The notes beneath the pieces were generated by a model. That model made no database searches. It saw nothing but the letters and a program-made list of their open reading frames with translations, and was not told the DNA's origin. A DNA stretch of 61,163 nucleotides. Origin: Candidatus Gastranaerophilales bacterium. GTDB lineage: Bacteria; Cyanobacteriota; Vampirovibrionia; Gastranaerophilales; Gastranaerophilaceae. The stretch is taken from the NCBI GenBank assembly GCA_944324365.1, contig CALUWA010000007.1, forward strand, positions 1 through 61,163, read 5' to 3'. The position numbers and the translations under genes are program-made. This document shows positions 1 through 61,163 of the stretch, in pieces. Each line of letters starts with the position of its first letter. Position 1 is the stretch's first letter.

Positions 1-4
1 ATTT

Positions 5-61
<57 letters not shown>

Positions 62-77
<16 letters not shown>

Positions 78-285
78 GATTTTTAAAAAGAGCCGTAATG
101 GCTCTTTTTTAGTGGCTTAGGCACGGGCGAGAACCCGCAAAGCGAAGCTTTGCCTTTGGTTCGAGCGCGAGGGAGCTGAGTGCGAAGGCTTGGCTGCAAA
201 TACATGTAATTTATGCAGCAGACAACCGAAGGCACGTTAAACGCGACCGAGCAAGACAGCCCCTCCGGACCCAGATTTTTAAAAA
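62..285 (+). repeat. tRNA-Lys tail direct repeat with structured spacer
   Basis: Bases 62-89 (the last part of tRNA-Lys and its 3' flank) recur exactly at 258-285. The spacer contains GGGCGAGAACCC, a CAAA-GCGAAGC-TTTG mini-hairpin around 136-152, and a GCTGCA...TGCAGC stem near 192-217. The core GGG.CGAGAACC...CAA.GCGAAGC is also found in the tandem units behind tRNA-Gly(CCC) at the other end of the window. The arrangement resembles an att-like duplication or the rtT-type repeats behind E. coli tyrT. No protein-coding gene is convincing here. Confidence 0.75.
85..110 (+). terminator. Intrinsic terminator after tRNA-Lys
   Basis: AAAAAGAGCC and GGCTCTTTTTT form a perfect stem around the loop GTAAT, followed by a run of T. 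It starts 8 bases after the tRNA and should end its transcript, so the duplicated tRNA tail downstream lies outside the terminated transcript unless there is read-through. Confidence 0.8.
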
Positions 286-287
286 TT

Positions 288-1208
288 CTATCCAATCACA
301 TTTTTCTTTTGTATAGAGAAAAATTCACCAATCCTTTTAAGTATAGAATCTTTACGATTAGGTGACTCAACTACAACAGGCGCTTCACCTTTTAACTTTC
401 TTACGATAGGGGAATCCGTTGAGATAATATCCAACCCTTTTGGCTGGCCGTCGTTATCATACAGAATATCCTTAACCGTTGTTTTATTCTGCGCAGGATC
501 AAATTCTGTAACCTTATTTATGCTTCCATCGTTATAATAAACTGTTGTTCGGCTAAGATGTGATTTATCCGCATCTCTCACCATCTCGCCATAGGTTGTT
601 TCGGATTTTGTATATTTTGGACCAAACCAGTGTTTTCTGGCAACATTTCCTCTTGAATATTGTTTATAGAAATTGTTAGCCTCATCAAAACCTTCATCTA
701 ATATATCAGCCCCTTTCCAGGTGGTATATTTTAGAGATTTTCCGTCTTGAGCACCTGCAAATTCAACTCTAAACTCAGGCAGTCCGGTATTTTTATCAAA
801 AGTAATAATTTCCTTATTGCCGTTTGATTTAACACGTGAAGCGCGCGTTTTACCATTTTTTAACACCTTAATCTCAAACGGATTTGCATCAGTGCGGCCG
901 ATATACTCATTTAACTTGTTTGTAATACGCTCTTTAATATTATCCCCTGATAATTTTGGAGTTCCGCCAAGCATTTTTTGAACGCGCTTGCCAAGAAAAC
1001 CGCCTTTACCCGCAATTCCTAAAGCTGTAAGCGCAACAGCTGCAGTTATAATTGCAGGTGCCACATTAGAACGTTTTGGAGGAGTCGTATTTTCAGCACT
1101 TGCCGGCTGTTTATCTGCTAATATTTCATCTACACTCGGTGCCGGAGATGAATTATTTGTATTTACATTTTGAATTAAACTTGCCTTAAATGAAGGGATA
1201 GAAGTCAT
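288..1208 (-). CDS. Hypothetical membrane-anchored protein, Gastranaerophilales type
   Basis: A 306-residue protein of no family I recognise. Residues 1-45 are polar and Ser/Asn/Pro-rich and include IPSFKA, a variant of the N-terminal F-x-G/A motif seen in other unknowns here. One hydrophobic segment follows (VAPAIITAAVALTALGIAG, about 48-66). The rest contains several YYNDGSINKVTEFD-like strands, reminiscent of beta-rich wrap or MORN-like repeats. There is no signal peptide. AAGGA lies 13 nt before the start. A GCAAATTA-N15-TTTATATG element upstream (1239-1269) matches the promoter signature described elsewhere. The stop lies 2 bp from the duplicated tRNA-Lys tail. Confidence 0.75.
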   Translation of the reverse strand: MTSIPSFKASLIQNVNTNNSSPAPSVDEILADKQPASAENTTPPKRSNVAPAIITAAVALTALGIAGKGGFLGKRVQKMLGGTPKLSGDNIKERITNKLNEYIGRTDANPFEIKVLKNGKTRASRVKSNGNKEIITFDKNTGLPEFRVEFAGAQDGKSLKYTTWKGADILDEGFDEANNFYKQYSRGNVARKHWFGPKYTKSETTYGEMVRDADKSHLSRTTVYYNDGSINKVTEFDPAQNKTTVKDILYDNDGQPKGLDIISTDSPIVRKLKGEAPVVVESPNRKDSILKRIGEFFSIQKKNVIG

Positions 1209-1238
1209 GCACGAAATTTCCTTTTACATCTACACATA

Positions 1239-1269
1239 CATATAAAGACAAAAACATAAAATAATTTGC
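1239..1269 (-). promoter_or_regulatory. Candidate GCAATTA/TTTATATA-type promoter (variant)
   Basis: Read on the minus strand, GCAAATTA begins 23 nt before TTTATATG. The same start-to-start spacing occurs at 19460, 24660 and 56546. It ends 30 nt before the start codon of the 306-residue unknown. The one-base insertion in the upstream box and the final G make this the weakest of the four. Confidence 0.4.
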
Positions 1270-1311
1270 TCTAAGAAAAGACATTATTAAGAAATTTTAA
1301 GCTAATAAGCA

Positions 1312-1698
1312 TTAAAAAGTTGTTGTTGGCATAGGCATAAACTGCTGCTGGAACATATCATTGGCATCATAATATTTAGGAAAAGAATCATAATTCATCG
1401 GCATATCTTCCGGGTTAACAGTTTTTTGTTCTGCCTGAGCTCCGTTTTCAAGTTTTTTAATAACTTTTTTTACCGGTTTAACGGTTTCTTCATCCAGAGT
1501 TATTTCGTCATCATCACTCTCTACCTGCTTTTTGGAATCTTTTTTAAAAGAGAAATTATCCGGCAAGTCATATCTAAATCTTGCATCTTGAGGCTGGGTA
1601 TAATACTTCACAGACTCCGGTTTTGTTATATCAACTTCTGCTGAATATGCCGGCAAAATAAACCCTGTAAGAAGCAATCCCAATAATATTCTTTTCAT
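1312..1698 (-). CDS. Small secreted hypothetical protein
   Basis: A 128-residue protein with a classical signal peptide (MKRILLGLLLTGFILPAYSA, cleavage probably after residue 20). The mature part is short and highly charged: an acidic stretch SDDDEITLDEE is followed by VKPVKKVIKK. The C-terminus is Met/Gln/Phe-rich (DMFQQQFMPMPTTTF). No domain is recognisable. It is monocistronic, and the flanking intergenic DNA is AT-rich. It is probably periplasmic or envelope-associated; the function is unknown. Confidence 0.75.
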   Translation of the reverse strand: MKRILLGLLLTGFILPAYSAEVDITKPESVKYYTQPQDARFRYDLPDNFSFKKDSKKQVESDDDEITLDEETVKPVKKVIKKLENGAQAEQKTVNPEDMPMNYDSFPKYYDANDMFQQQFMPMPTTTF

Positions 1699-1859
1699 AA
1701 ATATACACCCCTTATCTACTTACTATTAAATCTTAGTTAAATTTTATCACAACACAAGCATTTAGTCAAAAATCAACCCTTTGGATGTTTAAAAAAAATG
1801 AGATAACATATACTATAAGAAGGATATATATCAATTTATAAGTATAAGAGGATTTTAGC

Positions 1860-2459
1860 ATGGAAAAACAATTTGTACCATTTATGCAATCGGGAATATC
1901 AATTTCGACGATTGTTATTATCGCAATCATAATTGCAATTTACCTGATTTATGTTTCTTTGATTAAGAAAAAGAACAATGTAAAAGAGGCATTCTCAAGT
2001 ATAGATGTACAACTAAAGAAAAGATATGATTTAATTCCAAACATTTTGTTTATTGCAAACAAATTTATGGAACATGAAAGAGAATTACTGACAAACATAA
2101 CAAAACTTAGAGCGGAAGCTGCAAAAATTCCTGCTGATATGACAAAAGCACAGGAAAAAATTGATTTAGACAGCAAGATTAGCTCAATGATGGGACAATT
2201 GATGGTATCTGTAGAAAATTACCCTCAATTAAAATCAGATCAAACAATGATTCAAGCAATGCAAACATATAATGAACAGGAAGAACACATTGCTGCAGCA
2301 AGAAGATTTTACAACGCTGCCGTAAAAGATTTGAACAACGCAGTAGAAATATTTCCAAGTTCACTTATTGCAATGATATTTAATATAAAGGGCATGCCGT
2401 TCATTGAAGCTACAGAAACAGAACGCGAAAGAATTGATGCCAGCAAATACTTTTCATAA
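1860..2459 (+). CDS. lemA: LemA family protein
   Basis: The 199-residue protein has the LemA layout. A short N-terminal segment precedes one membrane helix (about residues 13-33, ISISTIVIIAIIIAIYLIYV), and then a helical domain carries the family signature VKEAFSSIDVQLKKRYDLIPN (about 41-61). Further on are the usual Tyr/Asn-rich helices (QTYNEQEEHIAAARRFYNAAV) and the ending FPSSLIA...F. The length is normal for the family. LemA proteins are membrane-anchored four-helix bundles of poorly defined, envelope-related role. AGAGGA lies 8 nt before the ATG, and a GC-rich terminator follows the stop. Confidence 0.92.
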   Translation: MEKQFVPFMQSGISISTIVIIAIIIAIYLIYVSLIKKKNNVKEAFSSIDVQLKKRYDLIPNILFIANKFMEHERELLTNITKLRAEAAKIPADMTKAQEKIDLDSKISSMMGQLMVSVENYPQLKSDQTMIQAMQTYNEQEEHIAAARRFYNAAVKDLNNAVEIFPSSLIAMIFNIKGMPFIEATETERERIDASKYFS

Positions 2460-2483
2460 TAAGAATTAAAATTTAAACCTGAA

Positions 2484-2510
2484 ACCGGTCTTTTAAAGGC
2501 CGGTTTTTTA
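2484..2510 (+). terminator. Intrinsic terminator after lemA
   Basis: ACCGGTC and GGCCGGT pair (one G-U) around an A/T loop and are followed by TTTTTTA. The T run reaches the stop codon of the convergent mntP gene. Confidence 0.8.
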
Positions 2511-3053
2511 TATCAATGCTTTTACGGCAAGCCATATTAAAATCAAACCGCCGAAGATTTCAAGATATTTTGACGGCAAATGTTTCAAGCAATTCCCGAG
2601 CCAAAAACCAAATCCGGAAAGTAAAAAAGAAGCCAGCCCGATAAGAACAACCGCCGGCAAAATATTAACATCAGAAAAATGCAAACTTACCCCGGCACCT
2701 AAAGCATCTATACTCGTAGCAATTCCCATTCCGATAAGACATTTTAAACCTATACAACAAATTTTAGGCTCATCTTTTTCTTTTTGGAATGCTTCATAGA
2801 TAAACTTCAAGCCAAGCGCCAAAAATATAGCAAAAGCTATCCAATCCGCGAAAGCATCTACATATCTGCTTACCGCAAAAGCACACCCACTTCCGATTAA
2901 TGGCATAATTCCCTGAAAAATACCCATCGTGAAAGCAAGTGCCAATGCATTACGCAGCCTGTTCGCATTAAAAATCAAACCTTGCGAAAATGAAACAACA
3001 AGACAGTCAATCCCGAGAGCTACCGCAAGCAGTATAAGTTCAATTAAGCTCAA
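2508..3053 (-). CDS. mntP: MntP-type manganese efflux pump (DUF204)
   Basis: A 181-residue protein with six hydrophobic segments. It has the MntP hallmark in the first helix (LAVALGIDCLVVSFSQG) and the repeat half at about 110-125 (GIATSIDALGAGVSL), whose paired Asp residues are thought to bind Mn2+. The family exports Mn2+ across the inner membrane and usually has about 185 residues. The first 14 bases overlap the end of the DUF4127 gene, so the two form one transcript. No yybP-ykoY riboswitch was recognised upstream, so metal control, if any, would act at the promoter before the DUF4127 gene. Confidence 0.88.
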   Translation of the reverse strand: MSLIELILLAVALGIDCLVVSFSQGLIFNANRLRNALALAFTMGIFQGIMPLIGSGCAFAVSRYVDAFADWIAFAIFLALGLKFIYEAFQKEKDEPKICCIGLKCLIGMGIATSIDALGAGVSLHFSDVNILPAVVLIGLASFLLSGFGFWLGNCLKHLPSKYLEIFGGLILIWLAVKALI

Positions 3054-4359
3054 TTTTCACCTCAAACAATCTGTCCCACGGAAAACTGTACTTTACGGAA
3101 AAATCAAACCCTAATAAAGACTTTATCTTATCTTCATAAGGTTTCATTTTTTCCGATAATAAACTTACGTCGGGACTTTCCAGCTGCTGGCGGACATTAG
3201 CCTGATACGCCCAGTCATCCAGCAATCTAACAGCCTGAAGCCTTTTAAAAGCAAGATTTTTTTCTTTTGTATACTTCATAGCACAAATAAGACTGCCGAG
3301 TGTATTTGCTGAGGTATTCCAAGCTGAATAGCCAAGGAAATTTTCACCCAACCCTTCGGAAATAAGCTGTTTTACAAACTCATTATCCGCACCGTTTGCA
3401 TAACGCACATCCGCAACGATATAAGGCTTATCGGGAACCTTCCACTTTCCGGCAAACGGTTTTGTGTCCTTTTTCATTACAATTTCACCCTGGCGTTTTA
3501 TAAAATTATTAACAACCAGCAACACATCCGCATCCTGTTTATCCGTGACGCTGACTCCCGCAAGCTCAAGCTGGCCGAGAACAGATTTTTCTATAGAAAT
3601 ATCTTCGTAATTGGATATCAAATTTTTACATTCAGGCTCAAGAAAAACGGGAGCCACTGAAATCTTTTTATTAAAGGCTCTTGCCAAAAGCGCAAGCGGA
3701 ATTTCATCAGCACCGGTTCTCGTCACACCGCCCAAGCTTTCCAATTCTTCCGCCTCCATAACATTAAATCCATATTCGGCACAATCGTCTTTTGAAAAAA
3801 TAAGAGTGTCAAAAAACCCTTCTTTTTGCCAATCAAGATACATTTTATTTACCGTAAAATTTCTTTTTCTTGTTGCAAGATAGTCCTGCAAAATATCGGA
3901 TGGAATATAGATTTTAGAAATTCCTCTTTTATGAAAATCGTATGAATATTGAAAAATTCTGGTACCGTATAAGCTCCAGTAATCTTTTTCTTCTTCATTT
4001 ATATTATTGTTGGAAATGCGCATTATGGACGAAAAAGCGAATATCTTTGCATTCTTTTCCGAGAGAATATTTTTTATCCGCGACATTCTTTGTGCAATAT
4101 CATCAAAAGAATTGCTGCATTTTCTTGAAGGTATAAGTCCGCCATACGCAAGAGTATCCAGGGGCAAGATAATAGAATCCACGGCAGGCAGTTCCTTAAG
4201 CCACTCAGTTAAATTTGTTGTTTGAGCAGACTTTTTTAAATCACCCAAAAACTCTATCGGCGGAATGAAAAATTCCACCTCTGGATTAAGCTCAGCAATC
4301 ATCTTTGGAAGCTGATAACATACAGGACGGTTGTCTATCGGTACAAAAGCTATTTTCAT
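3040..4359 (-). CDS. DUF4127 family protein
   Basis: A 439-residue protein matching DUF4127: it opens KIAFVPIDNRPVCYQLPKM, followed by IILPLDTLAYGGLIPSRK (about 84-101), AFSSIMRISNNN, and GYSAWNTSANTLGSLI (about 345-360). The family is uncharacterised; its members are often found near polysaccharide or cell-wall genes. I place the start at 4359, not at an ATG three codons upstream, because that ATG lies inside a TATAAT box. With a TTGCAT -35 sixteen bases further up, transcription would begin at or next to the 4359 ATG, giving a leaderless mRNA. It is co-transcribed with mntP (14-base overlap) and divergent from the methyltransferase gene. Confidence 0.82.
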   Translation of the reverse strand: MKIAFVPIDNRPVCYQLPKMIAELNPEVEFFIPPIEFLGDLKKSAQTTNLTEWLKELPAVDSIILPLDTLAYGGLIPSRKCSNSFDDIAQRMSRIKNILSEKNAKIFAFSSIMRISNNNINEEEKDYWSLYGTRIFQYSYDFHKRGISKIYIPSDILQDYLATRKRNFTVNKMYLDWQKEGFFDTLIFSKDDCAEYGFNVMEAEELESLGGVTRTGADEIPLALLARAFNKKISVAPVFLEPECKNLISNYEDISIEKSVLGQLELAGVSVTDKQDADVLLVVNNFIKRQGEIVMKKDTKPFAGKWKVPDKPYIVADVRYANGADNEFVKQLISEGLGENFLGYSAWNTSANTLGSLICAMKYTKEKNLAFKRLQAVRLLDDWAYQANVRQQLESPDVSLLSEKMKPYEDKIKSLLGFDFSVKYSFPWDRLFEVKIELN

Positions 4360-4366
4360 AATTAAC

Positions 4367-4394
4367 ATTATATGATAATATTCACGTTATGCAA
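4367..4394 (-). promoter_or_regulatory. Leaderless promoter of the DUF4127-mntP operon
   Basis: On the minus strand, TTGCAT (4394-4389) and TATAAT (4372-4367) are separated by 16 bp. Only 7 nt lie between the -10 box and the ATG at 4359, and there is no Shine-Dalgarno sequence. The predicted transcript starts at or within one base of the start codon. Confidence 0.65.
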
Positions 4395-4407
4395 TAAGGT
4401 AACAAAT

Positions 4408-5094
4408 ATGACAACATCAAAAAATCCAGCCCTCATTAAGAATATGTTTAATAAAATTGCATCAAGATATGATTTTAACAACAACATCATATCTTTCGGG
4501 CTGCATAAAATTATAAAGAAAAAAGCGATAAAAGAACTCGTTATAAAAAATAATATGAGAGTTCTTGATGAGTGCTGCGGAACAGGAGACATCGCAGCTG
4601 ACTTACGAAAACAGAACAAATACCTTGATATCACAGGAATTGATTTTTCGGAAAATATGATTGAAATCGCAAGAAAAAAACATCCCGACATAACCTTTTT
4701 GGAAGGGAATTGCACCCATCTTCCGTTTTTAAATAACAGTTTTGATATAATAACAATGAGTTTCGGGCTGCGTAATATTGAAGATTACAAAACCGCGATA
4801 AAAGAAAGCTTCCGGGTACTCGAAGACGGCGGACAGTTTTTGCACCTCGACTTCGGTAAAAAAAATATATTTTCAAAAATATTTGATTATATTGCTAAAA
4901 CTCTAATATATATTTTTTACGGGAACAAATTACCTTATGAATATCTGATTAAATCCAAGCAGGAATTTTTCACCCCCGAAAAACTTATAAAGGAATTTGA
5001 AAAAGAAGGTTTCGTTTTAAAAAAGCGCAAAGATTATATTTTTGGAATAATATCAATGCAAATTTTTGAGAAAACAAAAACCGCTTATTGCTAA
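4408..5094 (+). CDS. UbiE/MenG-type class I SAM methyltransferase
   Basis: A 228-residue methyltransferase. Motif I is VLDECCGTGDIAADL, the acidic end of beta-2 is ITGIDFSENMIEIA, and the UbiE-typical TMSFGLRNIEDY (about 124-135) and FRVLEDGGQFLHLDF follow. UbiE/MenG methylates demethylmenaquinone or demethoxyubiquinol. AAGGT lies 7 nt before the chosen ATG at 4408; the in-frame ATG at 4372 has no ribosome site. No other quinone gene is nearby, and gut Gastranaerophilales are considered fermentative, so a quinone substrate is uncertain. The family assignment is firmer than the substrate. Confidence 0.8.
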   Translation: MTTSKNPALIKNMFNKIASRYDFNNNIISFGLHKIIKKKAIKELVIKNNMRVLDECCGTGDIAADLRKQNKYLDITGIDFSENMIEIARKKHPDITFLEGNCTHLPFLNNSFDIITMSFGLRNIEDYKTAIKESFRVLEDGGQFLHLDFGKKNIFSKIFDYIAKTLIYIFYGNKLPYEYLIKSKQEFFTPEKLIKEFEKEGFVLKKRKDYIFGIISMQIFEKTKTAYC

Positions 5095-5101
5095 GCTGCA
5101 T

Positions 5102-5500
5102 TCAGTCACTATTTTTTAGATAATCGTCGAAGGTTTTTATGTTAATTTTGTACCCGCATCCATCGTGAAGCTTTGCTGGATAAAAAATTCTTTTGACTGG
5201 ATAATTTCTGCACATCCGCGGGCGGTGTTTGTAATCCGAACAAAGTCCGTCTTTTGTAACAAGCTTGCAGGCAAAAATAAAATTTCCAAACTCGTCTTTG
5301 CCCTTGATATAAAATCTTCTGTAAGCCGGAAACAAAAACTGCATTATCTTAAATTCTTTTTCCGTATAAGTATCTACACTGTACATATAATTGCAGCATT
5401 TGCCGCACTTTTTGCACTCCCCGGTAATCTCATAAGAAACCTTTTCCGGCACAAAATGAGATAAAAACTCATACCACATTGAACGAAAAAAATCAAACAT
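5102..5500 (-). CDS. YkgJ family cysteine-cluster protein (UPF0153)
   Basis: A 132-residue protein with the YkgJ cysteine pattern: CKKCGKCC at about residues 28-35, then a later Cys in FACKLV, then GLCSDYKHRPRMCRNYP. These cysteines probably bind a Zn or Fe-S centre. The function of the family is unknown. I start it at MFDFF (5500) because the upstream extension covers promoter-like sequence: TATTAT lies 6 nt before this ATG and there is no Shine-Dalgarno, so a leaderless transcript is possible, although the -35 is weak. It converges on the methyltransferase gene. Confidence 0.8.
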   Translation of the reverse strand: MFDFFRSMWYEFLSHFVPEKVSYEITGECKKCGKCCNYMYSVDTYTEKEFKIMQFLFPAYRRFYIKGKDEFGNFIFACKLVTKDGLCSDYKHRPRMCRNYPVKRIFYPAKLHDGCGYKINIKTFDDYLKNSD

Positions 5501-5583
5501 AATTACATAATAACATAAAGAATTTGCCATAAGCCCGTTTTTATAATAGAATGAACTTTAGAATGAGAAGGGATTATTAAAAT

Positions 5584-7731
5584 ATGGCAAGAATAAGAAG
5601 AAGTGATATTTATTCCTCTGAGAGAGAAATTGCAAAGTCAAATATATCAAGGAGAAAAAGACCAAATACATTTTGGGCAAACTTAAGAACTTTGATAATT
5701 TTTTTCGTGGCATGCGCTCTTGCAGGATTAGCAGCATTTGAACTTTATCTTTCTTCCTTATCCCCTATCAAGAATCTTGAAGGATTTAAGCCTAATATCG
5801 TAACACAATTTTATTCGCATGACGGCGAAATTATCAAAACCTTTACGGCATACACATCAACAAAAATAAACATAGAAGATGTTCCGGAAGATTTCAAAAA
5901 AGCTTTAATTGCAACAGAAGATAAGAACTTTTACACGCACCATGGCTATGATTTAACGGGTCTTGCCAGATCAACCATACAAAACATTCTTGCAGGACGT
6001 GTAGTGCAGGGTGCCAGCACAATAACCCAGCAGCTCGCAAGAATTTTATTCTTATCAAATGAAAAAACTTTTGACAGAAAAATAAAAGAAATCATCATTG
6101 CGGCAAGAATTGAAAAAACAATTTCAAAAGACAAAATCCTTGAAATGTATATGAACAATGTTTATCTCGGCTCCGGTGCATACGGGGTTGAAAGTGCCGC
6201 TCAAACGTACTTTAACAAAAAACTTAAGAATTGTACTTTACCTGAACTTGCTTTAATTGCAGGCTTGCCGCAGGCGCCTTCCGTATATTCGCCGTTCAAC
6301 AACATGGATCTTGCAATCCAAAGACGCAACCAGGTTCTGACCCGCATGTATAAGATGAAATATATTACGGAAGAACAATATAATGAGGCAAAAGAAGCAA
6401 AAGTTCATCTGACATCAGTTCCAAGATTTTATACAACAAACAAGGCTCCTTATTTTACGGATTACGTAATGAAAGAACTTGAAAAACTTGGATTTGATGA
6501 AACAGATATTTCACAGGGCGGTTACAAAATAGTAACAACGCTTGATTATAAAACCCAGGATAAATTAAATGAAGCAATATTAAAAAATATGCGCAACTAC
6601 GGGCTGACAAAACCAAACCAGCAAGCTGCAGTATTTTCTTTCTCACCGATAGACGGCAGAATTCTTGCTTACGCAGGAGGTAAAGACTATACCCAATCGC
6701 AATACGACAGAGTTCAGGCAATCCGTCCGGCGGGTTCTGCGTTTAAACCGTTTGTTTATGCCGCTGCGCTTGAACACGGAATTTCTCCTAACGATTTAAT
6801 TGAAGATGCTCCAATCACCATCGGAGATTGGTCGCCTAAAAATTACAGTCCGAAATACAGAGGAAAAATCCCTGTTTATACAGCTTTAATGGTATCATCT
6901 AACGTTTGCGCCGTAAGATTAATAAAAGAAGTAGGCATTCGTGCAGTCATTCAAACCGCGAGAATGCTTGGTATTACAACACCTTTAGAATACGACTACA
7001 CAATTGCACTCGGCTCCAACGGAAGTAAATTGTTTGAATTAACAAGAGCATACGGAGCTTTTGCAAACGGCGGATATGTAGTTCAGCCTTATGCAATAGA
7101 AAAAATAGAAACTTCCCGCGGCAAAATCGTATACAGAGCACCAAAAACAAAAGTTTCAAGACAATTGAGCATGAAAACCGCGGCAGAAATGACCGCTATG
7201 CTGAAAACAGTTATAACAAACGGTACAGGGCGCGCTGCAAACATCGGAGTGCCTTGTGCCGGCAAAACAGGAACAACGGATGATTACAAAGACGCAAGTT
7301 TTGTAGGATACACTCCGAATATTGTAACAGGCGTATGGGTCGGCAACGACGATAATACAACAACAACCAAATCCATCCAGGGCGGAACTGTACCGGCTCT
7401 TATTTGGCGTGATGTTATGAAAGTGGCAACGCAAAAATACGGTAAGGTTGACTTTAACTATCCTGAAGTGAAACTGATACCGTCTTACCTTTTAAAACAA
7501 AACGCCCAAAAGGAAAAGCCTGAAGAAGAAGAAACTGACGAACAGGATCCGGCTCAAGCACCGACCCCCGTTAGTGTAGATCCGATAAAACCGGCAACAA
7601 CACCTGCCGAAGCTGTTCAAAACTTCAAACGTCAAACCCAGCAGACAACAGCTCCTGTTCCGACCGCACCGGCCGCAGAAACAAAAGCGCCGACTCCTAT
7701 ACCTATGGCAACGCCGGAAAGTTTACGTTAA
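5584..7731 (+). CDS. Class A penicillin-binding protein (PBP1A family)
   Basis: A 715-residue bifunctional peptidoglycan synthase. A basic cytoplasmic tail precedes a single membrane anchor (about 35-57). The GT51 glycosyltransferase follows, with catalytic Glu112 in the ATEDKNFYTHHG motif and the QGASTITQQLARILFL motif. The transpeptidase has SxxK at Ser385-Lys388 (GSAFKP), SxN at 438-440 and KTG at 561-563. The C-terminal 75 residues are a Pro/Ala/Thr-rich low-complexity tail. It polymerises lipid II and cross-links strands in the periplasm. AGAAGGGA precedes the ATG. The stop overlaps the RNase HIII start by one base, so the two genes are translationally coupled. Confidence 0.95.
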   Translation: MARIRRSDIYSSEREIAKSNISRRKRPNTFWANLRTLIIFFVACALAGLAAFELYLSSLSPIKNLEGFKPNIVTQFYSHDGEIIKTFTAYTSTKINIEDVPEDFKKALIATEDKNFYTHHGYDLTGLARSTIQNILAGRVVQGASTITQQLARILFLSNEKTFDRKIKEIIIAARIEKTISKDKILEMYMNNVYLGSGAYGVESAAQTYFNKKLKNCTLPELALIAGLPQAPSVYSPFNNMDLAIQRRNQVLTRMYKMKYITEEQYNEAKEAKVHLTSVPRFYTTNKAPYFTDYVMKELEKLGFDETDISQGGYKIVTTLDYKTQDKLNEAILKNMRNYGLTKPNQQAAVFSFSPIDGRILAYAGGKDYTQSQYDRVQAIRPAGSAFKPFVYAAALEHGISPNDLIEDAPITIGDWSPKNYSPKYRGKIPVYTALMVSSNVCAVRLIKEVGIRAVIQTARMLGITTPLEYDYTIALGSNGSKLFELTRAYGAFANGGYVVQPYAIEKIETSRGKIVYRAPKTKVSRQLSMKTAAEMTAMLKTVITNGTGRAANIGVPCAGKTGTTDDYKDASFVGYTPNIVTGVWVGNDDNTTTTKSIQGGTVPALIWRDVMKVATQKYGKVDFNYPEVKLIPSYLLKQNAQKEKPEEEETDEQDPAQAPTPVSVDPIKPATTPAEAVQNFKRQTQQTTAPVPTAPAAETKAPTPIPMATPESLR

Positions 7732-8396
7732 TGGAAGAAAAATATATTACGCATATAGGAACAGATGAATCAGGTAAGGGAGATTTTTTCGGGCCTCTTG
7801 TTATAGCCGGTGTAATGGTAGATGAAAAGGCAGCTCAAATCTTTCTTGATGCCGGAATAAAGGACAGCAAAAAGATTACGGATAAAAAGATATTAAAACT
7901 TGAACCTATCATAAAGCAGCACTCTGTTTATTCAATTGTTCCGATATCAAACGCCAAATACAACGAACTCTATGCCAACATCAAAAACTTAAATAAACTT
8001 CTGGCCTGGGGGCACGCAAGAGTTATTGAAAATATTTTGGAAAAAGCAGATTGTGAATACGCTCTGTCCGACAAATTCGGCGACGAAAGCCTTATTAAGT
8101 CAGCATTAATGAAAAAGGGACAGAGTATCAGACTTGAACAAATGGTTCGCGCGGAAAGCGACATCGCTGTAGCTGCGGCCTCTGTTCTTGCACGTGCAAC
8201 ATTTGTACATAAAATCCAGGATATGGAAGAAGAATTCGGAATAAAATTTCCAAAAGGCTGCGCGCCGCAGGTTAAAGATACTGCAAAAGAATTCATTGAA
8301 AAGTTTGGCGGGGAGCGTTTACCGGAAGTTTGTAAAACGCATTTTAAAACATACCACGAAGTTTATATAAACAAGCTAAAACTTCCTACCATGTAG
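7731..8396 (+). CDS. rnhC: Ribonuclease HIII-like, lacking the N-terminal domain
   Basis: A 221-residue RNase H with the HIII-type signature GTDESGKGDFFGPLVIAG; Asp12 and Glu13 are the first acidic ligands and Asp18 follows the Gly-Lys-Gly loop. Further on are LSDKFGDESL and VRAESDIAVAAASVLAR, which supply the remaining acidic residues. RNase HIII removes RNA from RNA-DNA hybrids using Mg2+ or Mn2+. Typical HIII proteins have about 300 residues with an N-terminal TBP-like substrate-binding domain. This one starts directly at the catalytic core, as HII enzymes do. The start codon overlaps the PBP stop, so no longer form fits. Confidence 0.88.
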   Translation: MEEKYITHIGTDESGKGDFFGPLVIAGVMVDEKAAQIFLDAGIKDSKKITDKKILKLEPIIKQHSVYSIVPISNAKYNELYANIKNLNKLLAWGHARVIENILEKADCEYALSDKFGDESLIKSALMKKGQSIRLEQMVRAESDIAVAAASVLARATFVHKIQDMEEEFGIKFPKGCAPQVKDTAKEFIEKFGGERLPEVCKTHFKTYHEVYINKLKLPTM

Positions 8397-8425
8397 TTGA
8401 TAAATGTTCAAAAATAAGTTAAAAT
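8397..8425 (+). promoter_or_regulatory. Sigma-70-type promoter upstream of prepilin locus
   Basis: TTGATA (8397-8402) and TAAAAT (8420-8425) are separated by 17 bp. A strong Shine-Dalgarno GGAGGA lies at 8448-8453, 8 nt before the ATG at 8462. This is a complete expression signal for the short ORF that runs into the poly-G tract. Confidence 0.65.
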
Positions 8426-8461
8426 AATAACAGATGCTTAAAATTATGGAGGATATACGAA

Positions 8462-8518
8462 ATGTTAAAATCTGAAAACACTGATTATACCGGTATTCTC
8501 CAGGGGGGGGGGGGCTAG
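8462..8518 (+). other. Out-of-frame prepilin start cassette ending in a 12-G tract
   Basis: The ATG at 8462 has an ideal promoter and ribosome site. It encodes MLKSENTDYTGILQ followed by glycines from twelve consecutive G (8503-8514), then hits TAG at 8516. Deleting one G (11 G) would put this start in frame with an uninterrupted reading frame that runs through the repeat region into the prepilin ending at 9674, giving about 403 residues. I checked codon by codon that no stop lies between 8514 and 8748 in that frame. It is either a slipped-strand ON/OFF switch, a decayed start, or a homopolymer sequencing error. Confidence 0.6.
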
Positions 8519-8576
8519 ACTCTCCGCAACTGGTGAGTATTTCAGCCTTTTAGACAGGTTAAAGTCGCTGCTATGT

Positions 8577-8893
8577 CGTCATTCTGAGGGCAAAGCCAAA
8601 TTCCGTCATTCTGAGGACGAAGTCCGAAGAATCTCCTTAAACAATAGATCCTTCGCTATCGCTCAGCTCTGCATACAGGCTCACACGTCCTCACTTCGTT
8701 GCGGCGGTTCGCTTTGTAAGGATGACAAAAACGTCATTGTAAACGAAGTGAAGCAATCCAGGGGAAAAGATCGCGCAACGAAGTGCGCGATGACAGCATT
8801 TGAGACATCTTGCCAGCCACATGTCATCGCAGAAGGCGAAGCCTATCCGCGATCTATATGGATTGCTTCGTCGCAAGCTCCTCGCAATGACGG
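8577..8893. repeat. Cluster of dispersed palindromic repeats
   Basis: CGTCATTCTGAG occurs at 8577 and 8604 (with GAAGAATC after the second). CGTCATTG...GAAGCAATCC occupies 8732-8759. The reverse-oriented form GGATTGCTTCGTCGC...CTCCTCGCAATGACGG occupies 8860-8893. A similar last unit abuts the prepilin at 32482-32516. The stretch has one reading frame open throughout and encodes the long prepilin leader. Apart from that frame, no other gene is visible between 8397 and 8747. Confidence 0.75.
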
Positions 8894-9674
8894 GAAAAAA
8901 GCCGCATTCACGCTTGCGGAAGTCCTTATCACACTCGGAATTATCGGAGTAGTTGCCGCAATGACATTACCTATGCTAATTGCAAAATATCAGGAAAAAG
9001 TACTGGTAACTGCCGCAAAAAAAGGATATTCCGTAGCCGTTAACACAGTTACTCGCTGGAATGCAGCAAATGACATAGTTGGGGACTCTTATAACTTTTT
9101 TGCGTCGGGCGGAGCAAGTAATGATTGGAGCAGAAATACTGTAGTATTAAAAGAATTAGCAAAATATCTGCATATTGTACAGGTCTGTGACAAATCAAGC
9201 AATTTAAAAAATTGCGGAGGAAAATACACGGTAAAACAATATAAAAAACTGAACAACGGACAAGGCGGTACAACAGAGCAAAATTATATGAACAATTTTA
9301 GAATTGTACTTGCAGACGGAAGTTTTATTGCACCTCGAAGTGAAGTTACAGACGACGGAACATGTAAACATACATATTGGAGCAACACTAAAGGTCCTGA
9401 CGGCTTTTTTATCCCTGATACATCGGGAAACTCGCCTACAGGCTTTCAAGGACAATACTACACTTCAAATAACTGTGGATTTATTCATATTGACACTAAT
9501 GGACTGAAAGGCCCAAATCAGGTCGGAAAAGATAACTTTATAATTGGTTTTAGAAAGGAGGGAAAACCTTGGTCAGATAGAAACGACTATGGAAATCTTG
9601 ATTATGTCTTAAAATATGATAAACTCATTGAAACAGAGGACTATACTCCGCAAGAATCAGGTGCGTTTGAATGA
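8748..9674 (+). CDS. Type IV prepilin-like / pseudopilin protein
   Basis: The conserved class III N-terminus is KKAAFTLAEVLITLGIIGVVAAMTLP. The prepilin-peptidase site falls before Phe, with Glu at +5 and a single hydrophobic helix. The C-terminal domain of about 240 residues has paired Cys (VCDKSSNLKNCGG and later TCKH, NNCGF) and many Gly/Asn/Asp, as in minor pilins. The long leader (QSRGKD...ASSQAPRNDG) is encoded by dispersed repeats. GTG at 8748 is only the first possible start in this frame and has no ribosome site. The frame is open back to 8469, and the likely true start is the ATG at 8462, which is one base out of frame at the 12-G tract. Probably surface or secretion related. Confidence 0.8.
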   Translation: MKQSRGKDRATKCAMTAFETSCQPHVIAEGEAYPRSIWIASSQAPRNDGKKAAFTLAEVLITLGIIGVVAAMTLPMLIAKYQEKVLVTAAKKGYSVAVNTVTRWNAANDIVGDSYNFFASGGASNDWSRNTVVLKELAKYLHIVQVCDKSSNLKNCGGKYTVKQYKKLNNGQGGTTEQNYMNNFRIVLADGSFIAPRSEVTDDGTCKHTYWSNTKGPDGFFIPDTSGNSPTGFQGQYYTSNNCGFIHIDTNGLKGPNQVGKDNFIIGFRKEGKPWSDRNDYGNLDYVLKYDKLIETEDYTPQESGAFE

Positions 9675-9681
9675 TAATCCA

Positions 9682-10872
9682 CTAATCATACACAGGGCCG
9701 CTTGAACGCGTAAACCCTGTTTTTATAACATTTTTTCCAAAGCGGCTTTCAATATTATCAATACATTTTGCAAGCCGCTTATTTTTTGAATCCTCTTCTG
9801 TATCAGAGAACAAAAATAACTGCTCAGCACTATCAAACGTGATATCATCAAATATAACCCCGGAACTTCTGTATAAAATTGAAGGATTATAAATTTTCTC
9901 AAGCAGCTTAAATGAAATATCCGAAACCTCCCACTCATAACAAGTCGGCTTTTCCAAGACTTTCTTTTCCGCAAAAACTTTAAAGTCTTTTGTCCTGAGC
10001 ATAACGGATATCACACCGCTTTTTGCCCTCAATCGGCGAAGCTTTGCACAACCTTTATGAATATGATAATTAATTGCGTCTTTTATAAAATTTATATCCG
10101 ATGTGAATGTTCCTAAGGCACAAGTATTTTGTATTGATTTTGGAAGTTTTACCTCGGAAGATACAGGAGAAACGGTTTCGCCCAACAATTCATGTTTCAT
10201 TTCGCGAGCTCTTATGCCGACTTTTTTATCAAGCCATGTATCTGACTGTGACACAAGCTCATATGCCGTAATAATACCCGATTTATGAAACAGAGTCGTA
10301 AGATTTCGTCCGATACCCCAAAGCTCTTCTATCTGGGTTTTCTTTAATTCCTCCGTTACAAATCGCGGGTTAATGGCATATACTCCGCAATCAAACTTTT
10401 TTGCTTTATCAGAAGCAAGCTTTGCTAACGTTTTTGATGAACTTACTCCGATAGAAACATTAACATCTAAATCTTCTTTAATTTTCGCTCTTATATGGGA
10501 TGCTAAATCTATATATTCCATTTTGTAAAGCCGTTTTAAGCCGGTCAAATCAACAAAAGCCTCATCTATAGAATAAACCTCCACAAGCGGAGAAAACTCC
10601 CTCAATTTTGCCATCACCTGATGAGATATCTCCGCATACAAATCATGATTTGCCACGATATAAATACCTTTAGGATGTTCTTTTTTTGCCATAAAAAGCG
10701 GCTCGCCCATCCTTATTCCCATTTTTTTAGCCTCTTTTGAACGAGAAACAACACACCCTTCTTTATTGGAAATAACACACACAGGCTTGCCTTTGAGCTC
10801 GGGATTAACCTTCTGCTCACAGCAAACGAAAAAGGAATCACAATCTACTAACGCAATAAAACGCTTCGTCAT
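9682..10872 (-). CDS. umuC: UmuC-like Y-family DNA polymerase
   Basis: The 396-residue protein aligns with UmuC: ALVDCDSFFVCCEQ (Asp10 and Asp12), GKPVCVISNKEGCVVSRSKEAKKMGIRMGEP, YSIDEAFVDLTG (catalytic Asp-Glu), and a C-terminal little-finger region ending KCIDNIESRFGKNVIKTGF. Such polymerases perform error-prone bypass of damaged DNA. No umuD is adjacent. The promoter carries a perfect palindrome between the -35 and -10 boxes, and the -10 lies 6 nt from the ATG without a Shine-Dalgarno. A repressed (probably DNA-damage-induced), leaderless transcript is therefore likely. It converges on the prepilin gene. Confidence 0.9.
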   Translation of the reverse strand: MTKRFIALVDCDSFFVCCEQKVNPELKGKPVCVISNKEGCVVSRSKEAKKMGIRMGEPLFMAKKEHPKGIYIVANHDLYAEISHQVMAKLREFSPLVEVYSIDEAFVDLTGLKRLYKMEYIDLASHIRAKIKEDLDVNVSIGVSSSKTLAKLASDKAKKFDCGVYAINPRFVTEELKKTQIEELWGIGRNLTTLFHKSGIITAYELVSQSDTWLDKKVGIRAREMKHELLGETVSPVSSEVKLPKSIQNTCALGTFTSDINFIKDAINYHIHKGCAKLRRLRAKSGVISVMLRTKDFKVFAEKKVLEKPTCYEWEVSDISFKLLEKIYNPSILYRSSGVIFDDITFDSAEQLFLFSDTEEDSKNKRLAKCIDNIESRFGKNVIKTGFTRSSGPVYD

Positions 10873-10878
10873 AATAAA

Positions 10879-10906
10879 AGTATAACTTGATTTAAGTTAT
10901 AGTCAA
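10879..10906 (-). promoter_or_regulatory. Promoter with operator palindrome for the UmuC-like gene
   Basis: On the minus strand TTGACT (10906-10901) and TATACT (10884-10879) are 16 bp apart. The perfect inverted repeat TATAACTT-N5-AAGTTATA (10881-10901) fills the spacer and overlaps both boxes, the classic place for a repressor such as LexA. The sequence does not match the E. coli LexA box. The ATG at 10872 is 6 nt from the -10. Confidence 0.7.
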
Positions 10907-10937
10907 GATAATGTATATACCCTTTTAAGTAAAACTA

Positions 10938-10966
10938 AAAACCCGCCTTTGATTTAGGCGGGTCTT
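10938..10966 (-). terminator. Intrinsic terminator of aspS
   Basis: ACCCGCCT and AGGCGGGT pair around a 7-base loop. On the minus strand the stem is followed by a T-rich stretch. It sits just behind the aspS stop codon. Confidence 0.8.
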
Positions 10967-10972
10967 TAAAAT

Positions 10973-12754
10973 CTACTTATTTACGTGAGCCGTACTTTTC
11001 AGATGAAGTTCTCTCAACTGCTGCAGAGAAGCCTCACCCGGAGCGTCACTCATCAAATCTTTTGCACCGGAATTTTTCGGGAATGCAATAACATCACGGA
11101 TAGAATCAGTTCTTGCCAATAAAGCAACAAGTCTGTCCAATCCGATAGCCAAACCTGCATGAGGAGGGGTTCCGTATTGCAGTGCATTTACCATAAATCC
11201 GAATTTTTCTTTTGCTTCGTCTTCTGTCAAGCCCAACGCTTTAAATACAGCAGACTGAACTTCAGATGAGTGAATTCTTACACTGCCGCCGCCAAGCTCG
11301 GTTCCGTTATATACAATATCATAAGCAATTGATTTAACATTACCCAAATCACCGGATTTAAGTTTGTCTAAATCTTCTATACAAGGAGATGTGAACGGAT
11401 GGTGCATTGCCATAAATCTGCCTTCTTCATCACTCCATTCGAACATAGGGAAATCTACAATCCACAAAAGATTGTGCTTACTTTCATCAATCAGGTTCAA
11501 AGATTTTCCGAAATGTAATCTCAATCTTCCCATAATATCGTAAACCAATTTCGGCTTGTCAGCTACGAAGAAGATAATATCTCCGGCAACAGCTCCGGCT
11601 CTTTCCTGAATACGTTTTGCCTGATCTTCAGTTACAAATTTCAATACAGGAGATTTTGCGGTTCCGTCTTCGTTGTAAATAATATTAGCAAGAGCTTTTG
11701 CGCCAAAAGATACCGCAAGTTTTGTGATATCATCAATATCTTTTCTTGAATACTTAGCTCCGCCCGGAATTCTTATACCGCGGACAATACCGCCGTTTTG
11801 AAGAGTTTTCTTAACGATTTCAAATTCTGATTCCAAAATTATATCACCGATATCAAACAACTCCAAACCGAAACGGGTATCAGGCTTGTCAGAACCGTAT
11901 CTGTCCATAGCTTCCTGCCAAGGCATCTGAATAAACGGAGGTTTAACTTCAACTCCGGCAGCCTTAAATGTTTCAACAATCAAACCTTCAACACATTTGA
12001 TAACATCCTGCTGCTCAACAAATGACATTTCAAGGTCAATTTGAGTAAATTCCGGCTGTCTGTCAGCACGCAAATCTTCATCTCGGAAGCATTTAGCGAT
12101 TTGGTAATATCTTTCAATACCGCCGACCATCAACAACTGCTTAAAAATCTGAGGTGATTGCGGAAGAGCATAGAACTTACCTTCCTGAACACGTGAAGGA
12201 ACCAAATAATCTCTGGCACCTTCCGGTGTTGTTTTAATCAAAATAGGAGTTTCAACTTCCATAAACTCTTCACTGTTCAAATATGCTCTCGCAGCCTGGC
12301 AAATCTTATGACGAAGCTTTAAGTTATTGAGCATACCTTCACGTCTTATATCAAGGTATCTGTATTTTAATCTTACATCTTCAGACACATTTTCATCATC
12401 AAGAACAAAAGGTAAAACCTTTGCAGTTGAGAGAATTTCCAGGCTTTCCGGATACATTTCCACCTGACCTGCCGCATATTTTTCGTTATAAGTTTCTTCC
12501 GGACGTCTTGTAACTTTACCTTTTACGGTAATAACGTATTCCGTTCTTACTTTTTCCATAATCTTATGTACTTCAGGATTAATCTGCGGGTTAGTTACAA
12601 TCTGGAAAAATCCGCTTCTGTCCCTCAATTCCACAAACAAAATTCCGCCCAAGTCACGAATCGTAGCAACCCAGCCGGAGAGGGTAACTTCTTCATTAAT
12701 ATTGCTGAGATTAAGCTCTCCGCAATTGTGTGATTTCATCTTTGTTCTTATCAT
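10973..12754 (-). CDS. aspS: Aspartyl-tRNA synthetase
   Basis: A 593-residue class II synthetase of bacterial type. The N-terminal OB anticodon-binding domain (about 1-105) includes VTLSGWVATIRDLGGILFVELRDRSG. The catalytic core has motif 2 FRDEDLRADRQPEFTQIDLEMSF, and a GAD insertion domain lies at about 290-420. Motif 3 is near the end (GLAIGLDRLVALLAR). It charges tRNA-Asp, possibly tRNA-Asn too if the organism uses the amidotransferase route; that cannot be settled here. It is monocistronic with its own terminator. Confidence 0.96.
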   Translation of the reverse strand: MIRTKMKSHNCGELNLSNINEEVTLSGWVATIRDLGGILFVELRDRSGFFQIVTNPQINPEVHKIMEKVRTEYVITVKGKVTRRPEETYNEKYAAGQVEMYPESLEILSTAKVLPFVLDDENVSEDVRLKYRYLDIRREGMLNNLKLRHKICQAARAYLNSEEFMEVETPILIKTTPEGARDYLVPSRVQEGKFYALPQSPQIFKQLLMVGGIERYYQIAKCFRDEDLRADRQPEFTQIDLEMSFVEQQDVIKCVEGLIVETFKAAGVEVKPPFIQMPWQEAMDRYGSDKPDTRFGLELFDIGDIILESEFEIVKKTLQNGGIVRGIRIPGGAKYSRKDIDDITKLAVSFGAKALANIIYNEDGTAKSPVLKFVTEDQAKRIQERAGAVAGDIIFFVADKPKLVYDIMGRLRLHFGKSLNLIDESKHNLLWIVDFPMFEWSDEEGRFMAMHHPFTSPCIEDLDKLKSGDLGNVKSIAYDIVYNGTELGGGSVRIHSSEVQSAVFKALGLTEDEAKEKFGFMVNALQYGTPPHAGLAIGLDRLVALLARTDSIRDVIAFPKNSGAKDLMSDAPGEASLQQLRELHLKSTAHVNK

Positions 12755-12806
12755 TTTTCTCTTCCTTTAATATCAGTAAATGTCTAAGTATATTCTAACA
12801 AAAACA

Positions 12807-12832
12807 TACAAAAGTAAACAGTTTTTTGTATT
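12807..12832 (-). terminator. Possible A/T-rich terminator after the cysS operon
   Basis: ATACAAAA and TTTTGTAT form an inverted repeat, followed on the minus strand by GTTTTTGTT. The stem has little GC, so this is a weak call. It lies just downstream of the last gene of the operon. Confidence 0.35.
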
Positions 12833-12842
12833 TTTATGAATA

Positions 12843-14108
12843 TTAGTAAACTGCAGAAATGACAAAGCAGGAATAAATTAATAAAATCAAAGAAAATACT
12901 AACAAAAAGACTTTATAATATTTTTCATACCTGAAAGAAGTATTTCTTGCAAACAGCAGAAAAAATAACGGCAATATTGCAATCAAATAACGCCCCTGAA
13001 ATCCTCCGATTTTCACATGCTGTAAATTATTCCAGGTTACGAAAAGTGCTGTAAGCAGAACCATAAAAAACAAAAATATAAGTCCGGCGGCTAAAATTCG
13101 AGATTTACCAGAAACTTTCTTTTCTGCGGGAAGTAAATAAAGACTTGATAAATATACCACACCGGCTGACGCATAGACCCCAAGAGGGAACCTTACATCC
13201 AGCCAGCCCAGAATACCAACCAAACCTTTAAACCAATAAACAGATGAAAGAACCATTGTTTTAACAACAAGCACCAAATATCTGAACGGCTCGTTTATCA
13301 AAAACCGTTTGCACTCATCAGGCATAGCCTCAGGCCCCAAAACAACATGATTATTAAACGCCCACAAGCCGCCAATCAAAACTGAAACTGCAAGAACCGC
13401 AGCGGCTATAAAATACTTGCGTTTATCTCTCACCAATACCAGCAAAAATACAGGATAAATCAAACAGCCTTTTAAAAGAGAACTGATAACAGCAAAAATT
13501 CCATACAAAAGCAACTCTTTTAAAGTTAATCTTTCTTTCGCTTCAAATATAAGTTTAAACATATACGCAAAAAACAAAAAACTGAATCCGTTTACAAAAC
13601 TATCCGCAGACACACTCATACCTTCAAAAACACTCATCGGTAAAAGTGCAAAAAACATAAACTGCCACTTAAAAACGGGGGTAATTTTTATAGCAGCATA
13701 AATCAAGGCAAGCCATACAAATAAATTAAATACCCTTGCCAGATAAAACATTAAATCCGTATTTTTAAAAATCCAGCCTGTTTTTATGCCAAGAGCCGAA
13801 AACATATACATAACAGGAGCATATCCGCTTTGAAAATGGAAATTTTTTCCCACTATTTCAAATTCCCTACTGTAAGAGGAATCATTCATAAATACTTTGT
13901 CAATTTCCGATACTTTTGCAGGAACCTTATTCCAAAATATCCCGTTTGAAACTTCAATTGCTCTGTGCAAATGACCGGTTTCGTCCGGCACCTCAAAAGG
14001 CGGCGTTAAAATCAGAAATAAAAAACCAAAAATAACCCCCAAAACCAAAAAGATAATTTCAGGTTTTCCAAAAATGTTATTCAAACCAATCTTAATTTTG
14101 TCTATCAA
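12843..14108 (-). CDS. DUF2142 family multi-spanning membrane protein
   Basis: A 421-residue protein with about ten hydrophobic segments. It has DUF2142 landmarks: TPPFEVPDETGHLHRAIEV after the first helix (about 35-53), SADSFVNGFSF, and late GGFQGRYLIAILPLFFLL. The family resembles GT-C glycosyltransferases and oligosaccharide-modifying membrane proteins. The early acidic DE/H cluster in the first periplasmic loop would suit such a catalytic site; this is inference. It is the last gene of the cysS-to-tsaC operon and overlaps tsaC by 17 bp. Confidence 0.82.
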   Translation of the reverse strand: MIDKIKIGLNNIFGKPEIIFLVLGVIFGFLFLILTPPFEVPDETGHLHRAIEVSNGIFWNKVPAKVSEIDKVFMNDSSYSREFEIVGKNFHFQSGYAPVMYMFSALGIKTGWIFKNTDLMFYLARVFNLFVWLALIYAAIKITPVFKWQFMFFALLPMSVFEGMSVSADSFVNGFSFLFFAYMFKLIFEAKERLTLKELLLYGIFAVISSLLKGCLIYPVFLLVLVRDKRKYFIAAAVLAVSVLIGGLWAFNNHVVLGPEAMPDECKRFLINEPFRYLVLVVKTMVLSSVYWFKGLVGILGWLDVRFPLGVYASAGVVYLSSLYLLPAEKKVSGKSRILAAGLIFLFFMVLLTALFVTWNNLQHVKIGGFQGRYLIAILPLFFLLFARNTSFRYEKYYKVFLLVFSLILLIYSCFVISAVY

Positions 14109-14685
14109 GTTGAATTGCCCCCTGACGAAATATTTTTATTTCATCGTCAAAAACACCCGCAACAGTGGATTCCAGCCCCTTTGCAAAACATCCGTAATCA
14201 GGTATCACCATATCAACAAGCCCGTTCATGTTTTCATAGGCCTGCTCATAAGTTTTTGCCGACGGCTGATGAGAAAGATTTGCACTGGTTGTTGCAAGAA
14301 CATTTCCGGTAATATTATCGCAAATTTCTTTAAAAACTTCATTATCCGGCACCCTTATCCCGACGGTATCCATACCGGAGGTCATATAATAAGGAGTTTT
14401 TTCCGACTTTTCAAGTACAAGAGTAAGCGCCCCCGGGAAATACTGTTTTATCAATTTTGAAGCAGACTTTGAAAGCGGCTGTTTTACATATTCCAAAAGA
14501 TGATACGCTTCAGATGACATTAAAATCAAAGGCTTTTGCGCCTCTCTGTGCTTAATTTCATAAATCTTTTTTACAGCCTTTTCCGACGACGGCAAACATC
14601 CCAAACCCCAGACGGTATCGGTTACATATGCAATAACTCCGTCGTTATCCAGAATTTCTTTAATTTTATCAATATCTTTAACCAT
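14092..14685 (-). CDS. tsaC: Threonylcarbamoyl-AMP synthase (Sua5/YrdC family)
   Basis: The 197-residue protein contains the YrdC fold motifs AYVTDTVWGLGC (about 19-30), KHREAQKPLILMSS, YFPGALTLVL, TVGIRVPDN and TTSANLSHQPSA. It forms threonylcarbamoyl-AMP from threonine, bicarbonate and ATP for the t6A37 modification of ANN-decoding tRNAs. Its length fits the short TsaC form without the C-terminal Sua5 domain. It lies between murJ (2-bp gap) and the DUF2142 gene (17-bp overlap). Confidence 0.93.
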   Translation of the reverse strand: MVKDIDKIKEILDNDGVIAYVTDTVWGLGCLPSSEKAVKKIYEIKHREAQKPLILMSSEAYHLLEYVKQPLSKSASKLIKQYFPGALTLVLEKSEKTPYYMTSGMDTVGIRVPDNEVFKEICDNITGNVLATTSANLSHQPSAKTYEQAYENMNGLVDMVIPDYGCFAKGLESTVAGVFDDEIKIFRQGAIQLDRQN

Positions 14686-14687
14686 AA

Positions 14688-16289
14688 TTATCTTCCTAAC
14701 TTATTCTTAATTCTCAATGCCAGCTCGCTTGCATAATCCATTTTCATTAAAAGATTCAACGGAACATAAACCAGCATACAGATTATAAATATAACAGCTA
14801 TTTTCATAAGACAAAACATTACGGCAGGTAAATGTACAAAATTATCAAATTCATAAGCACAAATAATACAAACAACAAATGCTGCAATACCGGCAGCCAG
14901 CATTTTTAACAGATTTACAAATAGAGTCTTGTAATCCATTTTCATCTTTTTCTTCATCAAAATTCCGAGTACACACGCATTAAACAGAGTTACCAAAGAC
15001 GTCGAAAGCGTAATCCCGCCAATTCCCATATGCATTTTTGTTATAAACAATATATTCAAAATAAACTTCAAAACTATTGATGAAAACGCAACGATAAACG
15101 GAGTTGCGCTGTCATTAAATGAATAATAAACCCTTGTAATCGAATCTCTGAACACATACGGCAAAATAGATACGGACAAAAACCACAAAGCTTCAGTCAC
15201 CATAAAAGTAGCCTGCGCATCAAAAGCTCCGCGTTCAAAAACAAGCCTTACGCTGTCCAAACCCACGACAAGAATACCTATTATTATAGGGATTGCGGCA
15301 AAGAATAAAACTCCGACACCCTTATTAAAATAATTCCGTATTCCGTCATAATCCTTCTCAGCCACAAGCCTTGCAAAAATAGGAAAAAGAGGCACCAAAA
15401 ATGCCGTCACAAGAATTCCTACAGGAAACTGAAAAACTCTGTTTGCATAACCGATTGCAGTCCATGCGCCTTCCGAGATGGAAGAGGTAAAAAACATATC
15501 CACATAAATATGCACCTGACCAACTGTAGAACTCAATACAGCAGGAAACAGAAGTTCGCAAATTTCCTTAAAATGCGGATTATTTGTAAATTCAAAATTA
15601 GGCCTTACCTTAAATCCCAATTTTCTTACATTCGGATATTGAATAACCAGCTGCAAAATCGCACCTATTGTCGTTGCCCATGCCAGAGCAAAACCTTTTT
15701 GATCATTCGGCGCCGCAGCAACCGATATCGCAATAATTGCAACACTCATAATTATCGGCGACAAATTCGGCAGCATAAATTGCTTATAAATAATCAAAAT
15801 TCCATAATAAATCCCGACAATTCCGCCTATCACAAGCAGCGGGGTCATAATTTTTAAATGCAATGCTGCAAGTTCTATCATCTCAGAAGAACCGCCGGAA
15901 ATAATCAAACCCATCACTGGCTTTGCAAAAACAAACATCAAAACCGACAAAATAAGGAAAAATAAAGTCGTTGCCGTCATAAAAACCGAATATAATTTAT
16001 TAACCTCATCTTTTGGTTTTTCCCTCAGTGACGGAATAAGTTTTGAAAAAACTGCAACAGTTGCACTATGGAAAGGGCCCCCCACTCCGCCCAGCAAAAT
16101 AAGCGACAGCGACGGTATTTGATACGCATAATAATACGCATCCGATACCATAGAAGCGCCGTAATAATTTGCGATGACAATATCTCTTATAAAGCCTATC
16201 AGCTTACTTACGATAGTAACAACCGCAATAAGCCAGGCTGCTTTTAAGACACTAGTAGCTTTTTCTTCACCAGATACTGTCGTTGTCAT
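14688..16289 (-). CDS. murJ: Lipid II flippase MurJ (MviN)
   Basis: A 533-residue polytopic protein of the MOP exporter superfamily with about 14 hydrophobic segments. It shows the MurJ signature near the N-terminus (VSKLIGFIRDIVIANYYGASMVSDAYYYA) and GGVGGPFHSATVAVFS at about 60-75. It moves the peptidoglycan precursor lipid II across the inner membrane, supplying PBPs such as the class A enzyme at 5584. It overlaps the SpoIID-like gene by 23 bp, so the two are co-transcribed. Confidence 0.94.
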   Translation of the reverse strand: MTTTVSGEEKATSVLKAAWLIAVVTIVSKLIGFIRDIVIANYYGASMVSDAYYYAYQIPSLSLILLGGVGGPFHSATVAVFSKLIPSLREKPKDEVNKLYSVFMTATTLFFLILSVLMFVFAKPVMGLIISGGSSEMIELAALHLKIMTPLLVIGGIVGIYYGILIIYKQFMLPNLSPIIMSVAIIAISVAAAPNDQKGFALAWATTIGAILQLVIQYPNVRKLGFKVRPNFEFTNNPHFKEICELLFPAVLSSTVGQVHIYVDMFFTSSISEGAWTAIGYANRVFQFPVGILVTAFLVPLFPIFARLVAEKDYDGIRNYFNKGVGVLFFAAIPIIIGILVVGLDSVRLVFERGAFDAQATFMVTEALWFLSVSILPYVFRDSITRVYYSFNDSATPFIVAFSSIVLKFILNILFITKMHMGIGGITLSTSLVTLFNACVLGILMKKKMKMDYKTLFVNLLKMLAAGIAAFVVCIICAYEFDNFVHLPAVMFCLMKIAVIFIICMLVYVPLNLLMKMDYASELALRIKNKLGR

Positions 16290-18021
16290 CTCTTTCCACC
16301 AATTCTACAAACAATCTTAATCCCTTATTATTTCCTTCTGCCAAAGGGTAAGAAAATACTATTTTATTATGTCCGGTTTTAATATAATCGGAAATATTTA
16401 TCCTTACGCACCTGTTTCCGCCAAAAATACTTGTCGGAAGCTCAAAGGTATAATCTTTGCCGTTTATATTTGCATTTAATTTGCTCACCTGAAATTTATT
16501 ATCAACAACGATGTTTGCAAATTTTTTATTTGCATAAAAATGCTGCATTACAGTATTTTGTGCACTATCTCCGGAAATTATAACCGGCTTTGTGCCAAGA
16601 ATTATTCCTGTATAGTAATGCTGCAGAATTTTATCATAAGGCAGGTGCAATTCACTTCCCATAAACCCCGCACCGTACTGGCTCATTCCGACACCATGCC
16701 CGAAACCGCCGCCAAAAGCCTTAACTGATACCAGCTTGCCCTCTTCATCCTGAGCATTTTCAAATACAACATTAGCACTCGGCAAAGCTTTACCGTCTTT
16801 TTTAATCAAACGCCTTACTACAAGTTCTTTATAAATTTTATAAGTTTGAGATTGCGTAACAACTTCCATCTCAACAATTTTTCCGGAATCACCGCGTCTT
16901 ACGACTTTTAATTCAAGAAGGTCATCCAGTTTATCGCCCTTATTAAAAACAGGTTTGACAAATCCGGTAGCAGACTGCTCCGCAAGCGTGGTTTCCAAAA
17001 TATTTTTCAGCTCATCAGCCTGCCACTCTCTAGTCCATCTAAAATACGGCGATCTGATATCATAAGCATCAGGAGTTGATTTGTAATATTCACTCGCATC
17101 TTTTTCGGAATTTAAAGGTTTTTGATACAAGATATCCGGCTTAGCCTTTAGATAAGGCTTTTCGTCAGAAGGAAACTCCTTTGTATTCGGATCAGAAAAT
17201 GCATGAGAATAACTTTCCGTATATCCGCCTGCCGTTGATGAATACTGCGCAAGTATCAAATCCCAATTATAAAGAGCTACAATCCCCTCAGTCTGCTCAA
17301 CCGCCTTGTCGGACAAATCTTTCTCAGAATTTGCACCGAAATAAACCTGGCTTGCAACAGAATCCACAACATCATAGTTAGGAGATGACTTAACCCGTGG
17401 CGACAGCACATAATTTCTCGCCGCAACACTCTGAGCCTTTAAAGCCTCAAGACCAAAACGCACAGGCATTTCATTCGGAACAACACCGCGCAGATAATCT
17501 TCAACAGGAATTTTATTGACGAGATTAAATTGAACTCCCGTAGGTGATTTTACTATATCAAATTCGCCGCGGTATAAGGCCTGAGAACCGGCTCGTTTTA
17601 AGTCTTTTACCCCTAAAAGTCCGCTAGGGCATTTAAAGCTTAAAGCCCCTGGAATTTCTGCAATTTCCTCAGCATTATCTTTTTTTAATGTATAGGATAA
17701 ATCCTGGTTTATAGAAACATTTACATTGGTGTTTGCAGGCAAAGTCTGAAGCAGCGTTCCGTTGTTATATACTTCCAGAGCAGCTGTTCCGAATATTCCG
17801 ATATTCTTGTAAACATAAGTTCCGAAAGACGTACTGCCTATTCCGACTCTTATAATATCATACGCCGGCAACTTTTCCGCACTTTTTAACTCTGCTGTCT
17901 GCGCAATTTGCAATGTAGCATCAGGAATCGGCGAAAAGGCATAACAATTTCCGGATAAAGAAACTGCCAGAACTACAAATCCGCCGAGAAGTCCTAACAA
18001 ATTACTTATTTTGCTTCCCAC
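16267..18021 (-). CDS. SpoIID/LytB domain protein (secreted)
   Basis: I choose the GTG at 18021 because GGATGG precedes it and it yields a clean signal peptide (MGSKISNLLGLLGGFVVLAVSLSGNCYA); longer versions run into cysS. The 584-residue protein has the SpoIID core: VPVEDYLRGVVPNEMP, GLEALKAQSVAARNYVL, YSSTAGGYTESY and GFGHGVGMSQYGAGFMG. SpoIID is a lytic transglycosylase acting on denuded glycan strands in sporulators. In non-sporulating bacteria, including cyanobacteria, relatives are envelope-remodelling enzymes or amidase enhancers. It sits between cysS (16-bp overlap) and murJ. Confidence 0.9.
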   Translation of the reverse strand: MGSKISNLLGLLGGFVVLAVSLSGNCYAFSPIPDATLQIAQTAELKSAEKLPAYDIIRVGIGSTSFGTYVYKNIGIFGTAALEVYNNGTLLQTLPANTNVNVSINQDLSYTLKKDNAEEIAEIPGALSFKCPSGLLGVKDLKRAGSQALYRGEFDIVKSPTGVQFNLVNKIPVEDYLRGVVPNEMPVRFGLEALKAQSVAARNYVLSPRVKSSPNYDVVDSVASQVYFGANSEKDLSDKAVEQTEGIVALYNWDLILAQYSSTAGGYTESYSHAFSDPNTKEFPSDEKPYLKAKPDILYQKPLNSEKDASEYYKSTPDAYDIRSPYFRWTREWQADELKNILETTLAEQSATGFVKPVFNKGDKLDDLLELKVVRRGDSGKIVEMEVVTQSQTYKIYKELVVRRLIKKDGKALPSANVVFENAQDEEGKLVSVKAFGGGFGHGVGMSQYGAGFMGSELHLPYDKILQHYYTGIILGTKPVIISGDSAQNTVMQHFYANKKFANIVVDNKFQVSKLNANINGKDYTFELPTSIFGGNRCVRINISDYIKTGHNKIVFSYPLAEGNNKGLRLFVELVERDDNDSIW

Positions 18022-19379
18022 GTTGTTCCATCCTTTGAATCTTTCAAAACAATGCCGCACTCATCCAGTGCTATTCTTATTGAATCAGCAACAGGCCAGT
18101 TTTTTTCTTCTCTGGCTTTTTTCCTGTATTCAATAAGCTCATTCATAGTGTTAAATGTTACACCGAGAGTTTCTGAAACATGGGCTAAAGCCTTATTGAG
18201 TTCTTCCTCTGAAAGTTCAGCCTTTTCAAAACTGAAACCAAGAACCCCGGCAAGTTTAAATAACACAGTAAAGGCATCTTTATCATCTTTGTTAGCTTTA
18301 TTTGTAAGCTCAAAAAGAACAGCAAGCGCCTTTGAGGTATTCAAATCATCATCCATAGCCTCAACAAAATTTTTGTATTCAGCCGTTTGGGTAATATCCA
18401 AATTTTCATTTAAAGGAGTACGTTTTGCATTCAGCATTCTTTTTACTCCCGCTTGAGCCGAAGATAAAGCCTCATCAGAAAATTCAACCGGCATTCTGTA
18501 ATGATTTGTCAAAATGAAAAATCTTATAGTATTTGCATCATAACGTTTTAAAAGCTCATCTATTGTCAGAAAATTGCCGAGAGATTTTGACATCTTTTCT
18601 TTGTTTATTGTTACGAATCCGTTATGAAGCCAATAATTTACGAATTTGCAGCCGTTAGCGCATTCTGATTGTGCAATTTCATTCTCGTGATGAGGGAAAA
18701 TTAAATCAGCTCCGCCTGCGTGAATATCAATAGTCTTGCCAAGATATTTTCTGCTCATTGCGGAACATTCTATATGCCATCCCGGACGGCCGACACCCCA
18801 CGGGGATTTATAACCGAATTTCTCATCTTTTTTCCATAGAGCAAAGTCCAGCGGATCTTCTTTATGCTCGCCGACTTCAATTCTTGCTCCGCTTTCAAGC
18901 TGATCAATAGGCTGTTTTGAAAGATAACCGTATTTAGGGAATTTTTTTACTCTGAAATAGACATCCCCATCCGCTTCGTAAGCATAGCCCTTATTAATTA
19001 AATCTTTTACAATGGAAATCATTTCGCCAAGAGTCTTAGTTGCAAACGGTTCAATATCCGGTTTCAAAACGTTTAAAGCCTTCATAGAATTATCAAACTG
19101 CTTATACCAATACTGTGAAACTTCTTCCGGAGTTTTACCTTCATTCTCGGCTTTTTTAAGAATTTTATCATCAACATCCGTCACGTTGCGGCAGTATGTA
19201 ACATCATACCCCTTAAACTTTAAATATCTGTACAGCACATCCCAGGTTATATAACATCTTGCATGACCAAGGTGCGCATAATCATAAACAGTCGGCCCGC
19301 AAACATACATTTTTACCTTATTCCCGTCAATAGGAACAAACTCCTCAACCTGGTTTGTGTATGAATTATGTAATCTCAT
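18006..19379 (-). CDS. cysS: Cysteinyl-tRNA synthetase
   Basis: A 457-residue class I synthetase. It has MYVCGPTVYDYAHLGHAR (HIGH-type motif and the first zinc Cys), WHIECSAMSRKYLG with zinc ligands, HHENEIAQSE, and the KMSKS motif in INKEKMSKSLGNF. The all-helical anticodon-binding domain occupies the C-terminus. It charges tRNA-Cys. It is the first gene of a minus-strand operon continuing into the SpoIID-like gene, murJ, tsaC and the DUF2142 gene. Confidence 0.96.
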   Translation of the reverse strand: MRLHNSYTNQVEEFVPIDGNKVKMYVCGPTVYDYAHLGHARCYITWDVLYRYLKFKGYDVTYCRNVTDVDDKILKKAENEGKTPEEVSQYWYKQFDNSMKALNVLKPDIEPFATKTLGEMISIVKDLINKGYAYEADGDVYFRVKKFPKYGYLSKQPIDQLESGARIEVGEHKEDPLDFALWKKDEKFGYKSPWGVGRPGWHIECSAMSRKYLGKTIDIHAGGADLIFPHHENEIAQSECANGCKFVNYWLHNGFVTINKEKMSKSLGNFLTIDELLKRYDANTIRFFILTNHYRMPVEFSDEALSSAQAGVKRMLNAKRTPLNENLDITQTAEYKNFVEAMDDDLNTSKALAVLFELTNKANKDDKDAFTVLFKLAGVLGFSFEKAELSEEELNKALAHVSETLGVTFNTMNELIEYRKKAREEKNWPVADSIRIALDECGIVLKDSKDGTTWEAK

Positions 19380-19459
19380 AAATAATATCCCTCTTTCAAA
19401 TTAATTCTAGCATAAACAATAACAAAATAAAGATTTGTTAAGCAAAATTTAATCAAAAG

Positions 19460-19490
19460 GCAATTATCTAAACATTATATACTTTATATA
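19460..19490 (+). promoter_or_regulatory. Candidate GCAATTA-N16-TTTATATA promoter
   Basis: GCAATTA (19460-19466) begins exactly 23 nt before TTTATATA (19483-19490), and CATATAAG follows. The same two boxes with the same spacing lie before the genes at 24602 (minus) and 56593. It is 38 nt from the start codon of the LysM protein. Confidence 0.5.
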
Positions 19491-19528
19491 CATATAAGTG
19501 AGGATATTTTTAAACAAGGAGATGAAGT

Positions 19529-20176
19529 ATGTCCAATAATGTCACAACTACCGTACAAAACGGAGAAACCTTGAGTTTGTATGCCAAATTATACGGATGC
19601 AGCGTAGAGGAATTAAAAAGTTTAAATAAAGGAAAAATCGGGAAAAACGGCCAAATAAGAGAAGGCGAAGTTCTTATCATACCTATTGGCCAGAAACCTA
19701 AAGAAACAAGCAAAGCCGGCAGGACAACCATGGAAGAAAAACTAAATTGGTTTAACGACAGACTTGAAGAAGCTAAAATGAAAATATACGATCCAAAATT
19801 AAGCAGTGCCGAAAGAGAAAAATACGAGCAGGAATATATCAAACTTTTAAACCAGCAAAAAGCTCGAAATGAAGTGGCTGACTTATCAATAAATAAAGAT
19901 AAAATGCACTTTGACCTTAAACTGAAAAAAAACATAACAATAAGTGAATTCAGAGAACTGTTTCCGGAAATAGGCAAAAATTTCAGAGACTACGCGGATG
20001 ATACCAAACAAACCAGATATGAAAACGGCGTCGGATTTGTACGTGATCCTGACGTTATTGTCCTGAAAGAAGGTGCTTATTTCAGCTTAAAAACTCAGGA
20101 AGTTGCTCACCAGGGATTTTTCAGCGAACTGGGTACTTCTATTCAAAAAACACTCGGAATAGGTGAATTTGACTAA
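19529..20176 (+). CDS. LysM domain protein without signal peptide
   Basis: A 215-residue protein. One LysM module at about residues 5-53 (VQNGETLSLYAKLYGCSVEELKSLNKG...EGEVLIIP) should bind GlcNAc-containing glycan such as peptidoglycan. A charged coiled-coil-like region (about 66-110) and a C-terminal domain of unknown type follow. There is no signal peptide, which is odd for a wall-binding module and suggests non-classical export or a cytoplasmic role. AAGGAGATGAAGT precedes the ATG. The promoter has the conserved GCAATTA/TTTATATA signature. The last 4 bases overlap the convergent M14 peptidase gene. Confidence 0.82.
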   Translation: MSNNVTTTVQNGETLSLYAKLYGCSVEELKSLNKGKIGKNGQIREGEVLIIPIGQKPKETSKAGRTTMEEKLNWFNDRLEEAKMKIYDPKLSSAEREKYEQEYIKLLNQQKARNEVADLSINKDKMHFDLKLKKNITISEFRELFPEIGKNFRDYADDTKQTRYENGVGFVRDPDVIVLKEGAYFSLKTQEVAHQGFFSELGTSIQKTLGIGEFD

Positions 20177-20826
20177 AATGTAACACTAGAAAGATAATCA
20201 AAAATTTTAAATACCGGCTGTACCAACTCTTCGGCCGGTATTTTTTCATCCAGTTCAAGAGTAATTGTCGGGATAATTCTCTCAACCCCGCAATAAGTTC
20301 CGAAACTTCCGGGAGTAGGATATCCTATACTTGCTTCCACCGGATAACCAATTATTTTAGAAATCTCTTCTGCAAATTTTTCCGCCGGCCCGTCATAATT
20401 TACAACCTTGTATGGTGCATGAAGTGTTAAAATTAAATTCGGATTATATTCTTTTATGACATCTATTAAAAATTTTGTTTCAATTTCACTTGCAGGCTTA
20501 TTTCCGCCGTAATAATCCGTAGTACAATCATCACAAGTAGCGTTATCTCCTTCATTCTTACCCCAGTTTTTGGTCGGGAAGTTTCTGTTTAAATCCACTC
20601 CGTTTGCATTTGTACGTGTGTTATTCAACATTCCGTCAGGATTTAAACAAGGAATAAAAAGTAAATTTGAAACATTATTTTTTAAATACTCTCTTATTAA
20701 AAAATCACCCTGCGGCTCATCACCGTGAAACACGCCAATAACAAGGACTTTTGGATTTCCGCTGCCGGATGTAATCAACTCTATAGTATTACCTGATTTA
20801 GTTGTAACAGATTTTAAGACTTGCAT
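20173..20826 (-). CDS. M14 family zinc carboxypeptidase, MpaA-like
   Basis: A 217-residue protein with the M14 zinc site: HGDEP (His and Glu ligands, about 34-38), then NPDG and TRTNANGVDLNRNFP, then His in LTLHAPYKVV, and the catalytic Glu in TITLELDE near the end. The small size and the DLNRNFP block fit MpaA-type murein peptide amidases, which cut the L-Ala-D-Glu/mDAP bond during wall recycling. There is no signal peptide, in line with a cytoplasmic recycling role. It follows ftsY with no gap, so it is in the nusB-ftsY operon. Confidence 0.83.
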   Translation of the reverse strand: MQVLKSVTTKSGNTIELITSGSGNPKVLVIGVFHGDEPQGDFLIREYLKNNVSNLLFIPCLNPDGMLNNTRTNANGVDLNRNFPTKNWGKNEGDNATCDDCTTDYYGGNKPASEIETKFLIDVIKEYNPNLILTLHAPYKVVNYDGPAEKFAEEISKIIGYPVEASIGYPTPGSFGTYCGVERIIPTITLELDEKIPAEELVQPVFKIFDYLSSVTF

Positions 20827-21744
20827 TTATTCCTCAAACAGGGCATTAATAAAATCTTCCGCATTGAAAGCTTTCAAATCTTCCATTTTCTCCCCGACAC
20901 CGATAAGTTTTACCGGAAGCTTCATTTCTTTGGCAACAGCAAGAATAATCGCACCTTTTGCAGAACCGTCCAATTTTGTAAGCGCAACCGAAGTTAAATT
21001 CACGGCTTCTAAAAATACTTTTGCCTGCTGTAAACCGTTTTGACCTGTGTTTGCATCCAATACCAGAATGCTTTCTCTTAAATTATCCGGTGCATTTTTA
21101 TCTATCACACCTTTTATTTTTGACAGTTCTTCCATCAAATTGAACTTATTTTGCAGACGTCCCGCAGTATCAATAAGAAGAACATCATAACCCTCATTTT
21201 TAGCTTTTTGGATTGCTTCATAAACAACTGATGCAGGATCAGCCTTGTCTCGGCGAACAATATCTGCCCCGGCTCGTTCGGACCAAATATTTAACTGTTC
21301 TTCTGCAGCGGCACGGAAAGTATCTCCGGCAGCTATTAACACACGCTTTCCTTCCTGTCTGAACTTATAAGCAAGCTTAGCGATAAGAGTAGTTTTACCG
21401 ACTCCGTTCACCCCTGCAATAAAATATATATTTAAGCCGTTTTCACTATAATTTAATTCGGTTGAACCGGCAGCCTTAAGAGTCTGTAAAAACTCGCTTC
21501 GCAAATATTCTTTAACCTCGGAAGGTTTTATTTTCGATTGGTTTCTCAATTTATCCACGATTTCAGAAGCATAGCCAACACCCAAATCGGCGCTTATAAG
21601 CAAATCCTCCATATCCTCAAGGACAAACTCGGAAAATTCATCTTCTCCTTCTACGGAATCAACAACATTTCCGACCAAAGACTGAGCCGTATTTGCAACA
21701 GCCTTTTTTAAGTTATTAAAACCTTCCGAAAAGAATTTAAACAT
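20827..21744 (-). CDS. ftsY: Signal recognition particle receptor FtsY
   Basis: A 305-residue NG-domain GTPase. The four-helix N domain spans about 1-95. The G domain has GVNGVGKTTLIAKLA (P-loop), DTFRAAAEEQL, LLIDTAGRLQNKFNLM and TKLDGSAKG. It receives the SRP-ribosome complex at the inner membrane. There is no long acidic A domain, so it is the short form. Its start overlaps the nusB stop by one base. Confidence 0.95.
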   Translation of the reverse strand: MFKFFSEGFNNLKKAVANTAQSLVGNVVDSVEGEDEFSEFVLEDMEDLLISADLGVGYASEIVDKLRNQSKIKPSEVKEYLRSEFLQTLKAAGSTELNYSENGLNIYFIAGVNGVGKTTLIAKLAYKFRQEGKRVLIAAGDTFRAAAEEQLNIWSERAGADIVRRDKADPASVVYEAIQKAKNEGYDVLLIDTAGRLQNKFNLMEELSKIKGVIDKNAPDNLRESILVLDANTGQNGLQQAKVFLEAVNLTSVALTKLDGSAKGAIILAVAKEMKLPVKLIGVGEKMEDLKAFNAEDFINALFEE

Positions 21745-22403
21745 TAGCTTATACCGTATTCAACAATAATTTTTGCCAAAATTCCGTTTATAAAAGAATA
21801 GCTGTCATCCGTAGAATATTTCTTGGCGAGCTCCAAAGCTTCGTCAACAACAACCTTCATCGGAGCATCTTTAATATAAAGAAGTTCCACAATAGCTATT
21901 CTTAAGATGTCCTTATCCATCTTTACCAAACGCTGCAAATTCCAGTTTTTAGCATGTTTTTGTATAAGCTCATCAACTTCCTTGTGATATTTTTGGAAAT
22001 ATTCGGCAATTTCGATTGCGTAATCTTTTACGTCATTTTGAGAATCCAGTGTTGTAAATTCTGCAATTTCAAGTGCCAAAAGAGCCTTTTCGGCAACATC
22101 TATCATTGAATCAATTTTTTCTGTCATATCAGATGTCAAAACCATCGGAACTGGAACATTTGAAACTTCCAAAGGTCTGTTTAAATTAGTTTCATGCTCA
22201 GCTTCATAATCTTCAATCTTGTTCTTCATATCGACAAGAGCGCCAACTGAAACTTTTAGTTCATCACTGGCACTGCTTGTCAAAATTCTGACAGATTTTA
22301 ATATAATATCTTTTAAATCTTCTTTAGAATACTTTGTAATTTTCTTATCAAACTGTGAAAATAGTATAAATGCTAATTCTCTTGCTGCTCTGCGCGCCTG
22401 CAT
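21744..22403 (-). CDS. nusB: Transcription antitermination factor NusB
   Basis: A 219-residue protein. It starts RRAARELAFILFSQFD as NusB does and ends in the family helices KMDKDILRIAIVELLYIKDAPMKVVVDEALELAKKYSTDDSYSFINGILAKI. It is longer than E. coli NusB (139 residues) because of a roughly 70-residue insertion (about 55-125), as in cyanobacterial NusB. It binds boxA RNA with NusE in rRNA antitermination. It heads the operon with ftsY and the M14 peptidase. Confidence 0.92.
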   Translation of the reverse strand: MQARRAARELAFILFSQFDKKITKYSKEDLKDIILKSVRILTSSASDELKVSVGALVDMKNKIEDYEAEHETNLNRPLEVSNVPVPMVLTSDMTEKIDSMIDVAEKALLALEIAEFTTLDSQNDVKDYAIEIAEYFQKYHKEVDELIQKHAKNWNLQRLVKMDKDILRIAIVELLYIKDAPMKVVVDEALELAKKYSTDDSYSFINGILAKIIVEYGIS

Positions 22404-22478
22404 AATCTTTCCTCTTTTACTATTTAACTATACCTATATAAAGAAAGATTAGCACAAACAAATTTTCAGAACAACATG

Positions 22479-24602
22479 TTATACCATACCTAATCTGCCT
22501 TTTCTTTTTGTAATATCATCTGCAAGATGGCTAAAATCAGGACGTGCAGCTGTCTTGCCTTTATTTATAGGATTTGTTGTAGTGGCAGTCGTTGCAGCCT
22601 GAGTCTGCTGTGTTCCTTTTTTGCCGGTTAAATCTTTGATTCCGCCGACAATTTCTTTACCAAGGTCAGCTACCTCATCAAAAGTATCTTTGTTATTGTT
22701 ATAAACATCTTTTGCTCCGTTAATAAAACCTTTCAGACCGCCTTTCTTTCCTGCAGCATTTGCGGCTGTATTTCCGGCAGCGTTACCCGCTGCGTTTCCT
22801 GCGTTGGCAGCTGCATTACCTGTGTTGCCTGCGGCATTGCCTGCATTATCGGCAACGTTACTTGCGTTGCCGGCTGCATTACCGGCATTACCGGCTACAT
22901 TGCCTGTGTTACCTGCATTTGCTGCTGCATCACCTGTGGAAGCCATTGCATCTCCCGCTCCGCCTGATACATTTGAGCGAGCCTGGTCAATTTTAGCTTT
23001 TGTTGCATCTGCTGCAGCTTTTGTATCATTTGCTATTTGAACACCGTTTTTAACCTGTTCATCAATTGCTTTGAACTGTTCTCCCATACTCTTCAAGCCT
23101 TTTGTAGCTGCGGCTGCAGTCTGAATTGCAGAACCAGCATTAGCAAGAGCTTTTGTTATATTGCCTTCTGCAAGAGCTGTTGCGGTTAATGTAACCTTAG
23201 CCGCTGCAGAACCGACTTTACCAACGTTTTCTGTTACGACACCGACTTTATTTACAACGCCGCCGGCTTTAACCAACGCTGCACCTGCTGCTGCGGTGAA
23301 CGGATTTGAAGCCATTGCAGTACCGGTTGCAATCATTACTTTACCGGTTTTTTGGGTTATTGAACCGACATTTTGTACTGTTGTTGAAATATCATCAACT
23401 TTTTGTGCAAATTTTTCAATCTTGTTATTTGCAGTTTCGTTATTCTTTAATTCTACATTTTGTTTTTCATAATACTTAGCCTGCATTTTAACTGTGTTTG
23501 TCATTTTTGCCTGGCTTGTCTGCATTCTTGTAGATGCTTTTGACATTCTTGTAGAATAAGTTGACTGCGTATTATTCAAAGTATCTATTTTCTGATAAAT
23601 CTCATCAAGTTTCTGATTATCATCATCAGTTAATGCGGTGCTGTTCTGTGACTGAGTTGGTGTTGAGCCTGCAAGATCTAATGAATAAGCACTGTTCTGA
23701 CCTTGACCGGTCTTATCAATAATGGCATCCGCTTCACTTTGAAGCTGGGTCATCTGTTGTTGATTTTCTGCCATTTGCTGGCTCAACTGGTTAACTTCTT
23801 TTGAACTTGAATTGAATTCTTTTACTGTTGATTTATAATCTTTATTCAAGGATTTAACTGATTTTTGAATATCTTTTGTAGCTGTTTTGGCGTCTTTTGC
23901 CATGGCTTCAGCCTGCTCACCCTGAGCTTTTACTTCTTTAGTCTGGTTTTCACAGTCTTCTGCTGATTTTTCAGCTTCTGCGGCCTGTGCTTCGCCGCTT
24001 GCTACAGAAACTTCCTCCTGCTTATTCCCGTTCTTAATTGATACCTGAGATCCGTCTTCGTTCGCATTAATATTATTCGGATCCTGAGCTGCGTTTTCCA
24101 ATGCTGTCATATTACTCAATTCAGCTTCGGAAGCTTCTTTTCTGACAAGAACTTCTCTTCTCATATCCAAATCAGCCGAAATATCCATGAACTCTTGTAA
24201 CTTCTTAGAATCGTTACATCCTTGCATATCAGTCCGCAATTGACTATATGCACTATCGACATCGGCTGATGTTTTTAAATTTTCAATATTATCATAAAGT
24301 TTTTCAGGAGCACTTGCCGTTGTTGCGGCAGCATTTTTTACACCCTGCTTAAAAATATTATTTAAATCTAAATCGTAGTTATTTCCCTGAGTACCTGTTG
24401 TTCCGTTATTTGACGTTGTGGAAGCAGTTTTAGCAGTAGAATTTTTGGAATTTACCATTATAGAGCTGTTCATATCCATACCGTCGGCTTTTTTATTACC
24501 GTCAGTCTTGGCAGTAGAACCTGTTCCCACTCTGCTTTGCATTTGCTTAAGCTGTTCGGGAGTCAGTTTTTTAAAGAAATTTACGCCATCTGGTCCTGTC
24601 AT
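22479..24602 (-). CDS. Large coiled-coil and Gly-Asn-Ala repeat protein, unknown
   Basis: A 707-residue protein of no known family. It opens TGPDGVNFFKKLTPEQLKQMQ. Long heptad-rich coiled-coil regions (about 180-390) are full of Gln, Ser and Lys. Ala/Gly-rich possible membrane-inserting segments follow (GKVMIATGTAMASNPFTAAAGAALV, about 430-455). About fifteen GNAAGN-type repeats then occupy roughly 560-625, followed by a basic tail. The layout recalls secretion-system translocator or tape-measure-like proteins; that is only a resemblance. I start at 24602 because AAGAGAG precedes this ATG and the longer form covers the promoter. The GCAATTA/TTTATATA signature lies upstream. Confidence 0.75.
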   Translation of the reverse strand: MTGPDGVNFFKKLTPEQLKQMQSRVGTGSTAKTDGNKKADGMDMNSSIMVNSKNSTAKTASTTSNNGTTGTQGNNYDLDLNNIFKQGVKNAAATTASAPEKLYDNIENLKTSADVDSAYSQLRTDMQGCNDSKKLQEFMDISADLDMRREVLVRKEASEAELSNMTALENAAQDPNNINANEDGSQVSIKNGNKQEEVSVASGEAQAAEAEKSAEDCENQTKEVKAQGEQAEAMAKDAKTATKDIQKSVKSLNKDYKSTVKEFNSSSKEVNQLSQQMAENQQQMTQLQSEADAIIDKTGQGQNSAYSLDLAGSTPTQSQNSTALTDDDNQKLDEIYQKIDTLNNTQSTYSTRMSKASTRMQTSQAKMTNTVKMQAKYYEKQNVELKNNETANNKIEKFAQKVDDISTTVQNVGSITQKTGKVMIATGTAMASNPFTAAAGAALVKAGGVVNKVGVVTENVGKVGSAAAKVTLTATALAEGNITKALANAGSAIQTAAAATKGLKSMGEQFKAIDEQVKNGVQIANDTKAAADATKAKIDQARSNVSGGAGDAMASTGDAAANAGNTGNVAGNAGNAAGNASNVADNAGNAAGNTGNAAANAGNAAGNAAGNTAANAAGKKGGLKGFINGAKDVYNNNKDTFDEVADLGKEIVGGIKDLTGKKGTQQTQAATTATTTNPINKGKTAARPDFSHLADDITKRKGRLGMV

Positions 24603-24629
24603 CTCTGCTCTCTTCTTTTGTACCTTATA

Positions 24630-24660
24630 TATATAAAGTATATATATAGTCAATAATTGC
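24630..24660 (-). promoter_or_regulatory. Candidate GCAATTA-N16-TTTATATA promoter
   Basis: On the minus strand GCAATTA (24660-24654) begins 23 nt before TTTATATA (24637-24630), followed by TATAAGG. The layout is identical to the site at 19460. It lies 27 nt from the start codon at 24602. Confidence 0.5.
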
Positions 24661-24759
24661 AGGAAGAATTTAAATTGTTACATAAGTTAATAATTGCGAA
24701 ATTTTGAAATTTCTGGTAGAATTGGACTTGTATTTTAGTAATGAGGGAGAAAAAGAAAT

Positions 24760-25581
24760 ATGAAATTAATGGATGGGAAAAAAGGGATTATTTTTGGCGT
24801 TTCAAATACCCATGGTATTGCTTATGCCATAGCTAAACAGCTTTATGAAGCAGGTGCGGATATCGCATTTACTTATGCCGGAGAAGCAATGGAAAAAAGA
24901 GTACGTCCGCTTGCTGAAGGAATGAATGCAAAATTAATAATGAGCTGTGACGTTACTAAAGAAGATGAAGTTGCGGCTGTATTTAAAGAATGTGAAAGAA
25001 TCTACGGCAAATTAGACTTTGTTGTACACGCTGTTGCATTTGCGGCAAAAGAAGATTTGCAGGGAAGATTTATTGATACATCCCGTGCCGGATGGGATTT
25101 AGCTATGGGAGTAAGCGCTTATTCATTAATTTCACTTTGTAAACACGCAGAACCTATTATGAATGAAGGCGGATCTATTTTCGCTCTTACTTATTTAGGT
25201 TCTGAATATGTTGTTGCAAACTACAATGTAATGGGTGTTGCAAAAGCTGCATTAGAATCTTCTATGAGATATTTAGCTGCCGATTTAGGGAAGAAAAATG
25301 TCAGAGTTAACTGCATTTCTGCAGGTGCGGTTAAAACACTTGCAGCAAAAGGTATCTCTGGATTTGATAAAATGCTTAAAGCTGCTATTGCAAAATCACC
25401 TTTACAGAGGAATGTATCTTTGGAAGATGTCGGTAAAGCCGGCTTATACTTAGCATCTGACCTTTCAACTGGTACTACAGGTCAAATTCTCTATGTTGAC
25501 TGTGGCTGCCATGCCGTGTATGCATCTTTAGAAGAAATGGAAATTATCTCCAATGCAATGACAGTTCAGCACAAAGAATAA
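24760..25581 (+). CDS. fabI: Enoyl-[acyl-carrier-protein] reductase FabI
   Basis: A 273-residue short-chain dehydrogenase. The FabI-style N-terminus is GIIFGVSNTHGIAYAIAKQL. VVHAVAFAAKEDLQG and the Tyr-x6-Lys catalytic pair in YNVMGVAKAALESS follow, then RVNCISAGAVKTLAAKGISGF. It catalyses the last step of fatty-acid elongation with NAD(P)H, probably as sole enoyl reductase here, though other isozymes may lie outside the window. GAGGGAGA precedes the ATG, and a strong terminator follows. It is monocistronic. Confidence 0.95.
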   Translation: MKLMDGKKGIIFGVSNTHGIAYAIAKQLYEAGADIAFTYAGEAMEKRVRPLAEGMNAKLIMSCDVTKEDEVAAVFKECERIYGKLDFVVHAVAFAAKEDLQGRFIDTSRAGWDLAMGVSAYSLISLCKHAEPIMNEGGSIFALTYLGSEYVVANYNVMGVAKAALESSMRYLAADLGKKNVRVNCISAGAVKTLAAKGISGFDKMLKAAIAKSPLQRNVSLEDVGKAGLYLASDLSTGTTGQILYVDCGCHAVYASLEEMEIISNAMTVQHKE

Positions 25582-25605
25582 ATAAGGAAAGAATTTATCA
25601 TATGA

Positions 25606-25636
25606 AAAGACCTCACTATATAACTGTGAGGTCTTT
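25606..25636 (+). terminator. Intrinsic terminator after fabI
   Basis: AAAGACCTCAC and GTGAGGTCTTT form a perfect 11-bp stem followed by GTTTT. It probably also ends transcripts from the convergent 639-residue gene on the minus strand. Confidence 0.85.
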
Positions 25637-25658
25637 GTTTTATATAAATAAATGCAGA

Positions 25659-27578
25659 TTATTTACCAAATATCTTATTAACAAGTTCTAATATTTTATT
25701 AAAGTTATATTTATCGCCGGGAATTGATTCACTGAACGGTTCACTGTTTTTATCAGGAGTAAAAAATGCATTATCTCCAGTATACATTATATCGTAACCA
25801 TCGGCTTCATTTGCGGGATCTTTATCAATGTAGACTGAAAGTATTTCTCCCTGTTCTGTACGAACAACGGAAACTTTTCTGCCATCAGGAAGTGTCACAG
25901 TTTCAGATCCATCTTCTTCTTTTACAACTTCAAGCGGAGGATCTGCATAAGCAGCTTCTGCTAATGTTTTATTTGACTCTACAAACATTTGTCTTGTTTC
26001 TTCCGGAACTCCGTCCATAGAATTAACTATAGCATTTGCATCCTCATTTATTTTTGCCTGACGCTGTTCTGCTGTCATTGCTGCCCCATCTGCATTTGCC
26101 GGGGCTTCTGCATCTGCCGGGGCTTCTGCATCTGCCGGAGCTTCTGCGTCTGCCGGAGCCTCTGCGTCTGCCGGAGCCTCTGCGTCTGCCGGAGCTTCTG
26201 CGTCTGCCGGAGCTTCTGCGTCTGCCGGAGCCTCTGCATCTGCCGGAGCTTCTGCGTCTGCCGGAGCTTCTGCGTCTGCCGGAGCTTCTGCGTCTGCCGG
26301 GGCTTCTGCGTCTGCCGGAGCTTCTGCGTCTGCCGGGGCTTCTGCACTACCACTTTTTGGAACAATAATTTCGGTACCTTTAACCGGGTCTTTACCTTCA
26401 TTCAATTTCATAAGTTCTCCGGTTCTGGCTTGAATTTCTTTCATTGTTGGAGATTCTTTGCCCTCTGCAGCTAAAGATTCTTTAGCTAACGCCCACCAGG
26501 TACTATTTTTATCCAGAGTTTTCGTTTCAGTTTTGCCTTCATATTTTGAAACATCTGCTCCATCTGTTATTGCTTTATTATATTTTGCAATTTCGCCATT
26601 ACTGTCAACATTCAGTCCTTCTTTATTAACTTTATCTTCAATAGATTTTGGTATCACAACCTCTTTGCCGACAATAAACCATCCTTGTTTTGCAGCGGTC
26701 TTATTAGCTTCCGCAAAAGCCTCATATTCCGGAGTTCCCGGTTTAAAACCTAAGCGTTCTGCCGTTTGTTTAAATGATTCTCCATTTTTAGCATAAGATA
26801 TCATTTCACCTTTTGAATTTCGTTTTACCTCAGGTGCATTTTCGGATTCATCCTGGGATGCTGCCTCATCAGCTTCGTCTGCTGAAGCTGATGGCGCTTC
26901 TTCTTCTGCTGTAGCTTCTTCTGGGGCCTCTGCAGCACCTGCAGCTTCAGCTGCCCCAGCTTGCTCAGTAGGAGCTGCTCCGCCGCGTTCTTCACTCACA
27001 GGCTCATTTCCGGCAGGGTGTTCCGTCGAAGGAGTACCTTCAGCTCCGTTTGTAGGAGCACTTCCTGTAGACGCCTGCGGTGCACTTTCCTCAGCCGGAG
27101 CTTCAGCACTTTTAGCAGTGTATACTAAACTACCGTACAAAGGTTTACTGCCATTTACAACGACCATTTTGTTAATTACATCAAATCCGTCATCAGCATA
27201 CTCATATCTGACTTCATCGGTCACACCGCCGCCTTTATCGGTAACAACCTTAACAAGCCTTTTAGAACCGTCATAATATTGTGTAACTGCACCTCTGGTT
27301 CTGACTTCATAAGAGTTGCCATTTTCATCTTGTCTCCATTCAGTTTTCCATTGTGTCGGGTCAGCGGATTCATTTGCCTGCTGATTTCTGTGGGCTTTAA
27401 TTTCTGCGTCACTAATAACTCCGTCAGCCGTCGTATCTACTTTTTGCTGAAAATATTCCCTGATTTTTGCATTTGTAACATCTGACAACGCGGAGCCTGA
27501 TTTCACCTCTGCCTTGCCGTCTGAAAGCTTAATTCTAAGAACATTATCTCCGCCGTTAATACCATTCATATTTTTCAT
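25659..27578 (-). CDS. LysM-like, EF-hand-like protein with EAPADA tandem repeats
   Basis: A 639-residue protein of mixed low complexity. Residues about 50-65 (DTTADGVISDAEI) look like an EF-hand loop. About 90-145 has a YYDGSKRLVKV strand repeat. An Ala/Glu-rich linker runs from about 155 to 250. Two LysM-like modules follow (about 255-310, ending GKEVVIPKS; about 345-400, ending GTEIIVPKSG). About 13 perfect hexapeptides EAPADA come next (about 412-495) before a C-terminal domain. No signal peptide is present. GGAG lies 8-9 nt before the ATG. It probably spans wall or envelope; the function is unknown. Confidence 0.8.
   Translation of the reverse strand: MKNMNGINGGDNVLRIKLSDGKAEVKSGSALSDVTNAKIREYFQQKVDTTADGVISDAEIKAHRNQQANESADPTQWKTEWRQDENGNSYEVRTRGAVTQYYDGSKRLVKVVTDKGGGVTDEVRYEYADDGFDVINKMVVVNGSKPLYGSLVYTAKSAEAPAEESAPQASTGSAPTNGAEGTPSTEHPAGNEPVSEERGGAAPTEQAGAAEAAGAAEAPEEATAEEEAPSASADEADEAASQDESENAPEVKRNSKGEMISYAKNGESFKQTAERLGFKPGTPEYEAFAEANKTAAKQGWFIVGKEVVIPKSIEDKVNKEGLNVDSNGEIAKYNKAITDGADVSKYEGKTETKTLDKNSTWWALAKESLAAEGKESPTMKEIQARTGELMKLNEGKDPVKGTEIIVPKSGSAEAPADAEAPADAEAPADAEAPADAEAPADAEAPADAEAPADAEAPADAEAPADAEAPADAEAPADAEAPADAEAPADAEAPANADGAAMTAEQRQAKINEDANAIVNSMDGVPEETRQMFVESNKTLAEAAYADPPLEVVKEEDGSETVTLPDGRKVSVVRTEQGEILSVYIDKDPANEADGYDIMYTGDNAFFTPDKNSEPFSESIPGDKYNFNKILELVNKIFGK
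26095..26346. repeat. 18-bp tandem repeat encoding EAPADA
   Basis: About 13 head-to-tail 18-bp units (GG(A/G)GC(T/C)TCTGC(A/G)TCTGCC on the plus strand) lie inside the 639-residue gene. Units differ only at synonymous positions. The unit length is a multiple of three, so copy-number change keeps the frame. All six frames are open here; only the minus frame is coding. Confidence 0.9.
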
Positions 27579-27727
27579 AAAATATCTCCTATAAATTTTT
27601 CGCCCACATACTGTTAATACGGTCTATATACAAAAAACTTTAACAATATAAAACATTTGTTACAAAACTTTATAAGAAAATATATAAAAAAGGCGCAAAA
27701 ATATTTATGTCCATGTTTTAATATAGT

Positions 27728-29185
27728 ATGCTTTCAAAAATAACAAATATAACATTTCCAAAGAAGTCAGGGGATTTGAGAGCGGCTAAAGGCATGCCTG
27801 AAAATAAAATCCCGCAGAATAGAGTTAATAATTTTGCAAGTTATGACAACGCGGTTGCAAATATCAACAGAGCAAAAATTTCATTCAAGGGATACTATGG
27901 CGACCAGCAGCCTGCAAAAAAACTTTTTTATGCTCTGACCGGCAGAAACGACATATACGAGGATAACTGGACAAAAGAGCATTTTTATATCGTTAACGAT
28001 AAACGCTGGGTAAACGCTCACCCGGCAGAACTTTTAAAAAGAACCCCGGAGCAGGCAATCCAATCAATTTGCACTATAACCAAACCGCCTTGCCAGTATC
28101 CGGGAATCCCGCCTTGTATAATGTCCCCTAATTATGGAGATAAATGGGGAAGATTTGCCAATTATATAGAAATCAATCCGCGTGTTCTTGCAAAATATAA
28201 CGGCGACAGAGTTTCGGAAGGATTGTTTGGAGTTATGAAGCTCATGCCGGCACTTCCTCCGTCTTCACATAAAGGCGCAACATGTATAATACTCTCGCAG
28301 CTTTATCCTGATATTTCAAATGACGGAAGCATCTATGACGGATCATTATACTGCGCAAATCTTCATACCGGAATAAGCAAAAATCTGACATCCGAAGGCT
28401 TATACGGAAAAATGGGCGAAGATGAGCAGGTAAAAGCATTTAATGACCTTGCACATCTTATGGGATTTAAGACTGGTTTCAGAATGCCGCTTTCTGCAGG
28501 TCAAATGAGAGTAAAAGGTGGAGAATTTGACTGGTACCATCACGAAAAAGCTTTTATTGATGCATGTGTTTGGGCAATTGAACTTGGATTTGACGCAATA
28601 TATTTTGACAGCGGCAAACACGTTATTGATAACAACGGATACGTAGGAATAGGGGCTCTGCCAAATGACAGACAGCTTGCTTACATTCTGTACCAAATCA
28701 GAAATCAAACAGGCAGAACCGATCTTGCTTTCATCGGGGAAAAATGCAATGACGATTACAGATACAAAGAAATGGGACTAACCGCCGGAACCGACTGGGG
28801 GAAAGCAGATAACATCTTTAGCGTAAAACATGAATCAAAAAAACAGGCCTGGAACAGAGAATATGCCGCAGGCCCTGAAGTTTCAAACGACAATGACGAC
28901 GGCGGCCTTAGATTTGAAGAAAGGCTAAACCGATTAAATTCATGTCTGTGGGGATATGAATATGAAGGAGACAAATTGCCGTCATTTATGCAAATGCACG
29001 ATATATTCCCGCTCTCGCCATATTCAAATACGCATGAAGTAATGATGTACCCTAAAAAAATGTCAGGCTCTAATGCCTGGACTGAATGCGAACGACACTG
29101 GGACGGCGCGTTCAATACATCTCCGTCAGCTAATGATTACAGAAACATTGTGTATCAAATTTTTGCAAACGCTATAAGGAACTAA
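27728..29185 (+). CDS. Unknown protein, possible TIM-barrel glycosidase-like
   Basis: A 485-residue protein. The first 57 residues are polar and contain ISFKGYYGD, the N-terminal F-x-G motif. The rest alternates hydrophobic strands and acidic turns: MGFKTGFRMPLSAGQMRV, AIELGFDAIYFDSGKHV, DLAFIGEKCNDDYR, MGLTAGTDWGK and MQMHDIFPLSPYSN. The strand-DS and strand-E endings resemble the catalytic strands of alpha-amylase-type barrels, but I cannot assign a family. There is no signal peptide. The 3' end overlaps the convergent EF-hand gene by 4 bp. Confidence 0.75.
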   Translation: MLSKITNITFPKKSGDLRAAKGMPENKIPQNRVNNFASYDNAVANINRAKISFKGYYGDQQPAKKLFYALTGRNDIYEDNWTKEHFYIVNDKRWVNAHPAELLKRTPEQAIQSICTITKPPCQYPGIPPCIMSPNYGDKWGRFANYIEINPRVLAKYNGDRVSEGLFGVMKLMPALPPSSHKGATCIILSQLYPDISNDGSIYDGSLYCANLHTGISKNLTSEGLYGKMGEDEQVKAFNDLAHLMGFKTGFRMPLSAGQMRVKGGEFDWYHHEKAFIDACVWAIELGFDAIYFDSGKHVIDNNGYVGIGALPNDRQLAYILYQIRNQTGRTDLAFIGEKCNDDYRYKEMGLTAGTDWGKADNIFSVKHESKKQAWNREYAAGPEVSNDNDDGGLRFEERLNRLNSCLWGYEYEGDKLPSFMQMHDIFPLSPYSNTHEVMMYPKKMSGSNAWTECERHWDGAFNTSPSANDYRNIVYQIFANAIRN

Positions 29186-29808
29186 TAAAATTTTTCCGGA
29201 GCATCAAGCATACTATGGAGGAGCACTCTTTCCTGATTTGTAATAATACCGTCCGGTTTTGAACCGACTTCTAAAGTATCAAGCGCCTCGACTGAATGTT
29301 TGAAATTGTCTGCACTTATTGACGTTGCTGACTTATCAAAAGATGCGGCACCGCCATGCGCAAACCAATCAAATTCATTATCGGCAAGCCTGCCGTCACC
29401 GTTAAGGTCAAATATTCTATAATCAGGTTTAACTTTGCCATCCGAATCAACTATATCATTTATCGTAATCTGCCCATTTTTATCAATATTTGACTTCAAT
29501 TCATCTCCGATAAGCGGCTCAGCATTTTCATCTTTAACACTAAATATCGAACCGGCTTCAACCTTGCCATCATCTAAATTGAATGTTCCAAGATGAATTA
29601 CACCTATATTATGAACCCCGCAGCCGGAAGATTTTTTCTTGGTAACAATCCTTCCGTCCGGATACGTTGTTTCCGTAATTTCGGTTGTTATACCGTTCTC
29701 TTTAGTTACTGTCGTAGTTACTACAGCACCGTTTTTCTTTTTTACGGAACTTTTCTTTTTCTTTTCGGGTTTATCAGTTGCTTCTATGCCATAATTTTCT
29801 ACTCTCAT
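29182..29808 (-). CDS. EF-hand-containing hypothetical protein
   Basis: A 208-residue protein, started at 29808 because CGGAGAGAG lies just upstream. An N-terminal Lys-rich stretch (KPEKKKKSSVKKKNG) precedes a short beta region (TTEITETTYPDGRIVTKKK). A calcium-binding loop follows at about 130-142 (FDLNGDGRLADNEF), with a degenerate partner near the C-terminus (VGSKPDGIITNQE). The pairing resembles dockerin or EF-hand domains. There is no signal peptide and no known family. Its stop overlaps that of the convergent 485-residue gene. Confidence 0.72.
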   Translation of the reverse strand: MRVENYGIEATDKPEKKKKSSVKKKNGAVVTTTVTKENGITTEITETTYPDGRIVTKKKSSGCGVHNIGVIHLGTFNLDDGKVEAGSIFSVKDENAEPLIGDELKSNIDKNGQITINDIVDSDGKVKPDYRIFDLNGDGRLADNEFDWFAHGGAASFDKSATSISADNFKHSVEALDTLEVGSKPDGIITNQERVLLHSMLDAPEKFY

Positions 29809-29884
29809 AGACTCTCTCCGTATCAATTTGTATAATCCTATAAAAAAAATTTTTCATATCAAAATTTCAACAGCTTAAAAATAT

Positions 29885-29913
29885 TTTACAAATTTTAACA
29901 ACTGCTATATCAT
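29885..29913 (+). promoter_or_regulatory. Leaderless promoter of the GT2 gene
   Basis: TTTACA (29885-29890) and TATCAT (29908-29913) are 17 bp apart. Six bases (AAAAAT) separate the -10 from the ATG at 29920, and there is no Shine-Dalgarno sequence. Confidence 0.5.
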
Positions 29914-29919
29914 AAAAAT

Positions 29920-30831
29920 ATGAAAAAGATGCAGCAACCCGTTATATCATTAATTATGCCTGTATTCAATGCAAAGGAACCGGAATTTAGGCAGGCAATA
30001 GAAAGCATTCTAAATCAAACATTTGAGGATTTTGAGTTCATTATAATCAATGACGGCTCTACTAACAATTCGGAAGAAGTTGCTCTTTCTTATTCAGACA
30101 AAAGAATAAGATACATAAAAAATGAGTACAATATGAAACTTATAAAAACTCTTAACAAGGGGCTTGGGCTTGCTAACGGGAAATACATTGCAAGACTTGA
30201 TTCCGATGATTTTTGCGACATGACAAGATTTGAAAAACAAGTTAATTATTTAGAAAATAGCCCGAATATCGGTTTGCTCGGAACCTTCATAACAATTGAG
30301 CCGACAGGAGAGAAAACACCGCTTTTTACAAATCCGAAAGAAATAAAAATTCTTTTGAGATATGGGCACAACTGCCTTGCGCATTCTTCCGTGATGTTCA
30401 GGAAATCAGTACTTGATGAACATAATTTAAAATACGGGGAATACTGCATCTACGCGGAAGATTATAAACTCTGGACAGAAATGAGCTTACACTGTGATAT
30501 TACAAACTTACCGGAATACCTTGTTTCATACAGGCTCTCAAATGACGGAATTTGTGCTACACACACAGCAGAGCAGCAAAAAATGACCAATCTTATTGTG
30601 TTGGATAATATTATTCAGGATTTTGAGTGCAACAAAGATTTTATGTATTCAATCCTTACAAAATACGCAAAAAATATACAGCTTTCAAAACTCGAATACT
30701 ACGCTGCAGAAGCACTGCTTTTACAAGTTATAAAATATATCAAAGCCAATGTAGGTGAAAATCGCGGACAAGGTGCCGTCAAACGGCTTGTTCGGATACT
30801 TAAAGAAATGAATACTCCCAAAAGGAACTAG
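29920..30831 (+). CDS. Glycosyltransferase family 2
   Basis: A 303-residue GT-A fold enzyme: VISLIMPVFNAKE at the N-terminus, FEFIIINDGSTNNSEE (nucleotide binding), KTLNKGLGLANGKYIARLDSDDFCD with the metal-binding DSDD, and ED in IYAEDYKLW as likely acceptor-side acid. It transfers a sugar from a nucleotide sugar to a surface glycan or lipid-linked acceptor, in the cytoplasm. It is followed 2 bp later by a GT4 enzyme, so they act in one transcript. The sugar donor cannot be read from the sequence. Confidence 0.9.
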   Translation: MKKMQQPVISLIMPVFNAKEPEFRQAIESILNQTFEDFEFIIINDGSTNNSEEVALSYSDKRIRYIKNEYNMKLIKTLNKGLGLANGKYIARLDSDDFCDMTRFEKQVNYLENSPNIGLLGTFITIEPTGEKTPLFTNPKEIKILLRYGHNCLAHSSVMFRKSVLDEHNLKYGEYCIYAEDYKLWTEMSLHCDITNLPEYLVSYRLSNDGICATHTAEQQKMTNLIVLDNIIQDFECNKDFMYSILTKYAKNIQLSKLEYYAAEALLLQVIKYIKANVGENRGQGAVKRLVRILKEMNTPKRN

Positions 30832-30833
30832 AT

Positions 30834-32051
30834 ATGCCAAGAGGAAAAGTTTTACAATACCTGTTTAATAATCCGGATATTAATAAGCCAATAGAAGAAA
30901 TTTGGGCAGATATTCAAGCATATACAAGCGAAAGATTTCCCGATAATCCCGAGAGCGTCAGAATGCAGTCTAATATGCTTGTCGTGCTTCCGCCGCTTAG
31001 TTATAAAGGAAAATTTCTAAAAGGAGTATACATATCCAACGCAGTCGATTACATTCAGCACTTATTTCCACGGAATAAAGAAATCTTTATCACTGCCGCA
31101 ACTTCAATGTGGTCATCTTATCCCTGGAGTGAATATGCCGATATTTATTTAACCTCTTATGATTATCCGCAAAGGCTGGAATGGTATAAGAAAAACTACC
31201 CGAAAAATTCTGATAAAATTTTTATCCCGCTTATGGACACGGACTTTACACATGAGCTTGCTATAAAACCGGTTCCAAACACCAAAAAAGATATTGATAT
31301 AATTTCAGTTGGCAGACTGGATAAAGTGAAAAACCTGCCGCTACTTGTAGAGGCTTTAGTAATTTTTGAAAAGAAATACGGTTATATTCCAAAAACCGCA
31401 CTCATTACAGGAAGCACTAAAGAAATCTTTGATGAATCTCAAAAGGACATAATAAGAGAAATGGCAGCTGCAGCTGGAGGTCTTGAAAAACTAAAACAAT
31501 ATATAACATTTATTGGAGAAGTTGCGCACGACAAGCCGCTTTGGGAATACTATTCAAGAGCAAAATGTTCCGTATTAACCTCCATCTTTGAAGGCAAAAA
31601 CAGAATGGTATATGAATCGTTGTGCTGCAACACACCTGTTGTTGTGTTTAAAGAGCTTTGCAAATACACACGCGGCAACAACGAAATTTTACCGCCAAAT
31701 GCCGGATTGTATGCCTATTTTAATGCAGAATCTCTTGCGGATAAATTAAAAGAAGCAATTGATAAATATGAAACATTCACACCGCGGCAAAGCTTTTTGG
31801 AAAATCACGGCAGATTAAAAGCCGCAAACGAGTTTATTACCTCCATACCATATTACAGAGAAAATATTCCGGATTTTGAACCCGGCAAAATTGAAAACAA
31901 TTCCTGGATAAATAACGCAATGAATGAAATATATCAGCTGACATATACGGAATTTTTATACGGGCATAATATATTTTTACTGGATGCCATAACTAATGAA
32001 ACACAACATATGACCATGGATTTTTATCTTGAAACTTTTAATAAAATATAA
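30834..32051 (+). CDS. Glycosyltransferase family 4 (GT-B)
   Basis: A 405-residue GT-B type enzyme. The C-terminal half carries DIDIISVGRLDKVKNLPLLVEAL (donor-binding start), YITFIGEVAHDKPLWEYYSRAKCSVLTSIFEGKNRMVYESLCCNTPVV (the E-x7-E region) and a helical end. The N-terminal half is divergent (VLPPLSYKGKFLKGVYISNAV). It is partnered with the GT2 gene 2 bp upstream. A 19-bp perfect hairpin starts 15 bp after the stop. Confidence 0.85.
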   Translation: MPRGKVLQYLFNNPDINKPIEEIWADIQAYTSERFPDNPESVRMQSNMLVVLPPLSYKGKFLKGVYISNAVDYIQHLFPRNKEIFITAATSMWSSYPWSEYADIYLTSYDYPQRLEWYKKNYPKNSDKIFIPLMDTDFTHELAIKPVPNTKKDIDIISVGRLDKVKNLPLLVEALVIFEKKYGYIPKTALITGSTKEIFDESQKDIIREMAAAAGGLEKLKQYITFIGEVAHDKPLWEYYSRAKCSVLTSIFEGKNRMVYESLCCNTPVVVFKELCKYTRGNNEILPPNAGLYAYFNAESLADKLKEAIDKYETFTPRQSFLENHGRLKAANEFITSIPYYRENIPDFEPGKIENNSWINNAMNEIYQLTYTEFLYGHNIFLLDAITNETQHMTMDFYLETFNKI

Positions 32052-32066
32052 AGCTTAATAGTATAT

Positions 32067-32113
32067 GTCTATTTCTTTTCTTTTGGTTGCGAGGCAAAAG
32101 AAAAGAAATAGAC
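32067..32113. repeat. 19-bp perfect inverted repeat hairpin
   Basis: GTCTATTTCTTTTCTTTTG and its exact complement flank the 9-base loop GTTGCGAGG. It follows the GT4 stop and may stop or stabilise that transcript, but no T run follows the stem. A weaker relative with TTTCTTTCTC ends occurs at 49082-49199. Confidence 0.75.
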
Positions 32114-32484
32114 GAAAGAAAAGAAAACACGCAATCGTTCCCTGCATTTCGCTAACGCTCAATGCCAAAATGTTATTTGAGCTTTCAGCTCAAATTCTTT
32201 CAAGGCTCACTATCGCACTTCGTGCACGTTCGCCTGACGCAATTCCACCAGGCGTCATTGCGAGCTCGGATTTTCGGCAGGGCGCCGTGGCACGAAGTGC
32301 CCCAGCCCGTAAGTTGGAGCCGGACGTTACTCCGGCGACAACCCGAATAATCCGATAGTAGCGAAGCAATCCATAGAAAGTAGTAAATGAGCCATTATTT
32401 GCTCCTTCCCCTGATTTTGGAAGGTCGGGAAGGGGAGCGTTCCCCACCCTACCCCTCCCCGAGTAGGGGAGGGAACATCCTGGA
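32114..32484. repeat. Gene-free stretch of dispersed repeats
   Basis: No gene is credible here. CGTCATTGCGAG...GCGAAGCAATCC occupies 32253-32373, and the same family recurs in opposite orientation at 32482-32516, touching the prepilin. Between them is a GC-rich block with inverted C/G runs (CCCCTGATTTT...GGGGAGCG, CCCTACCCCTCCCC...GGGGAGGG). Composition is much richer in GC than the neighbouring genes. Confidence 0.6.
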
Positions 32485-33195
32485 TTGCTTCGTCGCTTTG
32501 CTCCTCGCAATGACGGAAAATGCGCTGCGTTGGCCTTAGCTGAAGTGTTAATCACCTTAGGCGTCATTGGGGTTGTCGCGGCGCTAACTATGCCAATGCT
32601 CCAAACTAAAGTTCAAGAGCTCATCCTTGAAGCTCAAGCCAAAAAAGCTAAAAATATCGTTGCTAACGGTTACAAACTTATGATGGCACACTACGAAATC
32701 TTTAACGTCGCTAACCTGCCGTTCCTCGCAAGATGTGAAGAAATGGAAGATAAAGACTGCGTGTCTAAAGAACACAAAGAAGCGTTTAATGTTATCAACG
32801 ACTCTGTTAACGGGCTTGAACCTGAAAGGCTGCCTGATTCCTATGCCGTCGAAGGAAAAAGTTCTCCATCACCTTTTAAGTGGGATGATGTGCTCTATAT
32901 GTTTACGACAGGGGACGGCATGATTTACGGAGTTATTCCGGATGACACCTTCTCGTCTTTCGATGTTATTGTCGACGTTAACGGTAAAAACAACCCGAAC
33001 ATTGCTACAAAAGACCTCCTTAAGTTCAGGTTCGCCGGCGAAGGAGGACAGTTGTATGATGTGTCAGAGGAACTCGCTGATATACAGGAATGCTCGCCGG
33101 AAAATCACAGCTTGTGTACGGATGCTGACTCCTGTTGGGATGCCGGAGGAAACTGGAGCACGCCATACGGAGATATTCCTGGGCGTTGTTATTAA
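32485..33195 (+). CDS. Second prepilin-like protein, 5' end repeat-encoded
   Basis: The core is CAALALAEVLITLGVIGVVAALTMP: Glu at +5 is kept, but the residue after the cleavage site is Leu rather than Phe. The C-terminal part has Cys pairs (ARCEEMEDKDC; QECSPENHSLCTDADSCWDAGG; GRCY). Total length is 236 residues if TTG at 32485 is used. There is no ribosome site, and an in-frame TAG lies 18 bases before this TTG. The first eleven residues (LLRRFAPRNDG frame) are encoded by the dispersed repeat. Either the start is unusual or the gene lost its 5' end to the repeat. Confidence 0.65.
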   Translation: MLRRFAPRNDGKCAALALAEVLITLGVIGVVAALTMPMLQTKVQELILEAQAKKAKNIVANGYKLMMAHYEIFNVANLPFLARCEEMEDKDCVSKEHKEAFNVINDSVNGLEPERLPDSYAVEGKSSPSPFKWDDVLYMFTTGDGMIYGVIPDDTFSSFDVIVDVNGKNNPNIATKDLLKFRFAGEGGQLYDVSEELADIQECSPENHSLCTDADSCWDAGGNWSTPYGDIPGRCY

Positions 33196-33294
33196 AAATA
33201 ATCTAAAATTAATCTTAGAGCAAACAAATTATCTTCTAACTTTAATTATGCAGGAATATCTTTTATGATATAATAGTGGTTAAAGGAGGAAGGT

Positions 33295-36100
<2,806 letters not shown>

Positions 36101-36113
36101 ATGAGGTATGAAT

Positions 36114-36560
36114 ATGAAAAAAGGCCCTAAAATAATACAAATATCCGGAATTAGAGGATTATTGCTTACTTTCTTCGTAATGTTATGCCTTACAGCCGGA
36201 TTTATCATATTTCCGGCTAAAGTCGCAATGCACTTATGGAATTATGCGGCAACAACATATTTCAGCATCCCGACAATTAGTTTATGGCAAGGACTTTTGC
36301 TATGGGCTTTTACGGCACTGAGCCTATATATCATAAATAACAAAAAATCCATCATATCATTTCATCAGCCAATGGAATTAAATGATGCGGAAATGCAAAT
36401 GCTTATGCAGCGTATAAAAATGCAAAAACAAGCTCAGAGATTAAAAACCATGATTTTGAAAGCCGATGAAATAAAAATTTTAAAAGATGAAGACAAACAA
36501 AAACAGGAAACAGATAATAACCAAACATCTTCTAATAATGTGAATGAAAAACGGTCTTAA
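36114..36560 (+). CDS. Small two-helix membrane protein, unknown
   Basis: A 148-residue protein. I start it at the second ATG (36114) because GAGGT is 6 nt upstream of it and directly abuts the first. Two membrane helices (about 14-36 and 53-74) are followed by a Met/Gln-rich amphipathic coiled-coil segment (NDAEMQMLMQRIKMQKQAQRLK) and a charged tail. It lies between ligA (8 bp from the longer start) and the SIMPL gene, so it is probably co-transcribed. No family recognised. Confidence 0.72.
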   Translation: MKKGPKIIQISGIRGLLLTFFVMLCLTAGFIIFPAKVAMHLWNYAATTYFSIPTISLWQGLLLWAFTALSLYIINNKKSIISFHQPMELNDAEMQMLMQRIKMQKQAQRLKTMILKADEIKILKDEDKQKQETDNNQTSSNNVNEKRS

Positions 36561-36578
36561 ACAGAGAGGAGGACTTTA

Positions 36579-37328
36579 ATGAAAAAGATGTTGACAGCTG
36601 CGGTTATACTAGGGTTAATCGCATGTGGTACAGGATTTACTTCGGCTGAAGTAAAAGAACCGGAAAGAGGCTATATTAGTGTTAATACCTCTGCAAATAC
36701 AGAAGTTTCACCGGATGTTGTTGAAATTAATATTGCGGTAAAAACATCAGATTCAAAATCAATGTTAAAAGCAACAACCGAAAACAAAGAAATCTCAGAC
36801 AAGGTTTATGCTGCAATAAAAGGGATGATTAATACATCTAACGGAGACTATGTAAAAACTGCAGATTTTAATGCAACTCCAATCTACACATACTCTTCAA
36901 ACGGCAAAAGGAATTTTGATAAATACGAAGTATCAAACAGCATAATCGTACATACAAAAAATATAGAAAAAACAGGCACTATCATTGATAAAGCAATAAG
37001 CCTCGGCGCAACAAATGTTAATGATCTTGTATTTTCTGTTTCAAATTACGAAGACCAATGTAACGATTTGCTCAGTATCGCAGCAAAAAAAGCAAAAACA
37101 AGAGCTGATATTGTTGCAAAAAGTGCATCAACTTATATTACAGGCATAAAATCTATGAATATAAGCTGTTCAACAAATAACAATAATGTTGTTCAATACA
37201 GATTATATGCAAAAAATATGGCTATGGATTCAGCAGGTGCTGCCGCTCCGGAAGCAGCAACCACACCTATTCAGGGCGGAATTATCAAAATCTTTGCTAA
37301 TCTGAATGCAAGTTATTTTGTAAAATAA
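36579..37328 (+). CDS. SIMPL (DUF541) domain periplasmic protein
   Basis: A 249-residue protein. A signal peptide (MKKMLTAAVILGLIACGTGFTSA) precedes the SIMPL domain: GYISVNTSANTEVSPDVVEINIAVKTSD, YTYSSNGKRNFDKYEVSNSIIV and AKKAKTRADIVAKS. IACG resembles a lipobox but the downstream AXA-like site is also usable. SIMPL proteins form periplasmic ring-like oligomers; roles differ. AGAGAGGAGG precedes the ATG. A terminator follows. Confidence 0.88.
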   Translation: MKKMLTAAVILGLIACGTGFTSAEVKEPERGYISVNTSANTEVSPDVVEINIAVKTSDSKSMLKATTENKEISDKVYAAIKGMINTSNGDYVKTADFNATPIYTYSSNGKRNFDKYEVSNSIIVHTKNIEKTGTIIDKAISLGATNVNDLVFSVSNYEDQCNDLLSIAAKKAKTRADIVAKSASTYITGIKSMNISCSTNNNNVVQYRLYAKNMAMDSAGAAAPEAATTPIQGGIIKIFANLNASYFVK

Positions 37329-37345
37329 AAAATATAAACAAAATA

Positions 37346-37375
37346 AAAACCTCTCCATTTTCGGGAGAGGTTTTT
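37346..37375. terminator. Bidirectional terminator between convergent genes
   Basis: AAAACCTCTCC and GGAGAGGTTTTT form a GC-rich stem with A runs on one side and T runs on the other. It can stop both the SIMPL transcript (plus) and the lptB operon (minus). Confidence 0.85.
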
Positions 37376-37378
37376 ATT

Positions 37379-38182
37379 TTACTTAAAAACCATTATAAAA
37401 GATTTCAACATTCTGCCGGCACCATCGCCTTTTGTCGAAATAACATTATACTTATCTTTGTAATTCATTGAGGTAGAACTGCCGCCATCAAGCCCCATTG
37501 CGCGTTCAAACCCTAATTTTTTGCACAATGCCTGAACCTCATACATATCCATAGGGTGTTCATCTGTAATAATTAAAATATGCAAATCTCCGTCCTTAAT
37601 CCCAAGAACAGTTCTTGCAACTTTATGGAGGACAGAGCTTGATTCTCTCACTACTTTGTCACCGTCTTTAACAACAAAAAACTCTTCTTCCAGTTGTAAT
37701 TTAGGAAGAATCATCGGGCCGCCCTGAACTGCCTCCGTAACAGTACAAGCAAAATCTACAGGTGTCTTATGCGGAACAATTTCGTATTTATATTTATTGT
37801 CACATTCAACGACCCTAAATTCAGTACGGTTTAAAATTTTTGCCAAATTTTTTCTCAAAACAGGATTAGCATACAAATTTTCATTGAACATCGGATCCTC
37901 AACTGTTTGGCTGCCCATTGTAACATACGAAACCGTTTTTGAATTTTCAGGATCAAAAAATCCGGCATTAACCGTCAATAATGCACCGCTTTGTTTATGG
38001 ACTTCCGCGTTAGTAATCAAATTCGGCGATGCATACATCCTGATTTTTTTCTTAACTTTATCGCCTTTCAGGACAATATGATAAATTCCATCGTTATAAT
38101 CAATATCAATAGAAGATGCGGCATAACTCATGCCTGTACTCATAACAACACACAATAACAGTATTAAAAATTTTTTCATCAT
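37379..38182 (-). CDS. Phosphodiester glycosidase family protein (NAGPA-like)
   Basis: A 267-residue protein with a signal peptide (about 1-22). It has the NAGPA/DUF2233 blocks LLTVNAGFFDPEN, AVQGGPMIL, KVARTVLGIKDGDLHILIITD and FERAMGLDGGSSTSMNYKD. The family cleaves N-acetylglucosamine or other sugars linked through a phosphodiester and is often exported. It ends the lptB-LptF/G operon (4-bp overlap), which suggests work on envelope glycan or LPS; that is inference. Confidence 0.85.
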   Translation of the reverse strand: MMKKFLILLLCVVMSTGMSYAASSIDIDYNDGIYHIVLKGDKVKKKIRMYASPNLITNAEVHKQSGALLTVNAGFFDPENSKTVSYVTMGSQTVEDPMFNENLYANPVLRKNLAKILNRTEFRVVECDNKYKYEIVPHKTPVDFACTVTEAVQGGPMILPKLQLEEEFFVVKDGDKVVRESSSVLHKVARTVLGIKDGDLHILIITDEHPMDMYEVQALCKKLGFERAMGLDGGSSTSMNYKDKYNVISTKGDGAGRMLKSFIMVFK

Positions 38183-39294
38183 AAATCCTTTGACTTATAA
38201 AACGCAATAATTGCAATCAAAAATGCAACCGGCGGGAATAATGCCGTGACAAGAGGAGGAAGCACTCCTTTTTCCGCAAGAAGATCGAAGAACGGAAGAG
38301 TAATATAATAGATAAATATACTCCCTATTGCAATAGTAAACCCGACTAATCTTTGCTCTCTCGGCTTGCTGAACCCTAAAAGAGTACCCATAATTGCAAG
38401 CAGTACACATACAAACGGATGGAAAAATCTTTGTAAATACTTATTCAGCATATACCTGTATTCTTCATCCAAACCCTCTTTTTTAAGAAGCTTTATGTAA
38501 CTATGTAAATCATCATTTGTAATTTCACGTTCTTTTTTGGTTGAATAAGTCATCAACGTGTATGCATTTTTTGCATCTTCACCTTTAAGGATATCCATGT
38601 TGTCAATTTGTTCAATATCAGTAAAAATACCATCATTAGAAATCTTATAACGTGTAATGTTATTTAAAGCCCATCTGTCTTTCATATATTTTCCGCTTTC
38701 TGCAGAATAAATATTTGTGAGCTGCTGAACATCAGAATATATTGTTCTTGAAAAATCAAGAATAATAAGATTATGCATCACATCATCCCGATAACCGGAT
38801 ATAACAACCGCAAGCTTAGGAGCTCCGTTTTTATCTTTCTGGGTATAAATATACTGGGTTGAAGGATGCTTATCATTAATTGCATTAAGTTTTGCCGCAG
38901 ACATTGGAATTAATTTATCACAAGTAACAAAGCACATCCAAGTGACAATCAAACTTAAAACCAGCACAGGCGCTAATATTCTCTGAAAAGACAAACCAAC
39001 CGCCCTGAATATCGTAAGCTCGGAATCCTTAGATAATTTATCAAATGTAAACAGCGAACCCAAAAGCAAACCTACCGGGAAGGCTTTTCCCAAAATCTTC
39101 GGCAATTCATAAAACAAAACTAAAACAGCAGTCTTAGGCGTATAAATACCGGTCAAAGTTTTTTTAATAGTGCTTAAGAGCATTTCAGGCGCAATCCAAA
39201 CAACCGTAAACAACAAAATTGCCCCGATTGTTGCAAACATTACCTGCTTAAATATATATCTGTCATAAATTGAAATCTTCGGCAATAATCTCAT
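38179..39294 (-). CDS. LptF/LptG family permease (YjgP/YjgQ)
   Basis: A 371-residue protein. It opens ISIYDRYIFKQVMFATIGAILLF and has three N-terminal helices, a central soluble beta-jellyroll-like domain (about 140-270), and three C-terminal helices (FHPFVCVLLAIMGTLLGFSKPREQRLVGFTIAIGS). It forms the membrane part of the LPS transporter with LptB. It directly follows lptB with a one-base overlap. Only one F/G-type gene is present here; a partner may be elsewhere, or it may act as a homodimer. Confidence 0.9.
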   Translation of the reverse strand: MRLLPKISIYDRYIFKQVMFATIGAILLFTVVWIAPEMLLSTIKKTLTGIYTPKTAVLVLFYELPKILGKAFPVGLLLGSLFTFDKLSKDSELTIFRAVGLSFQRILAPVLVLSLIVTWMCFVTCDKLIPMSAAKLNAINDKHPSTQYIYTQKDKNGAPKLAVVISGYRDDVMHNLIILDFSRTIYSDVQQLTNIYSAESGKYMKDRWALNNITRYKISNDGIFTDIEQIDNMDILKGEDAKNAYTLMTYSTKKEREITNDDLHSYIKLLKKEGLDEEYRYMLNKYLQRFFHPFVCVLLAIMGTLLGFSKPREQRLVGFTIAIGSIFIYYITLPFFDLLAEKGVLPPLVTALFPPVAFLIAIIAFYKSKDL

Positions 39295-40019
39295 TACAGA
39301 GCAAAATCCTTTCCAAGATAAAATTCTTTCGCAACAGGATCTACCGCAACGTCTTTGCTTGCGCCCTGAATCTTTATTTTACCGTCAAATATAACATACG
39401 CCCTATCCGTAATAGACAAAGTAGCTTTAGGGTTGTGGTCGGTAATCAGTACCCCCAAACCTTTTTCCTCTGAGATTTTACGTATATTGTCTTTAATTTC
39501 TCCGATTGCAATAGGGTCAATACCTGCAAAAGGTTCATCCAAAAGCATAAAATCAGGACTTGCAGCAAGAGCTCTTGCAATTTCAACACGACGTCTTTCA
39601 CCGCCTGAGAGGGATACCGCAGCATAAGAACGAAGTCTTGTTATACCAAACTCACTCAAAAGCTCTTCCAATTTCATTCTTTTTTCATTAACAGTGAGCT
39701 TATCATTCATTTGAAGAACCAGCTTCAAATTATCTTCTACAGAAAGCTTTCTGAAAATAGATGCTTCTTGCGGAAGATATCCGATACCCATTTTTGCCCT
39801 TATGTTCATAGGTTTTGTCGATATGTCCTGGTCATTAAGTAAAATCTGGCCTTTATTAGGCTTTACAAGCCCGACAACCATATAAAACGTAGTTGTTTTT
39901 CCGGCTCCGTTCGGGCCTAAAAGACAGACAACTTCGCCTTTATTTACATAAAAAGAAACATCATTAACGACGCTCCTGTCACCGTATATTTTTATAAGAT
40001 TCTTAGCTTCAATCTTCAT
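39294..40019 (-). CDS. lptB: LPS export ABC transporter ATPase LptB
   Basis: A 241-residue ATPase with Walker A (GPNGAGKTT, about 35-43), the LptB-type YLPQEASIFRKLSVEDNL Q-loop region, signature LSGGERRRVEIARAL, Walker B FMLLDEPFAGIDPIA and switch His in ITDHNPKATL. It energises transfer of lipopolysaccharide from the inner membrane. It heads the operon with the LptF/G-type permease and the phosphodiester glycosidase. This points to an outer membrane. Confidence 0.95.
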   Translation of the reverse strand: MKIEAKNLIKIYGDRSVVNDVSFYVNKGEVVCLLGPNGAGKTTTFYMVVGLVKPNKGQILLNDQDISTKPMNIRAKMGIGYLPQEASIFRKLSVEDNLKLVLQMNDKLTVNEKRMKLEELLSEFGITRLRSYAAVSLSGGERRRVEIARALAASPDFMLLDEPFAGIDPIAIGEIKDNIRKISEEKGLGVLITDHNPKATLSITDRAYVIFDGKIKIQGASKDVAVDPVAKEFYLGKDFAL

Positions 40020-40085
40020 ACATTCCCCTTAGATATCGTAATGATATTTTACTTAAAATAAAAACTCATTGCAAGTATCAGCTTA

Positions 40086-40667
40086 TTACTTTAATTTAAT
40101 AAAATCAGGCACCTGGTTTTTAGCAATACGCATCTGCTGATATTGTTCTTTTAACTTATCCTTCTCGTCTTGATCAGCCGATTTTGCTTTTTCATTCATT
40201 TGTGTATATATAGATTTCTCGGCCTCATTTGCCTTTATGTAAACATCCATTTCTTTGCTTTTTTTGAAAGTATTCACCTTACTGTTATATGCAATTTTAG
40301 GAGCATTAAGCATTGTATATAAAAGAGCAAACCCGCTTACAACAGCCGCCAGAACTGCTGCTGTTGCCCCTATATAAAGAAGCATCCTTTTATTTGATGA
40401 AACATTTTTCTTATTTTTATCAACAAGATTCTTTGCAGTATTACCTGCCGTTTCAAAAACAAAATCCCCGTCAAAAATTTCCCACAGCAAACGACCGCCA
40501 AGAGCTGCTCCTGCAAGAAAAGTTGCTTTTATAAGATTCATCGTTTCCCCTTTTCGGGATACCGGATTCTTATCATATTCCGGAGAATTATTATCTTTTT
40601 GCGCAGCTGCAGTTTTTGGCTTACCGTTAAAAGAGGAAAATTTTACAGAACTAACGCTAAGACTCAT
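40086..40667 (-). CDS. Unknown membrane protein, paralogue of its neighbour
   Basis: A 193-residue protein. The N-terminus has VKFSSFNGKP (F-x-G motif), then EYDKNPVSRKGETMNLI and two hydrophobic segments (about 46-60 and 97-116). The end is a charged helix with KEMDVYIKANEAEKSIYTQMNEKA. The gene just upstream encodes matching pieces (YENPVNRKTERNLAV; KEMGVFSRQKEAQANIYNDINNE), so the two are paralogues of one family I cannot name. Its start overlaps the upstream stop. Confidence 0.75.
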   Translation of the reverse strand: MSLSVSSVKFSSFNGKPKTAAAQKDNNSPEYDKNPVSRKGETMNLIKATFLAGAALGGRLLWEIFDGDFVFETAGNTAKNLVDKNKKNVSSNKRMLLYIGATAAVLAAVVSGFALLYTMLNAPKIAYNSKVNTFKKSKEMDVYIKANEAEKSIYTQMNEKAKSADQDEKDKLKEQYQQMRIAKNQVPDFIKLK

Positions 40668-41131
40668 TAAACACCTTTAATCATCATTCCGCTGCCGTTA
40701 TCTGCCATTTTTACGGTTGTATAGTGGTGAATTTTCTCATCCAACGAAACATCTTCATCTTTAATTTCATTGTTTATATCATTATAAATATTGGCCTGAG
40801 CCTCTTTTTGTCTTGAGAAAACGCCCATTTCTTTTTCTCTTGCAAAAGCTGATAAGCTTCTGTTATAAACTTTTGAAGGAAGCATTAGCAGCAAACTTAT
40901 AACAGTTGCCGCAGCTCCAATACCTGTCGGCACTTTCCAGCCTTTAGTTAGACATGAAGTTAATCCGCCTGCGGTTAATCCTATCAATGCACTTGTGCCC
41001 GCAGAAGCTAATACCGCTAAATTTCTCTCTGTTTTACGGTTTACTGGATTTTCGTATCCATCCTTATCAATTTTCTTTGCACCAAAAACTATCCCTTTAG
41101 ATGAATAAGGGCTGATTGCCGGAATTGCCAT
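40667..41131 (-). CDS. Unknown membrane protein, first of a paralogous pair
   Basis: A 154-residue protein, started at 41131 because AAAGGAG lies 8 nt upstream. The N-terminus reads SSKGIVFGAKK (F-G-A variant of the shared motif), then NPVNRKTERN. Two hydrophobic segments follow (about 40-60 and 70-90), then a charged C-terminal helix. It has the same order as the protein at 40086-40667, with which it forms a two-gene transcript. There is no signal peptide and no known domain. Confidence 0.75.
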   Translation of the reverse strand: MAIPAISPYSSKGIVFGAKKIDKDGYENPVNRKTERNLAVLASAGTSALIGLTAGGLTSCLTKGWKVPTGIGAAATVISLLLMLPSKVYNRSLSAFAREKEMGVFSRQKEAQANIYNDINNEIKDEDVSLDEKIHHYTTVKMADNGSGMMIKGV

Positions 41132-41214
41132 AATATACTCCTTTCTACTTAACACACATCTTGCTTATATTATAACAATTCAAAACGGAAATTTTGCTAA
41201 TATATTAAGAAATA

Positions 41215-42207
41215 TTACTTTAAAGAATGCATTTTTTCTTCCCAGGCATAGGATGTCTTAATGCTTTCCTGTAAAGACTTTTGAGGAATCCAATTTAAGA
41301 ATTTCTTTGCTTTTTTATTATCAGCAATCAAAACAGCCGGATCGCCAGGACGGCGCGGCATAACTTTCACAGGAATAGTTTGTCCGGTGACATGCTCGCA
41401 AGCCTCAAATACTTCTTTTACACTGTTTCCGTCATTTGTCCCGAGATTAAAGAAATTAGTTTCTCCGCCGTCAGACAGATATTTTAGCGCCGCAAGGTGT
41501 GCACTTACCAGATCCTCAATATTTATATAATCTCTTACGCAAGTACCGTCTTTTGTATCGTAATCGTCACCATACATTTCAAACGTACGTCCTTTATCAA
41601 ATGTCGATTTCAAAATATTCGGGATTAAGTGGGTTTCAATTGAATGGTTTTCACCAATTAAAGCCATACTGTCAGCACCGGCAACATTAAAATATCTCAG
41701 GCGGACACTTTTTAGTCCATATGCCCTGTCGTAATCATCCATAATCTTTTCAACCATAAGTTTTGAATTACCGTACGGATTTATAGGATTTTGCGGATGT
41801 TTTTCATCAATAGGAACATACTCAGGTTCTCCGTAAGTGGCTGCTGTAGAAGAAAATACGATTTTTTTAACATTATGCTCTATCATCGCATTTAGCAGGT
41901 TTAAGGTTCCGTAAACATTGTTATAGTAATATTTCTGAGGGTTTTTCATGCTCTCGCCAACCTGCGAAAATGCTGCAAAATGAACCACAGCTTCTATATT
42001 AAAATCATCAAATACCTTTGAGATATCAGACAAATTTTGCAAATCACCTTCTACAAAATGCAGCTTGCCGACTTTTCCTAAAGTATCGACCGTTTCTTTG
42101 TGTCCGGTAGACAAATTATCAAAAACTACAACTTCATTAGCAGCCTTTAACAATGCCAAAACACAATGGCTGCCAATATATCCGGCTCCGCCTGTAACTA
42201 AAATCAT
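41215..42207 (-). CDS. galE: UDP-glucose 4-epimerase GalE
   Basis: A 330-residue extended SDR enzyme with NAD-binding VTGGAGYIGSHC, FAAFSQVGES, FSSTAATYGEP (catalytic Ser/Thr) and YGNSKLMVEK (catalytic Tyr-x3-Lys). It interconverts UDP-glucose and UDP-galactose. It is directly downstream of glf (one-base overlap), so the pair can make UDP-galactopyranose and convert it to UDP-galactofuranose. Confidence 0.95.
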   Translation of the reverse strand: MILVTGGAGYIGSHCVLALLKAANEVVVFDNLSTGHKETVDTLGKVGKLHFVEGDLQNLSDISKVFDDFNIEAVVHFAAFSQVGESMKNPQKYYYNNVYGTLNLLNAMIEHNVKKIVFSSTAATYGEPEYVPIDEKHPQNPINPYGNSKLMVEKIMDDYDRAYGLKSVRLRYFNVAGADSMALIGENHSIETHLIPNILKSTFDKGRTFEMYGDDYDTKDGTCVRDYINIEDLVSAHLAALKYLSDGGETNFFNLGTNDGNSVKEVFEACEHVTGQTIPVKVMPRRPGDPAVLIADNKKAKKFLNWIPQKSLQESIKTSYAWEEKMHSLK

Positions 42208-43316
42208 TATTTTATCTCCTCGTAAAGTTCAATAGCACGTAAGATTGCTTTATCCATATCATAATACTTATAATCGCCCAATCTGCCCAAGAAATAAACA
42301 TTAGACAAATTTTCAGCTTCTTTTAGATATTTTGCATAAAGTTCACTGTTTTGCGGATTAGGTATAGGATAGTATCTTTCGTTTTTCCCCAGTTCAAAGA
42401 ATTCAGAGTATTCCTTCGCAATAACGGTTTTATCCGACTTGTCATTGAGGTAATATTTGTATTCGTGAATACGTGTAAAATCGTAGTTACAAGGATAATT
42501 TACAACTGAATTTTGCTGATAATATTCTCTGTCGTAAGTCTCAAGTTTAAAGTTCACGCTGCGGTATGGCAATGTACCTAATTTATACTCAAAAAATTCA
42601 TCTATCGGGCCAGTATAGAAAACACGTTTATATTGATTCAGCATGTCTTTTTTAAATTCGGTATTCAACTTAACTTCAATATTATTATGGGACAAAATAT
42701 TTTCAACGACTCTTGTGTATCCTTGAAGCGGAATTCCCTGATATTTGTCTTGGAAATATCTGTCATCTTTACTCAAATAAACCGGAACTCTCGCCGTAAC
42801 CGCCCCGTCAACATCTTTAGGAGAAACTCCCCATTGTTTTGTTGTGTAATGCAAGAAAACTTTTTCATACACATATTGAGCAAGAAATTTCAAATCCTCA
42901 TCATCTTGTTTTTGAAACTCAAGAATAGGAACCTTTTTATTGTATTCAAACTTTTCCAGTAATTTTTCCTCAAGTCTTTTTGCAAGAGTTTTCGGGAAAA
43001 CATCATATAAAGTATTAAAGTTAAACGGAATAGTCGTTGGGATACCGTCAATAATTGCAACTACTTTATGCATATACTGGTTAAAATCAGTAAATCTTTT
43101 CAAGAAAGTCCAAACTTTTTCATTAGAAGTATGAAAAATATGAGAACCGTATTTGTGAATCATAATCCCGTTTTCATCACGATAATCGTAACTGTTTCCG
43201 GCAATATGATTTTTCTTATCAATAACAAGGACTTTTTCGCCGTTATCAGCGAGTAAACGCGCAATGACCGCACCGGAAAAGCCGGCTCCGACAACTAAAT
43301 TAACACTTTTATCCAA
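42207..43316 (-). CDS. glf: UDP-galactopyranose mutase Glf
   Basis: A 369-residue flavoprotein. FAD-binding GAGFSGAVIARLLAD is followed by HIFHTSNEKVWTFLKRFTDFNQY, TTKQWGVSPKDVDGAVTARVPV (substrate site) and, at the end, YFLGRLGDYKYYDMDKAI. It converts UDP-galactopyranose to UDP-galactofuranose using reduced FAD. It starts 93 bp from tRNA-Ser on the other strand, and galE follows. This implies galactofuranose in a surface glycan. Confidence 0.95.
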   Translation of the reverse strand: MDKSVNLVVGAGFSGAVIARLLADNGEKVLVIDKKNHIAGNSYDYRDENGIMIHKYGSHIFHTSNEKVWTFLKRFTDFNQYMHKVVAIIDGIPTTIPFNFNTLYDVFPKTLAKRLEEKLLEKFEYNKKVPILEFQKQDDEDLKFLAQYVYEKVFLHYTTKQWGVSPKDVDGAVTARVPVYLSKDDRYFQDKYQGIPLQGYTRVVENILSHNNIEVKLNTEFKKDMLNQYKRVFYTGPIDEFFEYKLGTLPYRSVNFKLETYDREYYQQNSVVNYPCNYDFTRIHEYKYYLNDKSDKTVIAKEYSEFFELGKNERYYPIPNPQNSELYAKYLKEAENLSNVYFLGRLGDYKYYDMDKAILRAIELYEEIK

Positions 43317-43408
43317 TTTCTTTCTCCCTTACCAAACTTATACTAAATAATAAGTTAATAATAACATAAACAAATAAAATTTTTATGATATAATAAAAAA
43401 GAACAGAA

Positions 43409-43496
43409 GGAGAGGTGTCCGAGTGGTTTAAGGTGCGGATCTCGAAAGTCTGTGCGAGCGAATAACTTGCCGTGGGTTCGAATCCCACCCTCTCCG
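43409..43496 (+). tRNA. tRNA-Ser (anticodon CGA)
   Basis: The acceptor GGAGAGG pairs with CCTCTCC, the anticodon loop is CTCGAAA (CGA), a long variable arm typical of class II tRNA follows, and the T arm is GTGGG-TTCGAAT-CCCAC. Discriminator G; no encoded CCA. A degraded repeat-rich island begins right after it. Confidence 0.93.
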
Positions 43497-44060
43497 TTTT
43501 TTGGTTTGCTTGGTTTTCAGCCTGTAGGTTTGTTAAATTTTAAAGTGTATTGGTACTATTGTAGTTTTTTGTCCAGGTTGATTTGTACGGTTAGATAGAT
43601 TATTTTGGTAAAGTAGGCTTTGTGTGGGCGTTTTTTGGTCGGAAATAATCAAGTGTATTTGTGCAGACATTTCAATCGTGTACGGTTAAAATGATTATTG
43701 GCTAAAAAGTGGCTTTGTGTTTAGGTTTTAACCTGCTGGAAGTGTCAGAAAATAATCAAACCATCTGTAACAAGAAATCAAACTAAGTGTTTCTTTATAT
43801 CAAATCAAAGAAAAAAGATTATAGATGGACTTACATCAGGTTGAAACTAAACAAAAATCAAAGTTTTATCGTTGGGCTGAAAGCCCAACCTACAGACTAC
43901 AACAAAATAATTCCTTATTAATTATGGCATATTCGTCTTATTTTAAGTAATTTATAGTCTGCAGGTCGGATTTATAAATCCGACCATAATTATATAATTT
44001 TAAGATTATACGTAATCCAACTTCTAGTTCAAAATAATCCAATCAAGTATCTTTTTACAA
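43497..44060. repeat. Gene-free island arm with REP-like hairpins
   Basis: No credible gene. Two hairpins stand out: GTTGGGCT-GAA-AGCCCAAC at 43871-43889 (with CTAC on its 3' side, i.e. GTAG before the stem on the minus strand) and the perfect palindrome GTCGGATTTA/TAAATCCGAC at 43965-43984. Bases 43651-43745 resemble 46440-46510 (GTATTTGT.CAGACATTT, then TAAAATGA.TATTGGCT.AAAAGTGG). Bases 43750-43800 resemble 44863-44915. The stretch looks like accumulated repeat debris behind tRNA-Ser. Confidence 0.6.
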
Positions 44061-44576
44061 TTATTTAGAATTTTTATTCCCAGATGTTTGAGCGGATATT
44101 TTTTTACAGTTCTTTATATAGTTTATTCTTCCATAAATTAGCAAAATAACAAGTATTATATTAAAAATTATAGGCAAAGACATATCTTGATTATATTTAG
44201 TTATTTTCATATTTTTGACACTTGATTCTATTAAAGCTTTATCTTTGTAGGCAAAATACGGAATATAATATGAGGAGTGAAATATATTATATTCAGACAT
44301 CATTAACGAATAAGCTCTTAAACGACTAGGACCTCCACTACAGACTTTTACATTTATTGGTCTGTTTATATTAACTATATTTGAACTAGAAAATAAAAAA
44401 TGTTGTTCAATACTACACTTACTTGAATTACATATTAATACTTCTTTATAAGGATAATTTAGCAATAACCAAAACAACACAATAATAGGCATAAAAAAGA
44501 GTACTACAAGATAAAACTTGACCAATAAATTGTCAATAAACTTATTTTCTACCTTTTTATTAAATAAATCATACAT
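44061..44576 (-). CDS. Hypothetical two-helix membrane protein in island
   Basis: A 171-residue protein with two hydrophobic helices, about 21-41 and 130-150. The loop between them is about 90 residues with Cys residues in VLICNSSKCSIEQ and KVCSGGPSR. There is no signal peptidase site and no known family. The gene is very AT-rich and flanked by REP-like hairpins on both sides, so it is probably acquired or decaying accessory DNA. Confidence 0.6.
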   Translation of the reverse strand: MYDLFNKKVENKFIDNLLVKFYLVVLFFMPIIVLFWLLLNYPYKEVLICNSSKCSIEQHFLFSSSNIVNINRPINVKVCSGGPSRLRAYSLMMSEYNIFHSSYYIPYFAYKDKALIESSVKNMKITKYNQDMSLPIIFNIILVILLIYGRINYIKNCKKISAQTSGNKNSK

Positions 44577-44915
44577 TTATTGAAATCCTTTTATTTATCG
44601 TATTACGTACATAAATTAGGCAATAAAAAAGAAATATCGTAAAAAGCAACTCTTAATTTTAAAAATGTCCTCCAAATTAAACAAGAAGCACTATAGAATC
44701 CTAACACGAAATTATACACGATTGCAATAAATTTGAGCTGATAATGATAAATTTTGTAGGTTGAATTTACAAATCCGATAATAATTATATAGTTTTAGCT
44801 TATACATAATCCATCTTTCAGTCTGTAGGTTGGGGTTTCTACCCCAACATAAAGTGTCCAAAAACAATCAAACCACGTGTAACAAATAATCAAACCTTGT
44901 GTTCCTTTACACTTG
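44577..44915. repeat. Gene-free island arm with REP-like hairpins
   Basis: No gene visible. A degenerate hairpin lies at about 44757-44782 (GTAGGTTGAATTT...AAATCCGAT) and a good one at 44831-44850 (GTTGGGGT-TTCT-ACCCCAAC), directly preceded by GTAG. The A/T block after the first resembles 43985-44024. GTAG beside the stem is the mark of REP elements handled by RAYT transposases, and a RAYT remnant follows. Confidence 0.65.
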
Positions 44916-45065
44916 AAGTGTCTACAAAACTACGCTTATGCTAATAAAGATGAAAAAGGTATATTTCAGAGAAAATTTTTTGAACATACAATTACTTCGG
45001 AAGAAGAATTAAACAATCAAATTAATTACATTCATTACAATCCGGTAAAACACAGTCTAAAGTAA
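44916..45065 (+). pseudogene. RAYT (REP-associated tyrosine transposase) C-terminal remnant
   Basis: In the frame ending at the TAA of 45063-45065, the translation ends in KGIFQRKFFEHTITSEEEL and then NNQINYIHYNPVKHSLK. This is the conserved C-terminus of IS200-like REP-associated transposases (QRRFYEHTIRDEEDL...YIHYNPVKHGL). The catalytic His-hydrophobic-His and most of the Tyr domain are absent, so only about 40-50 residues survive and the gene is broken. It lies among GTAG-flanked hairpins that fit its family's substrates. Confidence 0.8.
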
Positions 45066-45130
45066 AGGACTAGCAGTATCATTCTTTTCACAAATTCGTA
45101 AAATTTGGGTTATATGTTTTCATGATTATG

Positions 45131-45183
45131 TTGCATAATTCGGAGAAAATGTGGTATAATATCCGTATAATATTCGGAGAAAA
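45131..45183 (+). promoter_or_regulatory. fic promoter with paired direct repeats
   Basis: TTGCAT (45131-45136) and TATAAT (45155-45160) are 18 bp apart. The 11-mer TTCGGAGAAAA occurs at 45139-45149 inside the spacer and again at 45173-45183 just before the ATG, 34 bp apart. The second copy supplies the ribosome site; the first could bind a regulator. Confidence 0.5.
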
Positions 45184-45184
45184 C

Positions 45185-46303
45185 ATGAAATATATCTATC
45201 AAAACTCAGACTGGCACAGCTTTAGATGGTGCGGAAAAAAAATTCAGAATTTATTGTTAGAAATCAAAAAATCGCAAGGGTATTTACTTGGCAAAATGGA
45301 TTCTCTGGGTTTTGATGTCAAGAACAACGCTCTATTACAGGTTTTGACGGAAAATATTATTAAATCATCTGAAATCGAAGGACAAATTTTAGACAAGCAT
45401 TTAGTTCGCTCATCTATTGCCAGACGACTTGGTATTGACATCGGCGGCGAAACACCTGTATCAAGAGATATTGAGGGTGTCGTAGAAATGATGCTTGATG
45501 CAACTCAAAATTATTCCTCCAATATGACAAAAGAAAGACTTATAGGTTGGCATGCAGCACTTTTTCCGACAGGTTTCAGCGGAATGTACAAAATCAATGT
45601 CGGAGGATACAGGACAGATGAACTTGGACCAATGCAGGTTGTATCAGGTTATACAGGCAATGAAAAAATTCATTATGAAGCACCAAAAGCCGGATTACTT
45701 GAAGGCGAGGTGAATGAACTTATCAATTATATCAATACAGAAAAAGACACAGATTTTCTAATTCAAGCCGGCATTGTGCATTTGTGGTTTGTAATTTTAC
45801 ATCCTTTTGATGACGGTAACGGCAGAATAGCAAGAGCATTAACGGATATGATTCTTGCAAAAAGTGATGACAGCAAATTCAGATTTTATTCTATGTCTTC
45901 GCAAATCCAGAAAAACAGAAAAAGTTATTACGAAGTTTTGGAAAAAACTCAAAAAGGTTCGATGGATATAACCAATTGGCTATTATGGTTTTTAGAAAAC
46001 TTATTAATTGCAATTCAATCAAGCGGTGAAATCACCGATAAAGTTTTGCAAAAAGCCGAATTCTGGCAGAAGAATTCAAATTTAGTTTTTAACGAAAGGC
46101 AAATCAAAGTTTTAAACAGGTTTATGGATAATTTTGAAGGCAATCTTACTACAACAAAGTGGGCAAAAATGTGTAATTGCTCACAAGATACCGCAAATTT
46201 GGATATTAACGACTTAATAGATAAGAAAATACTAAAGAAAACAGGCAAAGGGCGGGCTACACATTATCTTTTGCGTAAAAACAAGCAGGGGGAAAAATTA
46301 TAA
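45185..46303 (+). CDS. Fic family protein (probable AMP-transferase)
   Basis: A 372-residue protein, started at 45185 because CGGAGA lies 4-9 nt upstream and the longer form covers the promoter. The catalytic motif is HPFDDGNGRIAR from His206. The inhibitory (S/T)xxxE(G/N) motif is SSEIEG at about 61-66, marking a self-inhibited class II Fic. A DUF4172-like N-terminal part and a C-terminal winged-helix domain (TTKWAKMCNCSQDTANLDINDLI) complete it. Such enzymes AMPylate target proteins such as gyrase subunits or themselves. It sits alone in the tRNA-Ser island, which suggests horizontal gain. Confidence 0.9.
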   Translation: MKYIYQNSDWHSFRWCGKKIQNLLLEIKKSQGYLLGKMDSLGFDVKNNALLQVLTENIIKSSEIEGQILDKHLVRSSIARRLGIDIGGETPVSRDIEGVVEMMLDATQNYSSNMTKERLIGWHAALFPTGFSGMYKINVGGYRTDELGPMQVVSGYTGNEKIHYEAPKAGLLEGEVNELINYINTEKDTDFLIQAGIVHLWFVILHPFDDGNGRIARALTDMILAKSDDSKFRFYSMSSQIQKNRKSYYEVLEKTQKGSMDITNWLLWFLENLLIAIQSSGEITDKVLQKAEFWQKNSNLVFNERQIKVLNRFMDNFEGNLTTTKWAKMCNCSQDTANLDINDLIDKKILKKTGKGRATHYLLRKNKQGEKL

Positions 46304-46565
46304 AAAAACTTTAGTCGCAACTTAAAATTATCTGGGAAATTATTCAGAGTCTTTTGCTCTGTGGATTACAATATCCGTTTTTATTTTTACCTAATTTTTA
46401 GTCCGCATTGTTATTGTTTTTGTTGTTTTTGTCCAGATGTATTTGTCCAGACATTTTAAAATGACTATTGGCTGAAAAGTGGTCTTGTATTTAGGTTCTG
46501 CCATGTCGGAAACTTTTTTAAGAGCATATATTTATACTATAATCAGCTTATAAGGCAATTCTCTA
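46304..46565. repeat. Island right flank with imperfect direct repeat
   Basis: No gene in this 262-bp stretch. Bases 46440-46510 match 43651-43745 with substitutions (TATTGGCTGAAAAGTGG vs TATTGGCTAAAAAGTGG and the flanking TTTAGGTT). The two copies bracket the 2.7-kb island. Confidence 0.5.
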
Positions 46566-46730
46566 ATGGCTATTCAATCAAACGATCCTAAAATTACACT
46601 TGTCGCCGGAGGATATCCGTTATTTGTGAACGGAAAAATCGCAGGCGGCATAGGTGTCGGAGGGGGGACTGAACAACTGGATTGTGAAATTGCAGAATAT
46701 ATTCTGAAAGAATTTGAAAAATTAAAATAA
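46566..46730 (+). CDS. Truncated GlcG/HbpS-like heme-binding domain
   Basis: A 54-residue ORF from ATG 46566. It reads KITLVAGGYPLFVNGKIAGGIGVGGGTEQLDCEIAEYIL, which matches the C-terminal part of GlcG/HbpS (DUF336) proteins, typically GG.P...NG.V.GGIGVSGG...QD..IA. Full members have about 135-150 residues; the N-terminal two thirds is missing. AAGG lies 10 nt upstream. It is a fragment or a very small stand-alone protein. A terminator follows. Confidence 0.6.
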   Translation: MAIQSNDPKITLVAGGYPLFVNGKIAGGIGVGGGTEQLDCEIAEYILKEFEKLK

Positions 46731-46769
46731 TGGAAATATCAACAAACCAGAAGTCTTATGCCTGCAAAT

Positions 46770-46799
46770 AAAAAGACTGCTTTAATAAGCAGTCTTTTT
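46770..46799. terminator. Bidirectional terminator
   Basis: AAAAGACTGCTT and AAGCAGTCTTTTT pair perfectly around TAAT, with A and T runs on the two sides. It serves the short HbpS-like ORF and the convergent gene at 46822. Confidence 0.85.
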
Positions 46800-46821
46800 A
46801 CTTCTACACACTATTTTGGAA

Positions 46822-47628
46822 TTATATATCCATATCTTCATATCTGGATTTTAGTTCATTAATTCTTGCTTGGGCTATCTGATGCTGTCTTTCTTTAAGT
46901 CCCAGATAAGTTCTATCGAAATCAACAGCGGTTTTCGTATAAGCCCCAAGTGAAGCCAATGCAGCTGTCAATAAAGTTACATCCGGAGCATACGCTACTG
47001 CAGTTTTGCCGATATTTTTGACTACTTCCGGAACTTTGCTTGAAATAGCTTCGCCCCAGCCTTGCATAAATTTAGGAGCTTTAATCTTATTAATATGTTC
47101 TGCAACTTGTTCTACACCTTTGCCTGCTCTTGCGATATATTCAGGCTTAATCATATTATAAAGTTTTGCAGCACCCTTTGGAAGATATGTAACGGCTGCA
47201 AATAAAGCTGCTATTTGTGCACCTAATGTTATGAACGGATGTTTTCTTGTAAAGTTATCCGCTTTGTCAGAAGCATTTTTTACACCGCGAGTAGCAAGTC
47301 CGATAGCACCTGCAGCTCCGAGAAGCATCGCCCAGTAGCCCCCGCCTTTTACGCCATTCACTGTTTTTGCAGCCAGTCCGGAAACCTTTTTCCCAAACAT
47401 ACTTGCTTTTCCGCTTGTTAAAATTCCGGCAGACAAAGCGCCTACAAGAGGAACAGCCTGATACAAACCGGAAACTTTCTTTTGTCTGTCATGGTCTTTT
47501 TTTATTGTATGAACATAAGCTGCTGCTCTTAAATCGTTATCGCTATAGGATAAAAACCTGTCAACATTATCCCTTTTATGGGGTTTCCCTGTAAATCCCT
47601 GATTAGATGAAATTGCTGATACTTGCAT
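46822..47628 (-). CDS. Hypothetical multi-helix membrane protein, F-x-G motif
   Basis: A 268-residue protein, started at 47628 because AGGTG lies upstream and the longer form has no ribosome site. The N-terminus is MQVSAISSNQGFTGKPHKRDNV, with the F-T-G-K motif at about 12-15. Several Ala/Gly-rich hydrophobic segments follow (about 50-65, 95-112, 130-150, 215-235), then a charged C-terminal helix. No family is recognised; it resembles the proteins at 40086, 40667 and 58839 in style. The upstream region has GCAAAAA and TTTATATA, but at 21 nt rather than 23. Confidence 0.75.
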   Translation of the reverse strand: MQVSAISSNQGFTGKPHKRDNVDRFLSYSDNDLRAAAYVHTIKKDHDRQKKVSGLYQAVPLVGALSAGILTSGKASMFGKKVSGLAAKTVNGVKGGGYWAMLLGAAGAIGLATRGVKNASDKADNFTRKHPFITLGAQIAALFAAVTYLPKGAAKLYNMIKPEYIARAGKGVEQVAEHINKIKAPKFMQGWGEAISSKVPEVVKNIGKTAVAYAPDVTLLTAALASLGAYTKTAVDFDRTYLGLKERQHQIAQARINELKSRYEDMDI

Positions 47629-47719
47629 GATTGCACCTACACTTTCGTACACAAATTATATTATATATAAACTAAAAAGTAAAACTTTTTGCTAAATTTT
47701 AATAAAATTTTAAGAAATG

Positions 47720-47748
47720 TTTACAATAGTAAATATTTAAAATAATAT
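47720..47748 (+). promoter_or_regulatory. Leaderless promoter of mtaB
   Basis: TTTACA (47720-47725) and TAATAT (47743-47748) are 17 bp apart, and 6 nt (AAAGGA) separate the -10 from the ATG at 47755. If initiation is at the usual distance, the transcript starts at the ATG; AAAGGA is too close to serve as a ribosome site. Confidence 0.55.
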
Positions 47749-47754
47749 AAAGGA

Positions 47755-49044
47755 ATGAAGAAATTTTTAATCCACACAATGGGGTGTAAATCTAACCAAT
47801 TTGAAAGTTCAATCATAAAAGAAAATCTTGAAAAGAACGGATTTACCGCAGTAAACAGGATTGAGGATGCGGATTTTTATATTCTTAATTCTTGTACTGT
47901 TACGCATAAAAGTGATAATGAAGCACTTTACCTGCTAAGGAATGCCAAACATAAAAATCCTGATATTGTAACTGTTCTTACAGGTTGTTTTGCACAAATT
48001 GAAAAAGAAAAACTATTGGCAAATGACTTTATAGATTATGTTATCGGAAATGATGAAAAACTTGATTTATATAAATATTTAAGTTCCGGACAAAATTGCT
48101 TCGTTGCTGATATTATGCAGCTGGATGAATTTCATAAAGTACATTTGTGTGATACCACAAAAACCAGAGCAAGCTTAAAAATTCAGGACGGATGCGACAA
48201 CCGCTGTTCATACTGTATAATTCCGTTTGCTCGCGGGAAAAGCCGCAGTGCAGATAAGGATTTTATTATTTCCCAAATAAAAGATTTTGAGAAAAACGGA
48301 TTTAAAGAAATTGTTTTCACGGGTATTCACATAGGATTGTGGGGCAAAGAACGGAATAACACTCTTCTGGACTTGTTAAAGACTGTTGATGAAGAAACAA
48401 ATATTCCGCGTTACAGGCTGGGGTCGCTTTATCCTAACGAAATTGATGATGAGATGCTGGAATTTTTGGCTAAATCAGAAAAATTTTGCCCGCATTTTCA
48501 TCTTTCGCTGCAATCTGCCTGCAACAAGACTTTAAAATCGATGAACAGACATTATACGGTAGAAGAATATTTAGCTTTAATAGATAAGATAAATGAAAAA
48601 TTTCACCTGCCGTTTATCGGAAGTGATGTAATTGCTGGATTTGCCGGCGAAACAAAAGATGATTTTGAAACAACAATAGCAAATCTTAAAAAATCCGGAC
48701 TTTCCCAAATTCATACATTTCCGTATTCAAAAAGAGCGGGAACCGTTGGTGCGAAAGCAGAAAACCAGGTTGAAGAAGCGGAAAAAATTCGCCGCGCAGA
48801 TTTAATAAAAGAAATATCAAAAGAAAAATATTTATCTTTTGTAATGAGAAATATAGGACAGGTTCATGAAGTTTTGATTGAAAAACATCCTGATAAAAAG
48901 ACCGGCAGACTCAAAGGAGTTACAAGAAATTATTTAACCGTGATATTAAATTCGGATGATTTAAGTTTAACAAATACCCTCCAAAAGGTTAAATTGAAAG
49001 AGTATTCCGACGACAAAATATACGGAGAGTTGCATGACTATTAA
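47755..49044 (+). CDS. mtaB: tRNA threonylcarbamoyladenosine methylthiotransferase MtaB
   Basis: A 429-residue radical-SAM methylthiotransferase. The N-terminal Fe-S domain has Cys in TMGCKSNQFES, NSCTVTHKSD and LTGCFAQ. The radical SAM site is QDGCDNRCSYCIIP (C-x3-C-x2-C). HFHLSLQSACNKTLKSMNRHY and SDVIAGFAGET follow, then a TRAM-like end. The NSCTVTHKSD form is typical of MtaB, which converts t6A37 to ms2t6A37 in tRNA, a step downstream of tsaC at 14092. Confidence 0.93.
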   Translation: MKKFLIHTMGCKSNQFESSIIKENLEKNGFTAVNRIEDADFYILNSCTVTHKSDNEALYLLRNAKHKNPDIVTVLTGCFAQIEKEKLLANDFIDYVIGNDEKLDLYKYLSSGQNCFVADIMQLDEFHKVHLCDTTKTRASLKIQDGCDNRCSYCIIPFARGKSRSADKDFIISQIKDFEKNGFKEIVFTGIHIGLWGKERNNTLLDLLKTVDEETNIPRYRLGSLYPNEIDDEMLEFLAKSEKFCPHFHLSLQSACNKTLKSMNRHYTVEEYLALIDKINEKFHLPFIGSDVIAGFAGETKDDFETTIANLKKSGLSQIHTFPYSKRAGTVGAKAENQVEEAEKIRRADLIKEISKEKYLSFVMRNIGQVHEVLIEKHPDKKTGRLKGVTRNYLTVILNSDDLSLTNTLQKVKLKEYSDDKIYGELHDY

Positions 49045-49452
49045 TACGGAATATTTTGGCAGGGAAAGTACCGTTTATGTTCATTTCTTTCTCTTTATTT
49101 GCGAAGCAAAGCGGATTGTGAGCGTAGAGTGAAGAACATTGCCGTAGGGCAATGCTCTGGAACTCGTAATACGCGAACAACCAAACCGAGAAAGAAAGGA
49201 GCCCTTCATGACAGAATGAAATAGTGAACAATGAATTACAGAACTTATGTATGTGGTAGCTAAATGCACATAACATTAATTATGTAACTAATTACTTGAC
49301 ATGTATAGCAATGACACATAGTATTATCCTTACAATGCAAAACAACAAATTTTTATGTAATTTTCAGGTTGTTTTAATAATCATAAAAGTATTTACAATA
49401 TTTATTTTAGTTATATAATATTTCAGGTAGTAGTGTTATAAGGAGTTATGTT
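49045..49452. repeat. Gene-free stretch with a repeat-like element
   Basis: No gene seen. Bases 49082-49199 are bounded by TTTCTTTCTC and GAGAAAGAAA and contain two hairpins, TTTGC-GAA-GCAAA and CATTGCC-GTAG-GGCAATG. A 49-bp block at 49268-49316 (ACATAAC, TTATGTA, ACTTGACA, GCAATGACA) recurs with near-equal spacing at 53947-53996. The remainder is AT-rich leader of the next gene. Confidence 0.55.
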
Positions 49453-50046
49453 ATGAGAATTAATGCGCTTTCTTCGATTCAGGCAAATGTTTTTGGCGCA
49501 CAAAGAAACAACAATGTTAATTTCAACGGACATTGGGAAAACGGATACTATTCACGTTATGCCCATGGCGCTGGTACTATTCAAAAACGAGTTTATGTCC
49601 CGGATAAAGGAGAAGATGCTTCATCAATCAGCCGTGCTTGGGAAGATGAAACAGGTTTGGCTCCTATAGATTGGGTTAAAGAAAACAATCCATACAATCA
49701 AGCTCCAGCAAGACCGGATCCTTACGGAAATAATAAAGGAGCTGTAATATATGAAATTAAGGGCTATCCGTATATGCCCGTCGGAGTCTTGAAAGCTTCT
49801 GCAGAAAAGAAACTTGATGAATCCGGAGATTTTGTTGAAAGAATTAGTGCTTACACCGAACTTGCCAAGCTTTCTGCTCAGATAAATGATAAAGCTGCCG
49901 TCAGAGAATATGAAAACAGAATGGTAGAAAATTTAAAAGAAAGTAATTCTCCTTCCTTAACTGCTGCGGCTGCTCATATTATGGACAACTATAAAGACGG
50001 CTTTGGCAACAATGCGATGTATGCTATAAGATACGGAAGAATTTAA
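49453..50046 (+). CDS. Hypothetical protein with N-terminal F-G-A / F-N-G motif
   Basis: A 197-residue protein. The N-terminus has ANVFGAQRNNNVNFNGHWENG, with both F-G-A and F-N-G. The middle is Tyr/Pro/Asn-rich (GYYSRYAHGAG, NPYNQAPARPDPYGNN). The C-terminal 90 residues form amphipathic helices like a TPR-type hairpin (ERISAYTELAKLSAQINDKAAVREYENRM). There are no membrane helices or signal peptide. AAGGAG precedes the ATG. Function unknown. Confidence 0.75.
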   Translation: MRINALSSIQANVFGAQRNNNVNFNGHWENGYYSRYAHGAGTIQKRVYVPDKGEDASSISRAWEDETGLAPIDWVKENNPYNQAPARPDPYGNNKGAVIYEIKGYPYMPVGVLKASAEKKLDESGDFVERISAYTELAKLSAQINDKAAVREYENRMVENLKESNSPSLTAAAAHIMDNYKDGFGNNAMYAIRYGRI

Positions 50047-50078
50047 CCAAACAAAATTGTGAAATAAAAATTCATATT

Positions 50079-50112
50079 CACGCCTAAAGATTTAATAAAA
50101 TTTTTAGGCGTG
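50079..50112 (+). terminator. Hairpin at the 3' side of the 49453 gene / dnaE promoter
   Basis: CACGCCTAAA and TTTAGGCGTG form a perfect 10-bp stem with a 14-base A/T loop. The stem is only 14 bases before the dnaE ATG. It may end the upstream transcript, and it overlaps the presumed dnaE -35 region. Confidence 0.6.
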
Positions 50113-50125
50113 ATATTATAAAAAT

Positions 50126-53100
50126 ATGACAAATAAACCTTATGTACCTCTGCATGTGCACAGTGAATATTCCTTGCTGGACGGGGCAATCAGAATAAAT
50201 GATTTAGTAAATTTTGCAAAAGAAAACGGCATGCCGGCGGTAGCTTTGACTGACCATGGCGTAATGTATGGTGATATGGAGCTTTATACAACGGCAAAAG
50301 AAAATGGTGTAAAGCCGATACTCGGGTGTGAATTTTATGTCCACGACAAAGATATAGAGGACAGGGATAAACTGCACAATCCATGTTATCACCTTGTATT
50401 GCTCGCAAAGGACAAAAAAGGTTATGCAAATCTAATTAAATTAGTTTCTGTGGCATGGTGTAAAGGTCGTTATGTCCATCCGCGTATAAATTTTGAACTT
50501 TTGAAAGAGCATCATGAAGGTTTGATATGTCTTTCTGCCTGCTTAGGCGGCGAGGTGCTTCAAAATCTTTTGAAAAATGATAAAGAGAAAGCCTTTGAGG
50601 TTGCAAAGCAGTACAAAGAACTCTTCGGGGAAGATTATTATATTGAATTGCAGGATCACGGACTTGATGAGCAGAAAAGAACCAATCCGGAACTTATTGA
50701 TATTGCCAAAAAGCTTAATATAGAAATGGTTATCACCAATGACTCTCACTATTTGCGCAAGGAAGATGCAGATATGCATGATACTCTTCTTTGTATGCAA
50801 ACCAATAGTGATAAAGATGATCCTAACCGTTTCCATTTTGCAAATAATGAATTTTATGTAAAAACTGCTGAAGAATTAAGAGATTCATTTAAGTGGCTTG
50901 ATGCGGAAACATTTGACAGATGTATTAATAATACGGTTGAGATTGCCGAAAAATGTCATTTGATGCTTGAGCTGGGTAAAAGCCCGCTGCCTGATTACAA
51001 GGTTCCTGCAGGGCATACAATTGATTCATATTTGGAATATCTTGTAAATGAAGGGTTGAAAAAGAGATACGGCGAAATATCTCAGAGCTTAAGAGAGCGT
51101 GTGGATTATGAACTTGGCGTAATTGAGCAGATGGGATTTGCTGCATACTTTTTAATTACTTGGGATTTTATTCATTATGCTAAAACCCACGGTATTCCGG
51201 TCGGGCCGGGAAGAGGTTCGGCGGCGGGTTCGGTTGTTGCTTACGCGCTTGAAATTACGGATTTGGATCCGATTAAACATAAACTCTTGTTTGAAAGATT
51301 TTTGAACCCTGAACGTTTTACAATGCCCGATATTGATATCGACTTTTGTATTGAACGCCGCGGAGAGGTTATAGATTACGTAACACAAAAATACGGCGAA
51401 GATAAAGTTTGCCAGATTATCACATTTGGTACATATGCTGCAAAAGCTGCGTTTAAAGGTATTGCAAGAATTTTAAAAGTACCGTTTTCTGAAAGCAACA
51501 GACTTGCGGGGCTTATTGATCCTGCAATCGAGCTTGCACAGGCAATAAACCCGAAGGCAAAAACTTTAAAAGATGCTATGCAGTGTGACGGGTCGGAACT
51601 TAAAGCACTGTACGATAAGGATGAACAGATTCCGGCAGGCGATCCTATGGAAGGGAAAACCGTAGGGTTAAAAAAGATTATAGACCTTGCAGTTGCGATA
51701 GAAGGGATTAAAAACAATACCGGAACGCACGCGGCAGGTGTTATAATTTCCCGTGTGCCGCTGGATGAAATTTTGCCGGTTCAGCCTTCAAAAGATGGCA
51801 TTGTCCAGACCGGTTATCCACCACATGATGTTACCGAAGTTTTAAGTCTTTTAAAAATGGACTTTTTAGGGCTCCGCAACCTTACGACTATTTATAAAAC
51901 AGTTGATATGATTAAGCAGCAGCAGGGGATTGATGTTGCGATAAATGATATTCCGCTTGATGATAAACCTGTATATGAAATGCTTATGGCAGGAGACACC
52001 GACGGTGTGTTCCAGCTTGAATCGCAAGGGATGAAAAATCTGGTTAAGAGATTAAAACCAGACGTTTTTGAAGATTTGGGCGCCCTTGTTGCACTGTTTC
52101 GTCCGGGACCGTTGGATTCTGGCATGGTAGATGACTTTGTTGAGAGAAAACACGGACGTCAGGCAATTACCTATGCTCACCCGCTATTGGAACCAGTATT
52201 GAAGGATACATACGGAACCATTGTATATCAGGAACAGATTATGCAAATATTCCAGGTTCTTGCGGATTATTCGCTCGGTCAAGCGGATATGGTTCGCCGT
52301 ATGATGGGTAAGAAAAAGCTTGATGAAATGGCAAAGCAAAAAGGCAAATTTATTGAGCGCTCGGCCCAGCACGGTATGACCGCAAAAGATGCCGAATCTT
52401 TATTTGATCAGATAGAAAAATTTGCTTCATACTGTTTCAACCGGTCGCATTCCGCAGCTTATGCGTTTGTTGCATATCAGACAGCTTATTTAAAATGCCA
52501 TTATCCTGTTGAATATTTATCGGCGCTGCTTTCAAGCGTATCCAGCGATCAGGAAAAGACACAGCTTTATATAGAAGAAGCTCAGAAAAAAGGAATAAAA
52601 GTTCTGCCGCCGGATATTAACCATTCAATGGCAACATTTACACCGGATGACGGCAATATCAGATTTGGACTCGCTTCCATAAAACAGGTGGGCGAAGCCG
52701 TTATTGAAGATATCATTAAAGAACGCGAAGAAAACGGGCCGTTTAAATCGATTTATGATTATATAAAAAGACTTGATCCTAAGTGTTCTAACAAAAAAAC
52801 TTTGGAAGGGTTGATTAAGTCCGGCGCGTTTTCAACTATTGAAAAAAGCCGAAAACAGCTTTGGGATAATATTGAATATATTACTTCAACGGCTTCAAAA
52901 GAAGCTAAGGCTAAAGAATCGGGTCAGACGAGTTTGTTTGATATGCTGGGGGATTCTTCTGCGATAGAAGATGCAAAATTCCAGCTTGCGGGATCTGATG
53001 AAGAATATGACCAGCGTCAAATCCAGCTTTTTGAAAAAGAATTTTTAGGGTTTTACGTAACGAGCCATCCACTTTCAACAATTCGGGATAAGCTGCCGTT

Positions 53101-53674
53101 TTTAATGACGCATAAGGTTACTGAACTTGCGTCTTTAGCAAATGATAAAGTTGTTACTATTTGCGGCTTGGTAACATCAGTCAAGCAAATTCCAACTAAG
53201 AAAGATCCGTCAAAATTTATCAGATTTATTACGATTGAAGATTTGACAGGTAAAGTCGATGCAATAGCATTTAATTCTAAGATTGCGGAATACGGTGATT
53301 TTATGCAGCCAGAGCAGCGTATAATTGTGTCGGGTAAGATTAGCCGCCGCAGCGATGACGAACCGCCGGCTATTCTTATTGATTCGGTAAAACCCGTAGA
53401 TAATTCTAATATTTTTAATATAAAACTTAATGATGATTTTAAATTTGAAGAATTGGTATTTTTGAAAAATAAGTTATGCGAACATCAGGGTTCAGATCCG
53501 GTTATGCTTACTGTTGATGATGACGGAGTGGAAGCAAAAATCCTGACGGCATCCATGTTCTGGGTTGATGCCTCAAATGAGCTTGTGAACTCATTAAATA
53601 AACTGTTCAATGATAGAATTACTATAGATATCCGTTCTCTTGACAGCAAAGAGCCTGAAGAACAGGTTGCATGA
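50126..53674 (+). CDS. dnaE: DNA polymerase III alpha subunit DnaE
   Basis: A 1182-residue replicative polymerase of the DnaE1 type. The PHP domain starts at once (PLHVHSEYSLLDGA; DHGVMYG). The palm has GPGRGSAAGS and the catalytic Asp pair in PDIDIDFCIERRG. The thumb, fingers, helix-hairpin-helix (FNRSHSAAYAFVAYQTAYLK) and a C-terminal OB fold (VVTICGLVTSVKQIP) follow. It synthesises the chromosome. TATTAT lies 6 nt before the ATG and no Shine-Dalgarno is evident, so the message may be leaderless. Confidence 0.96.
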   Translation: MTNKPYVPLHVHSEYSLLDGAIRINDLVNFAKENGMPAVALTDHGVMYGDMELYTTAKENGVKPILGCEFYVHDKDIEDRDKLHNPCYHLVLLAKDKKGYANLIKLVSVAWCKGRYVHPRINFELLKEHHEGLICLSACLGGEVLQNLLKNDKEKAFEVAKQYKELFGEDYYIELQDHGLDEQKRTNPELIDIAKKLNIEMVITNDSHYLRKEDADMHDTLLCMQTNSDKDDPNRFHFANNEFYVKTAEELRDSFKWLDAETFDRCINNTVEIAEKCHLMLELGKSPLPDYKVPAGHTIDSYLEYLVNEGLKKRYGEISQSLRERVDYELGVIEQMGFAAYFLITWDFIHYAKTHGIPVGPGRGSAAGSVVAYALEITDLDPIKHKLLFERFLNPERFTMPDIDIDFCIERRGEVIDYVTQKYGEDKVCQIITFGTYAAKAAFKGIARILKVPFSESNRLAGLIDPAIELAQAINPKAKTLKDAMQCDGSELKALYDKDEQIPAGDPMEGKTVGLKKIIDLAVAIEGIKNNTGTHAAGVIISRVPLDEILPVQPSKDGIVQTGYPPHDVTEVLSLLKMDFLGLRNLTTIYKTVDMIKQQQGIDVAINDIPLDDKPVYEMLMAGDTDGVFQLESQGMKNLVKRLKPDVFEDLGALVALFRPGPLDSGMVDDFVERKHGRQAITYAHPLLEPVLKDTYGTIVYQEQIMQIFQVLADYSLGQADMVRRMMGKKKLDEMAKQKGKFIERSAQHGMTAKDAESLFDQIEKFASYCFNRSHSAAYAFVAYQTAYLKCHYPVEYLSALLSSVSSDQEKTQLYIEEAQKKGIKVLPPDINHSMATFTPDDGNIRFGLASIKQVGEAVIEDIIKEREENGPFKSIYDYIKRLDPKCSNKKTLEGLIKSGAFSTIEKSRKQLWDNIEYITSTASKEAKAKESGQTSLFDMLGDSSAIEDAKFQLAGSDEEYDQRQIQLFEKEFLGFYVTSHPLSTIRDKLPFLMTHKVTELASLANDKVVTICGLVTSVKQIPTKKDPSKFIRFITIEDLTGKVDAIAFNSKIAEYGDFMQPEQRIIVSGKISRRSDDEPPAILIDSVKPVDNSNIFNIKLNDDFKFEELVFLKNKLCEHQGSDPVMLTVDDDGVEAKILTASMFWVDASNELVNSLNKLFNDRITIDIRSLDSKEPEEQVA

Positions 53675-53777
53675 AGGAAAGTTTAGGAAATTTTAGTTAA
53701 ATTTACAATTAACAATAAAAAGTGCTTGCAATTTTTTTTTGAGCATGTATTATAAAAAAGTAACCCAATACAGATAT

Positions 53778-53852
53778 GCGGGGGTAATTCAGTGGTAGAA
53801 TGCCTCCTTGCCAAGGAGGATGTCGCGAGTTCGAGCCTCGTCTCCCGCTCCA
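53778..53852 (+). tRNA. tRNA-Gly (anticodon GCC)
   Basis: Complete cloverleaf: acceptor GCGGGGG with CTCCCGC (one G-T), anticodon loop TTGCCAA, T arm GCGAG-TTCGAGC-CTCGT. Discriminator T and an encoded CCA end it. No copied tail follows, unlike tRNA-Gly(CCC) at 60824. Confidence 0.95.
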
Positions 53853-53853
53853 T

Positions 53854-53888
53854 AAAAAAGCCTTAGACTTTAGTCTTAAGGCTTTTTT
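53854..53888 (+). terminator. Intrinsic terminator of tRNA-Gly(GCC)
   Basis: AAAAAAGCCTTA pairs with TTAAGGCTTTTTT, extended by GACT/AGTC with one bulge, and ends in TTTTTT. It begins 1 base after the tRNA CCA. Confidence 0.85.
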
Positions 53889-53946
53889 ATTATGGTTGGA
53901 TGGCAGAGGAGAGTACTCTTTTTAGTTCGAACTATACCTGTCATTT

Positions 53947-53996
53947 ACATAACCCAAGTTATGTATTAGGAACTTGACAAGAACACTGCCATGACA
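53947..53996. repeat. Copy of a 50-bp conserved intergenic block
   Basis: ACATAAC-N5-TTATGTA-N6-ACTTGACA-N8-GCCATGACA. The first copy at 49268-49316 has the same four words with N5, N7 and N6. Here the block also lies inside an outer inverted repeat, CCTGTCAT and ATGACAGG. It overlaps no gene. Function unknown. Confidence 0.5.
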
Positions 53997-54003
53997 GGCA
54001 AAT

Positions 54004-54036
54004 AAAAACACTCTCTTTTCAAAAAAGAGGGTGTTT
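54004..54036 (-). terminator. Intrinsic terminator of tpiA
   Basis: AAACACTCTCTTTT pairs with AAAAGAGGGTGTTT (one mismatch-free core, one G-T). On the minus strand TTTTTATT follows the stem. It starts about 30 bp behind the tpiA stop. Confidence 0.75.
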
Positions 54037-54063
54037 CTATTGTTTAAGCAAAACTTATTACCG

Positions 54064-54864
54064 TTATTTTGAAACAGCTACTTTCATAGTGTTGGCGATA
54101 ATTTCGTTAAAGCTGTCAGCTTTAAGGCTTGCACCGCCTACCAATGCGCCGTCGATGTCTGATTTAGACATTTGTTCTGCGATAGTATTAGGTTTTACGG
54201 AGCCGCCGTATAAAATTCTTATTGAATCAGCTGCATCTGCACCAGCAACATCTTTAACTACGTTTCTAATCATTGCGATAACTCTGTTAGCTTCATCTGC
54301 GTCACAAGTTTTGCCTGTTCCGATGGCCCAGATTGGTTCGTATGCGATAACAGATTTTGCAACATCTTCGTTAGAAATTCCTGATAAAGCTGCTCTGATT
54401 TGAGAAGCGATATGTTCGTCAGTAACTCCGGCTTCTCTTTGTTCAAGAGTTTCTCCGCAGCAGATGATAGGAATTAAGCCGCCAGCTAAAATTGCTTTTG
54501 CTTTTTTGTTAATCATTTCATCTGTTTCAGAAAAATATTGTCTTCTTTCTGAGTGACCGATAATAACATAATCGCAACCAGCATCTTTCAACATTTCAAC
54601 GGAAATTTCTCCGGTGTATGCACCTGAAGATTCCCAATGACAGTTTTGTCCTGCTATAGAAATTTTATTTCCACCGCATCCGCAGTCGCATTTTACTGTT
54701 TCAACAGCGCTGATTGAAGTGAAAACAGGAGCAATTACCACTGTAGGTAATTCTTTAGCTGTGTAGTTGTTTACAAAACTTTTAATTCCTTCGAACAAAT
54801 CTTTAGCTTCTCCTCTTAAGAGATTCATTTTCCAGTTTCCTGCGATAATAGGTTTTCTTGACAT
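54064..54864 (-). CDS. tpiA: Triose-phosphate isomerase
   Basis: A 266-residue TIM barrel: AGNWKMN (Lys), IGHSERR (catalytic His), AYEPIWAIGTGK (catalytic Glu), ILYGGSVKP and GALVGGASL. It interconverts dihydroxyacetone phosphate and glyceraldehyde 3-phosphate. An unusual Cys/Gly-rich insertion, VKCDCGCGGNK, lies after the second strand (about 58-68), making it about 15 residues longer than E. coli TpiA. ATG has AAGGAG-like sequence upstream. Confidence 0.95.
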   Translation of the reverse strand: MSRKPIIAGNWKMNLLRGEAKDLFEGIKSFVNNYTAKELPTVVIAPVFTSISAVETVKCDCGCGGNKISIAGQNCHWESSGAYTGEISVEMLKDAGCDYVIIGHSERRQYFSETDEMINKKAKAILAGGLIPIICCGETLEQREAGVTDEHIASQIRAALSGISNEDVAKSVIAYEPIWAIGTGKTCDADEANRVIAMIRNVVKDVAGADAADSIRILYGGSVKPNTIAEQMSKSDIDGALVGGASLKADSFNEIIANTMKVAVSK

Positions 54865-54932
54865 AACTTTTCTCCTTTTCTTTAGTTATAAAGACACCTA
54901 TATTATATATGGTAAAAAAACATGTGCAATGG

Positions 54933-54963
54933 TTGTAAAGTTTAGGATAATCTGCTAAACTTT
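54933..54963 (+). promoter_or_regulatory. Leaderless promoter with operator for the TrmB-like regulator
   Basis: TTGTAA (54933-54938) and TAAACT (54956-54961) are 17 bp apart; 7 nt separate the -10 from the ATG at 54969. The inverted repeat AAAGTTTAG-N9-CTAAACTTT (54937-54963) covers the whole spacer and the -10, so the regulator probably represses itself. Confidence 0.65.
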
Positions 54964-54968
54964 GTTGT

Positions 54969-55787
54969 ATGGATGATATAATAGAAAGTTTAAAAGAACT
55001 AGGGTTAAACAGCTATGAAGCAAAAGTTTATCTTGCTTTGTTGAAAAAATATCCTGCAACCGGTTATGAGGTTGCTAAACTTGCTGATATTCCGCAGGCA
55101 AGGGCATATGATACACTTAAAGCTCTTGAAAATGACCACATGGTCACTAGTTCTAACACAAAACCTGTTGCGTATATTCCTATCAACCCGAAAGAGTTGA
55201 CTAAACGGTTCAGAAGAAAATATTCTTCGACTTTAGATTTTTTGGATAAGAAGCTTCCGCATGTAAAGGAGGATTACTTTGAGCCGGTTTTGAGTCTTTT
55301 TGGTGAATTTTCCATTAATTCCAAAATATCTGAATGCATTAAAAGTGCCAAGCGTGAAATTTTTATAGAAATTTGGTCACATGATTTTAAATATTTTGAA
55401 GAAGATTTGCGGGATGCATATAATCGCGGAGTTGATATTAAAATTGTTGGGTATGATAATTTTAACTCTCCCTTCGGAACCGTATTTTCACACTCAAACG
55501 GACGAGAAATAGAACATTCCATAGGCAGCCGGATGTTGTTTATGGCTGTTGATAATTCGGAAGGAATATTCGGTAAAATTGAGCCGGTTAATCATAGTGA
55601 TCCTGTTCTTCTATGGACTAAAAATTTAGATGTCGTATTTTTGATTAAAGAATTTATTGTTCACGATATGTGTTTGATAGATATCTCGGAAAAATTCCCT
55701 GAACAGTTAAAATATTTCTATGGTGCCGGGCTTAAAAAACTTAAAGATAAAATTCTGAGCGGCAGTGAATTTTATAAAGTTTATTAA
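54969..55787 (+). CDS. TrmB-family transcriptional regulator
   Basis: A 272-residue protein. The N-terminal winged helix is of TrmB type (LKELGLNSYEAKVYLALLKKYPATGYEVAKLADIPQARAYDTLKALE). A phospholipase-D-like effector domain follows (ISECIKSAKREIFIEIWSHDFKYFEEDLRDAYNRGVDIKIVGYD). TrmB proteins sense sugars or other small ligands and are commonest in Archaea. No transport operon is adjacent, so the target is unknown. A perfect 9-bp inverted repeat sits in its own promoter. Start at 54969; no Shine-Dalgarno. Confidence 0.88.
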   Translation: MDDIIESLKELGLNSYEAKVYLALLKKYPATGYEVAKLADIPQARAYDTLKALENDHMVTSSNTKPVAYIPINPKELTKRFRRKYSSTLDFLDKKLPHVKEDYFEPVLSLFGEFSINSKISECIKSAKREIFIEIWSHDFKYFEEDLRDAYNRGVDIKIVGYDNFNSPFGTVFSHSNGREIEHSIGSRMLFMAVDNSEGIFGKIEPVNHSDPVLLWTKNLDVVFLIKEFIVHDMCLIDISEKFPEQLKYFYGAGLKKLKDKILSGSEFYKVY

Positions 55788-55879
55788 ACTTTTTCGTAAT
55801 ATTTTGATACATGTTTTGCATGACTTTTGTTTAAGATTTATAATAGTTATGTTTTAAATCTGGGAAAACGGGAGATAAA

Positions 55880-56500
55880 ATGGAAGGGTATAGTTTTGAG
55901 TTAATTACCGGCCCTATGAGCTGCGGCAAAACGGAGGAGCTGTTAAGAAGGATAAGACGCTGCATAATTGCAAAGAAAAAAGTAAAAGTTATTTCTCCTG
56001 ATGTTGATACACGTTCTAAAGGGGACTATATAGAATCAAGAAACGGACTTTGGCTTGATGCACTAAAGGTTAAACATTCAGTGCAAATTCTCACCCTGGT
56101 GAAACCTGAAGATGAAGTCGTTGCAATAGATGAGCTGCAGTTTTTTGACAGCAATATAACAAAGGTTATTTCAAAACTTATGTCAAGCGGGAAAAAGGTT
56201 ATAGGAACCGGGCTTGAACTTGATTTTAAGGCAGAACCGTTTGGTTCAATGCCTGAGTTAATGTGTATTGCGACAAAAGTCGATAAGCTTCACGCTGTCT
56301 GTATGAAATGCGGCTGCGAACATGCGACAAGAACCCAGCGTCTGATTGACGGCAAGCCGGCAGATAAAAATTCTCCATTGATTATGATAGGTGGAGATGA
56401 AACCTATGAAGCCAGATGTGTAAAGTGCTACGAACTCCCTGATGCGCAGCATGAAAAACAAAAGCGTAATTTAAAAATTCTACCGTTTAGTTTCAGATAA
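55880..56500 (+). CDS. tdk: Thymidine kinase (type II)
   Basis: A 206-residue kinase with the P-loop GPMSCGKTEELLRRIRR, DVDTRSK, DELQFFD (Walker B), GLELDF, and a zinc site (CMKCGC...CVKC). It phosphorylates thymidine (salvage) with ATP in the cytoplasm. GGGAGA precedes the ATG. It is monocistronic between the TrmB-like regulator and the CHAP-like gene. Confidence 0.95.
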   Translation: MEGYSFELITGPMSCGKTEELLRRIRRCIIAKKKVKVISPDVDTRSKGDYIESRNGLWLDALKVKHSVQILTLVKPEDEVVAIDELQFFDSNITKVISKLMSSGKKVIGTGLELDFKAEPFGSMPELMCIATKVDKLHAVCMKCGCEHATRTQRLIDGKPADKNSPLIMIGGDETYEARCVKCYELPDAQHEKQKRNLKILPFSFR

Positions 56501-56545
56501 GTGTTTTATTAGGTTAATATTTTTTAATATTATTGTTATACTATG

Positions 56546-56589
56546 GCAATTACCCAATTTATATATTCTTTATATATATAAAGAATATA
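56546..56589 (+). promoter_or_regulatory. GCAATTA/TTTATATA promoter with 28-bp palindrome
   Basis: GCAATTA (56546-56552) begins 23 nt before TTTATATA (56569-56576), as at 19460 and 24660. The TTTATATA box lies inside a perfect 28-bp palindrome (56562-56589, half-site TATATTCTTTATAT), which ends 3 nt before the ATG at 56593. There is no Shine-Dalgarno sequence. Confidence 0.55.
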
Positions 56590-56592
56590 GCT

Positions 56593-57360
56593 ATGGTAAA
56601 AATTAGTTTAGATAATTATAGTGATTCACAAGTAAGTGATAAACGGTTTTCGGTCTCTAAAAAAGAGCCAGTAAAGACCGTAATATTTACTTGTGTTCCA
56701 TCTTCCACAAGAGTTTATACAAAAGCAATTGATGCGGAAATTCGAATAGAAGCTGCATTAGAATTGAGGAATGCGCATAATCATGGAGTAAAAATCGGAG
56801 ATATTGCGGAAATTCCTGATTCTGTATTGTACAATCCTATTTATAAATCTAGTTATGCATATTTAAAGTTATTTGGCGGCAAATTCAAGGTGGAAGATTG
56901 CAAAGGGGTAAACAATAAAAATGCTTCAACAGAAGATATATGTTTGAGTCTTTATGCCGAGCGGGTTGCTGATAAAATGGAAAATGTCGGAGCGTGTTAT
57001 ACAGGAGTAAAAAAAGCATTGTTGTCTGCAGGAATAATAAATAATTACGATGATATGCCGCGCGGAGAGGCAAAAGATTCCATAAGCTATTTTGAAAGTC
57101 ATCCGGAAAAGTTTAAGAAAATTTTTGTTAAAAAAGAGAATTTAAAGAATTTACCTGCCGGCAGAATTGTCGTATTTACAAATAAAGATGATGCCGGGCA
57201 TATTGTAATTACAAACGGGTACGGGCAAGGAATGAGCAGTTCAACAGATAATATGGGCTGGCTTGATTATAAAGGTAAAGAGGCGCAGTATGTCGTTTAT
57301 GAGCTGACTGACGGATGGAAATATAATGTGCATACTAAAAAACTGGAATTTTGTGATTAG
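56593..57360 (+). CDS. CHAP/NlpC-P60-like cysteine peptidase or amidase (probable)
   Basis: A 255-residue protein, started at 56593 because the longer form covers the promoter palindrome. The N-terminal 85 residues are unassigned. The C-terminal half has GACYTGVKKALLSAG (a likely catalytic Cys at the start of a helix) and LPAGRIVVF...AGHIVITNGYGQGMSS (a likely catalytic His in a strand), the layout of CHAP/NlpC-P60 peptidoglycan hydrolases. There is no signal peptide. The promoter carries the signature also found before the LysM protein and the coiled-coil protein, so these may be co-regulated wall-acting proteins. Confidence 0.7.
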   Translation: MVKISLDNYSDSQVSDKRFSVSKKEPVKTVIFTCVPSSTRVYTKAIDAEIRIEAALELRNAHNHGVKIGDIAEIPDSVLYNPIYKSSYAYLKLFGGKFKVEDCKGVNNKNASTEDICLSLYAERVADKMENVGACYTGVKKALLSAGIINNYDDMPRGEAKDSISYFESHPEKFKKIFVKKENLKNLPAGRIVVFTNKDDAGHIVITNGYGQGMSSSTDNMGWLDYKGKEAQYVVYELTDGWKYNVHTKKLEFCD

Positions 57361-57413
57361 AATGTATGCATAAGCCTGAGAAAATCAGTTTTGCAGTTAA
57401 TGTCACCTTGATA

Positions 57414-57441
57414 TTGTAATATCTGAGATTATATGTTAAAT
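57414..57441 (+). promoter_or_regulatory. Leaderless promoter of the lipoprotein gene
   Basis: TTGTAA (57414-57419) and TTAAAT (57436-57441) are 16 bp apart, with 7 nt to the ATG at 57449 and no Shine-Dalgarno. Confidence 0.4.
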
Positions 57442-57448
57442 TTACACA

Positions 57449-58063
57449 ATGAAAAAATTGTTAATACTATTTACCTGCATAATTTTACTATGCGGATGTT
57501 CAAAAATCGCTAACATGCCGAAAAATCCAGCAAGACCGCCGCGGGATGGATATTCTTGGAAAATTCAAACCGGATTAGGCTTAAAATTTTATGGGCAGGA
57601 AAATAAAAATACGAGATTTGTGTTTGACCAAAATTTGTCTACAGTTAGTATTGAAACAACGGCAGCAAATAAAAAAAATATTTTTCCTGTAATTAGAATT
57701 TTTGACATCACGAATAAAAACCCGAAGTCAGTAAAAGCTAAATTAAAAAATATAGCCCCGGAATTATCTAAAAGCACCAAAAACAAATATGACAACATTG
57801 ATTTATGCGAATTTAAAGAAATAGAAACGACAAGACCAGGCGTAGTAAGATTTATCCTGTATCCGGCCGGAGCCGCAGAGCAGGAATTTTTATCTGCAGC
57901 AAGCAAGGAAGCGATACCTTCTACCTGCACAGGTTTTGGATGCGGTAACAGCGGAATGCGGTATTTTGAAATTCAAAATAAGAACCCAAATAAGCTATTA
58001 TTCATCGAAATAGGTCAGGAACAGCCTTTATTTGATGAAAACAGCATTACCGTAACAAAATAG
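57449..58063 (+). CDS. Putative lipoprotein, unknown
   Basis: A 204-residue protein. The signal peptide ends in a lipobox-like ILLCGC, with Cys at 17 as the lipidated residue; the Cys at -2 is unusual. The mature part is a mixed alpha/beta domain with RDGYSWKIQTGLGLKFYGQENKN and a Cys pair in STCTGFGCGNSG. No family recognised. The final 17 bases overlap the convergent nucleotidyltransferase gene. Confidence 0.72.
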   Translation: MKKLLILFTCIILLCGCSKIANMPKNPARPPRDGYSWKIQTGLGLKFYGQENKNTRFVFDQNLSTVSIETTAANKKNIFPVIRIFDITNKNPKSVKAKLKNIAPELSKSTKNKYDNIDLCEFKEIETTRPGVVRFILYPAGAAEQEFLSAASKEAIPSTCTGFGCGNSGMRYFEIQNKNPNKLLFIEIGQEQPLFDENSITVTK

Positions 58064-58820
58064 ATAACTTTTGAAACATATCATCTAATACCGGAAGAAC
58101 TTCTTTATAATCTGATGTCAAAAGTTTGTTTATGTTATCTTCAAAATTTCCCGGAACAATTTTACAGTTAGTTTTTACATAATTAATTAGCCTTTTTTCT
58201 CCCGGATGAAGCATCTCATTGAGTGCAAATATCACATCAAAATAACTTGCCAAAAACGCAGCAATTCTGTGATTAACACTCACAATATCATTTCGCTGCA
58301 CTGCTTTTTGTATCTGCTCATAATATGAAGCAAAAGGTTTTTCTTTCATTAATTTCACATTTCGTTCAATTATATTTTGTTTAAGCTCTTTTGGGTAAGG
58401 CGTATTAATCTTTTCCTGTAAGCTCTTCAACCAGCCTGTCTTATCATAAAAAATATTGAAATTATTCAACGTATATAAAAAGCAGGTCGTATACCCGTTT
58501 GAAGGATAATGCTTAAACCAGACATTATTTACAACATCTTCAAACCAGTTAACATTCCAATACATAATATCAAGCTGGCATCCTAAATCGTCAACGAAAT
58601 ATTCATCTCCCGGACCAAAATATTCCCCGCCTATTTCGTATTTAGAAGAAATATCTTTAACAAGCCGTTCTCTAACCTCAAGCGAAATATCATTCCGTAC
58701 AAAAATGTAAATATCTATATCTGATGATTTATCCGAAGTTTTTGCGGCAGAAGAACCTCCCAGCGCAACGGCTTCTACCTCGTCTAATTTTGCATACTTT
58801 TCCAAAATTGAATTTAACAT
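58047..58820 (-). CDS. Nucleotidyltransferase-fold protein (DUF4037-like)
   Basis: A 257-residue protein. The N-terminal NTase core is VEAVALGGSSAAKTSDKSSDIDIYIFV, that is GGS-x10-DxD with the two metal-binding Asp, and the third acid is in CQLDIMYW (about 83-90). The C-terminal half is helical. This fits the minimal nucleotidyltransferase superfamily with a C-terminal domain like DUF4037. Substrate unknown (possibly aminoglycoside or another small molecule). There is no MntA/HepT partner, so a toxin-antitoxin role is not supported. Confidence 0.78.
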   Translation of the reverse strand: MLNSILEKYAKLDEVEAVALGGSSAAKTSDKSSDIDIYIFVRNDISLEVRERLVKDISSKYEIGGEYFGPGDEYFVDDLGCQLDIMYWNVNWFEDVVNNVWFKHYPSNGYTTCFLYTLNNFNIFYDKTGWLKSLQEKINTPYPKELKQNIIERNVKLMKEKPFASYYEQIQKAVQRNDIVSVNHRIAAFLASYFDVIFALNEMLHPGEKRLINYVKTNCKIVPGNFEDNINKLLTSDYKEVLPVLDDMFQKLSILLR

Positions 58821-58838
58821 ACGGATATTATAACATAA

Positions 58839-59888
58839 TTATTTCATCCGGTTTATTTCTGTATCTTTACCGTTTCTATATCCGATACCGGCTCTGTATG
58901 CAGAAACAGAATATAACATAGGTAATATCGGGCCTATCCACTTTAGCCCCGCTACAAACCCGACGGATGCCACATCATCCAAATGCAGGCTTACGTCTAA
59001 AACTTCCGGATGTCTTTCTGAATTTAAATTTTTAAACCTGTCACGGAACGATTTATGTTCTTTTCGCTCGGTTTTATCAAAAAGCGGATTTATGGCATTT
59101 TTTGCAACAAAGTTAGCGATAGCATTACCTGCAACTAACCCGACGCCCAAAACTCCGGCCATCATTGCACAAAATCTGGCAGCTTTTGATTTTACTTTAA
59201 AAGCGTTCATAACCAACGCCCCTAATCCCGCTCCGACATTACACAACGCTATATTATTTAAATACTGGTATGTACCTTCTTTCACCTTATCCGGGAATTT
59301 TTTCTTCCAGTTTTCATGTGTAAGCTTATCACCTACAACACCGCCGGCAATTCCTCCCAGCACAGGAATAAGTCCCAGCCAGGAGAGTTTTAATAAATCC
59401 GCAAACGGCGCTTCGCTTTCAGGATCAGGGATAACTTTGGAAACCAAATTCTTATCTGTTCCATTAAATTCTTTTATCAGAGATTTTACCTGTTTGAATG
59501 ATAATATTTCATCATTTTCAACTTTTTGAACAAGTTTTTTTGCACTATCGGAAATATTTTTGCCCAAAACTTCTTTCAAACCATCGGCATCTTTTTCCGG
59601 CAGCTCAATTATACCTTCAAACAGAGTTTTTCCCTTAATACTGAGCCCTCTTGTTGCAAGCAGTGCTGATGCCACAGTAAACCCGAGTACAGAGAAATTT
59701 TTAACGGCTCTGTTTTTTCTTTCACCTTTTGGAGCTTTAAACGTATCATATGTTCCGTATCCTGCCGCCAGACCTGTGAGAACTCCCGGCATAACATCAT
59801 ACAGCTTGTGAACAAGCGCAGGCTGATCTATATATTTACCGACTGTGTATGCTCCTGCTTTCAGTGAGCTTATTTTTGGAATTGGCAT
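58839..59888 (-). CDS. Hypothetical multi-helix membrane protein
   Basis: A 349-residue protein, started at 59888 because GGAGATT lies just upstream (the longer form covers the Fur-like site). About six Gly/Ala-rich hydrophobic segments occur (about 35-52, 68-85, 170-190, 215-233, 240-262, 315-335). The N-terminus has ISSLKAGAY and no signal peptide. No family is recognised; the style is that of the 46822 and 40086 proteins. A Fur-type palindrome 24 nt upstream suggests metal-dependent control. Confidence 0.72.
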   Translation of the reverse strand: MPIPKISSLKAGAYTVGKYIDQPALVHKLYDVMPGVLTGLAAGYGTYDTFKAPKGERKNRAVKNFSVLGFTVASALLATRGLSIKGKTLFEGIIELPEKDADGLKEVLGKNISDSAKKLVQKVENDEILSFKQVKSLIKEFNGTDKNLVSKVIPDPESEAPFADLLKLSWLGLIPVLGGIAGGVVGDKLTHENWKKKFPDKVKEGTYQYLNNIALCNVGAGLGALVMNAFKVKSKAARFCAMMAGVLGVGLVAGNAIANFVAKNAINPLFDKTERKEHKSFRDRFKNLNSERHPEVLDVSLHLDDVASVGFVAGLKWIGPILPMLYSVSAYRAGIGYRNGKDTEINRMK

Positions 59889-59911
59889 TTTTAATCTCCA
59901 AATTTTGTTAT

Positions 59912-59926
59912 TGCAAATGATTTGCA
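59912..59926. promoter_or_regulatory. Fur-family type 7-1-7 inverted repeat
   Basis: TGCAAAT-G-ATTTGCA is a perfect 7-1-7 palindrome, the geometry of Fur, Zur and PerR boxes, in the intergenic region next to a Fur-family gene. It is 24 nt upstream of the 58839-59888 gene and 96 nt upstream of the Fur-family start. Sequence differs from the E. coli Fur consensus. Confidence 0.55.
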
Positions 59927-60021
59927 TTTGCATTATTAATTAGACAACTTCAATAAAAATAATCAAGTTTTTTTGTTATATTTTATGAAATTATGTTAAA
60001 ATAATCGTGAAAGGTTAAATT

Positions 60022-60438
60022 ATGCAGCAGAAACTAAGAGGTTGCAGAGCTTCAAAAAACAGAGAAGAGGTGTTAAAGGTTCTTGAACACCAGAGCTGTC
60101 CTGTAACGGCAGAAGAGATTTACAATCTTGTAAAAGAAGAAATTCCGACAGTTTCGCTTTCAACAATTTACAGGATTATAGAGAAACTCATAAGTCTTGA
60201 GATTGTAAACAAAGCAACGACACTGGATGACAATAGAGCCAGATATGAGCTTGTACGAGAAACGCATAAACATTACATGATTTGTACAAAGTGCCGTAAA
60301 ATGATTCCTATAGACTGCTGTCCGATTGAAGAGTTTGAGAACAAGGTGGCTGTTGAAACCGGGTTTAATATAACAGGACATAAGTTTGAGCTTTACGGAG
60401 AATGCAAAGCATGCGCTGAAAAAAGCAAAAAGGCTTAA
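60022..60438 (+). CDS. Fur-family metalloregulator
   Basis: A 138-residue protein. The N-terminal winged helix (NREEVLKVLEHQSCPVTAEEIYNLVKEEIPTVSLSTIYRIIEKL) is typical of Fur. The dimerisation domain has HKHYMICTKCRKMIPIDCC and C-terminal CKACAEK, giving the two CxxC zinc pairs, and metal-sensing His in THKHYM. Fur, Zur and PerR cannot be separated by eye. AAAGG precedes the ATG. A 7-1-7 palindrome lies in the upstream intergenic region. Confidence 0.92.
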   Translation: MQQKLRGCRASKNREEVLKVLEHQSCPVTAEEIYNLVKEEIPTVSLSTIYRIIEKLISLEIVNKATTLDDNRARYELVRETHKHYMICTKCRKMIPIDCCPIEEFENKVAVETGFNITGHKFELYGECKACAEKSKKA

Positions 60439-60478
60439 GCGGCTCAATCAAATAAAATACGTGACATAGGGGAATTTT

Positions 60479-60802
60479 ATGAAATATCTGTATTTACTGC
60501 TGGCAATAATATTCGAGGTTATCGGAACTACTGTTCTTAAGAGTTCAAACGGGTTTACGGTACTTGTGCCTACTGTAATTTCTCTGTTATGTTACGGGTG
60601 TTCATTTTATTTTTTATCTGTTTGCATGCAGTCAATTCCGACGGGAGTTGTGTACGCTGTTTGGTCGGGGGTCGGAATTGTTTTAATATCGTTATTTGCG
60701 TTTATTTTTTATAAGCAGACCTTGGATTTAGCTGCAATTATGGGTATTTTAATGATTATTGGCGGAGTTCTTGTTATAAGATTGTTTTCAAATTCTTTTT
60801 GA
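60479..60802 (+). CDS. SMR family small multidrug transporter
   Basis: A 107-residue protein with four helices. The conserved membrane Glu13 is in LAIIFEVIGTTVLKSS, followed by AVWSGVGIVLISLFAFIFYKQTLD. It belongs to the EmrE/QacC/SugE group, which exports cationic drugs or guanidinium by proton exchange. Drug versus guanidinium specificity cannot be told here. AGGGGAA precedes the ATG. It lies 40 bp after the Fur-family gene, so co-transcription is likely. Confidence 0.92.
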   Translation: MKYLYLLLAIIFEVIGTTVLKSSNGFTVLVPTVISLLCYGCSFYFLSVCMQSIPTGVVYAVWSGVGIVLISLFAFIFYKQTLDLAAIMGILMIIGGVLVIRLFSNSF

Positions 60803-60823
60803 TGTAGGATAGTCATGCGGCAT

Positions 60824-60898
60824 GCGGAAGTAATTCAGTGGTAGAATGCAACCTTCCCAAGGTTGACGTCGCGGGTTCGAGTCCCGTCTTCCGCTCCA
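60824..60898 (+). tRNA. tRNA-Gly (anticodon CCC)
   Basis: Complete cloverleaf: acceptor GCGGAAG with CTTCCGC, anticodon loop TTCCCAA, T arm GCGGG-TTCGAGT-CCCGT. Discriminator T and an encoded CCA. Its last bases CTTCCGCTCC are repeated at the start of each following 133-bp unit. Confidence 0.95.
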
Positions 60899-61163
60899 TT
60901 GAAAACAGCATAAAAAGTCAAAAGGGACGAGAACCGTCAAGCGAAGCTTGACTAGTGAGAAGTCCCGTTGCTATAGCTCTTATGCGAAGAATGAGCATTA
61001 GAGATATAGTACCTATTTGGCTTCCGCTCCATTGAAAACAGCATAGAAAGTCAAGAGGGACGAGAACCGTCAAGCGCAGCTTGACCAGTGAGAAGTCCCG
61101 TTGCTATAGCTCTTATGCGAAGAATGAGCATTAGAGATATAGTACCTATTTGGCTTCCGCTCC
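60888..61163 (+). repeat. 133-bp tandem repeat carrying the tRNA-Gly 3' end
   Basis: CTTCCGCTCCATTGAAAACA begins at 60888 inside the tRNA and again at 61021, and CTTCCGCTCC begins once more at 61154 before the window ends. The spacing is 133 bp both times. Each unit holds GGGACGAGAACC, a GTCAAGC-GAA/GCA-GCTTGAC hairpin, GTCCC closing onto GGGAC, and a CTATAGCTCT...AGAGATATAG stem. The two units differ at only a few positions. No terminator follows the tRNA directly, so the units can be co-transcribed with it. The window cuts the array, so the copy number is unknown. Confidence 0.9.

Follow-up and report, generated by a model that had tools for sequence, protein, structure and literature searches.

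Small tRNA-linked units of Gastranaerophilales share the plan of E. coli rtT and are candidate mobile elements

The present study reveals that roughly one-third to one-half of the tRNA genes in Gastranaerophilales genomes are followed by small units, each of which ends in the 3′ end of its own tRNA. We consider, with a probability of about 0.55, that these units are non-coding mobile elements of about 130 to 190 bp, belonging to an RtT-like class, with the 3′ portions of tRNA and tmRNA genes as their insertion sites. The window, i.e., the whole stretch of DNA analyzed, is an entire contig (G000:C7, 61,163 bp) of a 2.05-Mb draft genome (G000), and it carries such units at both of its ends. This set of units, from gut bacteria related to cyanobacteria, is large and, as neither Rfam nor the open-licence literature yielded a match, apparently undescribed; the open-licence literature on rtT, tycheposons, and Melainabacteria elements contained nothing about Gastranaerophilales units.

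For every tRNA gene, the 900 bp on either side were searched for a copy of the 3′ end of that gene. Such a copy was present downstream of 17 of the 36 tRNA genes in G000, 15 of 40 in G012, and 9 of 27 in G145 (part of a genome, with 27 tRNA genes), and upstream of none in these three genomes. With a stricter match the figures were 15/32, 13/40, and 6/27, respectively. As a control, the tails of non-cognate tRNAs matched at 0.1 to 0.6% per pair. The own-tail copies in G000 mostly lie 120 to 200 bp downstream of the tRNA. Most tRNA isotypes carry units, and tmRNA is likewise a target. Specifically, the G000 tmRNA (L284, G000:C5:55576-56164) is followed by a type-A unit, the anatomy of which is given below; the tmRNA end is devoid of CCA and the distal copy has it. 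Tandem arrays of units are common and may be the cause of the frequent breaks of Gastranaerophilales draft genomes at tRNA genes.

A sequence-only reading of the window had described two complete 133-bp units and the beginning of a third after tRNA-Gly(CCC), each opening with the last 10 bases of the tRNA. These coordinates were right (Table 1). Tandem Repeats Finder reported the array at 60888-61163 (period 133, 2.1 copies, 97% matches, score 524), with full repeat copies at 60888-61020 and 61021-61153, and each repeat opens with CTTCCGCTCC. The third repeat is cut off at 61163, where the contig, and with it the window, ends. The tRNA end is copied further than those 10 bases, since GTCCCG (nt 59 to 64) and CTTCCGCTCCA (nt 66 to 76) are also found. 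The foot, GAG, and arm of unit 1 together form the complement of the cognate T-arm GGTTCGAGTCCC, apart from a central tandem G.A. The folding proposed earlier, namely GGGAC with GTCCC, a GCGAAGC mini-hairpin, and an A/T-rich stem, was found in all its parts, and the predicted energy of the unit was −40.1 kcal/mol against a shuffle mean of −29.3 kcal/mol (z −3.2). An assembly artifact is excluded as the source of the repeat pattern because units sit within contigs at many loci. In an Rfam scan of the window and units, only the tRNA scored above the family threshold, and in a DNA similarity search of the array against phages and plasmids, the tRNA part alone was covered among the matches listed.

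Table 1. Positions of tRNA genes, units, and tRNA-end copies in the window
Feature	Position	Strand	Basis
tRNA-Gly(CCC), encoded CCA at end	60824..60898	+	ARAGORN, Rfam RF00005
Unit 1 spacer, A/T-rich	60899..60923	+	sequence
Unit 1 foot GGGAC, GAG, arm AACC	60924..60935	+	sequence
Hairpin 1, GTCAAGC-GAA-GCTTGAC	60936..60952	+	sequence, fold
Copied tRNA end, part 1, GTCCCG = nt 59-64, pairs with foot	60962..60967	+	sequence; G012 and G003 units compared
Hairpin 2, loop GCGAAGAATGAGC, within tRNA-end copy (nt 65/66)	60970..61010	+	fold; L004; 13-mer enrichment
Copied tRNA end, part 2, CTTCCGCTCCA = nt 66-76	61021..61031	+	sequence
Unit 2 (spacer, foot, hairpin 1, GTCCCG, hairpin 2)	61032..61153	+	tandem repeat, 97%
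Unit 2 foot	61057-61061		
Unit 2 GTCCCG	61095-61100		
First bases of third repeat, CTTCCGCTCC	61154..61163	+	sequence
tRNA-Lys(CTT), opposite window end	4..78	+	gene call
Complete type-A unit behind tRNA-Lys(CTT)	122..263	+	model R1 (unit used in building it), 142.6 bits
Exact copy of tRNA-Lys nt 59-73, GCCCCTCCGGACCCA	259..273	+	

The unit behind tRNA-Lys(CTT), which is among the 13 units used to build R1, a covariance model of the type-A unit, is of the general kind; its final 5 nt (259-263) are the beginning of the tRNA-end copy. On the tRNA strand, the type-A order is spacer, foot, GAG, arm (AACC..), small hairpin, GGTTCGAGCG, long stem that contains a CGTTAAA stretch, CAAGACA, and tRNA-end copy. 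The unit is about 142 nt long, and its 3′ end adjoins an exact copy of tRNA nt 59 to 73. The copy starts at nt 59, directly after A58, and is preceded by CAAGACA. The array behind tRNA-Gly(CCC) is an unusual variant of this plan, in which the long stem is absent and the tRNA-end copy is split by a different, second hairpin, the 133-bp unit being repeated in tandem. The arrangement of the variant was seen again in another genus (L004).

Except at the central tandem G.A, foot and arm jointly are reverse-complementary to the cognate T-arm. Among 25 type-A units, which are partly non-independent because some share one tRNA in related species, the foot paired with 3.72 of the 5 bases of its own nt 59 to 63, compared to 2.75 when tRNAs were permuted. 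Corresponding values for the arm in these units were 2.88/4 and 1.98, and no permutation out of 5000 reached the observed value in either case. In some units (Ala, tmRNA), the foot mismatches its own tRNA.

RNAalifold folded the type-A units into a three-way junction, and the covariation of the aligned units is strong. In an alignment of 38 distinct units, which was fitted to the model and is biased towards it, 95.1% of the cells pair and compensatory change occurs at 24 of the 31 pairs (0/500 shuffles). Cells changed on both sides numbered 225, against 67 expected, and a one-column shift of the partner collapsed the signal. In the long stem, the pairs that vary comprise 3 G-U and 3 A-C against 450 standard pairs (7 and 4 against 619 in a second alignment), and the tRNA stems at the same loci have 6.8 to 10.7% G-U. 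G-U pairs are usually tolerated in RNA stems. Since the long stem is nearly free of them, selection on folded DNA is favored, and the scarcity is suggestive of such selection, although not a proof.

This observation bears on the main rival to the mobile element, i.e., that the units serve the host as RNA. They would then be co-transcribed with the tRNA and released as regulators or sponges of the RtT type, about 130 to 170 nt in length, with the tRNA-end copy and the fold kept for cutting or binding by tRNA-processing enzymes. The E. coli rtT RNA is a precedent (PMC4986893), and the units have the same plan. Strong covariation also fits an RNA role, and so does the sense orientation of all tRNA-linked type-A units. 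On the other hand, the spacers of many units have a terminator-like hairpin and T run directly behind the tRNA, the long stem has almost no G-U, presence of the units varies between sister species, and orthologous tRNAs often carry unrelated units. On balance, a host RNA role seems somewhat unlikely as the account of the units, and it may coexist with mobility. The sequence-only reading had raised the possibility of a new tRNA-derived RNA family. That reading is supported in part: the arrays in relatives, the strong covariation, and the units inside contigs all came out in its favor. A mobile DNA element accounts for more of the findings than a processed RNA does by itself, because G-U pairs are scarce and related units lie at different tRNAs and at tmRNA.

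Several comparisons between loci point to movement. Behind tRNA-Gly(CCC), G009 is empty, whereas G008 has a unit lodged between this tRNA and a downstream sequence common to both genomes, with a degraded distal tRNA copy. The best matches of units are frequently found at different tRNAs. For instance, the Leu(CAG) and Gly(CCC) units of G012 are 95% alike, the Gly(CCC) unit of G003 and the Lys unit of G012 88%, the Thr and Gly(TCC) units of G012 81%, and in G000 both Lys vs. Leu and Ala vs. tmRNA 82%. The same tRNA often has an unrelated unit in different species (tRNA-His, G012 vs. G000: 64%). Close species may share a unit unchanged, as in tRNA-His of G000 and G009 (C17:54007), which are 100% alike.

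The alignment of the Ala and tmRNA units of G000 begins with the first base past nt 73, takes in the terminator, and reaches CAAGACA, and both flanks are target-specific. This is the only pair that shows both element ends cleanly, and from its alignment it looks like the insertion of one element of about 170 to 190 bp that duplicated 15 bp, nt 59 to 73. At 7 loci, CCA is missing from the tRNA and yet kept in the distal copy (the reverse was seen at 1); the other junction lies at 73/74 in these 7 loci because CCA is kept in the distal copy alone. Retargeting limited to tRNAs with the same T-stem was considered and set aside, as the preference for tRNAs with the same T-stem was weak (102/2000 permutations).

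Could old repeats account for these pairs? Ancient tRNA-linked repeats might have spread by tandem duplication and gene conversion with no dedicated movement. Gene conversion is possible for the Leu/Gly pair of G012, because the two are alike in the unit and differ in the spacer. The abundance of tandem arrays and the orthology of some units in close species also agree with such a history. Against it, the Ala and tmRNA units share spacer and terminator exactly to nt 73 at otherwise unrelated loci, and a fixed nt-59 junction with a matched foot needs more than conversion. We consider an origin from old repeats to be improbable.

The likeness to E. coli tyrT/rtT, which had been proposed from the window, was borne out by the same foot-GAG-AA-arm plan, the GGTTCGA..GAGCG element, and the nt-59 junction. 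The rtT RNA of E. coli, a product released from the transcript of tyrT, has been linked, as a possible role, to the stringent response (PMC4986893), and a tandem G.A motif has been reported in RtT (PMC7657543). In our comparison, three rtT/RttR repeats of 178 bp lie behind E. coli tyrV, and nt 59 is exactly where their distal copies begin (GAGTA/ATCCTTCCCCCACCA). Their foot, GGGGAAGGAT, is complementary to ATCCTTCCCC; GAGAA comes directly after the foot, and GGTTCGA and GAGCG follow later. In the annotated RtT units of Salmonella tRNA-Pro, the copy begins at nt 59 and matches at 15/15 positions, and the foot forms six pairs. The Gastranaerophilales units thus share with RtT (RF00391) a position immediately behind a tRNA gene and on its strand, tandem repetition, a copy of the cognate tRNA end from nt 59, a foot complementary to the copied end, GAGAA after the foot (also in the window unit), GGTTCGA..GAGCG, and the tandem G.A motif. 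Unlike RtT, they occur at most isotypes and at tmRNA, have a long covarying stem, and are related across different tRNAs. R1 gave weak matches to two E. coli rtT repeats (13.4 bits; E 0.005 for 1.8 kb of sequence), and RF00391 had no match in eight Gastranaerophilales genomes at E ≤ 0.1, the E. coli control being positive.

The plan was also found in viral contigs, which were searched with a pattern of T-arm plus foot-GAG-AAC and a copy threshold of at least 13/15 of nt 59 to 73. The pattern occurred 123 times; 8 of these had the nt 59 to 73 copy, 7 were accepted (L309, L310, L314, L317, L405, L409, and L435, with L409 and L435 near-identical), and the reversed control gave 0. L309 (IMGVR_UViG_3300027542_000775) is of the Gastranaerophilales kind, its tRNA-Ala being accompanied by a full type-A unit (98 bits), and a second unit is located about 1 kb away (69 bits). 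L314 and L409 are similar to enterobacterial sequences.

As judged from these sequence comparisons, the foot-GAG-arm plan is present in at least two phyla, and either common descent or a shared mechanism may account for the likeness to rtT. It is tentatively conceivable that rtT and the Gastranaerophilales units form one class of tiny mobile elements, characterized by T-arm-guided insertion, a 15-nt duplication, and an intact tRNA. rtT is usually seen as a released piece of a tRNA transcript, and the same plan in another phylum makes this class testable. The covarying fold, the fixed junction, and the signs of movement suggest a mobile-element origin for rtT.

Homologous arrays are present at tRNA ends in relatives. 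R1 had matches in 60 of 97 relatives: in the family 47 of 58 genomes, with up to 28 copies per genome, and in other families of the order 13 of 22, with few or weak matches; elsewhere in the class it matched none of 17 genomes. In a phylum-wide draw with stricter filters, 76 of 194 genomes had R1 matches, all within the family. In four genomes, 32 of 49 R1 matches shared the strand of a tRNA and lay no more than 600 bp downstream of it (about 0.5% expected). Several of the remaining matches end in a tRNA tail without an adjacent tRNA, and one, directly behind tmRNA, ends in the tmRNA tail.

Hairpin 2 of the window array has a distribution of its own. About 98 occurrences of its 13-mer are spread over 39 of the 145 family genomes; the reversed control gave single-digit numbers. 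It often lies within a second unit type (type B), found behind tRNA-Pro, -Leu, -Val, -Glu, and -Arg, which is mostly reverse-oriented and usually has a tRNA-end copy 13 to 14 bp behind. Named contigs with the hairpin GTAGGCGAAGAATGAGCCKTAC belong mostly to Candidatus Gastranaerophilales/Melainabacteria; some are labeled just 'bacterium', and two are under clostridial names. In G151 (24 copies) and G031 (12 copies), the GCGAAGAATGAGC hairpin is dispersed, REP-like, and partly tandem, and almost never near a tRNA (L041-L055 and L063-L073). The exact hairpin-2 pattern had no match in viral contigs. The hairpin-2 loop may consist of tandem G.A pairs with a GAA triloop closing them, and the loop variant GCGAATGAAATGAGC of L004 is consistent with this reading.

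Another rival account is that the copied ends are att remnants, left by integrated phages or islands that were later deleted. Integrases or islands do occur at tRNA genes here: an integrase adjoins tRNA-Ser in G051 (L158), a 385-aa tyrosine integrase ends beside tRNA-Val(TAC) in G000, like an integrated phage (L161, G000:C19:30000-40000), and a 14-kb island lies between tRNA-His and its unit in G012 (L297, G012:C2:148800-163600). This island encodes a 538-aa serine recombinase and a 182-aa tyrosine recombinase; by eye, the start of a 304-aa protein resembles retron reverse transcriptases. It appears to have arrived after the tRNA-His unit, and from its reading we rejected that the unit belongs to the end of an island. 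Random remnants would not be expected to give a single conserved 142-nt fold at most isotypes, and no attachment-like overlap exists left of nt 59. We consider such an origin to be highly improbable. Tycheposons are tRNA-targeting integrative elements. The units have in common with such elements the use of the tRNA 3′ part and the copy left at the far end; unlike them, they are about 130 to 190 bp long, non-coding, and of one fold across isotypes. No integrase gene lies between two tRNA-end copies, the 14-kb island being read as a later insertion; the first copies are about 90 to 310 bp behind the tRNA, which is too short for a recombinase.

Other known systems resemble the units in part. With REP/RAYT, the likeness is that of short palindromic DNA elements mobilized in trans by a single-copy enzyme. 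G000 has a single-copy Y1 (RAYT-like) transposase (L252, G000:C18:22087-22455), which is flanked by its own palindrome GTAGGTTGGGCATACTTGCCCAAC, different from the units. RAYT is absent from G009, G012, and G151. RAYT was rejected as the driver of the units on account of its different palindrome and of unit-rich genomes that lack it. Integron attC cassettes share folded sites and tandem arrays, and for attC single-stranded DNA is the probable working form. Unlike attC, the units target the tRNA T-arm and have no cassette genes; by reading, no GTTRRRY/RYYYAAC core was found at the unit junctions, which are CAAGACA/RTCC or similar. Reverse transcription primed by tRNA fits the copy length, with an 18-nt primer site at nt 59 to 76. 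We set it aside, since the duplication ends at nt 73 where copies differ and no reverse transcriptase was linked to the units, the RT-like protein of the G012 island not being common to them.

With regard to mechanism, a mobile unit would insert at the T-arm/acceptor DNA of a tRNA gene and duplicate nt 59 to 73. The duplication would preserve the complete 3′ end of the gene, the second copy staying behind the unit; the tRNA gene would stay complete because nt 59 to 73 are duplicated on insertion. Base pairing of foot and arm with the T-arm could guide the unit to its target. The working form might be folded single-stranded DNA, or RNA copied into DNA. A putative enzyme would act in trans, as every unit is too short to encode one. 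To our knowledge, guided insertion at tRNA genes has no previous description.

Besides the two-unit array of the window, tRNA-Gln(CTG) of the same genome (L191, G000:C29:15408-16167) has at least four tandem units with a period of 170 that run into the contig end. Two other repeats lie inside the window. Positions 22747-23034 contain clustered, imperfect tandem repeats of 21 to 42 bp, and positions 26089-26345, probably a coding region, hold 14 copies of an 18-bp tandem repeat with the consensus TCTGCGTCTGCCGGAGCT.
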